Below, one piece after another: positions 1-64,000 of a stretch of DNA of 64,000 bases. The DNA comes from Medakamo hakoo. Lineage: Eukaryota > Chlorophyta > Trebouxiophyceae > Coccomyxaceae. Below the pieces are notes generated by a model. It was given only the letters and a program-made list of their open reading frames with translations, was not told the DNA's origin and made no database searches. The translations under genes were made by a program, and so were the position numbers. Location of the stretch: NCBI GenBank assembly GCA_026636295.1, contig CP089451.1, forward strand, positions 124,001 through 188,000, written 5' to 3'. Each line of letters opens with the position of its first letter. Positions within the stretch are counted from its first letter, which is position 1.

Positions 1-453
1 CATGCGCGGCGCACTTTTTTTTTCTGCGGGCGCTTTTTTTTGAGTGGCGAAAAACGTGACGCCCGCGCATTGCGCTTCACGGCTTGCCGACACGCCCGTC
101 GGTCAGGCTGAGGCTTGTTTTCATGCCCAGCCGTCATACAGGGCGGAAGTGGGAGCGGAGGGTCTCCCGCCATCGCAGGCCCGCGCGCAGGCACTTTGCC
201 GCGTTCACACAAGACAGCGGCAAACGGGCGGGGCAACAAGGGAAAACTTTCGACACCCAGTGTCGGCGCGCCAATGCCCCCACCCACCGCCTGTCTCACC
301 TTGCGCGGCTTATCAGGGATCGGGTCGACCGCCGGGGCGGGGGCGGGGATGGACCGAGGCGAGGCGGCCTGTGTGGGGGTGGAGGGACGGGGGGAGGGGC
401 CGCACGACTCAGCTTTTGTGTTTCCGGGGTGTGCCAGCGCCCGGGGAGGTGCG
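1..453. other. Window edge, no gene recognised
   Basis: Open frames occur on both strands here but are Arg/Pro/Gly-rich and show no family signature. The stretch holds T-runs near the left edge. It is downstream of the 54-residue minus-strand gene, so part of it may be that gene's 3' UTR. I see no RNA gene or repeat. Confidence 0.4.
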
Positions 454-744
454 TCATGCTTTGAGGCTGTGGCTCACGCGCATTGGCCCCGCAATGCCCG
501 GTGGCAGGGCCAGCCCGACCCAGATCACGCTCTGGAAGGCGGAGGGAGGTGGCGGGCGACTGGTTTCCCGTGCGGGGCGGCGCCAAAGGCGCGCCGCACG
601 GACCGCAATGCCCACGAATTCCGTGGGCCAAGCTTTTTCGCGCTCTCAAAAACTCGCCTCGGCGCCCGCCACGACGCCCGGCACGAAAGCCGCCGCCCGC
701 GTGATAAGGGGGGTCATGGCCGCCCGGGCCTGAGAGACAGACAT
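454..744 (-). CDS. Small 54-residue protein, two exons, GC-AG intron
   Basis: I do not recognise this gene. Exon 1 runs 744-658 from an ATG in a good context (CCACCATG). Exon 2 runs 531-454 and ends at TGA. The intron would start with GCGAGT, a typical GC donor, and end with TTCCAG; splicing keeps the frame in phase 0. The predicted protein starts MSVSQARAAMTPLITRA and has a hydrophobic middle (VIWVGLALPPGIAGPM) that could be one membrane segment. The Ala/Arg-rich start could suit a mitochondrial or plastid small subunit, but that is inference. Without splicing the frame stops after 32 residues. It lies downstream of the DUF3054 gene on the same strand. Confidence 0.45.
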
Positions 745-820
745 GGTGGGCGTTGCGGCGGGGGTTTGTGGGGCGTGGGAAGTGGTGTCGGAAAGTGTGT
801 TGTGTTTTTTCTCAGAGTGT

Positions 821-840
821 CGCTCTATCTTCATAGAGCG
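821..840. repeat. Hairpin-forming inverted repeat
   Basis: CGCTCTAT and ATAGAGCG flank a four-base centre, making an 8-bp perfect stem. It lies between the stop of the DUF3054 gene (951) and the start of the 54-residue gene (744), both on minus. It could sit in the 3' UTR of one or the 5' leader of the other. No known regulatory family is assigned. Confidence 0.4.
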
Positions 841-950
841 GCCCCGCTCTTGCACGAGTGACCCGCCTCCTTCCTCGACCCCCACCACCGTCCCCCTGCC
901 CCTCCCCGCTCCCCACTCCACCCCCGCTCCCACGCACGCCCACACTCCCT

Positions 951-1924
951 CTACCACCGCTTGGTCAAGCTGGTCAGCAGCTGGAAAAATTCGAAGGGAG
1001 ACCCCCTCCGGTTCCCTCTCACCCCGCTCGCCGCGGGCGTCGGCGCGGCCGCCGCCAGGCCCGCCCGCCACCCGGCCAGGAACGCGAGCGTCACGCCCGC
1101 CGACACGGCGATGAACGCTTTCTCGGGCGGGTGACCCACGGCCAGAGAGCGCAGGACCAAGGACACGGGCGTGGCGACGGCCCAGGCTTTGGCGGCCCGG
1201 CCAGCGGCAGCGCCCGGGCTGTCCGCGCGCGCGGCGCGGCCGAGCGCGCCCGTGAGGCCGGCGCCGACCGCCCACCCCACCAGGAACGGGGCGGCGGTCC
1301 CAAGGACGGCGCCGGGGGCCAGGCCCTCACCGTGGTTGGCCCGGCCGATGGCGGCGAACAGCAGGAGGGCGGCGGCGTCGCCGAGTGCGAGGAGGATGGA
1401 ACGACTGCGTGTGGTGTTTTATTTTGTGAGGGAGGTGGGTCGCCGTTCGTCGCTGGGAACAGGCCCCGCGTCGCGTCGCGTCGCCTCTCACCCCATCCGC
1501 CGCCCGCCCCGCCACACAACTCACCCGACGCCGCCGTCCCCGCCCTGGCCCCGGTCCACAGCAGCCACACCGGCCCATGCTTCCTCGCCCAGGCGTTCGA
1601 CGCGCTCCAACTAAGAGGCGGGGTGAGAGAGAGGTGGTGGGAGGCGTGAGGGGCGAATGTGAAGCCAAAAAACACAGACGTCGGGTGCCAGTCGCCGCAA
1701 GCCCACACCATACACCCCCCTCAACTCACTTTCGTCCCAAGCGGCACCGTTGGCGGCGGCCGGGACGGCGGCGGGCGGGGCGCTGGAGCTTCAGGCGCGT
1801 CCTCTGGCGACGCGGCAGCGAGGACGACGCCAGTGCGGCCGACCTGGCCACGCCGGCGCAGAGGTGACGGGCACGACGCCGCCGGCCGGCGGGTGGCGGC
1901 CGGCGCGGGCAGGGCGGCGCGCAT
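951..1924 (-). CDS. DUF3054 membrane protein, probably plastid targeted
   Basis: The product is a 244-residue membrane protein of the DUF3054 family, whose function is unknown; relatives are common in bacteria. Exons are 1924-1730, 1610-1525 and 1404-951, and the junctions join in phase (65 codons; 28 codons plus 2 nt; 1 nt plus 151 codons). Residues 1-65 are Arg/Ala/Pro-rich and look like an organelle transit peptide. From about residue 97 the family pattern is clear: a hydrophobic helix with LGDAAALLLFAAIGR, then HGEGL, FLVGW, a tryptophan helix (RAAKAWAVATPVSLVLRSL) and a last helix ending FLAGWRAG. Donors are GTGAGT and acceptors TTAG and CGCAG. Plastid location is inferred. Confidence 0.8.
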
Positions 1925-2347
1925 GGAGGCAGGGGCGGGAGGCTCTAGGGGCTTGCCACAGGTGAATGAGTGGCGTGTGGGAAGGCTGGCCGGCCGGCGC
2001 TGGGTTCACTCCTGGGTCTGAGGATGAGGTGTGTGTGTGGGGACGGGCACAACCCATCCCCATCCCATCAACTGAGAGAAAAAAGAGACGGCGGAGACGA
2101 GTCGCTTTTTTTTTGGCTGTTGGCACAAACGCACGGAGGGCGCGTACAGGCGCGAAAGATAACACGACCTCTCCCGTCCCGCACGTCCCACCCCCGCTGC
2201 GTCCGCGGAACAGACACGGCCCCCGAAAAAACTCGCTCTCTCTCCTCTCCAAACCCACCCAACACACTGATAAGAAAAAAAGCTCTGGCAGCAGGGAAGG
2301 GGGGGCCGCACACACGGCACTCCCCTCCCACCACCCCGCTCCCCCGC
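1925..2347. other. Intergenic, uS4 3' side to DUF3054 5' side
   Basis: About 420 bp between the stop of uS4 and the start of the DUF3054 gene, both on minus. It must contain the uS4 3' UTR and the DUF3054 promoter. A short A/T-run patch near 2085-2115 stands out from the GC background. I see no further gene. Confidence 0.4.
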
Positions 2348-3734
2348 TCACTCCTCCTCCTCGCCGGCTTCCTCCTCCTCGTCGCCGCCGCCGCCGCCGC
2401 CCGCCTTGCGCGCCTTCTTCGCGGCGATGGCCTTGCGCTTGTTGCGGCCCGGGCGGCCGCCGCCAAAGGGCGAGTGCAGCGCGAAGTCGATGTGCTTCTG
2501 GGCGTCGACGCGGACCATAAAGGACGGCACGTTGACCAGCTGCTTGCCGACGCGGATGTGGCGCTGGCGGATCAGGACGCGGGCGTGGTGGACCGACTTG
2601 GCCAGGCCCAGCTTGAAGACGAGCGTCTGCAGGCGGCGCTCCAGGAAGTCGGACGGCGTCAGGGCCAGCACGTAATCCAACTTGTTCTGGGACTCATCCA
2701 GGACGCCGTACCGGTACATGCGGCGCAGCAGGGCCTCGCCCTCGAACAGGCGGCGCGGGTCCTTGTCGTCCAGGGTCAGCAGCGTGCGCGCGGCCTGGCG
2801 GATCTTGGACAGCGCCATCTGGACGCGCCACAGCTCGCGCTTGTTGCGCAGGCCGTACTCGCCGACCGTCTTCATTTCCGCGTCCAGGCGTTCCTTCTCG
2901 AAGGGGCGGCGCGGCTTCTTGAAGGTCTTGCCATCTGTGCGCGGGGAGGGAAGGTGGGGAGGCAGGGAGAGCGTGGAGGGGGAGGTGTGAGCGGGGGGCG
3001 GGTGGGTGGTCGGACCGATCGAGTTTTTGCGCCCCGCGGAAAACGCGCGCCAGCTCCCAGGCGGCAAGGGCACGCCACGCCCGATCTTGCGTTCACAGCA
3101 AAGATCAGGCCCACTGCTGTCCAGCGGGGCCAAAATCACGGGCGTGCGGAGTCGCCGCAGCGGCCGGCGGCGGCCCGGCTTGGCCGTGCGCGCGCTCGGT
3201 CGACGGCGGCGGCCGTACAGCGGCCGCGCACGCGCCGCCGTGGAGCCCGGGTGTGCGCGCACACGGGCGTGCAGCCTATACCACGGCATTGCGGAAAAGC
3301 TTTGGCCGCCTCCAGCCCCACGGCCGGGCGTGGAGGAGTACAGGCGGCGGCTGGGCGGGCCGACGCCCGCCCGCGCCGTCGGCAAACCCATCAACCGCCT
3401 CTTGCGCCCCGCCGCCGACCCGGACACGGCCGTGGATGCAGCAACGCGCCACACCAGAGCGTGCACCACATTGGTGGCTATCGCGCCAAGAGGGCGGCAG
3501 GGTGTGGCAGGCGCCACGCAGGCGGTGCGCGAGGGTGCAGGGGCACCCTGGTTTGACGGCTCTTTGTCTGCCCGCGCGCCGCCGCCGCGCCTTTCTGCCC
3601 GCCGATGCCGCCGCGCCGCGCTCCCTTTGCCCTGCCAAAACACTGCCCCGCGCATGCCCAGGCGGGGACTGGGCCCTCAAGCTCCAAGAAAAAGGGGACA
3701 ACGGACAATTGTTATAGAAAGCGATCTTGACCAT
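2348..3734 (-). CDS. RPS9: 40S ribosomal protein S9 (uS4)
   Basis: This is the cytosolic small-subunit protein uS4 (eukaryotic S9), which binds 18S rRNA near the decoding region. Exon 1 is only 28 nt (3734-3707) and encodes MVKIAFYNN plus one base. Exon 2 is 2934-2348. Joining them restores [15 protein letters not shown], the plant-type start of the family. The S4 core follows: [44 protein letters not shown], and the S4 RNA-binding part with [17 protein letters not shown], then [14 protein letters not shown]. The predicted length is 204 residues, normal for the family, with a Gly/Glu-rich tail. The 772-nt intron has an unusual donor (GTCCGT), but the phase and the restored protein support it. 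Confidence 0.93.
2935..3706 (-). other. Long first intron of uS4
   Basis: A 772-nt intron, long for this locus. Ribosomal protein introns often host snoRNAs. I looked for C/D box (RUGAUGA, CUGA) and H/ACA layouts and could not support one by eye. Nothing else is recognised inside. Confidence 0.6.
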
Positions 3735-3956
3735 TTTTCTTTTTTGCTGCTGCGCGGGGAGCCGGCGGCAACTCGCACGAGTTCAGGTTGTGAGAGCACA
3801 GGTCTGGTTTTCCCCCACCCCCCTGTCTCTACCTGGCCTCCCTCCCTCGGGCCTGGCTCCCTCCCTCTGTCCACCATCCTCAACCCGCCCCTCACACCGC
3901 CCCTCCTGGCGCCCAGGAATGAAAACCTCAAAACGCGTCCGCCGGCCTCGCCGTCT

Positions 3957-4502
3957 TTACAGCCGCGCCGCGCCGTCGCGCACGCCACCCCCGCCCCGCT
4001 GCTTCCCAACCTCTGCCGCCAGCTCACCAAAAAACGCTTTGATCCGCCTGGCATTGCAGCCGAAATCACCTTTCCCCACCCGGCTGCGGCTGCGACCGTC
4101 CACGACCGTCCCGTCGCCCGCCCCGTCTGGCCGGAAGCGGAAAGTGAAGTCGTCCCGGAAACGCATCAGCCGCGTGGTCGCGACGCCTTCCAGGCGCGTC
4201 GCGTCGGCGGCCAGAATCTCCCACCGCGGCATGCGAGCTGCGGCGCGGACGGCCGCTGCCGCAACGTCAGCCACAGGCACGCCCGGGAAGTGGAGCGTCT
4301 TCAGGTCCGGGTAACCCGACCGGATGGACGGGATGAAGGCGCGGGGTAGCGGCGGGATGCCGGCGTCGGGGCGGAAGGACGGCGGGTCTTCTAAATCGGT
4401 GGCGACGTCGTTGATGACGGGGTACTTGAAAGCGGCCGACATGGTGGCTAGCACAGCGACGGCCTGGGCGGACCGGATGAGCGTGCGGCGCCGGATGCGC
4501 AT
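3957..4502 (-). CDS. DUF1499 protein
   Basis: A 181-residue protein of the DUF1499 family, of unknown function; plant members are often thylakoid lumen proteins. The family pattern spans nearly the whole chain: INDVATDLEDPPSF near residues 30-45, the Tyr-Pro and leucine-rich middle, a threonine and aspartate stretch (RFRDDFTFRFRP), then SRSRVGKGDFGCNARRIKAF, the most conserved block. The start at 4502 is the first ATG in the frame and gives MRIRRRTLIRSAQAVAVL, a hydrophobic leader with an Arg-Arg pair that resembles a Tat-type lumen signal. A separate upstream transit exon could exist but none was found. It shares a 338-bp divergent spacer with PDS5. Confidence 0.8.
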   Translation of the reverse strand: MRIRRRTLIRSAQAVAVLATMSAAFKYPVINDVATDLEDPPSFRPDAGIPPLPRAFIPSIRSGYPDLKTLHFPGVPVADVAAAAVRAAARMPRWEILAADATRLEGVATTRLMRFRDDFTFRFRPDGAGDGTVVDGRSRSRVGKGDFGCNARRIKAFFGELAAEVGKQRGGGGVRDGAARL

Positions 4503-4840
4503 GGAAAAAAAGGGGGGTGGAGAGTGGGTTGGAAGAGAGGTGCAAAGGCCGTCTCCTTCCCTTCTCTCCCTTTCAGCCACTCTCGGACTGAAAACACACT
4601 CGCGCACGCGGGGCTGTGTGGAATGGACCTGACGGCCGCGGCAGGTCGTGGGGCGAGGGTCGAAGTGCGCGGGCGAGTCGCAGTCTCGCGGGGCGATGAC
4701 GGCGGAACACGCAAGTGAAGCCCCCTGACGCGTTTTTTCTTCGCTCGCACTCAGACTTCCAATCCGTGTCTCGCGGTTTGGGCGTGTGGCGCGCTTCACA
4801 CACCCGCTCCACGCTCCACACTCCACCCACTCAAGCCACC
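4503..4840. promoter_or_regulatory. Divergent spacer, DUF1499 / PDS5
   Basis: A 338-bp spacer between two start codons on opposite strands, so it must hold both promoters or a shared one. It is pyrimidine-rich close to each ATG. No TATA box or known factor site could be supported. Confidence 0.5.
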
Positions 4841-7800
4841 ATGCCGCCCCGCCGCGGGGCGGCTGCCGCGGCGGCGGCCGCCGAGGCCGGCCCGTCTTCG
4901 CTGTCAACACCGACCGCCGGCGCACTCCTCACGGCCGCGGCCGTCAGGTCCTTAGCCAAGACGCTCACCCCACCGCCACGGGCCAAGGACGACCTGCTGA
5001 AGGCCCTGCGGGTGAGTGGAGGGAGGAGTTGTGGCGTTGGAACACGGCCTTTCTCCCCTTGTCCATCTGCCGTGCGACTGTTTCAAAGCGTGGCTGTGTC
5101 GCACGCACGCACGCCCGCCCGCCGCGCCCCACCTCGGCCCCTGGGCACCCGCCCAAACCATGCCAGCACGTAGCTCACACCCTTTCCTCCCCCCTGCACC
5201 AAATCAGGCCACGGGAGCCGCCCTGTCCGTCGCCCCACAAGCCCCGGCCGGCGCGCGCCTGGTCGCGCCGCTCGCCGACCCGCTCGTCGCCAAAGCCCTG
5301 CTGGACCACCGCGACAAGGTAGGGTGGCAGTGTGTGGTTCGCGGCCAACGCTTGGATGCCCTGGGCACTCGGTCCAACCGGTGGACGGAGCAACTGGCGC
5401 CTCCACGCGCCGGCCGCTTCCAATGCGCCCGCTGCCGAAACGTTTCTTGCATCTTGCCGCTATACGCTCTCACGCCCGGTCTCCGCCACCAACCATCAGG
5501 ACGTCCGCCTGGCCACGGCCTTCTGCCTGGCCCACCTCATGCGCCTGGCCGCGCCGGAAACGCCGTACACCACCGCCCAGCTGTGGGATGTCATGGCCGC
5601 GTTCATCGGCACGCTGCGCCGGCTGGGCGACGAAGCGCCGCCCGGTGGAGACGGCGGCGGCGCCAGCGGCGGCGGCGGTGAGGGCGGCGCGTTTGCGATG
5701 TGCGTGTCTGTCCTGGAAGCGTTGGCCGAGGTGAGGAAGTGGTGGGCTGGTGGCGGTGGTGGCGGGAAGAAAAGGACGCGGCGCCCCCCCCCCCCCCCCT
5801 CGCTTTCGAAACCACAGGCCGGCCCCCCTCGCCCCCCACCACCACCTTCCACGGGCCGGGGCCGCCCGCCCACGCCCCCTGCCCCGTGCGTGCCCCCACC
5901 CGCTCATCCCCCCCCTCCTCCCCGTCATCCCACCCGCAGGTCAAAGCCGGCCTCCTCGCCCTGGACTTTGACACGCCGTCCGTCGGCCGCGACCTCGCGA
6001 CCGTCGTCTTTGACGCGGTCTCGCCGTCCAACGCGCCGGCCGTCCGGGCGCCCGCCTTCTCCCTCCTGGCCGCCATGCTGGACGAAGGCGGCGGCGGGGC
6101 GGCGGGCGAAGCCCCGCCCGCTTTGGTCGACGTCGTCCTCGCCCAGCTGCTGCCGGCCCGCGCGGCCGCCGCACCGGCCGCCGCGGCGGTGGCGCGCGAC
6201 CTCCTGTCCGCGTGCCAGTCCCGCATGCAGCCCCGCGTCCAGCGGGCGCTGGTGTCGGCCGTGACGGGCGGGCGCAGCGGCGCGGGCGCGGGCGCCGCCG
6301 CCGACGCCGACGAGGAAGAAGAGGGCGACGACGCCGACGGCGGTGCGGCGCCCGCCCTGGGCGGCCGCCTGTCGCCGTCCGACGCGCGCGCGCTCTGCTC
6401 CGCCGTCGCGGCCGCCGCGCCGACCGCCCTCCTGCCCGTCCTGCCCCACCTGGTGGGCGAGCTGCAGGCCGAAGACCCGGCCCGCCGCCTGCGGGCCGCG
6501 GACTTGGTGGCCGGGCTGCTGACGGGCGGGGGCGGGGGCGGGGGTGGGGAGGGCGGCGGCCCGCCCGCCGCGGCCGCCGCCGGCGACGCCCCGCGCGACG
6601 CTTCTCCCCCGCCCGGTCCGACCGCGCCCGCGGCGCTGGATGCCGCGTCGGGCGACCTGGCGTCCGCCCTGCTGCGCCGGTGCCGGGACAGGGCGCCCGC
6701 CGTGCGGCGCCACGTGCTGGGCCTCGTCCCGCGCCTGGTCCGGTCCGTCGCCGGCCCGGGCGCGCCCGCCGTCCGGTCCGACGCCCTGGCCGAAGCCACG
6801 GGCCGGCTGCTCGACCCGGACGACAAAGTCCGGGCGGCCGCCGTCTCTGCTGTGTGCGGCTGCGCGGCCGCCGGCCTGCACTTTGTCACCGTGCCGGCCC
6901 TCGCCGCGCTCGCCGACCGCCTTCTCGACACCCGCCCGGCCGTCGCGCGCGCCGCGTCGGCCGGCTTGTTGGGCCTCTTCCGCACGCACGCCGCCCGCCG
7001 GGCCGGCGTCGTGTCCGCCGGCGAAGAGCTGGTGCTCTGGGTGCCGGGCCGCCTGGCCGCGGCGGCCGGCCGGTCGCCCGACCTGCGCGCGTTCCTGCTC
7101 GAGGCGCTGTGCGCGCAGCGGCCGGGCGGCGGCGGCGGCGGCGGCGCGCCCGCCGGCCCGTCCACGTCCTACTGCCTGCTGCCCGCCCGGCTGCCGCCGG
7201 CGGAAGCCGCGCGCCAGTGGGGCGCCGCCTTCATGCACGCGGGCCCGGCGGAGCGGGCGGGGCTGCTGGCCCTGCTGGCGGGGCGGGCGGCCGCGGCCAA
7301 GTGCGTCCGCGACGCGCTCGCGGCGCGCGAGGCCCGGGCGGCCGGGGAGGAAGGCGCGGGCGGCCGCCTGGACGCGACGCTGCGCGCCCTGGCCGCGCAC
7401 TGGCCCCCCGACGGCGGCCCGGCCGGCGACGGGGGGGCGGGCCCGCCCACCCTGCTGCGCCGCGAGCGCGCGGCCTCCGGCCTGGCCGCCCTCTTCGACC
7501 ACGTCGACCGGTCCCTGTTCCGGGCGCTGGGCGCCCTGGCGGCGCCGGGAGTGCGGGCCGCGGACGCGGCGGCCGCCGCGGCCGAAGTCGTCGCCCGCGC
7601 GCCCCGGTCGGGCGGCGGCGCGGGCTCGGCGGCCGCCGACGCGGCGCGCGGCCTCGTTGCGCGCGTCGTGCCCTCCCTCCTGTCCCCCGACGTCGTCCCC
7701 GCCCTGTTCGCGGCCGCGGCCGGCGCGGCCGCGTCGTCCGCCGCGGCCGCCGCCGCCGATCCGGCCGTCGCCGCCGCGGCGGCGGGCCCGGACCACACCC

Positions 7801-9986
7801 CGCCGCCGGACGCCCGCTTCGCGTCCGCCTGCCTGGCCCTGCTGGCCGAGGGCGCGGCGTCCGACCCGACCCTGTTTGCCCGTGCGGCGCCGCCCGCGGC
7901 GGCCGCCCTGTCCTCCGACGACGCCCGCCTGCGCACGACGGCGCTGCTGGTCCTGGGCGCGGCGGGTGAAGCCATGCGTGCCGCGGCGGACGAAGCGTCG
8001 GCCGGGGCCGGCGGCTCGGACGCGGACGACGACGCGCTCGACGCCGCGGCCGACGCGCTCGCGGCCACCGCGCGCGAGGGCCCGCCGGCCGAGGCGGCCG
8101 CCGCCGTCCGGGCCCTGGCGGCCCTCCTGCCTCCCGACGCCGCCACCAAGGCGTTGCGCGCCCTGGCCCAGCGCCACATGCGCACGCTGGGTGCGTCGGC
8201 AGGCGGCGGCGGCGGCGGCGGCGGCCGCGGCGGCGGGGGGGCGTCCCTGGGCGCGCCGCGCCGCCTGCGCGTCGCGCTCGCCGCGCTCGGCGCGGTCGGC
8301 GCGGCCCGCCCGGCCGCCTTCGCGCCGCACGCGGCCGCCATGGCGGACTGGGTGCTGCACACGCTCCTGCCGGCCAAGGGCAGGGCGCTGGTGGGGGTGG
8401 GCGGCGGCGCCGACGCCGCGCCACCGCCCGCCGGTCTCGGCCCGCGCTCGGCGGCGGCCGCGCTCGCCGCGACCGCCGACGCGGCGTCGGCCCTGCGCGC
8501 GGCCGGCGTCGAAGAACTGGCCCGCGCCCTGGTCCCGCGCGCGCCGTCCACCCGCCCGACAGCCGAAGCCGCGGCGGCTGCGGATGCGGCGCTGCCGGAG
8601 CTGGCGGCCCTGCTGGACTACGGCCTGGCCGACGGCAGCGGCGCGCCGCCGCCGGGCGACGCGGCGCCGGGGGCGACCGCCGACGCGGCCGGCCGCGGCG
8701 CCGCGCTCGTCCGCCTGTCCGCGGCCAAGGCCATCCTCCGCCTGGTCCGCTCCCCGCTGGACGCCCGCGTCCCCGCCGGCGCCTACCTGGGCATGGCCCT
8801 CACCGTCCAGGACCCGGAAGCCGACGTGCGGGTCGGGTTCACGGACGCCCTGGTCTCGTCGCTCGGGCGCCTGGCGGCGTCGCCGGGCGCGCGCTCCGCC
8901 AAAGTCGCGGCGCCCCTCGCCCTGGCCGCCGCCGACCCGTCCCGGTCCGCGCGCGCCCGGGCGGGCGCGGCGTTGGCGCGGTATGTGGGCGTGAGGCGCG
9001 GCGCGGCCGCCGCGTCTGCGCGGGCGCGGGCGGCGCGCGCGGCGGCGGCCGGCGCCGGCGGCGGCGAGGGGGGTGGGCCGCACCCGCACCACCCGGCCAC
9101 GGGCGCGGCCACCACCCTCATCCACGAGGGCCCCGAATTCCTGCTGGCCTACCTGGCCGCGGTCCTGGCCCACCACCCGGACCTGCCGCCCGTGCCTTCC
9201 CTGGCCTCGGGCGTGGCGGGCCTGGACGCGGCGGGCCGGGCGGCCCTGCCGGCCCCCGGTGCGCTCGCCCCCTTTGCGGCGATGCTGCAGTTTGCGCTCG
9301 AACCGCTCCTGGCGGCGCCGCCCGGCGGGTCGCCGCCCGGCACCCCGCCCGGCGCCCCCGCCCACGCCGCGTGTAAAATCCTGCGGGCCGTGCGCGCCGC
9401 GGACGACGGCACGCCCGAACCGGCGGGCGGGGCCCTGGCGCTGGTGGCGGAGATGGGGCTCGCGCTGGCGCGCGCGCTCAGCGCGCGCGCGGCGGGCGGT
9501 GGGCCGCCCCTCCCCGGTCCGTCCGCCGCGGACGCCGCGGACCGCGTCCCGGGCGGCGTCCCCCTCCCCCGGTCCCTGTACCGGGCCCCGGACCCGCCGC
9601 GCCCGCGCCTGGCCGACGGCGCGTGCCTGCCGCCCGGGTGGCGGCCCGTGCTGGTGGAGGGCCTGGTGCCGGGCGGGGTCGGCGAGGCGGCGGCCGCGCC
9701 GCCGCCCAAGCGGCCGCGGGCCAAAAAGGAGGGGGGTGGGTGGGCGCCGGCCGCCGCGCCCAAGCGGGCCAAGCCGGCTGCTCCTGCCGCTGCCCCGCCA
9801 CCCGCCAAGAAGAAGGCGGCGCCGGTCCCGGCCAAGAAAAAGAAGAAGGCCTCTTCTTTTTCGGAAGGCGAGGAGGAGGAAGAAAACGCGCGGCCGGCTG
9901 GGCGCGGCGGTCGTGGCAAGGCGGCGGCTGCGGCCGTTGCTGCGCCGCCCGCCCGCCCGGCGCGTACGCTGCGGTCGCGCCAATGA
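4841..9986 (+). CDS. PDS5: Sister chromatid cohesion protein PDS5
   Basis: PDS5 is the HEAT-repeat regulator that binds cohesin and controls its loading, release and acetylation in the nucleus. Exons are 4841-5011, 5208-5318, 5500-5730 and 5940-9986, all joined in phase 0, giving 1519 residues. Near the N-terminus, DHRDKDVRLATAFCLAHLMR followed by APETPYTTAQLW is the diagnostic start of the PDS5 repeats. A further anchor across the next junctions is VLEALAEVKAGLLALDF. The middle is HEAT-like and very Ala-rich, with Gly and Asp/Glu inserts. The last ~100 residues are a Lys/Pro/Ala-rich tail (KRPRAKKEGGG, PAKKKKK), typical for nuclear PDS5 proteins. The last exon is 4.0 kb with no intron. Confidence 0.85.
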
Positions 9987-10621
9987 TGAAGACAGACTTG
10001 CGTGTTTGGGGTGTGAGAGAGAGAGAGGGAGGGAGGGAGGGAGAGGGAGACCATCATCAACACAATGCCTTGCAAGTCCGGGGAAGGACGGGAGGAGAGG
10101 AAAAAAGGAGGGGGTGGGGTGGACGGGGCGTGTGAAGCGTACAGGAGAAGTGCGCCCTCTGCCACTCCATCATTTTTTTGCCTATCACCTCTGCCCGCGC
10201 ACCACAGGTACACACCCTTTCCTCCATCAAGGTACGTGGTCGGACCACGGACATCCAGCTTCAGTCGGCGTGGATGGGGCGGCAGTTAACGCGTGGCACG
10301 GCGGCGACGGGGGCGCTTCCGGAAACGAATGCGCGGGAGGGGACGCTAGCCCGGCTGGCGGAGGAGGGGAGTGGCGAGGCCGCCCAGGGTGGCCTGGCAT
10401 GGGCGCGGCCGGTCGCGCTTTTGCGCCTATAGTGAGCTGACGAATGTTGCAGTGTCATCAAGCCGCAAATGCGCGACGGAGCCGGGGTTCGGCCGTGCGC
10501 GCCGCCGCCCACAAGAAAACCGGCCGGGCGGTGCATGCCAAAGACAGGGCGACGGCGCGCTCAACCAACCATGCCCATCCCCATCCCTCTCCCCGCCCCC
10601 CAACCACCAGCCAGACCAACC
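9987..10621. other. Intergenic region after PDS5
   Basis: About 635 bp. It starts with a purine tract (about 10015-10050) of GA and GGGA repeats that could fold as a G-quadruplex. Around 10178-10536 short open frames exist on both strands; the minus frame is Ser/Ala/Arg-rich like a transit peptide (near 10300-10420), but no following exon could be joined to it. I call no gene here. Confidence 0.4.
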
Positions 10622-11230
10622 ATGCGCGTCTTCGCCGCCGCCCTCATCGCCACCACGGCCCTCCTGGCGACCGCCGCCACCGCCGAAGAAAGCCTGGGGC
10701 GGGGCTTCATCATGGCCCAGCCCGGCCAGACGTGCGTGGCCACGTGCGCCGGCGCCGGCAAGCGGGCGGCCGTCTTCCGCCACCTGGACACGGAGACCGC
10801 CCTGTGCGCCGTCAACTCGTCCGCCGGCTGGACGCCCGGCTGGCAGATGGACGGGTCCGGCAACGCCACTTGCGCCGCCACCGTGACCGGCGCCCGCCAG
10901 GACGAGGGCGCGTACTCGTGCCTGTGCCTGGAGGCCAACGAAGTCCAGGGCATCGACCTGCCCAAGCCGGGCAAGCCGTGCGGCGCGGCGTGCGGCAAGT
11001 CCATCACCGGCCTGCCCGGCCGCCCCGTCGCCGCCGGCACCGGCGCCGACCCGGGCTACGCCTGCCTGTCCCTGCCCTCCGAGCTGGGCGACCTCAACCG
11101 GTTCGGCCACGTCCACGGCAGCGACACCCTGTGCCGCACGGCCATCGGGGACGCGGCCACGGTGACGGACTCGTACACGTGCTTCTGCGTGTTTGAGAAG
11201 GTGAGCGCCGGCCCCGCACCGGCGGCGTGA
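10622..11230 (+). CDS. Secreted cysteine-rich protein with two related modules
   Basis: I do not recognise the family. The 202-residue chain starts MRVFAAALIATTALLATAA, a clean signal peptide with likely cleavage after the alanines near residue 21. This is why I prefer the ATG at 10622 over an in-frame ATG at 10571. The mature part has two similar modules: residues about 36-112 and 115-192. Each opens with a C-x3-C pair (TCVATC; PCGAAC), has single cysteines in the middle, and ends with YSCLC or YTCFC. This spacing suggests disulphide-bonded extracellular domains. One NSS and one NAT sequon could be glycosylated. Secretion or cell wall location is inferred. Confidence 0.75.
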   Translation: MRVFAAALIATTALLATAATAEESLGRGFIMAQPGQTCVATCAGAGKRAAVFRHLDTETALCAVNSSAGWTPGWQMDGSGNATCAATVTGARQDEGAYSCLCLEANEVQGIDLPKPGKPCGAACGKSITGLPGRPVAAGTGADPGYACLSLPSELGDLNRFGHVHGSDTLCRTAIGDAATVTDSYTCFCVFEKVSAGPAPAA

Positions 11231-11550
11231 GGCAGGCGGAGAGGGAGAGGGGTGGGATGGATGGGAGACGAGCGGGGCGGTGGGCGCACCCCACACCCAC
11301 CCTCGCTCCCCCCGGCCCCCATTTTTTTTCCCGCGCACCAAACGCGGGGAGCCAATATTACCGACGATGGGAGAGAGTTGCCTTGCCGTTTTTTTATGTC
11401 ATTGTTGTTGTGAAATACAGTTGGGCGTGTGTGTTGGTTTTTGAGCACCGAAAAAAAAAGGACCACAGCAGCACCGCTCCATCCCATCCCATCCCCTTCC
11501 CTCCCCCCCCCCCCCCCCCCCGTCTCTCTCCCTCTCGCTCTCGATCTCGC
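11231..11550. other. Convergent 3' spacer
   Basis: 320 bp between the stops of the cysteine-rich gene and CHMP2. It holds A- and T-runs and a C-run (about 11506-11521). No gene is seen. Confidence 0.5.
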
Positions 11551-12747
11551 TCACGACTTGCGCAACGCGTCCAGCCGGGCCTGCAAGTCGTCGTCGATGC
11601 CGCCACCCTCGACCGGCGCGTCCCCACCCGCAGGCGCGGCCGGCGGGGCCGGCGGCGGCGGACCGGCGGGCGCGGCGGGCGTGCCTCCACCCCCACCCCC
11701 ACCAGCCGGCGGCCGCGGCCGCGGCGGCGGCGGCGGCGGACCGCCCGCCCCCGACCCGCCCGCGCCCATGGCCTCGGCCGTAGGACCTTCCGCCGCGACG
11801 GGCCCCGCCCGCGCCGCCCCCGCCGCCGCCTTGCCCGCCGCGCCGGGGGCGGCCACCAAGTCCTGGCCCAGGTTGACGCCGATCTCGTCCAAGACTTGGG
11901 ACACCAGCTCGTCGGTCTCCTCCTCCTCGCCCTCCTCGCCCATCATGTCGTCCATGGCGTCGCCCATCATGTCGCCCGTCGCTTCCATGCGCTCGTTCTG
12001 GCGCTCGAAGTCGCGCAGGACTTTGGTCAGGGCGGGCAGGTTCATGCGCTGATTCATGGCGACCATCGCCTTGGTCGCGCCCTTCATCGCGTCCGCCATG
12101 GCCTGCGTCGACTTCAGGGTGGCGATGCGCAGGGAGACGGCCTGCAGCTGGGCTTTGAGGCCAAACAGCTTGGTGACGGCCCGCCGGTTGCGGACGAGGG
12201 ATTTGGCCATGACTTTCACGGCGTCCATCTGCCCGTTTTTGGCGGCGCCCTTGATTTCGGCGATGAGCTTCTTCTCCTGGGTGTTCAGGCCCGTGCGCTC
12301 GCGGTCCAGCTCCCGGATGGCCCGGTCCAGCATGCGCTTGTTTTCGCGCAGCATTTCTGTGCGGCGGGTGGTGGGGATGGGAAAGGGGATGATGGGGGAG
12401 GGGTGGTGTGATATGGGCGGGGGGCGTGGGGTTGGGTGTCGGCGGGGGGTGGAAAAAGACGAGGCGTGTCGCAGCGCGTCGTCGGTCCGGGCCTCAATCC
12501 GCCGCCCGTGTTGGCGAGGCCAAGACTTGTAGCCCACGGTGGGGAGGGGAGGGGCGAAGGAAGAGGCGTGCGCGTGCGTGCGTGCCGGGCCGCGCTTGGC
12601 GGCATGGGGTGAGCGGACAAGCGCGAGCGCGCAAGCCGGCCGCCCCGCACACAGGCCTGGAGCCCATGCCCACGCCGCGCAGGCGTGCACAGGAAGCCGG
12701 TGCGTCCACGCACCTGCCGGCGTCTTCCGTTTGCCGAAGAGCCACAT
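11551..12747 (-). CDS. VPS2: ESCRT-III subunit CHMP2/VPS2
   Basis: VPS2 caps and remodels the ESCRT-III filament in multivesicular body sorting, cytokinesis and membrane repair. Exon 1 (12747-12714) encodes MWLFGKRKTPA plus one base. Exon 2 (12356-11551) completes the Glu codon and continues EMLRENKRMLDRAIRELDRE, the signature helix start of CHMP2. KGQ-type spacing, MDAVKVMAKSLVRNRR and MKGATKAMVAMN follow. The acidic patch DDMMGEEGEEEE and the end DDLQARLDALRKS are a C-terminal MIM1 motif that binds Vps4. At 279 residues it is about 55 longer than animal CHMP2A; the excess is a Pro/Gly/Ala linker before the MIM. The gene is head to head with an unknown plus gene, 203 bp apart. Confidence 0.92.
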   Translation of the reverse strand: MWLFGKRKTPAGAWTHRLPVHACAAWAWAPGLCAGRPACALALVRSPHAAKRGPARTHAHASSFAPPLPTVGYKSWPRQHGRRIEARTDDALRHASSFSTPRRHPTPRPPPISHHPSPIIPFPIPTTRRTEMLRENKRMLDRAIRELDRERTGLNTQEKKLIAEIKGAAKNGQMDAVKVMAKSLVRNRRAVTKLFGLKAQLQAVSLRIATLKSTQAMADAMKGATKAMVAMNQRMNLPALTKVLRDFERQNERMEATGDMMGDAMDDMMGEEGEEEETDELVSQVLDEIGVNLGQDLVAAPGAAGKAAAGAARAGPVAAEGPTAEAMGAGGSGAGGPPPPPPRPRPPAGGGGGGGTPAAPAGPPPPAPPAAPAGGDAPVEGGGIDDDLQARLDALRKS

Positions 12748-12950
12748 GTTTTCCGTGAGTTCTCTTGTCGGGCAAACAAAATTTTTTTCTGGTGCGCCAG
12801 CGCAAGGGGAGGCGCCCATTGGCTTGCAGACGCCTTCTTTTTCGCTGGCGCTCCCTCCGCGCGACACGCCCGGCCGCGCACAGTGCCCTCGCCCGGCCGC
12901 ACCCACCCCACCAGCGCGTAGTGCACACGGTGTGCCACCCGCTCCTCCAC

Positions 12951-13559
12951 ATGGACGGCTGGGTCGCCGGGTCGGCGGGCCCGCCGCACCCGGCGCCCCT
13001 CACCGCGACGGGCGCGGCGCTCCACCCGCCACCCTCGACCGACGACGCCGCCTCCCGCCCGCCGCACGCCGCCCCACGCGCGCCGCCGCCCGCCCGCGGC
13101 GCCCTGCCGCACCTGTCCACGGTGCAGCCGCCACCCTTAGGTGCGGCCGACACGCAGCCGGTCGGTGTATACGTCGTAGAAACGCGGGAGTTAATGGACG
13201 ACCTGGACGCCGCCCTGGCCGGCGGCGGCGACGGCGCGGCGTCGTCCCTGCCGGCCGCCATCGCCCGCGCCAAGGCCTGGCTGGACCGCGAACGGTGCGC
13301 GATGCCCGTGAGCAAGGGCCGGCCGGGGTGGCGGGCGTCAGCGGCGGCGGCGCGGCCGGGGTTGACGGCGGTGGTCGAGTGGTGGGCGGGCGGTGGTGGT
13401 GGGCGCGGCGATGGGGGCGCGGACGGCGGCGAGGGGGGCGCTCCGCGGCCCGGCCCGCCCGAGGCTGTGCTGGAGTCGTACATCGCAGCCGCCCGGGCGG
13501 CGCGGGCGGCTCTGGACGCGGAAGACGCGGTGGAGGCGGCGGGCGAGGGCGGGCTGTGA
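12951..13559 (+). CDS. Hypothetical protein, low complexity
   Basis: I do not recognise this gene. The ATG at 12951 opens 202 codons without an intron. The N-terminal 70 residues are Pro/Ala-rich. A more ordinary stretch follows (VGVYVVETRELMDDLDAAL), then an Ala-rich helix with a tryptophan (AIARAKAWLDRERCAM), a glycine-rich break, and a final helix (AVLESYIAAARAARAAL). No membrane segment or signal is seen. It shares a 203-bp spacer with CHMP2, which supports it being a real transcription unit. An N-terminal exon upstream cannot be excluded. Confidence 0.5.
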   Translation: MDGWVAGSAGPPHPAPLTATGAALHPPPSTDDAASRPPHAAPRAPPPARGALPHLSTVQPPPLGAADTQPVGVYVVETRELMDDLDAALAGGGDGAASSLPAAIARAKAWLDRERCAMPVSKGRPGWRASAAAARPGLTAVVEWWAGGGGGRGDGGADGGEGGAPRPGPPEAVLESYIAAARAARAALDAEDAVEAAGEGGL

Positions 13560-15060
13560 ACAAAAAGTGTGGTTGCGTTTGAGGCTGTGTGTCAAGTTTT
13601 TTTTTTCGTCACCACGGGGGGCACGCGCGCATTTATTGAAGGCTCTTTTACACACGCACGCACGCGGAACGTAGAAAAAGAAGGGGGGCGCACGGCGGCG
13701 CACGACGCGCGGCGGAGGACGAAAAAAGGAGCGCTTTTATTGTGTTTCCACTCGGGTTTGGAAAGCTTTTTTTGGAAGGAAAACGCGGTGGGAAATGGAA
13801 AGCGGTGGGTGGGACGCGCGGCGGGGTGAGGACACAGGACGCGGGCAGGCTAGGCCACGCGTGCGCTCCGTTTTATTTGTTTGAAGAGGGCACACAGCGG
13901 CGTCGAGTGGTGGCGAGTCGGGAAGCGTGCGGCGGGTGTGGTGGGTGGTGGCGCGCACCACCCACCACTGCCCCAGGCCCACGCCCACGCCGCCCGCCCG
14001 CGCGGCCCTTCCCCGTGTGCTCCTGGAGGAAGCACGTTTATTGATGGGTGGGGGAAGAGGGGCCACGGGGCGGGGAGGAGGGGAAGCACTGGGAGCCCAC
14101 GCACGCACACCGACTTGAAACACCACCACTCAAAACGCACGCCGGCCCGTTAGGTGGAGGGCGCGCACGCACGAAAAGGAAAACCTGCCGCCCCAAAACG
14201 CCCGCACGCCGCACGCACCACGCCACCATACCCTCTGTTTCTCAGCGGCGCCAGCACCGGTCTTTTGTAGGGGACCCCGCCGCCACGCCCCGTCTTTTCC
14301 GTCCTCGAGTGGAGGGCTGGCGCACCCCACGCCTGGAGAGGCGCGAGCGCGCGCGGCGCACCGCCCGGGGGGACCAAAAAAACTCGGGGAAACAAAAAAT
14401 GGCTGGCGCCCGGGGCACCGGATGCCAGGCGCCGCCCCGCACAGCTGGTGTGCGGGAGCGCCGCCGAAGGATCCCGGGCCCAGGGAGTGTTGAAGAATGG
14501 ACAATGGAGGGAAAAAAGAAAAAGGCCACCAAGAATCAAAAAGGGCACAGAAGAAGGAAAGAAAAACATGGGGCCGCGGAAACGTGAAGGCGCGGCTTGG
14601 CGCCGTGCGGCCGGGTTGCTTTCTTCGAGGCAGGAACACACTCACAGCAGGGCAATGGGAAAAGCCGAAGGGAGGGGGAGGGAAGAGGGGCGCGACGCTA
14701 CATGGACTGCAGGGTCCCGGGGCGCCACGGGCACAGGGCCGACCCGCCTCCCTCCGCGCGTGCCGCGGGCGCGCGTCTGCCGATGAGAGCTCGCGCGACG
14801 CACCGCACACGCACGGAGAGGGGGGATGGGGAGGCGCCCGTGGGTCGGGACCACACCACCCCCCTCACCCCCACACCGTCCCTCAAGCCTCCCAAAACAA
14901 AACTCGGGCGCCCCGTCTCCCAAAGAAAGGCAGGCGCGCGAGCGCGGCAGCCACGCGCCCTCACACGGCACCCGTGTCAGTCTCTCTCATTCTTCTCTCA
15001 CGCTGCGGCGGGGAAGCGGCAAGCTGCGGCGGGGAAAGACAGCACCGTCAAAAGGCGCGC
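13560..15060. other. 1.5 kb region with no recognised gene
   Basis: This lies between the stops of the plus gene at 13559 and RbcS (minus, stop at 15061), so it should hold two 3' UTRs. It has many T- and A-runs, lower GC than its surroundings, and mixed open frames without conserved sequence. No tRNA, snRNA or repeat was found. It is the longest stretch without a recognised gene in the window. Confidence 0.45.
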
Positions 15061-16425
15061 TTACACCGAGCGCTCCTCGACCTTGCGGCAGTCGTCGTAG
15101 GTCGGGCGGTGGACCAGCATGCCCGCGACCTGGACCTGCTTGTCGGCGTCGAAGGCGACCAGGCGGATGAAGGCCTTGGGGAAGGACTTGACCGCGGACT
15201 GGATCTCGGCCAGGACCTGGGAGGAGTCGGTGCAGCCGAACATGGGCAGCTTGTACATCGTCCAGTAACGGTTGTCCTGGTAGCCGGGCGTCACGGCGAT
15301 GCGGACCGTGTTTTCGTTGGACACGTACGCGTGCTCGGCGTCAGCGAACTCCAGGGCGGGGACCCAGCCGTTGCGGGTGATGTAGTCGACCTGCTTGGCG
15401 ACCTCGGCGTCGGACAGGGGGGGCAGGAAGGAGAAGGTCTCGAAGAACTCTGTGGGTGGGTGGGAGTGGGAGGGGGGTGGGTGGGGGTGGTGAGGGGAAA
15501 AGGGAAAAAGGGGGGGCGTGGGGACAGAAAGCACATAGTGGCGCCACTATGGGGGCTCGGCCCCAGTAAAGGGGCCCCCACACTTAAAGCGGTGGTGGGT
15601 AGTTTTGGTGGTAGACAAGGGGCAGGCTGGCAGAGAAAGCGGGCCGAGGGCCTCCCGTCGCTAACCGCGGCGGGCTCTCGCGCGCGTTGGAGGAAATTTT
15701 TCTCTCTCTTCCTCCGCGCGCGGGCGCCGTGGGCGTCCGCGCCACCGCGCACCACGCCGAAGCCTAGTTCGGGCCGTGGCCGCCCTGATGGGCGAGACGA
15801 GGGGCGGCAGGGCGGGGCCGCGCCGCTGCAACAGGCCACACGGCCGAGCGGTCCCACGCGGTCGCGACTCCGGGGTCGAGCGCGCGCGCAGGTCCTCCCA
15901 AACGCTCGCCCACGGCCGACCGGGCGGCCCTTCCCGCCCCCTCACTCGCCGGACTCAGCCTTGAGGGGCTTTGTGTCACAATGGCGGGGGCGGAGGGTGT
16001 GCGCGGGCGGCGGGAGGGGGCCCGGCCGTGCCGCGACGGCCGCGCGCAAAGGAGCGCTGGTCGTGTGAGAGTTTCGAATTCAAAACCTCGGCCGCGCGCC
16101 CCGATCAGGGCCCGCCGCGGTCGTCCGCTCCGCACATTGGCTTTGCAAGCCACTGTGCAAGCCCATAGTGGGAGCGGCCGGGGCGGGGAGGCCCGACCGC
16201 GGGTGCGCGGCGCGTCGCCGAGATCGCTTTCCCGACGCGTCGGAGACACACGCAAATGCCCAACCCAACTCTTTCCGCCCGCCGCGCCCACCGCCACCGC
16301 CCTCCATCCCGCCCAAAAGCCCATCACGCACTGTTGTCCGTCGGCTGCCAGACCTTGAAGGCGGCAGACTTGGAGGTGGCCGGGCGCACGACGACGGCGG
16401 CGGAGCGAGCAGCGATGGCCTGCAT
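15061..16425 (-). CDS. RBCS: Rubisco small subunit, precursor
   Basis: This is the nuclear-encoded small subunit of ribulose-1,5-bisphosphate carboxylase, imported into the chloroplast for CO2 fixation. Exon 1 (16425-16332) encodes a short transit peptide, [20 protein letters not shown], then FKVWQPTDN. Exon 2 (15449-15061) continues [20 protein letters not shown]. The chain then shows GWVPALEFA, a green-type loop region before [35 protein letters not shown] and the end KVEERSV. The precursor is 160 residues, with the transit peptide about 22. The intron is 882 nt. Only 145 bp separate its ATG from the stop of the upstream SMR gene, so the promoter is very short or overlaps that gene's 3' end. 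Strong expression is expected. Confidence 0.97.
15450..16331 (-). other. Long RbcS intron with palindromes
   Basis: This 882-nt intron is the longest in the window. Within it lies a perfect 18-bp palindrome at 15534-15551 and, just beside it, a G-run/C-run pair near 15551-15581 that can pair. No gene was found inside. It could hold intronic enhancer elements, but this is inference. Confidence 0.7.
15534..15551. repeat. Perfect 18-bp palindrome in the RbcS intron
   Basis: CATAGTGGCGCCACTATG is its own reverse complement. It sits in the RbcS intron next to a second pairing G-rich/C-rich stretch. It could be a dimeric protein site or an RNA hairpin; the sequence alone does not say. Confidence 0.7.
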
Positions 16426-16570
16426 GATGATGGTAGAAAAAGGTGGGAGAGGGCGAAGGGAGGCGGTGGAGGCTTGGGAATTTGTGTATGAGGAGTGTCC
16501 TCACCTGCCTTGGAGCACTGGGAAAAAAAAACAAAGCGGCCCTTCCCCCCTCCACCACCCCCGTTGTGTC

Positions 16571-17689
16571 TCACACCCACCCGTCCAGGACCAGCGCTCC
16601 GCCGGCCGCGCCGCCCCGCACCCGCACGCCCGCCTGGCCCCTCGCCCACGCTTCCACCGCGGGCCCGACCCGCGCCGCGTGGGCCGAGTGCGCGCCGACG
16701 CCGACCACGACGTGCAGGGCCGGCGGCACGGCGCCAGACCGGCCGCCCGCCGCGGCGTGCTGCAGCGCGCGCACGCGGGCCGACACGGCGGCCACCGCTT
16801 CCCGGACGTGCAGGCCGTGCAGGTCGAGCACGGAGTGGGCGCCGCCGCGTCCGCTCCGCCCAGCCAGGAGTTGTCCGGCCGCGGCCGCGTGCGCGCCGGC
16901 CATCTCCGCGTGCAGCGCGCGCCCCCTGGCGCCCAGGGCTTTGGCCGCCGCGCCATCCCCGGCCCGGTACGCCCGCACCGCCGCGTCAAAGCACGCGTTG
17001 CGCGCGCGCGCCAGGGCGGCCGCGGCCGCCCTCGCCGCCGCATACTCTGCCGCGACCGCGCCGCCCGTCGCGACCCACGGCGTGGCAGGCGACGGCGGCG
17101 CCCGGCGGCCAGGCGCGGCGAGGGCCGCGGACGGCACGGCGCGCCCGGCCGACGCGGCGGCCGCAGCCGCGGCGGCGGCGTCAGCGGCCGCCGCGTCGGC
17201 GGCCGCCGCGTCGGCAAACGCACGCGGCTGGTGCGTGCGTTGCTGGGCCGGCCGGCCTGTGGGCGCCGCGCCCAACGAAGGGAAGGCGTCGTCATCGGTG
17301 GGCGGCGGCGGGCCGCGGGCCGCGGGCCGGACCGGCGGCGGCGGTGGCGGCGGCGGGGTCGGGCCGCCGCCGGGGTCGCCGCCGGGACGGCCGGCGCTGC
17401 CCAACCGGGGAAAGTGGTCGCCGGGCAGGGCCGGCGGCGGCGGCGGGCGCGGCCCTCCTTCCCGCGCCGCCTCCGCCGCCGCCTCCGCTTCAATGGCCCG
17501 CAGCAGCGCGACGGCGCGGGCCGGGTGCCCGTCGACCAGCCGGGCGACGAGGCCTCTCTGGTCGGCCGAGAAGTGGGGGAAGAGGGGCGCGAGGTCGGCC
17601 GCGAGCGCGGCCAGGGCGGCCGGGGACGGCGGGGGGGGCGCGCCCCCGCCCCCGCCTCCCGGCACAAACGCCGGCGCGGCCGCGTTCAT
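16571..17689 (-). CDS. PAM2/CUE/DUF1771/SMR protein (CID5-7 type)
   Basis: The order of parts matches plant poly(A)-binding-protein interactors of the CID5-7 type. Residues 1-12 (MNAAAPAFVPGG) are a PAM2 motif that binds the MLLE domain of PABP. A CUE-like ubiquitin-binding segment follows (FPHFSADQRGLVARLVDG, about 36-55). Two FPxLG motifs lie in a Pro-rich linker (FPRLG, FPSLG). An Ala-rich DUF1771 helix pair comes before the C-terminal SMR domain, which starts VLDLHGLHVREAV near residue 293 and holds HVVVGVG. SMR domains bind or cut RNA. The product is 372 residues. The start is set by the PAM2 motif; a short upstream exon is possible because TGCCCAG precedes it. Confidence 0.82.
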   Translation of the reverse strand: MNAAAPAFVPGGGGGGAPPPPSPAALAALAADLAPLFPHFSADQRGLVARLVDGHPARAVALLRAIEAEAAAEAAREGGPRPPPPPALPGDHFPRLGSAGRPGGDPGGGPTPPPPPPPPVRPAARGPPPPTDDDAFPSLGAAPTGRPAQQRTHQPRAFADAAAADAAAADAAAAAAAAASAGRAVPSAALAAPGRRAPPSPATPWVATGGAVAAEYAAARAAAAALARARNACFDAAVRAYRAGDGAAAKALGARGRALHAEMAGAHAAAAGQLLAGRSGRGGAHSVLDLHGLHVREAVAAVSARVRALQHAAAGGRSGAVPPALHVVVGVGAHSAHAARVGPAVEAWARGQAGVRVRGGAAGGALVLDGWV

Positions 17690-17784
17690 CACCGCCTGGG
17701 CACCCCAGTGGGCGGGTTGAGTGGGGACCGGGAGGGGGCCGTGGCGCCCGCCGCAGGTCCGGGTCCGGGGGGGGGGGCCGGGTC

Positions 17785-18051
17785 TCAACCTCGCGCCGCG
17801 CCTCCGCACCCGCCTCCGCCGCCGCCGTCCTCCACGCCGTACGCCCGGTTCAGCGCCCGCTTCAGCGCCGGGCGCAGTCCGCTGAGCACGTGCGGGCCGG
17901 GTCCCCAGTCGTGCAGGAGGACCAGGCCGGCCGTCAGCACGGCCGTCGCGGCGGCTGTGCCGGCGCGGAGGCGGCGGGCTGAGCGCGTCCGCGCGGCGCG
18001 GGGCAGGCGGGCGCGGAGCGAGGGGTCTATGGGGTGGCCTGGCTCGGCCAT
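17785..18051 (-). CDS. Small 88-residue membrane protein
   Basis: I do not recognise the family. The ATG at 18051 is in good context (GCCATGG). A basic N-terminal region (residues about 12-27, Arg-rich) leads to one hydrophobic helix (TAAATAVLTAGLVLLHDW), then GPGPHVLSGLRPALKRALNR, YGVE and a Gly-rich tail. One membrane pass is likely. It is head to head with another small membrane protein, 207 bp away, and 95 bp upstream of the SMR gene. Confidence 0.6.
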   Translation of the reverse strand: MAEPGHPIDPSLRARLPRAARTRSARRLRAGTAAATAVLTAGLVLLHDWGPGPHVLSGLRPALKRALNRAYGVEDGGGGGGCGGAARG

Positions 18052-18258
18052 GGGCTGGCGCGCCTGTCCAGCACGCGGCAAGGGCGCGGCGCCGTCCCCG
18101 GGTGAGGGCTCACCCGTGGCCCCGTGCGCGCGCGAAAGGAAAAAAAAACGCAACACGCGCCTTGAACAGACTTGTGCTCTCGCACCGCTTCCCCCATTGC
18201 CTCGTATTCGCCTGCCCCTGTCGTCCGTCGCCCTCCCCACCCCGCCAACCTCGCGCCC

Positions 18259-18725
18259 ATGGAATCCCCGCTCGCCCGCGGCGCCGGCGGCTCGGCGCCT
18301 TCCCGGCCAGCCTACGACGACGACGCCGGCGACATCAAGGCCGCCCTCGTCCACGAAGGCTTCCCCACGCTCGCCGCGGCCGCGCGCACGCGCGCGGCCG
18401 CCGTCTACTACGGCTTCGCGACCCTGTCCGTCGGCTTCCTGGTCGTCCTGGCCTTTGCGCTGTGCGTTGCAGCAGGGTGGTGGCGAAGGAGGTGGGCGGA
18501 ACAAGGCGGCTTTTGGGCCTGTGCGCCGGTCTTGATGGCCGGAGGGCATGTGCTGTCGCCCAGAGAGCCCGCGCGCCACCCTCGTCTCTCTCACTCTCCT
18601 CTCCTCTCCCACCATGAAAACAACCCAGCCGGGAGTCCGCCAAGTGGCGCGCGACTTTGGAAGGCGAGTCCGGCGCGTGGCGCGAGTTTGTGAAAGCCGA
18701 GATCCACGCAATGGGCCTTGCTTGA
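18259..18725 (+). CDS. Small 99-residue membrane protein
   Basis: I do not recognise this protein. Exon 1 is 18259-18461 and ends in phase 2 before GTGCGT; exon 2 is 18629-18725. The joined product has a soluble start with ALVHEGFPTLAAAARTR, one hydrophobic helix (YYGFATLSVGFLVVLAFAL) and a charged tail rich in Trp and Glu (ESAKWRATLEGESGAWREF) ending AMGLA. The tail reads as protein only in this frame, which supports the splice. The layout (short N-side, one helix, charged tail) resembles small organelle membrane subunits, but location is not shown. Confidence 0.6.
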
Positions 18726-19012
18726 CCCCGCATGGCGGGGGTCACCTGTTTTTGCCCGTGCCTGGGAGAGGGGAGGAGCTGTTGTCGCCGCGCGTCCCGT
18801 TGCGCCCTGCCTTTTCGTTTCGTTTTCTTTTTTGCGCCTGTCTCTTTTTTTTCCGGGGAGAGAGCGTGTGTGCATATGTGTGTATTACGTTTCCTTGTAC
18901 GCGTAGGTTTGTTTTGATGCCGCACTGAGAAAAAAAAGGCTGCCTCAACACACGCTGCTGTCTGCGCGCTCTCCACCCCCACGCTCCCCCACAAAACACT
19001 CCCCGCCTCGCC

Positions 19013-19879
19013 CTACGCCTCCAGTTCCACGACGTAGTCCACAAAGCTGTCCAACAAGTCGACCGTGGGCCCCGCCGCCGCGGCGGCAGCGGCGCCGGGC
19101 TGGTCGGCGGCCGCGCCGGGGACTGTCAACCCGCACACGACGCCATCCTCACCCACGCACCACCCATAACTCCGCGCGGCCGCGCCGGCTTCCTCCGCAC
19201 TGCCACACCCCAGCAGCGCGGCCAGTCGGTCGACCGGCAGGCGGGTGTACGCCCGGGCGACGACGGCGGCGGCGCGGTGGCGCAGCGCCGCCTGGACGGG
19301 CGCGACCAGGGCGGACGCGAGCGGGCCTTCCGCGGCGACGGCCGGCCCCAACGCCGCCGCGGACGCGGCGGTGCCCTCCAAATCCCGGGCCCAGGCGGCT
19401 TGCAGGACCGAGAACGCGGCACGGGCCGGGCGGGCGGCTTTGGCCGCGTCGGGCAGGCGCTTCCACAGGAAGCGGGCGTCCTCGCTGTGGGCGGTGTTGT
19501 TTTGATGGGGGGAGGGGGTGTGAGCGAAACACGCGCGCCAGGGTTGGTTTTCTTTTCCGTGTCCTCCCCCCTCACACCCACCCCTTTCACCATCCACTCA
19601 CAGGTCGTCATTCAAGATGTGGGCCAGGAGGTGGGCAGCCGCGGGCCAGGGCGGGGACAGGATGGCCGGGTCGGCGGACTGTGTGTTTTGATGCGGAGGG
19701 GGGAGGGGAGGATGAATGCTGCTCGCCCGGTTTGGTTTGCCTGCGCGCCTCTCCCCCCTCTTCCACCCAAAAAACCCCACCTGCAGTTCCACCACGTCCA
19801 GGGCGGCCGCCACGTCGGCTGGCCGATCGCCATCCAGGAGAGCCTGGGCTTGTTGGGAGGCTGAGGCGGCCTCGGCCAT
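19013..19879 (-). CDS. CSN8: COP9 signalosome subunit 8
   Basis: CSN8 is the smallest PCI subunit of the COP9 signalosome, which removes NEDD8 from cullins. Exons are 19879-19781, 19678-19602 and 19484-19013; the phases fit and give 215 residues. Diagnostic parts are HILNDDLEDARFLWKRLPD across the second junction, an Ala-rich helical middle with AWARDLEG, then the PCI winged helix (VVARAYTRLPVDRLAALLG) and YGWCVGEDG. The end DLLDSFVDYVVELEA matches the C-terminal helix of the family. It is head to head with RPA49, with 157 bp between the start codons. Confidence 0.88.
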
Positions 19880-20036
19880 GATTTTTTTTAGGAGTGTGAG
19901 AGAGGAGGAGTGAGAGACCTCTCAGCGCGCGCAACCAGCTTTTTTGCTTTTACTATAGCGCAAGCGAAAAAACGCGGCGGCCGCGCCCGACCAGGAGCCG
20001 CCGCGCCCAGTTACACACACCCTGAGACGCGGCCCA

Positions 20037-21676
20037 ATGACCTCCGCCCCGACCCTGGCCCTGGACGGCCCTCTAACCCTCGGCCCAGACGCCACGTCGG
20101 CCCGTTCTTCGGACGCGCAGCCGTCGCCCGTCGCATTTGCATTCCCGCCCGCTTTCCGCGGCGGGGAGGCCAGCGTGTCGTATGAAGCGTACAGGGCTGG
20201 CCAGGGCAGCGACCTGGAGATCGTGGCCCGGGTGGTGAGTGTTTGGGAGGGTTGGGCTTTGCTTGGTGGCGGCGGGACGGGAGGGTGGGGGGGGGAGGCC
20301 CGCGCCCCCGCCTGCCCGGCCCACCTGCCCTCTTGGTCGCCCCTCTTAACCTCTCCGCTCCATCCACCACGTGACAGGGCGAGGACGTCGACTACGTGGC
20401 CCGGCTGACGCCCTCGCACGCTCCCGCCACACCAGGCGGGCCTGTGTACGCGGCGCTCGCCGTCCCACCCAGCGGCTCGGCCGCGCCGCCCACCCTCGCG
20501 CTGTTGGCCGCCGGCGGCGGTCCGCCCGCCGCCCTGTCCGCCCGCCTGCGCCGCTTGGAGTACGACGTGACGGGAGCCGCCGCCCGCCCACCCCCTCCAC
20601 CCGCCGTCGCCGACCCTGGCGCGGCGGACGGCGGCGCGGGCGCGGCCATGGCGGCGGCTGCGGCAGGGAAACGCGGCCTGTTGGCCGCGTTTGGCTCGCA
20701 CCGCGCCAAGCGCCGGGCAGCGGCGAGGGCCGCGGGCAAAGTGGACGATGGCGCGTTGGGCGACGCGGACGCGGCTGGTGGCTTGGCGGACCTGGTGGCC
20801 GGTGCCGCGACGGCCGCGGCGGCGGCGGGCGCGACCAGGGAAGCGGCCGCCGCGGCGGCGGCCGCCGCGCACCCGACCCGCCCCCCGCACGACCCGGCCG
20901 GCACGACGCCGCACGCCGCGTACCCGCTGCACCTGCTGACGCCTCCTGGAGCGGGTGGTGCCCTGGACGCGGCGGCAGGGCGGCTGGCGGACAGGGTGGT
21001 GGCCGGCGTCGTGGCGGCGGCGCCCGACCAGCCACCCGTCAAGAAAGAAGAAGGCGGCGGCCCGCCGCCCCGCCCACCACCGGACGAATTCCCGGCGTAC
21101 GTGCTGGCCCGCGCCGCCGCCCTCACGACCGCCGTCGACACGGCGGACGCGGTCGGCGCCGGCCCCGACCCGGCCCGCCGCCTGCGCTGCCTCGCCCTGC
21201 TCGCGGCGCTCCTCCGCCTGCGGTCGGGCCCGCGCGCCCTCCGCTGCGACCCGGCCAAGGGGGGCATGGCGGCGCTGGGCGGGAGCACGGGCGTCGCCGA
21301 CCCCGCCCTCCTGGGCGGCCTGCTCGAAGCCATCGCCTCCCCCGCGCCCGGCCCGCGCGGCACGGTGTCGTATTCGTTCGCGGGCGCGCCCGGCGCCGCC
21401 CTCCACCTGCGCGCGCTGGCCACCGCCCTCGTCGCGGAAGACGGCGACCTGTCTCCGGCCACGTTTGCGGCGTTGCGGGATGAGCTGGGCGTGCCGTCCT
21501 CCGAACTGGCGGCCGCTTTCCGGGAGCTGGGCGCGCGCGCCGCGCCCGCGCCCGCCGGGTCCGTCCCCGGGTCCGTCCACCGCGCGTACCGGGTGCGGTT
21601 GCTGGCGCCGGACGGCGGGGCTGGGACGTTGGGGGACGCGTTCCCGGCCATTAAGCTGGGGCGGCGGGCGAAATGA
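20037..21676 (+). CDS. RPA49: RNA polymerase I subunit RPA49 (A49)
   Basis: A49 forms, with A34.5, the TFIIF/TFIIE-like module of RNA polymerase I, which makes rRNA in the nucleolus. Exons 20037-20234 and 20378-21676 join in phase 0 to give 498 residues. The N-terminal half has the dimerisation fold signs: a beta-rich start with VARVGEDVDYVARLT, then LRRLEYDVTG. A basic linker follows (LLAAFGSHRAKRRAAARAAG), a common A49 feature. The C-terminal half has helices of the tandem winged-helix region (EFPAYVLARAAAL, LALLAALLRLR, HLRALATALVAEDGDLS, AYRVRLLAP). A TGTAA poly(A) signal lies at 21751. Assignment rests on overall pattern rather than one motif. Confidence 0.72.
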
Positions 21677-21687
21677 GTTGAGTTGAG

Positions 21688-21704
21688 GGAGGGAGGGAGG
21701 GAGG
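21688..21704 (+). repeat. GGGA repeat after RPA49 stop
   Basis: A run of four to five GGGA units directly after the stop codon of RPA49. It can form a G-quadruplex in RNA or DNA. A similar tract lies after the PDS5 stop. Confidence 0.5.
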
Positions 21705-21750
21705 GCGTGCCTGTTGACACGACGGACAAAAAAAAAAGTCGACCAGAACA

Positions 21751-21755
21751 TGTAA
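21751..21755 (+). terminator. TGTAA poly(A) signal of RPA49
   Basis: TGTAA is the usual chlorophyte polyadenylation signal. Here it lies 75 bp after the stop codon on the coding strand. Confidence 0.6.
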
Positions 21756-21884
21756 CACGAAGACCTCGAACTGCTCCCCATTGTTTTTTGAAATTAAAGG
21801 AAGGCGGACACGAAGAAGAAAAGACTGAAGAGGGGGGTGGTGCGGCTAGCTCTGTGTCGCGTCCAAACGCGCCAACACGGGGAG

Positions 21885-23387
21885 ATGAGAGGCGCCCTCG
21901 CCCGCCTGGGCGGCCGCCTGGCCTGCGGCCCGCCGCCCGCTCGCCTGACCAGCAGGCCGTGCCCTGCCTGCGCGACGCATGCCAGCTCCCCAGTTCGCGG
22001 CGCCGCGTCCGCGGCGTCGCCGCCGGCAAAGACGGCGGCGGCCAGCATTGGCCGCGACGGCGGCCCGTCCGCCTCGCCGTCGGGCCGGCCCGACGCGCCG
22101 TCACCCTCCGACGACCTCCCCACAGAAGTCGTGGGCCGGGTCATGGCTGCCCAAGCCAATTTCGTGCGCGTGCGGCTGGACGGCCAGGCAGCGGCGGCGG
22201 CGCCTGCTGCTTCACCGGCCCACCCCGGGGCCCGCGCCGCCCTCCCGCGCACCGACCTGCTGTGCATCGTCCGGGGCCTGCTGAAAAAGATGAAGCGCAC
22301 CGTGCTGGTCGGCGACCGCGTCACGGTCAGCGCCATCGACTGGGCCGACGGGCGCGGCGCCGTGACGGGCGTCCTGCCGCGCACGGGCGCCGTGCTGGCC
22401 GACCCCGCCGTGTCAAACGTCGACCAGGTCGTGTGCGTCTTCGCGCTGGCCCGCCCGCCCTTTGAGCCCAAGGCCGCGTCCAGGTTCCTGGTGGCGGCGG
22501 AGGCGGCCACCGCCGCGGCGGGCGGGGGCGGGCGCGTCGTCGTCGTCCTGAACAAGGCGGACCTGGTGCCGCCGGAAGAGGTCGCGGCCGTGTCCGCGAC
22601 GGTGGCGGGGTGGGGGTACGCGCCCGTCACGACGGCCGTCGGGCCTGAGGCGGGGGGTGGCGTCGACGCCAGCTCGGACGGGGACGGCGCGTTCACGGGC
22701 GGCCCAGCCCACGCGCCGGCCTCGGCGGGCCTGGCGCCCCTGCGCGCGCTGCTCGCCGGCCGCCTGTCTGTGCTGGCGGGCCCGTCCGGCGTCGGCAAGT
22801 CGTCGCTGATCAACGCCCTCCACGCCGAACTGGGCGGCGGGTCGGCGCTGGCGTTGCCCTCCCTGGCCGTGGGCGGGGTGTCGCGGGCCGGGCGGGGCCG
22901 GCACACCACGCGCCACGTGTCGCTCATCCCCCTGCCGCCGGCCGCGGGCGGCGGCGCGGTCGCCGACACCCCCGGCTTCAACCAGCCGGACCTGGCCGCG
23001 GCGGGCGTGGGGGCGGCGTCGCTGGCGTCCCTGTTCCCGGAAGTGCGCCCGGCCCTGGGCGACTGCGCGTTCACGGATTGCACGCACACGTCCGAGCCCG
23101 GGTGCGCGCTGCTGGGCGGCGGCGGCGGTGACAGCGTCGGGGGCGGGCGGGCGTGGGACCGGCACGCCTGGTATGTCGAATGGCGGGCCGAGCTGGAGGC
23201 GGCGGAGTGCCTGGCCAAGTCCCGGTCGTCTTCCAAGGCGGCCAGGGAGGGCGCGGTGCGCTACAAGAGCGGGGCGGGCGGCGTGGCGGTGGCGGAAGCC
23301 CGGCTGGACCCCAAAAAGAACCGGCGTGTGAGCCGGCGGGCGGGGAAGAAGGAAATCCAGGACTTGTTGGACGAGGAAGAGGTGTGA
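21885..23387 (+). CDS. RSGA: Circularly permuted GTPase RsgA, probably organellar
   Basis: RsgA is a GTPase that helps mature the bacterial-type 30S subunit. The 500-residue product starts at ATG 21885 with an Arg/Ala/Pro/Ser-rich leader of ~85 residues that looks like a transit peptide, so it likely acts in plastids (or mitochondria). The OB-type region (VVGRVMAAQANFVRVRL, VLVGDRVTV) precedes the GTPase. The G motifs are permuted: G4 NKADL (~223) comes before G1 GPSGVGKSSLIN (~299) and G3 DTPGF (~363), as in YjeQ/RsgA. A zinc site follows with Cys, Cys, His, Cys in GDCAFTDCTHTSEPGC. The C-terminus is basic. It is 208 bp downstream of RPA49 in the same direction. Confidence 0.92.
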   Translation: MRGALARLGGRLACGPPPARLTSRPCPACATHASSPVRGAASAASPPAKTAAASIGRDGGPSASPSGRPDAPSPSDDLPTEVVGRVMAAQANFVRVRLDGQAAAAAPAASPAHPGARAALPRTDLLCIVRGLLKKMKRTVLVGDRVTVSAIDWADGRGAVTGVLPRTGAVLADPAVSNVDQVVCVFALARPPFEPKAASRFLVAAEAATAAAGGGGRVVVVLNKADLVPPEEVAAVSATVAGWGYAPVTTAVGPEAGGGVDASSDGDGAFTGGPAHAPASAGLAPLRALLAGRLSVLAGPSGVGKSSLINALHAELGGGSALALPSLAVGGVSRAGRGRHTTRHVSLIPLPPAAGGGAVADTPGFNQPDLAAAGVGAASLASLFPEVRPALGDCAFTDCTHTSEPGCALLGGGGGDSVGGGRAWDRHAWYVEWRAELEAAECLAKSRSSSKAAREGAVRYKSGAGGVAVAEARLDPKKNRRVSRRAGKKEIQDLLDEEEV

Positions 23388-23517
23388 GCAACTCTGAGAG
23401 GGTGCATGGCAGGCGTGGGCTCTTTCTCTCCTGCTGTTCTTTTGTGTCGTGCGAGCGTGTGTGTGTGTGTGTGTGTGGTGGGCGGTGCGGTGGCGCGGGG
23501 ATTGAGGGGCGGGCGGC

Positions 23518-24861
23518 ATGGAGGAGGGTCGCGGCGGGTGGAGGTTGCGACACGTGCGCATTGCAGCAATGCGCCGGCTGAGTGGCCGTGGGCTTGGCCC
23601 TCTGCGGCGAGCCTGGTCGTCCAGTGGGGATGGGCTGGGTGGCCCTCTCACGCGAGCCTGGTCGTCCAGTGGGGATGGGGCCACGGCCGCCGTCGCCGCG
23701 GCCTGGGAGCGCGTCGCGGCACTCGGCCGGCCCGGGCTCGCCGCGGCCGAGGCCTTGCTGGAGGAAGCGGTGCGCGCCCACGCGGCCGGCCCGCCGACCA
23801 CGGCGACCGCGGCGCTGCAGGAAACCTTCGCGACCGTGGCGTTCTTGCGTGGCGGCCGCCCCGCCGCGGCCGAAGCCGCCGCCGCCGCCGCCGTCTCCAC
23901 CGCGTCCGCGGCGGGCGCGCCGCCGGCCGCGCTCGCGCTGTGCCGGGCCCGCCACGCCGCGTGCCTGGTCAGCCTGGGGCGGTATGAGGACGCGGCCGCC
24001 CTGTTGCGGACCCAGGCCGGGGCGGCGGACCCCACGCCGGAAGCCGCGTTTTTCAGGGCGCTCGCCCAGGCGGCGGCCGAAGCAGCGGCTGGCGGGGGCG
24101 GCGGGCGCGCGGCGGACGCTGTGCCGTCCGCCCTGGTGACCGCCGTCGTGTCCGAACCTCCGCCGCCGGCCATCGCGCCGCTCCTAGAGGCCGCCGCCTT
24201 ACGGGAGCTCCGACGGGCGGCAGACGGCGCCGTCCAGGCCGGCGACTGGCGCGCGGCGCGGGCCCTGGCCGAGGGCGAGGTCCGCTCGCACGAGGCGCTG
24301 GCCGCCGCCCGCCCCGGCGGCGCCCGCCGCCCGTCCGACCCGCACTTGCACGCCCTGTACAGGTGGGCGACGCTGCTGCACGCGCTGGGCGACGCGGGAG
24401 CCGTCCCCGCGGCGCAGGCGGCGCACGCCGCGGCGACCGCCGCCTGGGGCCCCGATGACGACCGCACGGTGTTGCGGGCGCACCGCCTGGCGACCGCCCG
24501 GTCCGCGGCGCTGGTGGATAATACGGGCGTCGACAGCGACGCGTCGTCCATCTCCGCTGCGGCGTCCAAGGCCCTGGACCGGTTCCGCCGCCGCCTGGGC
24601 GCGGGCGCGGGCCTGGCGGGCGAGGCGGCGGCCGCGGCCGCGGCCGCCACGCTGGTCGCCCTGTCGTCGTCTGGGCAGGCCGCCGACGCGTTTGACGCCG
24701 TGCTCACGCCCAGAAAGCGCAGGGAGGCGCAGCACGCGCTGAGGGCGGGCTTGGACGTGATGCGGGCCGCGTACGGGCGGGACCACGTGCTGACGGCCCG
24801 GATGGAAGGCGTCGCGGCCGCCGTGCTGGGGGGCGGAGGCGGCGGCGGCAGTGCGGGGTAG
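23518..24861 (+). CDS. TPR-like protein with N-terminal tandem repeat
   Basis: A 447-residue Ala-rich protein of paired helices that look like tetratricopeptide repeats of the kinesin-light-chain type (ALCRARHAACLVSLGRYEDA; LHALYRWATLLHALGD; DDDRTVLRAHRLATAR; YGRDHVLTARMEG). TPR proteins are scaffolds; the partner is unknown. Two starts are possible: 23518, or 23569 (MRRLSGRGLG), which would give an organelle-type leader. Near the N-terminus a 45-bp unit occurs twice and encodes RAWSSSGDG twice. The gene starts 130 bp after RsgA and its stop is 136 bp from that of glyoxalase II, across a long AC repeat. Confidence 0.7.
   Translation: MEEGRGGWRLRHVRIAAMRRLSGRGLGPLRRAWSSSGDGLGGPLTRAWSSSGDGATAAVAAAWERVAALGRPGLAAAEALLEEAVRAHAAGPPTTATAALQETFATVAFLRGGRPAAAEAAAAAAVSTASAAGAPPAALALCRARHAACLVSLGRYEDAAALLRTQAGAADPTPEAAFFRALAQAAAEAAAGGGGGRAADAVPSALVTAVVSEPPPPAIAPLLEAAALRELRRAADGAVQAGDWRAARALAEGEVRSHEALAAARPGGARRPSDPHLHALYRWATLLHALGDAGAVPAAQAAHAAATAAWGPDDDRTVLRAHRLATARSAALVDNTGVDSDASSISAAASKALDRFRRRLGAGAGLAGEAAAAAAAATLVALSSSGQAADAFDAVLTPRKRREAQHALRAGLDVMRAAYGRDHVLTARMEGVAAAVLGGGGGGGSAG
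23607..23679 (+). repeat. Two identical 28-bp copies, 45-bp period
   Basis: Copies at 23607-23634 and 23652-23679 are identical over 28 bp and stay in frame. They encode RAWSSSGDG twice with similar residues between. The identity suggests a recent local duplication. Confidence 0.85.
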
Positions 24862-24900
24862 TAGAAGACAGCGGCCCACAGACAAACCAAACGGACTCGT

Positions 24901-24901
<1 letters not shown>

Positions 24902-24993
<92 letters not shown>
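24902..24993. repeat. (AC)46 microsatellite
   Basis: A pure dinucleotide run of 92 bp lies between the stop of the TPR gene (24861) and the stop of glyoxalase II (24998). It begins five bases past the latter, so it is in the 3' UTRs of both genes. Purity suggests recent expansion and likely length variation between strains. Confidence 0.98.
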
Positions 24994-24994
<1 letters not shown>

Positions 24995-24997
24995 GCC

Positions 24998-25966
24998 TCA
25001 AAACCGGTCTTTGTGCCCGCGCACGGCCGCAAAGACGTCCACCTCGCTCGCGGCTTCCCCCACCCCCACCGCGCCCCGCAGCACAGGGTCGCCGCACCGC
25101 AGGAAGGGGTTGGTGTCCAGTTCTTCGCCCAGCGTCGACGGCACGGTCGGCTGGCCGGCCGCCCGCGCGTCCCGCACCGACGCCGCCCGGGCCGTCAGCG
25201 CGGCGTTGCCACCCCCGTACAGCGCCTCCGCCCACCGGGCGTTGGACTCGGTGTATTCGTGCGCACAAAACACGCGCGTGCCCCGCGGCAGGGCACCCAG
25301 CTTGGCCAGGCTGGCGTGCATCTGGGCGGGCGTGCCTTCGAAGAGGCGGCCACACCCCAGCGCGAACAGCGTGTCACCGCAGAACAGGGCGTCCGCGCCC
25401 GGGATCCAGTGGCACACGTGGCCGCGCGTGTGGCCGGGCGTGTCGAAGGTCCGGGCCGTGAGGTGGCCGATCGAAAAGGTGTCGCCGTCCTTCACGGGCG
25501 CGTCCAGGCCTGGAATGCGGGCCGCGTCGGCTGCCGGGCCGATGACGCGGGCGCCGTACTGCCGTTTCAGGGCCAGGTTGCCGCCCGTGTGGTCGCCGTG
25601 GTGGTGCGTGTTCACAATGAGGTCGAGGCCGGGCAGGCCGAGCGCGTCCAGCGCGGTGGCGACGGGCCCCGCTTCGGCCGGGTCGACGACGGCGACGGTC
25701 TGTGCGCCGCGCTCGCCGTCCTGGGCCACCAGCAGCCAGATGTAGTTGTCTGAGAGGGCGGGGATGCGGTAGACGGCCAGGCCGCCGGTGGGCGGGGCCG
25801 CCAGGGCCGGCGAGGCCATGGCAGAGGCGGAGGTGGTCGCCGCGCGGCGCGAGCGCGGCGCGAGGTGCGACGGAGCCGGCCGCGCGATGACGCCGCGGCG
25901 GGCTGAGCGGGCCAGGCAGGGCGTGCTGCGGACGGTGGATAGCCTGAGGGTCGCCCGCAAGAGCAT
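24998..25966 (-). CDS. GLO2: Glyoxalase II (hydroxyacylglutathione hydrolase)
   Basis: Glyoxalase II hydrolyses S-D-lactoylglutathione to D-lactate and glutathione, finishing methylglyoxal removal. The 322-residue product has no intron. Residues 1-49 are Arg/Ser/Thr/Ala-rich, a likely organelle presequence, and a second ATG at codon 50 (25819) begins MASPALAAP, which could give a cytosolic form. The enzyme then shows LSDNYIWLLV, the metallo-beta-lactamase metal motif THHHGDHTGG (~120-129), FDTPGHTRGHVCHW and ALFCGDTLFALGCGRLFEG. HEYTESNARWA and DTNPFLRC complete the family's C-terminal substrate domain. All metal-binding His and Asp residues that I can place are present. Confidence 0.93.
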   Translation of the reverse strand: MLLRATLRLSTVRSTPCLARSARRGVIARPAPSHLAPRSRRAATTSASAMASPALAAPPTGGLAVYRIPALSDNYIWLLVAQDGERGAQTVAVVDPAEAGPVATALDALGLPGLDLIVNTHHHGDHTGGNLALKRQYGARVIGPAADAARIPGLDAPVKDGDTFSIGHLTARTFDTPGHTRGHVCHWIPGADALFCGDTLFALGCGRLFEGTPAQMHASLAKLGALPRGTRVFCAHEYTESNARWAEALYGGGNAALTARAASVRDARAAGQPTVPSTLGEELDTNPFLRCGDPVLRGAVGVGEAASEVDVFAAVRGHKDRF

Positions 25967-26712
25967 GGGCCGTGCGGGCGGGGCGCGGTGAGCGCGCCGA
26001 CACAGCGCGTCGGAGATTGGACGGAGTGGCCGCTCCCGACCACGCGGGGACGGATGGAAAGAAAGGGACAAGGGAGGGTGTTTTTACAAAGTCGAGGGGG
26101 ACGCGTCGCCGCACGACACACGCATGCACCGCCACCCAGCATGCCCGGAAATGGAGGGCGCGATGGGAGGGAGCGGGCGGCGGCAGGGCGCGTCGCAGGG
26201 CGCCTTTCCACCCTCCTGAAAGCAAAAATCTCGAGGTAGGGGTACAAGGGAAAAACGAGAACACGGACCGCGCAGTGGCGCGCGCGCGCGCACCACGGCA
26301 CACACGCGCACACGCCGGCATCCGCATCTCTCTACGCAGTGAAAGAAACAAAGGGAAGAAGGGGTAGGGCGCGGCGCGGCGGCGGAGGGTTGAGAAGTGT
26401 GGTGGAGCACGGGAGGGTGGCAACCCTCTCTCCGCGTCCCGACTACTCCCATGTTTCCGCGCGCCCGCCCGCAGCCACTTTTGTGTCTTGCGAAACACGC
26501 ACACACACGATGAGGGGGTCTCACGCTCGCTCGCTCGCTCGCTCTCGGAAAAATAATGCAAGTTTTGGTAAAGAGTCGGTCCCCCAGTATTTTTTTTTGG
26601 TGTTGGTTTGTTCTTCCAACCTACGTCGGCGCCGAGGGACGCCGCTAGCGCTTGTCTTGGTTTTTTTTCTTGTCTTGTGTCGGAGTGATGGTACAGTTGT
26701 GAACGAGCCGGT
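25967..26712. other. Intergenic, B3 gene 3' side to GLO2 5' side
   Basis: About 745 bp with the promoter of GLO2 and the 3' UTR of the B3 gene (both minus). A GCTC repeat lies near 26525-26544, and T-rich, lower-GC sequence runs from about 26550 to 26700. No gene was recognised. Confidence 0.45.
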
Positions 26713-28229
26713 TCACCGGCTCGCGTACAGGCCCGGCGATGCCGCCACGTCGCCCTCCTCTTCAGCCGCGGCGGCCGCGACAGCGGCCAGCAAGCCGCGC
26801 CCGCGGCCGCCCGCCTGTTCGGCGGCGGCGCACGCGGCAGCAATGGCGGCCGACACGCGGGCCGGGGGCGGAGAGGGTGAGCGCGGCTGCGCAGCCGCGG
26901 CAGGCACAGCAGGCGGCGGGCGGGGCGCCACGGCCGCCGAAGGGCCGGGCGGCGTGGCGAAGCCGGCGGCCGCGACGGCCGCCGCGCGCGCCGCGGCCGC
27001 GGCCGACCGCCGCCCGGCCGCCGTCCACGACCCGGCGCCCGCCCGGCGGCCGCCGCCCCCGCCGCGCGGGCTGCCGCCGCCGCTGTCACCGCCACCACCA
27101 CTCTCCACGCGAATGGTCAGGCGTTCAGGGCCGCCGGGCCCGCCCTTGGCGACGCGGGACAGGACGACGCGGTCGCCGAGCCGCACGCCCCACGCCGCGG
27201 CAAAGGCCTTCCACCCGGCGCGCAGCTCGTAGGAGTACCGGGCGGGCGCCGCGCGGTAGACCATGGGCCACGTCGTCCCCGCCGGGTCGTCCAGCTCCAC
27301 CGTCAGCTGGCACGCCCCGCCAGCCGCGGCGGCGGCGGCCCAGGCCGGCGGCAGCGGCGGCAGCAAGGCGGCCGCCGCGTCGCGGGGCAGGCACAGGATG
27401 TGGTCGCACGACTTGTGGTCCAGGGCTTTTGTGACGCTGGCGAGGACGACGTCACCGCTGGCGGTCGTGGTGGTCGGCGCGGAAGGCGGTGGAGGCGGCG
27501 GCGGCGCCGCGGTGGCCGGCGCGGCTGCGGCCGCGCCACCCGCGGCCTCTTCCGGCTGGGCGGGCCCGGCGCACGCGCCGTCCGCGTCGGACGCGGTGGA
27601 CGAGGTGGGGGCGCCCGTCCGGCCCGTGCCACCGCCAGCAGCGGCAGCCGCCGTCGCCGTCGCGGCGTCCCCGCGCGCCGCCAGCGCGGCCGCGCGCGCG
27701 TGGGCGGCGGCCGCCAGCGCGGCCTCGCGCGCGGCCAGGTCCGCTTCCGCGGCGGCGACGGCGGCTTCCCGGGCGGAGACGGCGGCTTCCCGGGCGGCCA
27801 AGGCCAGGGCGGCGGAGGCGAGGGGCTGGATTGGGTGTGGGGTGGGTGAAGGGAGGCGAGAGGTGAGCGCCTTTCTTTTTGCTTCCGAGGCGGGGTTGCT
27901 TCTTTTTTGAAAAAGGGGGGTGGGCGGGGCGGGCGGGCGCCGCGCACCTCCGCCGCCCGACCCTGAAAAAACCAACTCACATCGGCGACGGGCTGGCCCG
28001 TAGGCGACCGGGACCGCTTCCGGGCCGGGTCGGAGGGCGGGGCGGGGGCGGGGAGGGAGGCTGCGCCGCAGGTTCCACCGTCCAGCGAGGCGGGGCGGTC
28101 GTCGGCGCCCGCGGGCGGCGGGGGTGGTGGCGACGGGACGGCCGCGCCGCCTCCGGGCCCGGAGGCGGGCGCCGAGGCGTCGGCGCCCGGTGGGCGGCCG
28201 CCATCGTGTCGGTCGGCGTCAGCGGACAT
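26713..28229 (-). CDS. B3-domain transcription factor
   Basis: B3 domains bind DNA in green-lineage regulators such as VRN1/REM, ARF and RAV proteins. Exons 28229-27981 and 27825-26713 join in phase 0 to give 453 residues. Exon 1 encodes a Pro/Asp/Gly-rich leader with a basic KRSRSP patch that may be a nuclear signal. Residues 84-145 form an Ala/Glu/Arg heptad-like helix (LAAREAAVSAREAAVAAAEA). The B3 fold spans about 208-320: CDHILCLPRDAAAALLPP, LTVELDDPAGTTWPMVYR, YSYELRAGWKAFAAAWGVRL and GDRVVLSRV. The rest is low-complexity Gly/Ala/Pro. Among plant types it looks closest to VRN1/REM, without certainty. It is divergent from UTP20. Confidence 0.82.
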
Positions 28230-29026
28230 GGCCTGCGGTGGGAGCGGGCGCGGGGCGGGAGGCGGTGAGTCAGGAGCAGAGGCGGGGTGCGGAACGGCGG
28301 GAGTCGCGGCGCAAGGTTTTTCTCGTGCGTGCGGGCGTGGAAAAACGGCTGCGCCCGGCGCTCGGACCCTGCGCCGGAACGCCAGTTTCTCTTTCGGAGT
28401 ATGTCTGAGGACTCGGAGCATCGTCTGCGAGTCATTGCACGCACAGGGTGGGCCTGCTTGTGCGCCGGCGGGACGGGGACGGAGGCCCGGGGCGCGCGCG
28501 CTCCGTCGAGCGCCGCCACGTCATGGACTTTTTCCGACGTCACGCCGCGAGGCCTCAGACCCCACACAAAGCGACCGCAACGAATCACATTGCTGCCTGC
28601 AGACACTCAATCAATCGAAGGGGCGATGGCAGCACGGCGGCGGGGCCGGGCTGGCCCACCCGGCGCGCGGAGAAGGAAGCTCGCACGCGCGTCGGGGAGG
28701 GAATGGAGCCACACGCAGAAGCTGCGACGCGTGCGGCGCGGGCGGCGCGATTCACCCCACTCCGCAACCTTTTTGGGCCTGGACACGCACCTGTGGGCAC
28801 GCCGCGCAGGACGGCAGCGGGAGTGAGGGCGTCGTTGTGAGGCACACGAAGGCGGAAAGGGCCGCAAGGGAAAAAGAGGGAAGTGTGGCACGAGTCGGGG
28901 GCAGAGCGTCGGGAGGCAGCGCCGTCGTCTTTCCTCGGGATGGAGTGGGCTCGTGCAGCACACTCTCTCAACCTGCGCCGGCACGCGCGCCCGGCCCCAA
29001 ACAAGCGCGCCCAAAAAAAAAGCACC
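28230..29026. promoter_or_regulatory. Divergent spacer, B3 factor / UTP20
   Basis: A 797-bp head-to-head spacer. It contains a GACGTCAC bZIP-type site near 28535. Open frames exist (for example plus 28401-28826) but show no family signature and no clear splice partners. The spacer must contain the promoters of both genes. Confidence 0.45.
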
Positions 29027-32000
29027 ATGTCCGACTCATCCTCGGACGAAGGCGCTGCCCGCCAGCCGGCCAAGCGCCAGCGCCGCCACGTCTGGCAGTC
29101 CAAGCCGGCGGCCGCGGCCAAGGTGCGTTGGGAGAGAAAAAAACGCATGCGTTGTGCGCCAAAAGCTAACCGTGTGGTGGTGCACCGCCTCCACGGCGGT
29201 TGTGCGCCGCCGCACCAGCTTTCCGCGCATACTATAGACACCCCAGAGGGTTGACGCACCCGCTGCCATTGCTTGGACGCCATGCCGACGCATCCAACAC
29301 TCCTGCACGCGCCGTTTTTTCGTCAAGCCGTCGGGCCGCCGCCGGTCGTGTCGTCTCACTCCCGCCCCTCCCTCCCACGCACAGGTCACCGTCGACGTCC
29401 ACCGCACCCTGGTCCCGCTGCGGGACGAGCCGCTGCCGGGGACGTCCTGCTTTTTTGAGGTAAGGAGGCGCGGGCGATGAGGAGCAGGCGCACAGCGAAA
29501 CATCGCGCGGCCGCGGCGCCGGGCGCAGCCCCGCCGCCCGGCGTCTCAACCTTGCCCCCCTCCTCCATCACCCCACCCCACACTCCCACACACAGGAGGA
29601 CCTCCAAAAATGGCGGGAGACGTGCGGCGCGCCCCACTTCACCGCCCTGGCGCGGGCGGTGGCGCAACACGCGTCGTCCCTGGCCCTCGTCCTGCACCAC
29701 CAGGCGGCCATCGTGGAGGCGCTGGAGGCGGCGCTCGTCCCGGGGGCGGAGGACTCTGCGGCCGCCGCCTTTGGCCTCGCCGGCGCCCTGGCCCGCGACC
29801 TGCGGTCCGACCACGCGCCGTACGCGCCCCGCATCGCGGCGGCTCTAGCATCGTGGTTGACCGCCGGCGGCGACCGCGACCCGGACGTGCTGGCGGCCGG
29901 CTTTGCGTGGTTGGGCACGGCGCTCAAGCACGCGGGCCCGGCCGCCGCCCGGCCAGGCGGCCTGGCCGCCGTCCTCGGCTGGGCCGGCCCCCTCCTGCGC
30001 CACCCCGGCCCTCCCGCCGCGCGCCGGCTGGCCGCGGGCGCCATCGCCCACCTCCTCCGCCGGGCGGCCCGGGCGGACGTGGGCGGCTGCGTGGAGGCTG
30101 TGCTGCTCGACGGCGTGGCCGTCGCCGCCGAGGCGGAGGAGGCGGGGGGAGGTGAAGGCGTCAGCCAGGCCTCCCCGCCGCCGCCGTCCCAGCCCTCCCT
30201 CGCCGCGGACGCGGCGGGCGCCCTGCTCGCGGCCGCATGCCTGGGACCCGACGCGGGCCTGCACTCCCGGTCGCCCGACCTGCTGGCGGCGGGTCTGGCG
30301 GCCGGGCGGGCGGGCGCGGGCGGGCGGGCCCGCTGGTCGCCGGCCTTTGCCGACGCCGTGGCCGCCGCCGCCCTGGGCCGCCTGGCCCTGCACACCCGGC
30401 GGGACAAGCCAGGGGTTGAAGTGCTGTGGGCGACTGTGTTGCATGAGGTGGACGCCCGGCTGGGAGGCGGCGGCGGCGACGCCCCTCCTGCCGCCCGGTC
30501 CGCCGCCGCCGCGCGCGCCGTCTGCCACGCCGCCGCCCTCACCGAGCACGGCCGGGGCGCGCGCGTCCTGGAGTACGCGCCCCTGTTCGCCCTGGCGACG
30601 CGCCTGACGTCGGTGCAGGGCGGCTGCCTGCCCGACGGCGCGCTCGACACCGATCCCCTGCCCCTGGCGTCCGCCCGTCTGGTCGCGGCGCTGGCGGACG
30701 GCCACAGGCGGGCGGTCGCCGCGTCTGGCGGGCCGGCCGCGCTGGCCGCGTCCGCGCCGTCCTGGGCCCGCCTGTTCACGACTGGGCCCGTCGGTGCGGC
30801 AACCATTGCCGCGCGTGGCGTGCGATCCGCCATCGCGGCGGCGGGGCCCGCCGGCGCGGCGGCGGGGCGGGCGCTGGCACCGCTCGCGCTGTCGCCGACC
30901 GCCCGCGCGTTTTTGGACGGAGGAGCGTCCGCCGCCGCGCTGCTGGACGCCGGCCCCGCCGCTGACGCCCTGTCCGGGTGGGGAAGCTGTGCAGTCGATG
31001 ACGACGACATTGCCGCATCGTTCGACCCGTTGGCTGCCGCGACGGCCGCCGCGCCGGACGCGGCCGGGCCCTGGCCGCCGCGCCCCCTCCTGCCGCGCGC
31101 AGAGCCGCCGGCCGCGGGCGCCGCCGCCGCCGCCGCCGTCTTGGCAGCCGTCGCCGACTGGCCCAAGGACGGTGTCATCACCGTGGCGCGGGCCGCCCAA
31201 GCATGGGCGGGCGCGCGGGCCCTGCACCACGCCGCCGCCAGCCCGGCGGACGCGTGCAAGGCCGCGGCGCGGTTGGTCGAAGCGGCGGCCGCGGCGGGTG
31301 CGGCTGCGCGCGCGGCCGCCCCCTCCCCAGCCTCCGCATCGCCCGCCCAGCTCGCCGCCCTGGAAGCGGCCGGCCTGGCGGCTCTGGCCCGCGCCCTGCG
31401 TGCCCGCCTGGCCAGTGGCCGGGCCGGCACCGCGGCTGGTGAGCTGGCGGCCCTGGGCCCGCGCGCCGTCGCGCTGCTGTCGTCGCCCGCGACGGCCGGC
31501 TCGCCCGCGGCCGTGGCCGGCGCGTCGGCCGCCCTGCGCGCCGCAGCCGACGCGGGCGCGGCCCTCTCCCCGTCCGACTTCTCGTCTGTCTTGGCGGCGT
31601 TGGAACCCGCCTTAGACTCGCCAGCCCCGGCCGTCCGGGCGGCCGCCCTGGCCGCCCTCACCGCCTGGCCGGCCGACCTGGCCGGCCCCTTCCAACCGTT
31701 TGCGGCCGTCGCAGCGCGCCCGCCGTCCGTCTCGGAAGGCCGGTCCGCCGCCCAGGCCATCGCTCGGGCGGGCGAAGCATTGGCCCGGGGTCGCACCACC
31801 GCGTCCGACCCGCGCCTGGCGCCCGCCCTCGTCCGGTGCGTGCTGGGCGCCCTGCATGCCCGCTTTGCGCCGCTGTGGCCCGCCGCGCGCGGCGCGCTCG
31901 CGGCCGCCTTGGCCGCGCCGGCAGACGCCGCGCCCGGCGTGGCGGACGCGGCCTGGCCCCTGGTGTTGGCGGACCTGGAAGCCACGCAAGCCGCGGCCCT

Positions 32001-35000
32001 GGCGGGCGGTGGGCACAGGCGGGGCGCGGCTGACGCGGCCGGCGGGCCGGCCGCGTCACCCGCGGCCGACCCGCTCACGCCCGCCTTCCTCTCCGCGGCC
32101 GGGGCGGGCGGCGGCGGCGGGGCCGGCGCCGCGGCCGACCCGGCCGCCCGGCTGGGCCACCTGCTGCAAGCCCTGGCGGACCTGCCCCAGCCTGCCCTGG
32201 CCCGCACCGCGTCGGCCTGGGTCCCGCTCTTCCTGCGCTTTGCGGCCGGCCGGCCGGGCGGCGGCGGCGGCGGTGGCAGCGGCGGCGGGCACGCCGCCGC
32301 GCCAGGCGACGACGACGACGACGAAGACGAGGAGGAGGGCGCCGACGCGGCCGCGCCCACCCGACCGTCGCTGGGCGCCCGGGCCTGGCGGGCCCGCCTG
32401 GCCGACTGGCTGGCCGTCCTCAAGGCGGCTGGCGGCGCGCTGCGGTCCGAGGCGCCCGCCCGCCGCGCCGCGCTCGCGGCCGCGCTCGGCGCGGCCGTCG
32501 CGGACGTCGACGGCGCCGTCGCGGCCGCCGCCCTGGCCGTCGCAGCCGCCGGCTTAAAACTGACGTGGCTCACGCCCCTGGCCCCGCGCCTGGCCCGCCT
32601 GGCCGACGACGCGTCCCTGCGCCGGGAACTGCTCTCCTTCCCCCTGGCTGCTGCCGGCGCTGGGGGCGCGGAGGGCGGCGCGCACCTCACGGACGCCGCC
32701 CACCGGCTGGACGCCGTGGCGCTGGTCGTCCACGTCCTCTGGCCCAAGATGAGGCGCCGGTCCGGGCGCCTGGGCGGCCGCGGCGCGCCCGGCTCCGCCC
32801 GGGCCGCGTGCCTGAACTTCCTGGGCGGCGGCCTGGCGCTGGGCGCGGAGGCCGGCGCGCTCGTCGCGCGCTTCATGGCCCCCCTCGGCCCGGCCCTGGC
32901 CTGGCCCGGGCCCGGCGTTCCGCCGCCGCCCACGACAGCGGCGGGCGGCCTGGTGTCCGTCCCCTGGTGGGCGGCGGCCCTGGCCCGCGGCCCGGACGGC
33001 GGCGCCGACCCTGTGGCGTGGTGGCTGGCGGCCGCGCCGCCGGGCGCGCTCTCCGCCCTGCCCCCCCACGCCCGCCTGGGCTGGGCCAACGCGGCCGGGG
33101 ACCTGGTCGACCGGGCGGGGCACGCGCTGGCGGCCCAACTGCCGGCGCTGGGTGCGATCCTGGTGGCCGTGCTGGAGGCGGCGGGCGAGGACACGCCGGG
33201 CGGGGCGGGCCGCGGCGGCGGCGGCGGCGGCGGCCGCGCGAGGCCCGCGGGCGCGCGCGACGCGGCCGCGGCCGCCCGTGAAGCCCGGGCCGCCGCCCTG
33301 CGGACCCTGGCCTCCCTGTGGACCCGGTTCCCGACGGCCGTGTCGTGGGCCGCGCTCTGGCCGCGTTTCCTGGCTGCGGTCGGGCCCGCGGCAGGGCGGG
33401 CGGCCGCCGACGCGGCCGCGCCCGGGCGCCCGCCGGCGCTGTTGGAGGTCGTCGCCGCCCTGGCGGCGTCGCCCGCCCTCGCGCCCGTCTTGGCGGACGC
33501 GGTGCCGGGGGACGCCGCCTTCGAGGAAGACGGCGGCGCAGAGGGCGAGGCGGTGCCGCCCCCGCCCTGCCCGCCGCCCGGCTCGTGCGCCGAGGCCTGG
33601 GCCGCGTCAGGCGCCGGGTCGGGTCTCGTGGCGGCGCTGGCGGCCGCCCTGGCCTCGCCGTGTGCGTCGCCGCCCGCCCGGGACGCGGGGCTGCGCGCCC
33701 TGGAAGGCCTCATCGCCCTGGGCCCGTCCTACGTGTCCGCCATTGCCGCGCCGCACGCGGCCGCCCTGCTACCGGCGCTGCAAGGGCTGGCGGGCGCGGG
33801 CGGGAGTGGGGGTGGGGGTGGGGGGAGGCGCGGCCGTGGCAGTGGCGGCGCGGCGGGCCTGCCCGCCCCGCCCGGCGCGCGGACGCAAGCCCGCGCCCTC
33901 GCCGTCCTCGAGGCCCTGGCGGAGTGCGCGCCGCCCGGCCCCGACGCGGGCGGCGCCCTGGCCCGGGCGCTGTTGCCGCTGCTGGCGCCGCGGAAGGGGC
34001 GGGGCGGGCGGGCGCCGCGCGCCGCGCCCGGCGCAGCGCGCGCCGCGACGGCGCTGGCCGCCGTCCTCCGCCGCGCGGGCGGCGGCGGCGCCGCCTCCCT
34101 GCCGCCAGCCGACGTCGCGGCCATCGCCGCCGCCCTCACCGCGCCCCTGTCCGTGCCGGCGGAACCGGGCGACGCGGCGCGGGCGGGGCTGCGGGCCGCG
34201 TGGGCCGCGCTGGCGCAGGGCCACGACCCGGGCCTGCGCCCGGCCGTCGCGGCGCTCGACGCCCTGGACACGTCCGCGCCGGGCACCGTGGGCGCGGCGG
34301 ACTACGACGCCCGCTTGGGCGCGTACGAAGCCCTGCGCACGCCCGGCGGCTGGGCGGCGCTGGCGGGCGGCCTCGCGCCGGCGGCGGGCCCGGCCGCGCT
34401 CGCGCGCCGCGCGCTCGCCGACGTGGCCGACGCGTCTGACCTGGCCTTGCGCCACGCCGCCTCCGCCGCCCTGGCACAACTCATGGCGGACGCGGGCGGG
34501 GAGGGCGGCGGGTCGCCGGACGCCGCCGCCGCCACCCTCGCCCCCGCCGCCCGGGCGGTGCTCCTGGCCGCCGCGCGCGCGGCCGGCGCCGCCCCCGACC
34601 TGTCCGTCCGCCAGGAACACCTCGCCCTCCTCCGCGCGGCCGCGCTCGCGGCGCCGGCCGCCCACCCGGGCCTGGCCGCCCTGGCCGACGCGGCCGACCC
34701 GGAAGTCGACTTTTTCCTGAACGCGGCCCACCTCCAACCCCACCGCCGGGCCCGGGCCATGGCCCGGCTGGGGCGGGTGGCGGCGTCCGGGCGGCTGCCG
34801 CCGGGCACCGCGCTCTCCGTCGGCCTGCCCCTCATCGAGGCGGCGCTGCTGGGCGGCGGGTGCGCCGCGTCGTCATCGTCGACGGGGCACGCCACCCGCC
34901 CGACCGACGCGGGACGGGACGCGGCGGTGGCGGACGCGGCCGTGGACGCGTTGCGGGCCGTCGCGGGCTCGCTGGCGTGGCGGCACTACGCGCAAGCGCT

Positions 35001-38000
35001 GGGCCGGGCGCTGCGGTTGGTGGCCCGCGTCGCCCCGCCCAGGGCCGCCTCCGCCCCGCCCGCCGGCACGCTCCCCCGGTCCGCGACGGGCACGCCACGC
35101 GGTGGGGACGCCGCCATCAAAGCCGCCGTGCGGGCCGTGTGCGCGGTCGTCGACGCCTTTCACTTTGAGCTGCCCGGGCGCGGCGCGAGCGCGGCAGAGC
35201 TCGCGGCCGCCGCCGACGCGGAGGACGCGGCCGCCGCGGCGGCCGCCGCCGCGGCGGCCGCGGCTGAAGCGGAACGCGAGACAGCGGACGCGGCCCAATT
35301 GGAAGACGGCGGCGTCACAGAGGGCGGGGTTGTGGGCGCCGTCGTCGCGGCGGGCGGCGGGAGCGAGAGCGAGAGCGACGACGACGACGACGAGGCGACC
35401 GCCGGCGCGGCCGCGGCCGCGGCCGCCGCGACCGCCGACGCGGCGGCCGCCCACCGCGCCCTCGTCGCCCGCGCCCTGCCCGCCTTGCAAGCCCAGCTCG
35501 TCGTCGACGGGTCCGTCCGCGCGCCCGTGGGCCTGGCCATCGCCAAGGTGTGCCGCCTGCTGCCGGCCGCCGACGTGCGGGCGGCCCTCCCGCGCGCGAT
35601 GCAGTCGGTCGCTGGGCTGCTGCGCTCCCGCCTCCAGCACGTGCGCGACGCCGCGCGGGGCGCCCTGGTCGCCATGGTCGCGGCGCTCGGCCCGCCCTAC
35701 CTGCCCTTTGCGCTGTCCGTCCTGAGCTCGGCCCTGCCGCCCAAGGGCGTGTACGGCCACGTCGCCGCGTACACGGCGCACGCCATGCTGGCGGCGCTGG
35801 CCGAGGGGGGCGGGCGCGACACGCGCGACGTGGGCGGAGCGGGCGACGGCGCCGCCGCCGCGGCCGCCCCACCCTCGACCACGACCACCACCCCGCCACC
35901 CTTCCCGCCTGGAGCTCTGGACGCCGCCCTAGACCGCGCCCTGGCCATCATTGAACGCGACTGGTTTGGTGAGGGCGCCGAAGAAAAGGAGGCGGCGGGC
36001 TTTGGGGCGGGCGTGCGCGAGGTCAGGAAAACGACCGCGCCCGCGGCCGTCGAACTCCTCGCGGCCGGCATCGACTTCCGGGCCCGGTTCGCGGCCGTCC
36101 TGGAGCCTGCGCTGGCCCGCGCCCCCGCTGCTGTGGGGTCATCCCGCGCCGCGGGCAAGGTGGCCGCCTGGCTGGAAGCGGCGGCAAAGGGGGCGGGCGC
36201 CAACGCGTCGGCGTCGCCGACCGACCGCCTCGCGTGGGTGTGGGGCGCGCTGGGCGCGGGCGTGGAAGCCGACGAGGCGGCGCGCGCCGCCGCCCGGGCG
36301 GACGCCGTGGCGGCGTGCGGCGAGGCCGGCGCCGCCCGCTTCCGGGCGGCGGCGACAGCCAAGCCGGGCCCCGCCACGGCGGGCGCGGCGGGCGCGGCGG
36401 CCGACGCGGCCGCGGCCGCCGCGCGCGCGGCCCACCTGCTGGCGGAGGCCGCGTTGGGCGCGCTGCGCCGGGAGATCAAGGCCGGCACGGCGCCGCCGGA
36501 CGCGCTGGGCGCGCTGCTCCCGCTCCTCGTCCGGGCCATGCGGTGCCGGCACGAAGCCGTGGCCCGCGGCGCGCTGCGGGCCGTCGCGTCCGCCGTCAAA
36601 AGGGCGGGCGCGGGCGGCGGCGGGTCCACCCCGCTGCCCGGCCTGGCCGCCGCCGCGCCCGCCGCGTCCGCCGCCGCCGCCACGCTCCTCCGCCGGTCAG
36701 CCGACCCGGCGTCGCCCGCTGCGTCTGGCGCTCTGACGCTGATGGCCGCCCTGCTCCGCTGCCCCGGCGCGGCCGACCCGCCGCCGGCGCAAGTGCGCGG
36801 CGCGCTGGCCCTCGCCTTTTCCGGCGCGGCGTCGTCCACCGGCGTCCCGCCCCCGCCGCCGGCCGTCGACTACTTCCGCGCGGTGGTGGCGCGGTGCGCG
36901 GGCAGGGTCAAGGGGCAACAGGCACGGCTGGACCCGCCGCCCGGCCTGTACGACGCGGCCGACCTGCTGCAGGGCGTGGCCATCGCCGCGCCTGGGCCGG
37001 CCGACCGTGCGGCCGCGCGGGCCGCGCTGCTGGCCTTCCTGCTCGACTGCCCCCTGGGCCCGCGGCGCCTGGCCGCCCACGTGGAGCGGGCCCTGGCCAA
37101 CCTGGAGTACGAGCACGCGGACGGCCGGGCGGCGGCGGCGCGCCTGGTGCGGGCGCTGGCGGAGGCGTTCCCGCCGGCCCTGCGCGCGGACTGGGCGCCC
37201 GGCCTCCACCTCCCGCTGGCCGCCCGCCTGGTGGCGGAGGCGGAGCCGGGCCCGCGGGCCGCGGCGGCGGCGGCGTTGCAGGCGGTGGTGCGCGGCGTGC
37301 CGCCGGCGGTGGCGGACAGGCTGGCCGGCTTTGCGGCGGCCTGGATGGGGGGCGGCGGCGGCAAGGCGGGCTCGTCGGCCGCGCCGCCCGACCCGCGCCG
37401 CGCGCGCGCGGGCGCGGCCGCCCTCGCCCTCCAAGTCGCGGTCGAAGGACCCGCGGGCGCCCGCCACGCGCGGCTCGCCCTGCCGCCTACTCTGGCCATG
37501 CTGGAAGCGGCGGTGGCGGCCATGGAAGACGAGGACGGCGGGCGCGGCGGCGACGGACGCGGCAGTGCCGACGGCGGCCCGGGGTGGGAGGCGACATACG
37601 CCGCCCTCTCCCTGCTGGAAGCGTTTGCCCAGGCGGCCCCGGCCGCCCTGGCCTGGGCCGACCCGGCCGGCCGGCGCGCCTGGCTGCTGGCTGCCCGCTT
37701 GGCCCTGTACCCGCACGCCTGGGTGCGCCGGGCGGCGGCGCGCCTGGTGGGCCGGGCGCTGGGCGAGCGCGACGCGGGGGAGGGGCTGCTGGCCGAGGAC
37801 GGCGGCGCGGTGGGTGGCCCGGCCGCGGCCGGCCTGCCGCCCGCCCGCGTCCTCGCCCGGGCCGCCCTGTCGTCCGCCCAGGATCCCTCTGCGGCGGACG
37901 ACCCTGGCCTGTTGGCGCAGGCCTGCAAGAACGTCGTGTTCCTGTCGGCGGCCCTGTTCGACCTGGACCAGGCGGCGGGCCTGGTGCCAGGCAGCGGGCG

Positions 38001-38631
38001 TGGCGGCGGTGGCGGAGGCGACGACGCGCCGTCCGACGACGACGACGACGACGACGAGGCCACCCCACACCCCGCCCGCACCGGCCTGACCTTACTGGGC
38101 CTGTGCCGTGCCGCCGCCCGCCTGGCGGACGGCCGCCCGGGTGGCGGGCGCGGCGCGCCGTCGTCGTCCGACCCGGCCGCCCTGCCCCAGCGCCTGGCCG
38201 GCCTGCGGCTCATTGCCGCGCTCACCGCCCGCCTGGGGCCCGACAGAGCCGCGCCGTACCTGCCGACCCTGCTCACCCCTGCCTTCCGCATCACGGAGGG
38301 CGGCGCGCCCGCGCCGCCTGAAGCCGTCGCCCTGACGGCGGAGGTGTTGGATGCTGTGAGAGCGGCCGCGGGCGCGGGCGCTGCGCTGGCCGGCTACAAT
38401 GCCGCCCGGGCGGCCGTCTTGGCCGCCCGCACGGCGCGGAAGGCCGCAAAGGCCGTGCACGCCCTGGTCTCGCCCGAGGCTGCGGCCCAGGACCGGTTGC
38501 GCAAGCAGGCCCGCCGGGCGGCCAGCCGCAAGAAAAAAATGGAGGAGGTGACCCGGCTGCGCGCAGCGGGTGTCGCAGTGAAAAACAAGAGCGGGCGGCG
38601 GCAGCAGGCGGGCGTGCGGAGGGAAGAGTGA
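29027..38631 (+). CDS. UTP20: Small-subunit processome component UTP20
   Basis: UTP20 is a giant HEAT/ARM-repeat scaffold of the 90S pre-ribosome in the nucleolus, needed for 18S rRNA processing. Exons are 29027-29122, 29385-29459 and 29596-38631, joined in phase 0, giving 3068 residues (yeast and human forms are about 2500-2800). Exon 1 is acidic then basic (MSDSSSDEG, KRQRR). The third exon starts EDLQKWRETCGAPHFTALAR and SSLALVLHHQAAIVEALEAA, the recognisable N-terminal block. The rest is Ala-rich repeats with acidic low-complexity inserts. Near the end KNVVFLSAALFDLDQAAGLV and a Lys/Arg tail match the family. The last exon, 9036 nt, is the longest uninterrupted frame in the window. Confidence 0.88.
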
Positions 38632-38670
38632 GAGTGTGTATGTGTGTTAGTTTTCTTTTACATTGTGTGT
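38632..38670. other. 39-bp tail-to-tail spacer with TGTAA
   Basis: Only 39 bp separate the stop codons of UTP20 (plus) and the STR8-ZPR1 gene (minus). A TGTAA on the minus strand (38662-38658) is the likely poly(A) signal of the minus gene and lies about 9 bp past its stop. The two transcripts probably overlap at their ends. Confidence 0.7.
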
Positions 38671-41353
38671 TCAATCCTCCCCAGCCGACACGACCAGGCT
38701 CCACGGCGATGCCAGGCTTTCTGCCGCGGCAAACCTAGCCCAAAACGCGGCCCACTCGCTCGACTCGCCGGCGCCGCCGCCACCGCCACCGCCGACGCGC
38801 TTGCCGCCCAAATCCGCGCGCACGGCCGCCAGCAGGCCAGCAGGCGTGGCCGCGCCCGCCACGGCCGCGGAACCAGGCGCCAGCTCCAGCCCCAATTCAG
38901 GAATGGAGACGGCGGCCGAGCGGGGGATGGGCGGCAGTGGGGCGGCCGCGGCCGCGGCACTGGACACACGCAAGGTGAAGGGCGAGGAGAGGGGCGCTCC
39001 CCCGGCCTCGCCGTCACTCCACGAGCTCACGGGCCCACGCCAGCCGCACGCGTCGCACGCGTCCGCTGCGATGACGGTGGATGTGGAAGCGGCGTCGTCG
39101 CCGCTTCCCAGGCGGGCGATGCGGGTGACGGCGCCGACCGGGGACCCGCACGCGGGGCAGGGCGCCGCCCACTCCGCGACGAGTTCGGACGGCGACGGCG
39201 AGCGGTCGCTGCGTGTTTTGGGAAAGGCACGGCGCGTGTGAGACACGCACAGAGACACGGAAAAGAGTGTGTGACAAGAGGGGACGGCCGTCGCGGCGAG
39301 ATCGCCTGCCCCCCCTCTCCGTCCGTGTGGGTCATCCATGTGGGCGCATGGATGTGCTCCGCCCCATCCCACCGACTCACCCGCCGCCCGTCGGCGTCGC
39401 CCTCAGCCGCTCCCGCAGCGCCGCCAGCCGGGCCAGGCGGTCGGCCGACGGGCCGCCACCGGCCTCATCATCAGCGCCGTCCCCTCGCTCAGCAGCAGCA
39501 GCCCGGGCGGCGGCCTTGCGTGCGGCCCGCTCGTCCCGGCCGGCCGCACGAGCCGCCGCCGCGCGCGCCGCGCGCGCCCGCCGCCGCGCCAGCCGGCCGT
39601 CCCCCCTCCCAGACGCCATGCGTTCCGCCGCGTCCGGCGGCGGGCCGGGTCCGTCCCGCCGCGCCCGGCCACCGGCCAGCACGCCCGCGCCCTCGCCCGT
39701 GATTTCCGCCGCCCACGTGCCGTACTGCCCCGAAAATTTCGCGGGCCGCAACAGGCGGGGCGCGGCCATGCAGGCCTCACAGCAGCAGCCGGCCCGCTCG
39801 GCCGCGCAGGCCCGGCAGGAAATGAAGAGCTTGTTGCAGTCAATGTTGGCGCAGTTGAGGTGGGGCAGGGTGGCGGCCCCGCCGCAGATGGCGCAAGGCG
39901 ACGCGGACGGCAACGGGTCGGGGGCGGCGGCTGCGCCCCCGCCGCCCGCGACCGCCGCGTCAGCGCCCGTCCGCCCGTCTGGCGCGACTGCCATGCGCGC
40001 ATCAAACACGAACAGGCTGCCCTTCCAGCCCTCGCCCCCCCGCTCACGGAAGTACCGGTGGACGCCGCCCTCCAGCGTGTACAGGTTGGTGAAGCCCTGC
40101 TGGGCCAGGTGCGTGGAGTAGACGTCGCAGCGGATGCCGCCGGTGCAGTACATCATGACCGGCGCGTCGCGGGGCGCGTGCGCGAGGTGGGCGGGGATGG
40201 GCAGGGAAGACGAAGAAGACTGCGTGGTCGACTCGTCTTCTTCGGACTCGGAGTCGGCCGCGGCGGCGGCGGCGGCGGCCGGGCCCGCCCGCCCGGCGGG
40301 CATGGACCCCGGCGGCCTCGCCGCCGGCGACACGTCCGTCGGCGTCTCGTTGAAGTTTTCTTCCAGGGGGCGGGCCGCGCCCGCAAAGTGGCCGGCATCC
40401 CACTCGTACCCGTTGCGCACGTCCAGGACGATGGGGGCCGGGCCGGGCGGCGGCGGGCCGCCTCCGGCGTCGCTGCCCCGCCCGCCGTTGGCCAGGGCCA
40501 GCATGGCCGCCCACTCGTCCGGCGTCAGGGGCTTGGCCCGCGCGGCCGGGTCCGTGATCGGCAGGCGCCCGCACCCGCCGGCCAGTGAGATCAGGTCCGG
40601 CTTGAGCTTCAAGCGCAGGCGGGGGAAGAGGTGGACGCCGCCCGGCGCGGGCTCGGCGGACGGCGCCATCGTCGCAAAGCCGGGCTGGGCCGCGGCCCAG
40701 GCCACGTACGCGTCCGCGTCGGCCGCGGGCCCCGAAAACTGGGCGTTGATGCCCTGGGGGGTGATGTAGATGCGGCCGGCGATGTCCAGGGTGGAGAGCT
40801 TGTCGGCGTGGGCGGCGTGGAGCTGTTTTGTTGGAGGGGCGGATGGATGGATGGGAGGGGAGGGCGGGGAATGAGGCGGAGGGTTGGCTGTCCAGCGAGG
40901 GAGAGGGCGTGCCCGGAAAAGAGACTGTCGCAGCAGCGACGCCGCCTTTTCTTCCCCCGCACACGGGCCCTGCCGCGCTCGTTCAACCCCACTTCACGCA
41001 CGCACCACCCCTCCACGCACCTGCGCAGGGTCTTCCACATCCACCAGGTGGTAGAAATTGACGACGACAAAGGTGTGCGGCGGGATGCCGGCCGCGGCAG
41101 CGGGGCCGAAGACGACGGCTGGTGCGGCGCCCGCATTAGGCGTCGCGGACGCCGTGCACCGGGTGGTGGACAGCGGCCGGTACGCGCTGATGGCCAGGCC
41201 GCCGTCTGGACAAGCTAGCCGGGTGGGCGGCAGGCTCGTGCGCGCCCCCGCGACGGCGGAGCACGCCCGCAGGCTAGCGCGCCCGCCAGTCGCGCCACTA
41301 GTGCCGCGACCGCCACTCAACAGCCGCCGGGCGGCGGCGGACGCCAGCGCCAT
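38671..41353 (-). CDS. STR8-type rhodanese fused to a half ZPR1 module
   Basis: Exons 41353-41021, 40822-39381 and 39208-38671 join in phase to give 770 residues. Residues 1-85 look like a plastid transit peptide. FVVVNFYHLVDVED and GRIYITPQGINAQFSGP are the N-terminal domain of TrhO/STR8 rhodaneses. The rhodanese has VLDVRNGYEWDAGHF and the active loop MYCTGGIRCDVYST (Cys at about 335), with an acidic Ser-rich insert between. A cysteine-rich zone follows (CANIDCNKLFISCRAC, GCCCEAC), as in plant STR8. The rhodanese frame then meets GTGAGT, and splicing in phase 2 adds one ZPR1 unit: C609, C612, C643, C646, then VSIPELGLELAPG and a WSLVV end. Alternatively exon 3 is a separate short gene starting in the intron (ATG 39372). 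Confidence 0.82.
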
Positions 41354-41571
41354 CGCTTTCAGCCGTGGGAGAGAGATGGTGGATGGGGCGCAGACTCTGT
41401 GACTGACGGACCCTGGTGTTGCGGGCCACCGCGTTCGTGGTGGTGGGGTCGCGAGAGAGAGAGAGAGGGAGAAGGTTTTGGGTTGTGGGCACAGAACGCA
41501 TGCGAAACGACACGGTTGCCCACTCTTGTTTTTTTCTCTCCCCCGCAGTTGCGGGGAAGAAAGCCACCGCC
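41354..41571. promoter_or_regulatory. Divergent spacer, STR8-ZPR1 / membrane protein
   Basis: 218 bp between opposite start codons. CCCCCGCAG near 41541-41548 on plus resembles a splice acceptor, so the plus gene may have a 5' UTR intron. No TATA box was recognised. Confidence 0.4.
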
Positions 41572-43104
41572 ATGGCGACGACCCACCCCGCGGCCTGGCC
41601 GCAGAGCTGGTCAGAGGACAGCGACTCGGACTCCTGCTGCGGCAGCCAGGCCCGGCGCAGAGAAACGGCGGGCCGCGTGCTGGCGGCCCTGCTCGGCGGG
41701 CCGGCCGTCGCGGCCGCGGTCCAGGGCGCGCTCGGCCTGGAAGCCGCGCTGGAAAGGTGAGTGTTTTTTTTTCGGCTGCGCCCCCAAGGGCTGAGGCGTG
41801 GGCGTCCGTGCCCACGACTCGAACGAGCCGTGGGCAAGGAGTGGGGTGTGGAGGGCTGCGAGGGCCCGAAACCCGCAACGCTGCGACACTACGCCGCGTG
41901 TCGACTGACTCGCCGCGGGCGGGCGGGGGCGTGCGGTACGGGGCGCCGCCTCGCCCGCTCTCCCTCCCTGCCTTTCCACGCCTTGCAAAGCCCAGGCTCT
42001 CTGGCTTTGATTGGGCGTGAGTGCAGTGTGGAAGCGGGGCGCCCGCTGCCCGCCGCGGCCCCCGCTGCGCACGTTGACATAACGCGGTCACTCGGCGCGT
42101 GAGCGCACGGCGCGCGCTTTTGTCGCCGCACGCGCCGCGCCGGCGCCAGGCGTCCCCTGCGCCCTCCTTCAGGGCACGTGCCAGCCCTCTGGCCGACCAG
42201 GGATCCGGGTTTGGGCGGGCGTAAATCCCCCCACACACACCCCAACACGAAAAAAAAGGAGCCCGCGCGCGCGGCCGATGGGAGCCCCTGCGGACGCGGG
42301 GCCCGCCGAAAAACCTCACACCCCCCTCCCCTCACGCTTCCCTCCCCCCACCCGCTCTGTAGCACGCTCGGCTCCGCCGCCGCGCCCGTCGTCGCCGCGG
42401 CGATGGCCGCCGCTCGCGGCAAAGCCGACGCCGCCACGACCGCCGCGGGCAAAAAAAAGGGCGCGGACGCGCATGCGTGGGCGGACGTGCCGGGCACCGT
42501 GCCCGCGCGCCCGTCGCCGCGCACCGCGGCCGCCCCGCCGTCCATGCCCGCACCGCCGTCATCCGCGGCTGTCCAGGCCGCCCTGGTCGCCCTCGTCACG
42601 CTCGCCTGCGCCGCCTTCCTGGCGGACCGGGCCGCGCTCACAGGCTGGCCGGCGGGAGGCGCGGCCGCCGCGCACGTGGCGTGCACCGCGGCCGACGCCC
42701 TGGCAGTCGCCGCGCCGCTCGTCGCCGCCGCCGCCGGCCGCCGGTCGGCCTCTGCCTCGCCCTCCTCGTCGCCCAGGAGGTGGGCGGCGACGGCCGCACC
42801 GTCCTTCGCGCGCGCCGCCGCGGCAGGGTGGCTGGCCCTGGCGGGCGGGCGGTCGGGGCGGGCCGGGTCCCGCCCGCGCGCGCCGCCGCACCTGCTGGCC
42901 GCGCTGTTGGCCGGGACCGCGCCCGCGGGCGCCGCCGCCGTGCCCGCTGGCGCGGGCGCCCTGGTCGCCGCGCTCCTGTGGTGCGCTACGACGACGTCCG
43001 CGTCCGCCTGCGGCCTGGAAGCCGCGCTGGCCTCCCTGGCCGCGTCGGGCGCGGCGGCCCAGCTGCTCGCGACCGCGGTCGTCGCCTGGGCGGCCGGCGG
43101 GTGA
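41572..43104 (+). CDS. Multi-pass membrane protein, unknown
   Basis: I do not recognise the family. Exon 1 (41572-41756) and exon 2 (42363-43104) join in phase 2/1 to give 308 residues. The N-terminus is acidic and Ser-rich (SWSEDSDSDSCCGSQARRR), so it is not a signal peptide. A basic KKKGADAHAW patch follows exon 2's start. From about residue 145 hydrophobic helices alternate with short loops (VQAALVALVTLACAAFLAD; VACTAADALAVAAPLVAAA; LLAALLAGTAPAGAAAV; ALVAALLWCATTTSASAC; SGAAAQLLATAVVAWAAGG), about five passes. The intron is 606 nt and holds nothing recognised. The sequence is too Ala-rich for a safe family call. Confidence 0.65.
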
Positions 43105-43905
43105 CGACCTTACTTCTTCCCTTGCCGCGCGGCAAAAGCGAAGGCTCGACAAAGAAAACACTACGCATATATAACCTTAACCCAAAAAAGGGCGGGGCCG
43201 TGCCTGCGCGCACTCCCCCCTCCCCATGTGTTTCCTTTCCCTTTTTTCCCCCACCTCGAGGGCGAGGGCGGGATGGGTGGACGAGGCAAGAAGCTCTTTG
43301 TTTTTTGCTTCCCGCCGTCCCCCCACCCTCACTCTTTTTCCGCATCACCCAGAGTCGAAGAAGATCTCCGGAGGCCCGAGACTGTGCTGCTCGCCTCTGC
43401 TGCTGGGCCCGCGCCTCTTCCATCCGACTGCCCGCCGTTCCAGCCGGCCCCCGCCTGCGTGGGGGCTCTAGGCTTTCCCGGCTCCCAAACGTCCTTTCTC
43501 CATCTTTTTTTTGATATTTTCAAATTCTGCGTGTTCGTTAAGAGAGAGAGCATATACGTGCGGCGCTTGTGTGCGTTTTTGGCATGTTAAGACACGAAAA
43601 AAGAACCTACTTTTGACCGGAAAAGCAACAAACCATCCACTCTCTCCATCAACGGCCGAGCGCAACGGCCCAATTCACACTCGGCCGGCCCCTTTTTTCG
43701 GAGCGTGGCAGTCCCGACCCACCCACCCACCGCCCGCAGCCTTGAAGCTCTGACATTCCAGCAGTCAATCTGAATTGATTGGAGGGCGGTGGCTGCGCGC
43801 GTGAGGGCACTGAGAGTCTTTTTTGGAGCGGGCGCAAGAGAACGCGACCGCGCACCACCTCCATCCATCCACCCGCCCATTCATCCATCCATCCATTCAT
43901 CCGCA
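43105..43905. other. Intergenic between two membrane-protein genes
   Basis: About 800 bp, with lower GC than the rest and T-rich patches near 43500-43530. A small hairpin (CAATC, GATTG) lies near 43764-43782. CATC repeats cover about 43860-43895, directly before the next ATG. No gene was recognised. Confidence 0.45.
43860..43896 (+). repeat. CATC/CATT repeat in 5' leader
   Basis: Imperfect CATC and CATT tetramers run into the leader of the membrane-protein gene at 43906, ending about ten bases before its ATG. This gives a long unstructured pyrimidine-rich 5' leader. Confidence 0.75.
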
Positions 43906-44955
43906 ATGGCGTCCGCGGGTGTCGTCGCCGGCTCCATCCTCATCGTCACGACCTTCCTGCTGATCTCCATCGCCCTCTTCTTTCCACCTGTGACATCCCT
44001 CCTCCGCCTGCCGGTGTCCAAGCTCATTCGGACGACCAACGGCCGGGCGGGCGCGGCCGCGGGCGACCCGGCCTTCCCCCTCCGCCTGGCGGCGTTCTCG
44101 CTCCTGGACCCGGCCCACCCCGTCGCCCGGTCGTGCGACCCGTCTGGCCGCCCATCCCGCGCCGTCCTGGCCTGGCGCGTCCTGGGCGTGCTGCTCGCCG
44201 CCGCGTCGCTGACGGTGAATGGGGCCACGCCGCCCGGCTTCCGCGCGGGCGGCCCGCCCGCCTGGTTCTTGTGCTTCTTCACCAACTGGACGTTCATCCT
44301 GTTCTTGGGCACGAGCCTGTTGGGCACGTGTGTGTCGGGGCGGGCGGTGTGGAAAGACCGGAGGACGCGTGGAGAGGGCGGCGGCGCGGCCGCCGCGCCC
44401 GCCGTCGTGCCCGCCACCGCGCCCGCCGCCGCGCCCGCCTCCCACCCCGTTCGGTGGACGATCCCGTCCATGGCCCACGTCCTGGCCACGGCCTGCCTCG
44501 TGCCCACCACCCTGTTCATCACCATCTTCTACTGGGGCGCGCTCTTCCCGGCCATGCGGTCCAGGCGCGTCCTCGCAGACGCGGTCTTGAAGCATGGCGC
44601 GAGCGCGGGCTGGGCGCTTGCCGACGCCCTCCTCTCCCGCACGCCCGCCTGCTCCGCGCACTTTGCCGTCCTGGCCGCGTACGTCTTCACGTACGTCGTC
44701 TTCATGTGGGCGTACTCCGGCAGCACGGGCACGTGGATGTACGCCGTCCTGGACTGGCGGGAGGGGGCGCGCACGCTGGGCGTGTACGCGGCGCTGCCCG
44801 CGCTGCTGGCCCTGTGCGCCGTGCTGTGGTACGGCGTGGCCGCGGCGCGGGAGGCGGCCTGCGTGCGGCGGGGGTGCTGCGCGGCGGGCCGGCGCCCGAG
44901 GAGGAAGGAGGGCGCGGGGGCGGCGTCGGAGGGTGGTGGCGCGGGCGCTGTGTGA
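43906..44955 (+). CDS. Multi-pass membrane protein, Rolling stone-like
   Basis: A 349-residue protein with about seven hydrophobic segments and no intron. Segments include GSILIVTTFLLISIALFF at the N-terminus, VLAWRVLGVLLAAASLTV, FFTNWTFILFLGTSLLGT, HVLATACLVPTTLFITIFYW, FAVLAAYVFTYVVFMWAY and AALPALLALCAVLWYGVA. The aromatic helix FFTNWTF, the FYWG segment, and GTWMYAVLDWREG near the end match the general pattern of Rolling stone / FAR-17a/AIG1-like membrane proteins, some of which are lipid hydrolases. A loop of Ala/Pro repeats lies near residues 160-180. The C-terminal tail is Cys/Arg-rich. The family call is tentative. Its stop is 79 bp from the ZPR1 stop. Confidence 0.7.
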   Translation: MASAGVVAGSILIVTTFLLISIALFFPPVTSLLRLPVSKLIRTTNGRAGAAAGDPAFPLRLAAFSLLDPAHPVARSCDPSGRPSRAVLAWRVLGVLLAAASLTVNGATPPGFRAGGPPAWFLCFFTNWTFILFLGTSLLGTCVSGRAVWKDRRTRGEGGGAAAAPAVVPATAPAAAPASHPVRWTIPSMAHVLATACLVPTTLFITIFYWGALFPAMRSRRVLADAVLKHGASAGWALADALLSRTPACSAHFAVLAAYVFTYVVFMWAYSGSTGTWMYAVLDWREGARTLGVYAALPALLALCAVLWYGVAAAREAACVRRGCCAAGRRPRRKEGAGAASEGGGAGAV

Positions 44956-45034
44956 CAACGACGACACGGGGCGGGGGAGGAGAGCGCCGTTGAAAATGTC
45001 ACGTGCCTCTCACCGTCACCACACCGCCACACCG

Positions 45035-47033
45035 TCACCCCTCCCCTGCCTCCACCCCTTCTTCCTCGTCTTCCTCAATGCCGCCGCCCTCCGCCACTCC
45101 GCCGCCGGCCGCATTGGCTGCCGCATGCCTCCTCAGGTGGTCAATGCCAAACTCCTCGTCTTCTTCCTGGGAGCGGACGTAGTCGACGACCGTCAGCCCC
45201 GGGTCGTTGGCCGGGTCCGCCTCCTCGCCCGGCCCGCTGCCCGGCGGGCCCGAAATGAAGGAATTGGCCATGGGGTCCGTCATGACGAGCGTCCAGGGCC
45301 GGTCGCCGGCCGCGCACGCTTCCAGCCCCTCGTAAAACCGCTTCCACGTCAGGGAGGACGGGTCCAACCGTTCGGCGGCATCGCCCAGCTGGAAGGTCTG
45401 GGTCGACTGCAGCGAATCGCGCACGGCGAGCGCCAGGCCTTCCACCGTCGTGATCAGGCCGCCCAGCGAGCCTGTCGACACCTCCAGGTCCAGTTCGGGG
45501 ATGGACACGCGCGCCGTCTCCGCTTTGATGACGTCCCGCCGCAAGTCGGCCGGGCTGGTGACCGCCAGCTCCAGGCGGCGGCCCTTGGGCGGCACGCCGC
45601 CGCCGCCCTTCACCTCCGCGTTGCGGTACCCGCACGCGTCGCACGCGTCCGCCATGAGGATGACCTCCTTGAAGAAGGGGATGTGCGTGCGGTAGACGCG
45701 CGTGGTGGTCCCGCCCCCGCACGCCGCGCAGTGGCCCGGCAGCTCCATGACTTCTTCGGGCGGCGTGTACCGGGCCATGAGCGCTTCGGCGGCGGGCCCC
45801 TCCAGCCGGGCGAACGCGCGGTGGGCGGCCGCGGCGCCGAGCGGGGCGGCGCCGTGGTGCGGATCGTCCGGGTGGATCTCGGGAGCGTCGGCGGCCGCGT
45901 CGCCGTCGGCCTGGGTGCGTGGCGTGTGTGGGAGGGGGGAAAACCGAAAAGCCGGAAAGGGTGAGAGGTGGCGTGCGGGGTGGCAACCCCAGCCCTGCGC
46001 ACCGCGCACGCGCGCCGCTTTCCCTGCCCGCCCGCCCCCACCTCCCACCGCCATGAAAACCACTCACCATCGGCTTCAGCCCGCACGCCGCCGCTTGTTC
46101 GGGCGTGCGGTCGTAGTACTCCACGCGCACCAGCGGGTCGGACGGGCCGTCGGCTTCGACGCCAGAGTTGCCCGCCGGGTCGTCCAGGGTGAGCGTGAAC
46201 GCGGTCTCACCCCCTGCCGCGGCGTCCAGCCGCGCAAGGAACGCGTCGATCGCCGCCGCGGCTTCTGCGTTGGCCACCCGCCGCTCCGGCTGCAGCGCGC
46301 GCAGCTTGTCGCCCGCCTCTTTCAGCAGGCCTTCGACCGTCGTGATGCAGCCCTTTTGCGTGCCCGCCGGGATCTCGAATTCCAACTCTGGAATGGTCGC
46401 GGTCGCGGTGTCGGCTTTGACGACTTGGCGCGACAGGACGGCGGGGGAGGACGCGGGCACGGTCAGCGTGGTGCGCGTGCCGCGCTCGCCAAACGCGCCG
46501 GCAAAGGAGACCTCGTTGTTGCTGCATGTGTGGCCGGGAGCGCGTCCGTGAGGGGGAAGGCGAAACAAAACATGGATGGAAAAAGCAGGGCGGTCAGACA
46601 CGTTCCCTCCCCGCCGCCCCGCACACCCCGCCCAAAGACGCACCGGTTGCCGCAGTGCGGGCATTCAAAGGAGCAGACCATGACTTCCCGGAAGTGCGGG
46701 ATCTTGGTCATGAGCATGCGCGTCTCACCCTGTTGTGTCGGTTGTGAGTTGTTGGACGCACGACACCAGTAAGAAGGTTTGGGCCGGCGTGCAGGTGCCT
46801 AGCCGTCTCCCCATTTTCTTTCCGCCCAGCCACCAGGCACGCACATTTTTGAAGCATTCCATGCACAGGGACGGCAGCGTCAGTACCTCGCCGATCGTGC
46901 CCTCGATGACTTCCGTCTCCTGCGGTGCCTGGCCGCTCTGGGCGGCGTCGCCGCCTTCTTGAACGGCGGCATCGGCCGCGTCAGCCTCTCGCGCAGGCGC
47001 GGGAGGCGGCGCGGGCGGCGCGGCGGTGGACAT
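45035..47033 (-). CDS. ZPR1: Zinc finger protein ZPR1
   Basis: ZPR1 is a eukaryotic protein with two C4 fingers; it binds eEF1A and acts as its folding chaperone. Exons 47033-46845, 46729-46644, 46521-46068 and 45910-45035 join in phase to give 534 residues. Finger 1 is C57, C60, C86, C89 with the usual 25-residue gap (TRMLMTKIPHFREV between). Its A/B module follows (ATIPELEFEIPAG, ITTVEGLL). Finger 2 is C304, C307, C333, C336 (RVYRTHIPFFKEVILMADA), then GGGVPPKGRRLEL, VSIPELDLEVSTGSLGG and DRPWTLVMTDPMANSFI. The tail is acidic. It is the complete two-unit form, a few kilobases from the half unit fused to STR8. Confidence 0.95.
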
Positions 47034-47184
47034 GGTGGGGACTGGAGTCGAAGTGTAGGCGTCCCTTATATGCGCGCGTGCGGGTTTTGGGCGGTCTGCG
47101 TGGGCAGGCAGGGGTGGGCGCAGGCGCGGAAGCAATGCGGCTGTGCGTAAGAAGGCGTCGTTTTCCATCCTCTGTTCATCTTTT

Positions 47185-47189
47185 TTACA
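47185..47189 (-). terminator. TGTAA poly(A) signal of LHCII gene
   Basis: TGTAA followed by an A-run on the minus strand, about 40 bp past the LHCII stop. It matches the chlorophyte poly(A) signal. Confidence 0.7.
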
Positions 47190-47229
47190 TCTCTCGCCTC
47201 AAAACACACACACACACACATTTCCATAT

Positions 47230-48856
47230 TCACTGCGGCAGGAAGCGGGACGCGAACGCGAAGCCGTTGTTGGTGCCGGGCGCGGCCAGGTGGTCGTTCA
47301 GGTTGGCGATCGGGCCCTTGCCGGTGACGATGGCCTGTGGAATGGGGAGGTGGCGGCGTCTTGGTGAGCAAGGTGTGGGGCGGAGGGGGTTTTTCTTTTC
47401 TCGCAAGGTTGCGCCGTGAAAGGCCCGCGCGTCGCCCTCACCTGGACGAAGAAGCCCAGCATGGAGAACATGGCCAGGCGGCCGTTCTTGATCTCCTTGA
47501 CCTTCAGCGTCGCCAGCGTGTCCGGGTCGTCGGCCAGGCCCAGCGGGTCGAAGGGCCCGCCCGGGTACAGCTTGTCCAGGCCGGCTTCCACGCCGCCGCC
47601 CGCGCCGGCGTAACGCCAGGCCTCGACGGCGCCCATGAGGATGACCTGGATGGCGACGGTCACGATGATGTTCTTGGCGTTGATGAAGCCGGGGATGCCC
47701 AGGTACTGGATACCTGGATTATTGGGGAGAGGTGGGCGGGTGTGGCGTGGTGGAGGTGGGTAAGTTGATGTCGCGTGCACCTCTCCCCCAGGCGTGTCAT
47801 GTCGTCCGCGGCCATCGGGGCCGCACGCCGCCCGCCCTCCCGCCTCCCCCATCCCCTCCAAGCCTCCACGTACCCTTGTCCGAGAAGATCTCAGCGCCCG
47901 CGTTGAACCATTCCACGTGCTTGGTGCCGTCCAGCAGTTCCGGGACGACGCAGCCGAGCGCGCCCAGCATGGCCCACCGGGCGTGGATGACCTCGATCTC
48001 ACGGTAGCGGGCAAAGGTCGCCGGGTCGGCGGACAGGCCGGCCGTGTCCCAGCCGTAGTCGCCCGGGAACTCGCCGTTCAGGTAGGACGGCGGCGAGGTG
48101 AAGGGGCCCAGGAATTTCGGGCGGTCGGGGCCGTACCAGGAGATCGCGCCGCGGGAGGAGCCGCCGGACGGCTTGCGCGTGGCGGAGCGGGTGGCGCCCT
48201 TCTTGGCGGCGGCGACGACCAGCTGTGCGTGCGCGGGAGGCGGGAGGCGGGCGGGACGTGAGCTTTGTGAGGGCGGAGGAGGAGGGGATGGAGCCTCCAT
48301 CTTTGGGTTGGGTGAGGCCCGGGAAGCGCCCGGTCCCTCCTCCGGCCGGGAAACGACACCGATCCGGGCCACACGCCTGGCCTCGGCCTCCCGGCGGAGG
48401 CCGCCTCCTCAAGCCTGCGCCTGACCCGAGGGTGGCGGCAGGAAGGGCGCGCGCAGGCGCGGCGGGCGGCCGCAGGAAAGCAAGTGCAGGGCATTGCTGC
48501 GCGCAGGAGAGAGGGTCGGCCCTTTTTTGCAAGTGGGAACACACAGGCCGTCCGCGGGCCAGTGCGGCTGCCATTCGCCCGCCTCCCTCGCCCAGGGCAT
48601 CGAGCGGCGTATCCGCCTTGTCGGGGTGTGTACGTGAAGCGATGGTGCCGCCCACGCGGCCCAGGCGCGGAGGATCTTTCAACCCTTTTCGGGTCGTGGC
48701 TGTTTTTTCCGGCCTCGACCGCATTCGTTTTTGGTCGCCTGTGCACCCCTCCGCGGGCCGTCGCCGCGGCGACGCGCCGCCCTCACACTCCCCCACACGA
48801 GGGCGCAACACCCAGAAGAGCCTCACCTGGCCGCGGGAAGCAGCGATAGCCTGCAT
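47230..48856 (-). CDS. LHCB: Major light-harvesting chlorophyll a/b protein (LHCII)
   Basis: This is a nuclear-encoded thylakoid antenna protein of photosystem II. Exons 48856-48827, 48222-47874, 47713-47442 and 47334-47230 join in phase to give 251 residues. Exon 1 encodes only [10 protein letters not shown], and the transit peptide continues LVVAAAKKG. The mature part has the trimer motif [26 protein letters not shown], the first-helix chlorophyll ligand motif [19 protein letters not shown], helix C ([12 protein letters not shown]) and the third-helix motif [20 protein letters not shown]. It ends with AIVTGKGP and [14 protein letters not shown] marks a trimer-forming major LHCII. Its 5' end shares a leader with RbcS. 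The first intron is 604 nt. Confidence 0.96.
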
Positions 48857-49077
48857 GATGATGAGGAGTTGAGGTGGAGTGGGGGGGGGAGTGGAGGGTC
48901 GAGAAGGGCAGAGTGAGCGGGGGCGGGCGGCAGCGCCAACCTCTCCTGCCTGTCACCTGGAGGGCAACACAGGCGGACACGCACTGGGCCGCCTCCCCCT
49001 TCCCACCGCGCGCCCACAAGCAGCACCCGCACACCTGCATGACAGCAAAAAAAACAAGTCGCCACCACCGTCTTCCC
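48857..49077 (-). promoter_or_regulatory. Short LHCII promoter region
   Basis: Only 221 bp separate the stop of the upstream minus gene (49078) from the LHCII ATG. The LHCII promoter and 5' UTR must fit here or overlap that gene. The leader ends CTCATCATC before ATG, much as in RbcS. Confidence 0.45.
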
Positions 49078-50543
49078 TCACAAATCTTCGTCCTCGTCCG
49101 TCTCGTCCCCGCCCGCCCCAGGCTCCCGCGGCGGCCCGTCCGCTTCCTCGCCTTCAAAGCCTTCCATCTCACGCGCGCCGTACCGGCCGCCCTTGCCCCG
49201 CGGGTCGCCACCCAGCAGGGACGACCGGCCTTTGCCACGCCCGCCCGCGGGCACGTCCCCCAGGTCGGCCTGGAAAGCCGCGGGCGCCGCGGTCGCAGAG
49301 GGCGGGCCGTCGGCGCCGAGGTCGACCTCGCCGCCGTCGCGTCCGTCGTCGACGCCCGCCACGCGCGCTTCCGCCAGGTCGTCGTCCATGTACGGATACA
49401 CAAAATCGTTGGCCGTCTTGCCCTGTGGCAAGCCTGGCGGCGCGCCCGCTTCGGGGAAGGCGTCGCCCCGCTCGGCGGCCGCGGCCGGCCCCGCCCATGC
49501 GGCCAGGCGGGCTTGCTCCACCTCCCGGTCCACGTGCGGGCGGGTGGAGACTTCGCCAAAAGTGCGCGGGCCGTCGGTGATGAGGGCGCGCGAGCGCCCG
49601 GCGGCGCGCGGGCCGCCAACGCCGCCGCCGCCGCCCCTCCGGACCAGGCGCCGGAAAAAGCCGCGGCGCGCGCCCGTCGCGGCTTCGGCCGCCGCCGCGC
49701 CCGCGGCCGCGAGGTCGGGCGCGCTCGACGCCACGCCCGGCCACGCATCCCCGGCCGGCTGGCCGTCTTTGCCCAGGCCGTACGCGGCCGCCGTGGCGGC
49801 TTCGTCCATGAAAGCGCCCGCGTCGAGCGGCGCGAGGTCGCCCGCGAGCGTGGCCGCGCGCACGGCGGGCGACAGCGCGGTCGCGGGCAGGAGGCGGGCC
49901 GTCGCGGGCGTGTGGCGCCGGACGCGGGGCGACCCCCCGCACGCGTGGCAGCGCACCGTCCCCGCCAGGGGCGGGAACGTCACGGGGAGGACGGCCCGGC
50001 CCAGGAGCGCCTGGTGGATGTTCTCCCGGAACGCGTCCGCGGCGTCGGCGTTGTACGGCACGCCCGCCTCGTCCAGGGCCAGGTCGTGGTCAAAGTCCAG
50101 GTCGTAGGGCGAGGGCGGGCCGCAGTGCTGGCACCGGTACGTGTCCCGCGGCGCCCGGGTGACGAGGGAGAGGGAGCGCAGCGACGCGTCGCCCGGGCGC
50201 GCGCGCGCGGTCGCGGACCCGTCGCAGTGCGGGCAGGTCAGGCGGCCCGACCCCGCGCACGCGGCGCACGCGTCTGTGAACAGCTCGTCGTACGCGTCTT
50301 TGACGGTGGAGGCCAGGATGCCGACGGCGGTGGACTGGGGGGTGGAGGGTGGGTGGATGGAGGGGGATGGGTGGGTGGGTGGGTGGGTGGTGGGGTGCGT
50401 GCCTCGGCCAGCCGCCGGCAAAGCACAAACGGCCGCCCGCCGCGCCTGCGCCGCCATTCCACCCCCAACTGACTCACCACGGCAAAGACTCCCGTCACCA
50501 CCCACACGGCTAAAGGCGCCGTTTGTAGCCAGGAGGGCGGCAT
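49078..50543 (-). CDS. Membrane-anchored CxxC zinc-site protein, DnaJ zinc-finger-like
   Basis: Exons 50543-50478 and 50334-49078 join in phase 0 to give 440 residues. The N-terminus is short and hydrophobic (LAVWVVTGVFAV then STAVGILAS), probably one membrane anchor. It is followed by a DnaJ-type pair CAACAGSGRLTCPHCDGS. Further CxxC sites (CQHCG and CHACGG) complete a probable zinc-binding set in the first ~150 residues. The C-terminal half is Ala/Gly/Arg/Asp-rich and ends in an acidic tail (DETDEDEDL), with little defined fold. DnaJ-type zinc sites without a J domain are common in plastid thiol proteins; plastid location is inferred. No specific family name is offered. Confidence 0.72.
50366..50396 (+). 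repeat. GGGT repeat in intron, G-quadruplex capable
   Basis: Five or more GGGT units within the intron of the zinc-site protein gene. On the coding strand the tract is CCCA repeats, so it serves as pyrimidine-rich sequence before the acceptor. Confidence 0.7.
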
Positions 50544-51267
50544 GGTGGGTGGGTGGGCGGCGGCTTGTCTCTTTGGTGCGTCGCAAATGCGGCCGTCGCC
50601 GACGGAGAAAGGCGCGCGTGCGGTCTGTGGCGATTTCGCCTAGCGCGTGGATGCTCTAGCAGTCGAGTGCGAGGCCGTGGCCAGCCTGTGGGGTGGGTGG
50701 ACCTCTGTGGGAGTGCCTGCTTTGGGGCGCACGGGACTGGCGACGGGATGCGTCGCAGGAGTGATGATGAGAGTGCGAGCGGGTGTTAAGATGGCCAGGG
50801 GGCGAGTGGGTGCCCTGAGAGCCGAGGGGTCGTCGCGTTTGCAACAACCCTCACACCCCCCAGAAAGCACACGTCCCATCCATTCCCGATAAGAAGAAGA
50901 AGAAGAAACAGCCTGCCTGAAAAGGGAGCCCGGCAGAAAGAAAAAACTCGAGGTGGGGGCGGGCGGGGGAAAAGGGGGAGGGCGGGCGAGGTCGTGGTCG
51001 CGCACGCGCACCTCTCTTCCTTTCCTCCCCGCCCGCCCGCACAAACAGGGAGAAAGAAACACGGGGGGAAAGTTTCACATACACACAGTTTCCGAAAGAA
51101 AAGGGGAAGCCCAGGGTTGATCACGAGGGGGGAAAAGGCGCGCTATGGGGGGTGGCGCGCCGGATCAGTTTTTCAGTTCATGGGGGGGAGGGGAACAAAA
51201 CAAAGGAGTGGGGTGGGGGGTGGGGGGTTGGGCAAGGCAGGTGGGGTTGGTTGGTTGGCACGGCTTT
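50544..51267. other. Intergenic before GATA gene stop
   Basis: About 720 bp holding the promoter of the zinc-site gene and the 3' UTR of the GATA gene. It has a GAA repeat near 50892-50909 and many short G-runs. Open frames are short and of low complexity. No gene was recognised. Confidence 0.45.
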
Positions 51268-53265
51268 TCACGGCGCCGGCTTGCCGCCGCCCGCACCAAA
51301 CAGGTCCAGACCGCGGGCCACGGCCAGCGGGGCGGGCGGCGGCAGGGCGGACGGGCGCCGGGCGGGCGAGGCAGGCGCGCCCCCCGCCGCCGCGCCGACA
51401 GCCGCCGGGCGCGGGCCCAGGCCCGCCGCCGCGGCGATCGCCGCCATCAGCGCGGCCGCCGGGTCTTCCGGCACGGCGGGCGGCGCCGCGGGCGGCGCCG
51501 CGGCCGGCACGGGGAGGCGCACCGGCGGCGGCGGCGGCGGCGCGGGCGCGGCCGCCCGGGCGTCGACGGTGACAGCGACTGGCCCGGCGGCCGGGCGGGC
51601 CACCCCTTTCGGCGCGCCGGCGGGCTTGGCCGCCTTGGCCCGTTTGGGCGCGGGCGCCGCCCCACCGGCGGCGGCGGCTTCCCGGCGGGCGCGCGCGCCC
51701 GCCGCCCGCACGCCCGCGGGCGTGGGCAGGCCGCCGTCGGCCGCCAGCGGCCGCTGGCGGCCGTGCGTCTTCAGGTAGATGCCGCACGCGTTGCACAGCA
51801 CCTTGCCGCTGGCCCGGTCCTTGCGCCACAGCGGCGTGGACGACGTGGCGCAGTTGGCGCACGTGCCGTCAAAGCCGGGGGCGCGCGGGACGTTGGGGCG
51901 GGTTTGTGCCGGCGGGGCCGGCGCAGCGGCGGGCGCGCCGGGAGGCGCGGCCGGCGGGCCGGGCGGGGGTGGGGCCGGCAGCGCGCCCGCCGCCGCCACC
52001 GCGCCGCCGGCCGGGCGGCCCAGGTTGGACCGGCCGCGCTGCAGGGGAGGTGCCGGGCCGGACGACGTCGAGGACGGGGCGGGGCCCTCGCCGGCACCCC
52101 CACCCCCACCGCCGGCCAGGCGGGCAAAGGGCGACGCGTCGGACAGGGCGCGGCGGACGGGCGGCCCGGGCGGGCGGGCGCGGCCGGCTGGCGCGGCCGC
52201 GGCAGCGCCGCCGCCGCCAGAGGTGGAGGAGGGCGCGCCGCCACCACCACCGCCACCACCGCCGGGCCGGCCGTACGCCGCCGCCGCGGACGCGGTGCGG
52301 CGCAGCCCCGCCAGGACGGCGGCGGCCGCGGACGCGGCGGCGGGCCCGGGCAGCCGGCCCGGCGGGTGCGGCGAGGCGAGCAGGAGGGAAGCGATGAGGT
52401 CCGACCGCGCGGCTTCGGCGGCGGCGGCGGCGGCGGCGGCGGTCGGGCGGCGGGCGCCGCTGCCGCCGCCAGACCCGGTCCGGGCCAGGGAGCCGGACGA
52501 GGTGCGGGAAGGCGGCGGCGGCGGCGCTGGAGCGTCGTCTGTCTCCGTGCTGCGCGGCCGCTTCAGCGCGCGGGGCGCGGCGGCGCGGCGGGCGGAGGCG
52601 TCAGCGCCCGCCGCCGCGCCCTCGTCACTCCCACACCGCCCCCCCGCCGTCGCCGGCCGGTGGCGGCCGTGCGCCTTCCAGAAGATGCCGCACGCGTTGC
52701 AATAGTCGGGCGAGGCCTGGGACGCACCAGCAGCGGGCGCGGAGGTGGCCGCACCGGCGGCGGCGCCGTCACCGCTCCCACCACTGCCGCCGCCGCACTT
52801 GCGCCACAGGGGCGTGGAGGACGTGCCGCAGTTGGCGCAGGTCTTGGCCGAGGCGGCGGCGGGCGGCGCGTCGCCGGCAAGGATGCCGGCGGACACGTTG
52901 ATGGTGAGCAGGGGCGGGAATTTTGAGGCGGTGGGGCCGGCGGCCTTGGCGCGGGCGGCGCCGGCTTCCACGCCGGTCACGGCGGCTGGGAGAGGTGTCA
53001 GGCCGGCGCCGGGGTCCATGGGTGGCGGGGCGGGGGCGGCAGGCGGCGGTGGGCCGGTGCGAAATGCGAACGGGGAGCGCGACAGCTCGCGCAGCCGTTC
53101 TTGAGCGGCCGCGATTGTGGCGGAGCGGGTCGCTGCCGCCGCGGCAGTGCACAGGGCTTGCACACGTAACGACGCAGGGCCTGTTGGTGGGTGTGGATGT
53201 GGGAGCGGAGGGGTGGGCGCCCGTGTGAGGGAGGCATTGGAACGCAAACCCTGGGCGCGAGACAT
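51268..53265 (-). CDS. Double GATA-type zinc finger protein
   Basis: A 665-residue transcription factor candidate with two GATA fingers. Finger 2 (about 470-500) is canonical: C-x2-C, 18 residues with [18 protein letters not shown]-x2-C ([16 protein letters not shown]). Finger 1 begins at C143 ([14 protein letters not shown]), but 42 residues, mostly Gly/Ala/Ser, separate it from [16 protein letters not shown]. Everything else is low-complexity Ala/Gly/Pro/Ser. Basic patches include KRPRS and PKRAK. The start is uncertain: ATG 53265 opens the frame, and GTTTGCG...CAACAG near the N-terminus could be an in-frame intron. Two-finger GATA proteins are typical of fungi and animals, but the loops here are of the 18-residue plant and fungal type. 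Confidence 0.83.
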
Positions 53266-53659
53266 TTGTTTGCGCGTTTTTTCGGTTGTTTGCGCACGCT
53301 GCGGCCTCGAGCGGCCGCCCTGCCGCCGGTTCCGCTCCACCGCCACCGCCACATCGGGGATTGAGTTTTCACGCACGCCGCATCCGGATGCACGCGGCTC
53401 AGGGTAGAGGGCCGGAAGGGGCTCCCGGCGCGCCTTGTGGCCACAAGGCGCGCCCATGCTGCGTCAACACAACTTGGCGGCCGCCGCGCGGGCGATTCCG
53501 GCGGGCGCGTGCCCTCCTCTTCCTCTGATCTGAGGCAGACACACCTGGTCCTCACGAATGAGCGGACAGGCCGGCGCGGAAAGCGCGGGAGGGCGGGGTG
53601 AGGGAGGGCAGCTCGCACTGAGAACTGCTTAGTGAGCCCCCCGACGCGGCCGTGCCCCA
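53266..53659. promoter_or_regulatory. GATA gene upstream region
   Basis: About 390 bp between the GATA start (53265) and the possible small gene's stop at 53660. A G/C palindrome-like stretch GGCGCGCCTTGTGGCCACAAGG lies in two parts near 53428-53452. No gene was recognised. Confidence 0.4.
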
Positions 53660-53947
53660 TCAAGCACACACCCTCCTGTTGAGAGCCTCCGACTGCAGTG
53701 CGGGTGCTGAGTCTCCCTTCGGGCGCGAAAACCCAAACACAGCCCAGACTGCTGACACCACTGCCGCAGTGGGCCGGCCGGCTCGGAGCCTCCCGTTTCC
53801 TTCCCTCTCGCCCACCACCCTCCCACCTCCCATCAACTCACCGTGCCGCTGCCCCTGGCGCAGCCACGCCCGCACGCCCGGGAGCTCCCGGGCCGCTTGC
53901 GGCGTGCCCGGCTCTGGTGGTGGTGCTGCCTCATTATTCAGGCTCAT
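53660..53947 (-). CDS. Possible small protein, 65 residues, two exons
   Basis: I do not recognise this. From ATG 53947 exon 1 (to 53842) encodes MSLNNEAAPPPEPGTPQA and a basic helix (GVRAWLRQGQRH). GTGAGT follows in phase 1. An acceptor TGTCAG leads to exon 2 (53751-53660), which adds VWAVFGFSRPKGDSAPAL and ends RRVCA. A second CAG three bases on gives an alternative acceptor. The residue mix is less biased than in shadow frames, but no family supports it, and a longer in-frame start at 54122 exists. Confidence 0.35.
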   Translation of the reverse strand: MSLNNEAAPPPEPGTPQAARELPGVRAWLRQGQRHGELMGGGRVVGEREGNGRLRAGRPTAAVVSAVWAVFGFSRPKGDSAPALQSEALNRRVCA

Positions 53948-54339
53948 GGCCCGCAGGCGGGCGGGCAAGAAAGTGGTCGCGTGCGGGAACCCGGCGCGGC
54001 TGTCAGCTTTCTCGGCCGCGGAGAAGCTCAGAGGAACGCGGGCGGGCCCACTGCCGCCGCTGCCGCCTCCGCACCGGCCTGGGCCGGGCGTTCCCGCGTC
54101 TGGCGCGCACGCAAAGTACATAGTGTGGCTTGACGTCACGTTGGAAGAAGGAGGCGGAGTGGAATGGTGTGCGTCCAGGGGTCCGCGGGGACGGGGCGCG
54201 CGCGTGCGCGCGAAAACTTTCGCGACAGAGAGCGGAAACACAGCAGTGCTTGCGTGCGCAGCGTGTGCGAGCGTTTCTTTTTCTGTTCACTCCGTCCAAT
54301 TCTCTCTCACGGCGGCGTTCCTTCACTCCAGCCGCCGCC
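53948..54339. promoter_or_regulatory. Divergent spacer with CRE palindrome
   Basis: 392 bp between the possible small minus gene and LPA1-like on plus. It contains TGACGTCA (54131-54138), a perfect CRE-type palindrome bound by bZIP proteins in many eukaryotes. This may control one or both genes. Confidence 0.5.
54131..54138. promoter_or_regulatory. TGACGTCA, CRE/bZIP site
   Basis: Perfect 8-bp palindrome about 200 bp upstream of the LPA1-like start. In plants bZIP factors bind the ACGT core. Function here is inferred from sequence only. Confidence 0.45.
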
Positions 54340-55435
54340 ATGGCGATGTCCGCACGCGCGCTGACCAGCCTGTCGGCCACCTCGCGCTCCGCCCCGGCGC
54401 CGGCCCTGCCCGCGCGCCCTCTCACGGCTAGCGCGGCGCGCCGCTTGCGCGTCCGCGTCGCACCCTCCTCCTCTTCCCACCGCCGCGCCCGCCCAGCCTT
54501 CACCACGTCCGCGTCCAAACGACCGTCCACCCTGACGTGCGTTGGTTACTAGAGAGAGGGGAATGCATGGTGGGTGAAAGGCCAAAGCCCCGCGCGCCCA
54601 ATCCGGCCCCCTCGCTTGCGCGCGTGGCCTGACCTCCTCGCATCAAACCCGTCCCTTCCCACACCCCTGCAGCGACGAAGACCTGGACATCAAAGTCCGG
54701 GCCGAAGTGGAAGCCCCCTTCCGCATCGTGCGCCTGGTCCTGTACGGCTTCTTCGCCGGGAGTGCGTCCGTGGGCGCCGCGATCGCTCTCACCCAAACGC
54801 TCGCGGCCGCGGCGGGCGCGGCCGGCGCGCCCGTGCCGCTGGCCGAAGCCGCGCAGTCCCTGGGCATCGACCTCGCCGCCGCGGGCCTGTTCGCCTTCCT
54901 GTTCAGCCGGGACTGGGCGGCCCGCCAGAAGCAGCTCGCCCGCCTGGGGCGGGAAGGCGCGCTGGGCGCCCAAAAACTCACGCTCGCGACGGGCAAGGCC
55001 GTCCGCCTGCGCGACCTGCGCGGCTTTGCCCGGCCGGTGCTTGTGTGCGGGACGGCGGACCAGGTGAAGGGCGCGCTGGACGCCGTCACCCCCGACGTCA
55101 AGGCCAAGCTCCAGGAGCGGGGCGTGCTGGTCGTGCCCGTCGTGCTGGAGGGGGGAGCCTCTTCCCCCACCCCGGCCCTCCCGCCGCCCGGCCCGGGCGA
55201 CGCGCGCTGGCGGGCCACGCCCTCCAACCCGCCCGCCCTGGCCGCCTGGTTTGCCGACCAGGCGGCCGTCGCGGGGGCCGACCCGTCCAAAGGCCTGTAC
55301 GTCGGCCTGCGGATGGACGGGCGGGTGCGCGCGTCGGGCACGGGCTGCCCGCCGTGGGCCGCGTTCGCGGCCCAGCTGCCGCCCGTGGGCGGGATGTGGG
55401 AAGGGTTTGGGGACGGCTTTGACGGCCGGGTGTGA
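54340..55435 (+). CDS. LPA1-like thylakoid protein, no TPR region
   Basis: The protein matches the C-terminal half of LOW PSII ACCUMULATION 1, a thylakoid factor needed for photosystem II assembly. Exons 54340-54536 and 54673-55435 join in phase to give 319 residues. Residues 1-60 are a typical chloroplast transit peptide (Ser/Ala/Arg/Pro). Then DEDLDIKVRAEVEAPFRIVR, a first membrane helix (VLYGFFAGSASVGAAIALT) and a second (GIDLAAAGLFAFLFSRDW) occur in the LPA1 order. The end KGLYVGLRMDGRVRASGTG, PPWAAFAAQLPP and FGDGFDGRV is close to plant LPA1. Plant LPA1 has N-terminal TPR repeats; none is present here. Its role in PSII is inferred from the family. Confidence 0.88.
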
Positions 55436-55440
55436 ATGTT

Positions 55441-55441
55441 G

Positions 55442-55474
<33 letters not shown>
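55441..55474. repeat. GT-rich microsatellite in convergent spacer
   Basis: Imperfect GT/GC dinucleotides between the LPA1-like stop (55435) and the UFD1 stop (55568). It lies in the shared 3' region. Confidence 0.85.
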
Positions 55475-55567
55475 CGGGCCCTGTGGAAAAAGCTCCCTCG
55501 TGTCTGTGTGTTGTGTCTTGCACCACCGCTGCCCCCTCCCCATTCCAACAACCCACCAGCCCCCCCT

Positions 55568-56704
55568 TCAGTCCCGCAGCGACCGCCCTTTGCCCTGGAA
55601 CGGCTGGAAGGCCGGACCCGCCTCCGTCGCGGGCGCGGGCGGCGCGGCGACAGCGGCAGGCGCGACAGCAGCAGCAGCGGGCGCAGGCGCAGCGGCGGGC
55701 GGCGGCGGCGGCGGCGCCGCACCCGCACCACCGGCTGCGCGCGCTTCGGCCGCCGCGGCCGCCTGCTGCTTCGCCAGCAGCCGGTTGCCGCCGCCGAAAG
55801 TTGGCGGCGGCGCTGCGGGCGCGGGCGGCGGCCCGGGCGGCGGCGCCGGCGCAGCAACTGCCGCCGGCGGCGGTGGCGCGGCGCCGGCCGGCTGGGGCGG
55901 GCGGGGCGCCGCCGCCCCGGGCGCGGCCGGCTTGCCGTCCAGGCGCCGCCCGGTGCCAACAAACGGCACAAACGCCGGCTCCACGTGCGCGTCCTCCGCC
56001 GCCGCCGCCGCCGGCGCGCTCGTGCCCGCGCCGCCGGCGTCCGCCTCCATCGCGGCCAGGCCTGGCGGCGCACCGGGCGCGGCGGGCGGCGGCGCCGGCG
56101 CCGGCGGTCGCTCCGGTTCCTTGTAGTCGAGCGGCGGCGCAAAGTCGACCTCGCAGTCGGTCTCGATCACGGACACCGCGCCGCCCGGCCGCGCCTCAAC
56201 GACGTCGATGTAGAAGCGCTTGCCGTTGTAGGGCAGGCAGATGCAGTCGCCCTGGGTGAGGCAGGAAAAGCCGCGGAGCGTGCGTTCCAGCACGGCTTTC
56301 GGGTTGGAGATGTCCAGGAAGTCCGAGGTGTGGGGTTGGAGCTTGACGAACGCGCCCTTGGGCAGGGACACGGACGCCAGGCGGACGGCGTCGCCCTCCG
56401 CCAGGGCCAGGTTTTGCATCATCCAGGCGGGCAGGTAGGCGACGCCCTCGTCCGCCACGAATTCCAGGACGCCGCAGTGCGTCGACCGCCCCGACTCGGG
56501 GGCGTCCAGCCGGAACAGCATGGGGTAGTCGACGTGGAGCGCGGCCAGCCGGTCCAGGGCCGAGGGCGGCAGCAGCAGCTTGTCGCCCGCCTCGGCGTCC
56601 GCCCGGTCCGCGAAGGAGACGGGGTAGGCCCGGTACGTGGCTTCGAAGCGGCCCGGCCCGGCGCCGCCGCCGCCGAAGAAGCCGCCGCCGCCAAAGCCAA
56701 ACAT
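55568..56704 (-). CDS. UFD1: UFD1, CDC48/p97 adaptor
   Basis: UFD1 pairs with NPL4 to recruit ubiquitinated proteins to CDC48 in ER-associated and other degradation. The 378-residue product has no intron. After a Gly/Phe leader the UT3 domain has FEATYRAYPVSFADR, GDKLLLPPSALDRLAAL, VDYPMLFRLD, CGVLEFVADEG, YLPAWMMQNL and LPKGAFVKLQPH, then DFLDISNPKAVLERTLRGFS and CLTQGDCI. Two SHP boxes that bind CDC48 follow: FVPFVGTGRRL (~248) and, at the very C-terminus, FQPFQGKGRSLRD. Between them lies an Ala/Pro low-complexity linker, longer than usual. All expected parts are present. It is head to head with MAF1 (566 bp) and tail to tail with LPA1-like. Confidence 0.95.
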   Translation of the reverse strand: MFGFGGGGFFGGGGAGPGRFEATYRAYPVSFADRADAEAGDKLLLPPSALDRLAALHVDYPMLFRLDAPESGRSTHCGVLEFVADEGVAYLPAWMMQNLALAEGDAVRLASVSLPKGAFVKLQPHTSDFLDISNPKAVLERTLRGFSCLTQGDCICLPYNGKRFYIDVVEARPGGAVSVIETDCEVDFAPPLDYKEPERPPAPAPPPAAPGAPPGLAAMEADAGGAGTSAPAAAAAEDAHVEPAFVPFVGTGRRLDGKPAAPGAAAPRPPQPAGAAPPPPAAVAAPAPPPGPPPAPAAPPPTFGGGNRLLAKQQAAAAAEARAAGGAGAAPPPPPPAAAPAPAAAAVAPAAVAAPPAPATEAGPAFQPFQGKGRSLRD

Positions 56705-57270
56705 GGGCGTGGTGCGGCTGGAGGACGGCGAGGGGGGTGGGGGGTGAGAGAGCGCGGGTGTGCGAGCCGAAAGGGGGCGCGCCGTGCGCCCGCGTTGTTG
56801 TTCATCGGTGGCGGCCGTGGGACGCATGCACCGGCCATGTCTGCGCCTCGGACCGAGAGCAGACATGTCGTGCCCACGTTGTGCAGGCGTGGGCGTGGCT
56901 GGCACGCGGCCGCGCCCCCCCGAGCAGAGGGCGCAATGCCGTCACGCCGTGCGCGCTCGAGTGTCCGCGTGTTTCTCTCACGCTCCTTGCCACGCCCGTG
57001 GCATGCGACCGGGCCACACCCTCATTCCCACGGTCGAGGGCGTGAGATTGCGCCGGTCGTGAGGGGGGCGAGGTTGGTGCGCAAGCGAAGATCCGTACCT
57101 GTGGGCGGGGTTGTTGTTGAGAGCGAAGCAGACGCGCCGCGGCGCGCGTTGCGAGAATGAGAGACGACCCGCGCCCGCGCTCGCAACCCCTCGGCACTCC
57201 CTTGTTATTCCGACACGACGGATCCCACTCTGATGCCCACTCCCTCCCCTCCCTTTCGGATAAGCCGCCC
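56705..57270. promoter_or_regulatory. Divergent spacer, UFD1 / MAF1
   Basis: 566 bp between opposite ATGs. Open frames here have no family signature. Possible 5' UTR introns cannot be excluded. No TATA box was recognised. Confidence 0.4.
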
Positions 57271-58814
57271 ATGAAGTTTCTGGACATACCCGCCCTTGCA
57301 CGGTGAGGATTGCAGTGGTCGTGGGGCGCGTCTCCTCGGAAACACGAGCCTCTTTTCCCGCCCGCTTTTTTTCGCGTTCTGCCCCGCGCACGCATGCGTC
57401 TGCTTCTGCGGGTCCCGGCCTTCCGCCACGCTTACATGCACATGCCCTGGACCTTCAAGTCCTTGGCCTCCCAGGCGGCTGGCGGACGCGAGTCCTATCG
57501 GCCGGGAAGCCTCCCAAATGGGGCGGAGAACAAAACATGAGGGCGCCAGCACCGACGCATCCCGTGCCGCTCTCTCTCACGCCCGCCCCCCCAAAACCCA
57601 CACCCGTCCAGCATCAACTCCTTCCTGGACCATGTGGACGTCGGCGACTGCGTGGTGACGGGCGAGCTGGAGGCGTACTCCTGTGCGTGTGGTTGGTGTT
57701 TTCGTTTGGTGAAAGCCTTTCACCCCGCGCCCGGTCGCCCTCCTCTCCCGACCTCCCGACCCTCTCACGGTGCGCGCGCGCCACCCCCTCCTCTCCACCC
57801 AACACACAGGCAAGCTCGCCGGCCTGGACAAGAAGCTGTCCCGGTCCCTGGACGCGGAGGTGGCGCTGGGCTCGTCGCCGTTGGAACTGTCCATGTCGCC
57901 CGTGGGGCCGCTGGCCGAGCCGTCGAGGTGAGGGGGCGGGATGGAATGGGAGAGAGGCAAAAAAAAAACCGTCACGTATATTCTCACGCCCCCATTCCCC
58001 CCCCCCCCCCCCCCACCCACCCACCCAACAAAAAAATAAAACCTTGCACAGCCGTAAAACCCTCATCTACCTCATCCTCACGCTCAACCAGATTTACCCG
58101 GACTACGATTTCTCCTCCCTGCGGGCGTCCCACTTCAGGAAGGAGGCCGGCCTGGCGGCGGTGGAGGACGCGGTCGACGCCCACCTGCTGGACGTCGGCC
58201 GCGTGTGGGAGACGACGCCCGGGTACGGCGGCGGCCCGCCCTTCCTGGAGGCGCTGTGGGGTGCCATCGACTCGGCCGTGAGCCTGGCCGACTGCGACGT
58301 GTACGCCTACCGCCCGGGCGCCGCGCCCGGGGGCGGCGGCGCGGAGGGCGAGGGCGCCGACCCGTTTGGCGAGGCGGGCTCCCTCTGGTCCCTCAACTTT
58401 TTCTTTTACGACCGCCGGGCCAAGCGCATCGTGTACCTGGGCGCGCGCGGCCTGTCCAAGACCGCGGCGGCGTGCGGCCCGTCGCCCTCGGGCCTGACGG
58501 GCGAGGGGGCGGGCGGGCAAGCGATCGCCGGCGGCGGCGGGCGCGGCCTGGCCGGCCTGGGCGGCTTCGAAGGCTCGCCCTCCGGCTCGGCCCGCTACAA
58601 TTCGGACGACGACGGCGGGGATGGGGGGAGGAGGCCCACAGACAGGGGCGCGGCCGCCTGGGACGGGAGCGGGTGGGACGACGACGGCGGCGGCGGCGGT
58701 GGGGAGGACGGCGGCGGCGACGAGGGCGACAGCGGGGGCGGCGGGGGGGGCGCCCGCGCCGCCGCCGGCCCGCGCCAGACGTACGGGCTGGCCGGCGAAT
58801 TTGATGACTTGTGA
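57271..58814 (+). CDS. MAF1: RNA polymerase III repressor MAF1
   Basis: MAF1 represses RNA polymerase III under TOR and stress control. Exons 57271-57302, 57612-57682, 57810-57927 and 58052-58814 join in phase to give 327 residues. The A box spans the first junctions: MKFLDIPALARINSFLDHVD, then TGELEAYSCKLAGLDKKL. The B box begins SRKTLIYLILTLNQIYPDYD, with FSSLRASHF and AVSLADCDVYAY, and the C-terminal conserved box is DPFGEAGSLWSLNFFFYD then RRAKRIVYLGARGLS. A Gly/Asp-rich tail (~100 residues) is poorly conserved, as in other species. Possible phosphosites lie in the linker after exon 3 start (Ser-rich), where kinases act in yeast and human. The expected core length is kept. Confidence 0.95.
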
Positions 58815-58958
58815 TGTGACACATGTGGAGGGCGGCGGCGTGTGCGCGCCGTGTTTGGCCCGACAACCAACTTGTGAGCGGGGTCGGGAGCGCGGGGCCT
58901 GGGCCCAACCAGCGTGCCCCTGCGCTGGTCCAGCCCCACCCCGGCACACGGTCCGTGA

Positions 58959-59657
58959 TCACCCCCCTCCGCCGCCGCCTGTGTTGTCCAGCACCCACAC
59001 GCTCACCCACTCGCGCCCGTTGCGGTCGTGGACCCCACTCGCAAAGCTGTGGCCGTCCGGCACTCTCTCGCAGTACACGCGCCGAAACCCCGCCGGCTGC
59101 AGCGCCGCAGCGTACGCGTCGTGGCTGACGGGCCAGGGCGGGCCGGGCCGGGCCGGGTCGTCCGGCGGGCTCATGGGGAACTGGAGGGCGATGAGCGTGC
59201 CGCCCGGCTTCAGGGCGGCGGCCCATGCCGCGCCCCAGGCCGCCCGCCAGGCCGGCGGCAGGGCGCAGAAGAAGGTGTAGTCGTACCCCACGTCAAAGGG
59301 CGGGCCGACGTCCGGCGGCAGGCTGAAAAAATCGCCGCAGGCGGCCCGGGCGGTAGGGGGTGCGTTGCTTTCCGAAAGCCAGGCTGTCGCGGCGTCGATG
59401 GCGGCGGGCACGATGTCCAAAGCGACCGCTTCCGCCGCGCCGGCGCGGACAAAAGTGGCGGCGTCGTACCCGCGCCCGGCGCCCGGGATGAGGACGCGCG
59501 CGCCGCCGAGGGGGCGCAGAGGCGCCGGCGGCGAGGCCAGGAGGTCGAGCAGCGCGCGCGCGCTGCCGCCAGCGTCAAAGGCGGGGACGGTCTCGGTCGC
59601 CCAGATGGACGCCCAGCGGCCGTCCTCGTCGCCGCCTGGTTGAGTGCCGGCGGGCAT
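58959..59657 (-). CDS. TPMT/HOL-type S-adenosylmethionine methyltransferase
   Basis: A 232-residue methyltransferase of the thiopurine/thiol-methyltransferase fold, as in plant HARMLESS TO OZONE LAYER halide/thiol methyltransferases. SAM motif I is RVLIPGAGRGYDAATF (~53-68), followed by AVALDIVPAAIDAA (acidic Asp binds the SAM ribose). FDVGYDYTFFCALPP and LKPGGTLIALQFPM are the post-I and motif III-like segments. The C-terminus has GREWVSVWVLDN. Substrate (halide, thiocyanate, thiol) cannot be decided. ATG 59657 in GCCATGC-type context gives a short acidic leader without transit features, so a cytosolic form is likely. It is head to head with RAD50 and tail to tail with MAF1 (144 bp). Confidence 0.85.
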   Translation of the reverse strand: MPAGTQPGGDEDGRWASIWATETVPAFDAGGSARALLDLLASPPAPLRPLGGARVLIPGAGRGYDAATFVRAGAAEAVALDIVPAAIDAATAWLSESNAPPTARAACGDFFSLPPDVGPPFDVGYDYTFFCALPPAWRAAWGAAWAAALKPGGTLIALQFPMSPPDDPARPGPPWPVSHDAYAAALQPAGFRRVYCERVPDGHSFASGVHDRNGREWVSVWVLDNTGGGGGG

Positions 59658-60193
59658 GGCGAGGGAGGGAGGAAGGGCGGGGTGTGGTCGGGCGACGGCG
59701 ACGCCGCGCGGCGTCGGATGGTGGGGGTCGGGCGGCCGCCCGACGCTGAGGACGGCGGCGCGTGCTCTCCACCTCCCGTTCTTAGGAGGAGAGTGGCACG
59801 TCCGGGCCGCGAGGCGGAGCGGCGGCGTGGTGGGGAAGGGAGGCGTGCTCGCGACGGAAAAAATAAGGCGCCAGCGAATGCTTTGTGCGACCGGCCGGCC
59901 GCACCCCTCTCGCACTGCGTCTTTTTCTGCGGCGTGCGCGCTGAGCTCCCGCCTCACGCGCGTTCGCGCGCGGTTCGCTCACAAAGCACACCCCACCCAC
60001 CCGCGCGCGCGCCCCACACCCCGCGGGGCGCGCGCACCGACAAGATGTGCTCCCTAGAAAAGGCGCGTTCGTTCGTGCCGCCTTTCGTTTCGTGTTTTCC
60101 ACCGGACACGCTCGCAGAAAAAAAAAGCCAATGCCTCCTCCATACCGTCTCACGCACACCCGCCCCTCACCACGCCGTCCTCATCCACCCCAG
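59658..60193. promoter_or_regulatory. Divergent spacer, methyltransferase / RAD50
   Basis: 536 bp between opposite ATGs. Pyrimidine-rich sequence and CCCCAG directly before the RAD50 ATG could be an acceptor of a 5' UTR intron. No motif was recognised. Confidence 0.4.
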
Positions 60194-63100
60194 ATGCTGA
60201 TCAAGGGGGTGCGCTCCTTTAGCCCGGACAACACGACCGTCATTGAATTCTACAAGCCGCTGACCCTGATCGTCGGGGCGAACGGCGCGGGCAAGACGGT
60301 GAGAGGCATTGGTCGGGGGAGGAGGAAAAAACGGCTGCTTGGAGCCCACCACCCGCACCCCTCGTCAGGAGGGGAGGGTGGCGGTGGAGGTGCTGGGTGG
60401 GTGTGCGTGGCGCGGCAGCCTGCGAGGCGGCCGTGGCGGCGCGACTGATGCGAGGCACGGGCGCCGCGCGCTCTGTGTCTCCCCCCTCCCTCCCTCACCC
60501 GCGCGCTCCCCCCTCTCCACCGCCAACACACACAGACCATCATCGAGTGCCTGCGCCAGGCGACGACGGGCGAGCTGCCGCCCAACACCCGGTCCGGCCA
60601 GTCTTTCATCCACGACCCACGGGTGAGTTCGTGGCGGGTGGATGAAAGGTGGCAGCGGCGTCATTTTTTTCCCATCCCGCCGCGACCGCCATCCTGCCCA
60701 TCCCCTCACTCCCCCCCCCCCTCTCCGTCTCCGTCTCCCACCCCACCCCACCCCTCCCAAAAAAACACATCCAGATCGCGGGCGACGTGGAGGTCAAAGC
60801 CCAGATCAAGCTGCGCCTCACAGGCCGGGCGGGCCAGTCCCTCGTCGTCTCCCGGTCCTTCTCGCTCACCCGCCGCAAGACCGGCCTGGCCTTCAAGGCG
60901 TTGGACCAGACCGTCCAGACGTACGACCCGCAGACCATGGCCAAGCAGGCGACGACGTACCGGTGCGCGGACATGGACCGCATGGTGCCGGGCCTCATGG
61001 GCGTCTCCCCCGCCGTCCTGGACAACGTCGTCTTCGTCCACCAGGAAGATTCCAACTGGCCGCTGGCCGACACGGTCACGCTCAAGAAGCGGTTCGACGA
61101 CCTGTTCGCGGCCGCCAAGTACACGAAAGCGTTGGAGGCGTTGCGCAAACTGCGCCAGGAACAGGCGGGCACCGCCAAGGTGGCGCGGCTGGAAGCCAAC
61201 GCGCTGGCGGTGACGGCGGGCCTGGCCGCGCGGCTGGCCGCCGCGGCGGCCGCGGCCGACGCGCGCGTGGCCGCCCTGCAGGCCACGGTCGAGGGCCTGG
61301 CGGCCGCGGCGGCGGAGGCTGAAGCCGAAGCCGCGTCCGCGTCCGCGGCCCTGGCCGCCGCCGAGGCCGCGGCGGCCGACGCGTCGCGCGCCAACGAGGC
61401 GGCCGTGCGCGCCGCGCGCGACTCGATCCAAGCCGACGAAAAGGTCATCCAGGCCCACGGGCCGGCCGCTACCACCGTGCCCCTGGCGACGCTGCGGGCC
61501 GAGATGGCGGCCCTGGAACACACGACGGCGGACGCCCGCAACCGGCTGCTGGCCGCCCGGCGCCTGGCCGACGCGGCGGGCGTCAAGGTCGACATGCTGC
61601 GGGAGCGCGTCGCCGCGCGCGACCGGGACGCCGCCCGCGCGGCGGCCGCGGCTGAGGCGGCCGTCCGCGCGGTGGCGGCCCGGGACAGGGGCGCCCTGGA
61701 CGCGGCGGTGGAGGTGGGCCTGTCCCTGCCTGCTGGCGTGGGCGCCACCACCGCGGCCGACGGGTCCGTGTCCCTGGGCGAAGCCGGGTTTGCGGCCGTG
61801 AAGGCCGCGCTGTCCGCGCACAGCGCCGCGGCCGCGGAAGCCGCGCGGGCCGCCCGGGTCGCCGCCCAGGCCGCTGACGCTGCCGCGTCCGCGAAAGTCG
61901 ATGCAGCCGCGTCCGCCGCCGCCGCCGCGCGCGCCGCGCCGGCCGCCAAGCGCGAGCAGGCCGACGCCGCGCTGGCGGAGGCGGCGCGCCTGCGCGCGGA
62001 AGCCGCGCGCGCGTCGGGCGGTGCGGCCGCGGGCGGGGCCGGGCGCCTGGTGGCCGGTGGCCCCGCCGCCGAAGCGGCCGCGGCGTCCGCCGTCACCGCC
62101 GCCCAGGCCCGCGTCGCGGACCAGGCGGCGTCGGCGGCGTCCGGGCGCGGTGGCGGGCCCGACGCGCTGGCCGAGCGCGTGCGCGAGCTCGACGCCCGCA
62201 TCGGCGGCCTGCGCAACGTCCGCGCCCGCCTGGCCGCCCGGTCGGAGCTGGTCCAGAAGACGGCCCTGGCCCGGGACACGGCGCTGGCGAAGCGGGAAGC
62301 CGCGGAAGGCGCGGTCGCGGAAGCGGTCGCGGAGGTGGAGGCGCTGCTGGTCGGCGGCGGCGGCCTCGCCCCCGGCGCGCCGGTGCCGCCCCCCGGCCCG
62401 GCCCTCAAGGCCGCGGCCGACGCGGCGTTGGCCACCCTCAAAACCCGCGCCCGGGAGGCCGCGCACGCGGCCGCGTCGGCTGCGGCGGCGGCCACCGCCG
62501 CCGAAAGCAAGGCGGCCGCGGCGCGGGCCGACGCGGCCGACGCAGCGGCCCAGGCGGCCGCGGCCGCGGCCGACATGCGCGCCGCCGTCGTCTCCACCCT
62601 GGCGGGCGCGGGCGTGGAGGACGCGGCGGCCGAGCTGCCGCCCGACGCCGCGGCCGCGCCCGACGTGGCGGCCCTGGAAGCGAAGTGGGCCGCGGCCGCG
62701 GTGGACGCGGCGAAGAAAGCCGCGACCGCGGCCTCGGTCCAGTCGTACACCCACCTCGCGCTCGGCGCGGTCGACGGCCACGGCACATGCGTGCTGTGCG
62801 AGCGCGCCTTTGACGGTCCGGCCGCCATCGACGCGTTTAAAGACAAGCTGCACGTCCAGAGCGCGGCCGCGGGCGGCAAAGCGGCCCGGCTGGAGGGCAA
62901 GGCGGCCGCGGCCGCGAAGGCGGCGGCCGACCTGCGCGCGCTCGTGCCCGCGCATGAGCGGTGGGCGGGCCTGGTCGCGCGCGCCGACGCGTCGTCGGGG
63001 CTGGCCGGGTTGGAAGCCGAAGCCGCCGCCGCCCGGTCGGCCGCGGCCGAGGCCGCGGCCGCGTCCGACGCCGCCGCGGCGTCGCTGGCGTCCGGCGAAG

Positions 63101-64000
63101 CGACGGCGCACGGCGTGGTGTGGAGTGCGTGTGCGGCCGCGGCCGACGCGGACGCCGCGCTGGCGGAAGTCGCGCGGTCCGGCCTGGTGGACGCTGCCGG
63201 CCCGCCACCGCCGCCACCGTCGACGACCGTCCCGCCGACTGGTGGCCCGCCCGGCGTGTCCCAAGCCTCCGTCGCGGTCGTGCCCGACACGCCCAGCACT
63301 GCGGCCGCGGCCGCGGTGGGTGGCGGTGGCACTGGCGGTGGGTTTGCCCGCATCCGCACCGTCGCCGACGCCGACGCCGCGCTGGAAGCCGCGGAAAAGG
63401 AGCGCACCCAAGTGGAAGAAGCGCGCGCGCAGGCCGTGCGCGGCCTGGAAGACGCGCGCGCCGCGCTGACGGCGGCCCAACAGGAGCTGCACGCGGTGCG
63501 CGAGGCCGGCGCGGCCGCGCGCGCGGCCGAAGCCAAGCGCGCCGCGGCGGAAGGCCGGGCGCTGGAGCTGACCGCCACCGCGTCCCGCTTACGCACCGAG
63601 GCTGGCGAGTCGGCGGCCGCCGTGGAAGCGACGGAAGCGGCGCTGGCCGACGCGACGGCGGAGCGCGAGGCCAAGCGCGCGGCCGGGCGCGCGGCCGAAG
63701 ACGCGGCGACGGCCGCGGCCGCGAAAGCTGGCGCGGCCGTCGAGAAGGTGGCGCTCCTGGAATCCGCGGCGACTGAGCCGGGCGGCGGGTACGGCGTGGA
63801 CCGCGGCTCCATCGTGGACGCGGCGGCGGCCGAGCTGGCGAAAGCGAAAGCCGAGTTAGCTGACGCCGAGGCCGCGGCCGCGCGCGCGGCGGCCGCCGCG
63901 GCCGACGTCGAGAATACGGCGGGCTCGTCCGAGTCGGTGCGCCGCCGTCTGGACGACTGCATCTCGGCCGCCACGTTGCGGGAGGCTCGTGCGGCCGCCG
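60194..64000 (+). CDS. RAD50: DNA repair ATPase RAD50, 5' part
   Basis: RAD50 is the SMC-like ATPase of the MRE11 complex, acting in double-strand break repair and checkpoint signalling. Exons are 60194-60298, 60536-60622 and 60775 onwards; the third runs off the window. Walker A spans the first junction ([19 protein letters not shown]), then [14 protein letters not shown]. The Q-loop region is VDNVVF-type: [19 protein letters not shown]. The coiled coil is extremely Ala-rich. The zinc hook is [10 protein letters not shown], with C736 and C739. After the hook the second arm is broken by a Pro/Gly/Ser/Thr stretch (about 872-923). The Walker B and signature motifs lie beyond the edge. 1139 codons are visible. 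Confidence 0.95.

Follow-up and report, generated by a model that had tools for sequence, protein, structure and literature searches.

A Predicted Gene of Medakamo hakoo Joining a TrhO-Type Rhodanese to One Divergent ZPR1 Unit

Gene Model of the Locus

The analysed stretch of DNA from the tiny green alga Medakamo hakoo (hereafter, the window; 64,000 nt, GC content 74.6%) contains three minus-strand exons that can be joined in phase, and translation of the spliced model yields 770 residues followed by a stop codon. The product, as read from the sequence, consists of a complete TrhO-type rhodanese, a basic linker and one divergent ZPR1 unit, in this order, and the gene is referred to below as the chimeric gene. 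All positions are given within the window (Table 1). Searches of the organism's own genome covered 15,638,232 bases in 16 contigs; the genome summary in PMC9871001 gives a total of 15.8 Mb, a GC content of 73% and 16 nuclear contigs.

The chimeric gene and a UTP20 homologue are convergent, with ca. 40 bases between their stop codons. On the other side, a canonical ZPR1 gene on the same strand ends 3.7 kb away from where the chimeric gene starts. The two frames located between them gave no Pfam match at E ≤ 0.01.

Table 1. Positions of the chimeric gene, its sequence features and its neighbours within the window.
Feature	Position	Strand	Description
UTP20 homologue	29464-38631	plus	single 3055-codon open frame; Pfam UTP20 E 1.6e-38, UTP20_N E 3.5e-11
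Exon 1	41353-41021	minus	333 nt; residues 1-82 (targeting-type leader), then the first part of UPF0176_N
Intron 1 (predicted)	41020-40823	minus	198 nt, GTGCGT...ACAG, phase 0, GC 67.2%
Exon 2	40822-39381	minus	1442 nt; rest of UPF0176_N, Rhodanese, Rhodanese_C, basic linker
End of UPF0176_N within exon 2	to 40598	minus	Pfam
Rhodanese	40435-40052	minus	Pfam
Active loop CTGGIRC	40147-40127	minus	residues 337-343
Rhodanese_C	40024-39770	minus	Pfam
Basic linker	to 39381	minus	ca. 130 residues
Intron 2 (predicted)	39380-39209	minus	172 nt, GTGAGT...CACGCAG, phase 2, GC 64.5%
Exon 3	39208-38671	minus	538 nt; divergent ZPR1-type unit
CPAC	39159-39148	minus	residue 609, zinc-ribbon cysteines
CDAC	39057-39046	minus	residue 643, zinc-ribbon cysteines
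SIPEL (of SIPELxLEL)	from 38907	minus	retained in exon 3
Predicted helical hairpin	ca. 38844-38719	minus	AlphaFold2
Stop codon TGA of the chimeric gene	38673-38671	minus	translation
Two intervening frames	42403-43101, 43897-44952	plus	hydrophobic-rich by eye
Canonical two-unit ZPR1 gene	47033-45036	minus	exons 47033-46845, 46729-46644, 46521-46068, 45910-45036
Chlorophyll a/b-binding protein gene with introns	48300-47334	minus	two pieces match PF00504

Removal of intron 1 leads to an uninterrupted UPF0176_N domain in the Pfam analysis of the translation. The GC content of the exons of the chimeric gene (74-77%) exceeds that of both its introns (Table 1); in the ZPR1 gene nearby, the three introns have 60.0, 65.6 and 70.7%. 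When the donor of intron 2 is read through (GGG TGA GT), the donor itself supplies an in-frame TGA (39379-39377), which explains why the unspliced frame of exon 2 stops at this point; splicing of the phase-2 intron restores the reading frame. Alternatives to intron 2 were enumerated as in-frame GT-AG pairs that define an intron of at least 50 nt, with a donor from 39500 on and an acceptor before 39175. Out of the eight choices obtained, a GTGAGT donor is combined with a CAG acceptor in one only, the predicted one. The minus strand of the window contains ten copies of GTGAGT, including the donor of ZPR1 intron 3.

The original prediction, made from the sequence of this stretch, was that the rhodanese frame continues through the GTGAGT donor and the acceptor at 39209, in the right phase, into a ZPR1-like unit, and this agrees with what was found. 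The exon join looks real, and the three exons would make up one chimeric gene spliced in vivo. Transcripts retaining intron 2 would encode a TrhO protein devoid of the ZPR1 unit, and a switch between two isoforms is conceivable.

The TrhO-Type Enzyme Part

Three Pfam domains were detected above their cut-offs in the chimeric protein: UPF0176_N (residues 96-186, 56.2 bits, cut-off 26.2), Rhodanese (residues 241-368, 32.0 bits, cut-off 22.2) and Rhodanese_C (residues 378-462, 58.7 bits, cut-off 26.9). The best NCBIfam match of exon 2 is TrhO (E 1.6e-41), with 142.3 bits against an equivalog cut-off, set for bacterial TrhO, of 170; since exon 1 was left out, the query lacked part of the N domain. 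The relatives of exon 2 in the PDB are 9j5o, a tRNA uridine(34) hydroxylase (E 1.3e-28), and 4f67 (E 8.5e-19). The CTGGIRC loop has the C, T, G and R that are needed for tRNA hydroxylation: residues C200, T201, G203 and R205, which are essential in E. coli TrhO, are all matched in CTGGIR (PMC6599085). The domains and the loop together support a place for the rhodanese in the TrhO family, and it is at this level that the earlier STR8/TrhO assignment is borne out. In own-genome searches, Rhodanese_C and UPF0176_N each had a single match, the chimeric gene.

The order of the three domains is that of bacterial TrhO/YceA (the UPF0176 tRNA uridine-34 hydroxylase). Another of the closest known proteins is human TSTD2, for which PMC10135228 reports no function. 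In comparison with TrhO, the chimeric protein has in addition a transit-type leader, a low-complexity insert in the rhodanese, the basic linker and the ZPR1-type unit. By eye, the insert (ca. 40360-40170, minus strand) is long, rich in acidic residues, Ala and Ser, and is located just before the active loop.

The leader (residues 1-82) contains 9 R/K, 1 D/E, 17 S/T and 20 A. This composition fits a transit peptide, and the protein is probably targeted to an organelle. The leader had been described earlier as chloroplast-type; its transit character stands, and the composition is equally compatible with the plastid and the mitochondrion. The trhO-type gene is most likely nuclear and, by family membership, its product is most likely a tRNA uridine-34 5-hydroxylase.

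In Arabidopsis, the TrhO-like rhodaneses of plants are represented by STR6, STR7 and STR8. A further C-terminal domain is present on STR6, so C-terminal additions to a plant TrhO are not unheard of; we know of no ZPR1 unit on any of the three proteins.

Exon 3 Encodes a ZPR1-Like Unit

Exon 3 was compared with ZPR1 sequences as a query of 179 residues, whose first residue, S, comes from the unspliced frame and replaces the G of the spliced protein. BLASTP against the genome's own ZPR1 gave 58.5 bits without composition adjustment, the best of 5000 shuffles reaching 37.4 bits, and 52.8 bits (E 7e-13) with adjustment. The alignment spans residues 6-175 of exon 3, i.e., nearly its whole length, and residues 292-454 of ZPR1, which belong to its second unit.

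A profile built from archaeal ZPR1 units, which contains nothing from the M. hakoo genome, scored exon 3 at 19.4 bits, and none of 2000 shuffles exceeded 3.8 bits. The units in this profile come from 14 of the 30 archaeal genomes searched; all 14 are recovered by the HMM and two by a regular expression. When the profile was run over the 381 window ORFs of at least 100 amino acids, the exon 3 ORF scored 18.3 bits and the best unrelated ORF 1.5; the only ORFs above the latter value were the ZPR1 exons and the exon 3 ORF. An hhalign comparison of exon 3 with four canonical ZPR1 units, two of them from this genome, gave a probability of 96.9%, as compared to 0.2% for exon 2 used as a control.

With general domain libraries, the scores stayed under the cut-offs. 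Among 18,950 NCBIfam models, the best by E-value for exon 3 is TIGR00310 ZPR1_znf, at 0.0017 and 17.7 bits against a cut-off of 78.3. TIGR03655 anti_R_Lar follows with practically equal values (E 0.0019, 18.5 bits, under its cut-off), its match being confined to the zinc ribbon region; this model represents an unrelated family of small zinc-ribbon-like proteins. With all 770 residues as the query, Pfam reported no ZPR1 domain at E ≤ 1. With exon 3 alone, jr-ZPR1 reached 14.2 bits, which is under its cut-off of 27 and about the same as the score of PF23451 (13.8 bits), an unrelated zinc ribbon, and Zn_ribbon_ZPR1 was not reported by Pfam at E ≤ 1. A phmmer search of the PDB with exon 3 returned no match at E ≤ 10. 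Pattern searches for relatives of the ZPR1 unit retrieved 119 stretches in genome contigs and 68 in viral contigs, none of which was confirmed.

The likeness of exon 3 to ZPR1 is beyond chance and, as judged from these comparisons, the exon descends from a ZPR1 unit.

Origin of Exon 3 from the Neighbouring ZPR1 Gene

The genome search yielded a single canonical ZPR1 gene, at 47033-45036, where the four Pfam matches obtained, to two zinc ribbons and two jelly rolls, are all located; this gene matches mouse ZPR1 (2qkd) with E 2.6e-86. Its last exon contains the whole of unit 2, in which the usual DPxGNS motif reads DPMANS.

In HMM comparisons, exon 3 scored 40.2 bits with this unit 2 and 5.4 bits with unit 1 of the same gene; the corresponding values for mouse ZPR1 were 16.3 (unit 2) and 5.7 (unit 1). 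The best shuffles reached 9.5 and 8.5 bits with the M. hakoo units 2 and 1, and 3.3 and 2.5 bits with the mouse units 2 and 1. The score with the M. hakoo unit 2 is therefore somewhat raised by shared composition, as the best shuffles of 9.5 and, for mouse unit 2, 3.3 bits indicate. In a 19-row tree, exon 3 groups with unit 2 sequences (96/91) and away from archaeal units. Within this group, it joins the M. hakoo unit 2 at 87/48, a weak join in view of the SH-aLRT value of 48, the very long branch and the skewed composition. The branch leading to exon 3 is 3.92, versus 0.99 for the M. hakoo ZPR1 unit 2. When the genome was searched with exon 3, five matches were obtained, and the second-best place after exon 3 itself was unit 2 of ZPR1 (E 2.1e-11). 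The three weak matches, on contigs C3, C2 and C15 (E 0.0095, 0.157 and 0.3), were discarded as compositional noise; two of them contain a stop.

At the DNA level, exon 3 and ZPR1 exon 4 bear no trace of a duplication, and exon 3 is no closer to ZPR1 exon 4 than to other GC-rich stretches of the window, so the duplication would be old or the sequence fast-evolving. A nucleotide match at 45418-45765 was considered as such a trace and rejected, being among many chance matches between GC-rich sequences (best 30 rows). The exon boundaries also differ, with phase 2 for exon 3 and phase 0 for the ZPR1 exon.

Given ca. 7,600 genes, we estimate very roughly that chance would place a gene within three genes of ZPR1 about once in a thousand cases. 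Since exon 3 matches the second unit of the nearby ZPR1 (40.2 versus 5.4 bits for the first), local duplication appears to be the likeliest origin: the 3′ part of ZPR1 would have been copied and joined to trhO.

Retained and Lost Features of the ZPR1-Like Unit

The four cysteine columns of the exon 3 unit are occupied by C in each of 18 reference units. The unit has no IPxF, no DPxGNS, no E of TTVEG and no last strand, and is truncated after SPWSLVVS, short of a full unit; the translation of exon 3 also contains Gly/Ala-rich insertions. The number of positions conserved in 15 or more of the 18 reference units, a set that includes the M. hakoo ZPR1 unit 2, is 23; exon 3 keeps 10 of these positions and unit 2 of ZPR1 keeps 17. 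The count for exon 3 excludes one G at its shortened end, where the alignment is doubtful, so that 12 or 13 positions are lost. Exon 3 was predicted earlier to be half a ZPR1 module. One ZPR1-like unit is indeed there, but it does not amount to a full half because the DPxGNS motif and the last strand are absent.

The AlphaFold2 model of the exon 3 unit has a mean pLDDT of 70.3. The cores of the helices in the predicted hairpin have block means of 91 and 90-91, and the turn between them has 52-65. Confidence over the zinc ribbon is low: 10-residue block means are 51-67 for residues 11-60 and 45 for residues 61-70. In a Foldseek search with this model, the sole match at E ≤ 0.001 was 2qkd, the tandem ZPR1 domains (E 3.4e-6), but the superposition was poor (rmsd 15.1, TMq 0.47). 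It was likewise poor for the control, exon 4 of the M. hakoo ZPR1 (rmsd 15.3, TMq 0.39, E 8.7e-17). The AlphaFold2 models were made with three-sequence alignments of window sequences only, which for the half unit included canonical ZPR1 exons, and the fold match is therefore not fully independent. Structure prediction, which had been proposed as a check of the unit, gives a helical hairpin and a match to the ZPR1 fold, with the zinc ribbon at low confidence.

Exon 3 resembles ZPR1 in its four cysteines and predicted helical hairpin and aligns with unit 2. Unlike ZPR1, which has two tandem units, each a zinc finger plus a jelly-roll domain, it provides one shortened unit, fused to an enzyme and devoid of IPxF and DPxGNS. 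With archaeal single-unit ZPR1, it shares the arrangement of one zinc ribbon and one jelly-roll unit per chain; however, DPxGxS, which is absent from exon 3, is kept in 13 of 14 archaeal units.

Function of the Chimeric Protein and Rival Explanations

We consider that the chimeric gene is probably a nuclear trhO for an organelle-targeted product that has acquired, as its last exon, a fast-diverged copy of ZPR1 unit 2, and that it encodes a TrhO enzyme with an accessory zinc-binding domain; we put the probability of this reading at roughly 0.68. Unit 2 of ZPR1 (zinc finger 2 and the jelly-roll domain) would have been copied locally onto trhO and would have diverged fast after the joining. The chimeric protein would function as a TrhO enzyme that hydroxylates U34 of tRNAs. 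Its C-terminal unit would most likely serve as a zinc-binding interaction domain, in contact with a partner protein, tRNA, a second copy of the protein in a dimer, or the enzyme's own TrhO part.

The main rival, which we regard as unlikely, accepts the exon as real and takes the ZPR1-like unit for a harmless, non-functional C-terminal remnant in decay. The very long branch (3.92), the loss of over half of the conserved positions together with the last strand, and the Gly/Ala-rich insertions all fit a decaying tail. Yet the four zinc-ligand cysteines, SIPELxLEL and the predicted helical hairpin are all retained, and exon 3 has no internal stop codon. Its codon use also argues against decay. For the codon measure used, the coding training set consisted of a single UTP20 frame plus the ZPR1 exons, and the non-coding set of six window introns, including intron 1 of the chimeric gene. 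The in-frame log-odds per codon were +0.33 and +0.43 for exon 1, +0.47 and +0.60 for exon 2, and +0.41 for exon 3, for which the other two frames gave -0.36 and -0.43. Thus, exon 3 is as coding-like as exons 1 and 2.

In a further reading, the ZPR1 unit tethers the U34 hydroxylase to EF-Tu/EF1A or to its complex with tRNA in the organelle. Wobble modification would then be coupled to tRNA delivery, and a chaperone module would have become a docking module when half of a nearby gene was duplicated. We mention this as a speculation with a low chance of being correct.

The original prediction had set two separate genes against its own model. In the form considered here, TrhO would end at the TGA in the intron 2 donor, and the ZPR1-like unit would be translated from the ATG at 39339, either as a gene of its own or as the downstream frame of a bicistronic mRNA. 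This ATG, located inside intron 2, is the sole in-frame ATG upstream of exon 3 within the open frame, and exon 3 itself contains no ATG in any coding-strand frame. No splicing is needed to keep the frame open from 39339 to 38671, and bicistronic mRNAs occur in green algae according to the portion of PMC11291117 describing such loci, which also states that few potential start codons lie ahead of the second frame. In an mRNA retaining intron 2, by contrast, 17 ATGs, including the trhO start, would precede 39339. Furthermore, likeness to ZPR1 begins about five codons past the acceptor (BLASTP), and the intron 2 part of the frame (39339-39210) has an intron-like codon log-odds of -0.735. This is below all 78 coding pieces of 43 codons (minimum -0.034), which were taken from the measure's own training set, and within the range of -0.34 to -1.16 of four of the six training introns scored by leave-one-out (the other two are introns of the chlorophyll-binding gene). 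Since exon 3 lacks an ATG and is coding-like and 39380-39209 is intron-like, two separate genes are unlikely on sequence grounds, and we give two products a very small chance.

The least probable explanation, and one we hold to be highly improbable, is the role proposed in the original prediction, a translation-factor chaperone coupled to tRNA modification, in which the ZPR1 unit would act on EF-Tu in the plastid. The leader is transit-like, and the elements that yeast Zpr1 uses to fold eEF1A, zinc fingers and a helical hairpin, according to the account in PMC10869706 (where Sabbarini 2023 and McQuown 2023 are cited as key papers on the ZPR1 mechanism), are present or predicted in exon 3. The proposal nevertheless finds no support, because the unit is single, truncated and diverged (branch 3.92), has lost the last strand as well as IPxF, DPxGNS and the E of TTVEG, and has 10 of the 23 conserved positions left; beyond the possible location, in a plastid or a mitochondrion alike, nothing speaks for EF-Tu itself.

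Novelty and Significance

Both parts of the chimeric protein belong to known families, and the literature searched holds no record of the combination of TrhO and ZPR1. A text search of 5.39 million papers, with protein databases and subscription journals outside its scope, retrieved no co-mention of ZPR1 and rhodanese. Among the matches listed for STR8, for ZPR1 with chloroplast and for chimeric genes of endosymbiotic origin (PMC5851275), the passages returned contain nothing on a TrhO-ZPR1 pair. What is new at the level of sequence is that the sole canonical ZPR1 gene found, to which the original prediction made no reference, lies 3.7 kb from a chimeric gene whose predicted exon 3 matches its unit 2.

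If its transcript is confirmed, the chimeric gene would encode a tRNA wobble hydroxylase to which a single unit of an elongation-factor chaperone has been added, and the gene that probably donated this unit is still located 3.7 kb away. Such a protein, if our reading is true, would show what a lone ZPR1 unit can do in a eukaryote and would provide a handle on the role of eukaryotic TrhO proteins.
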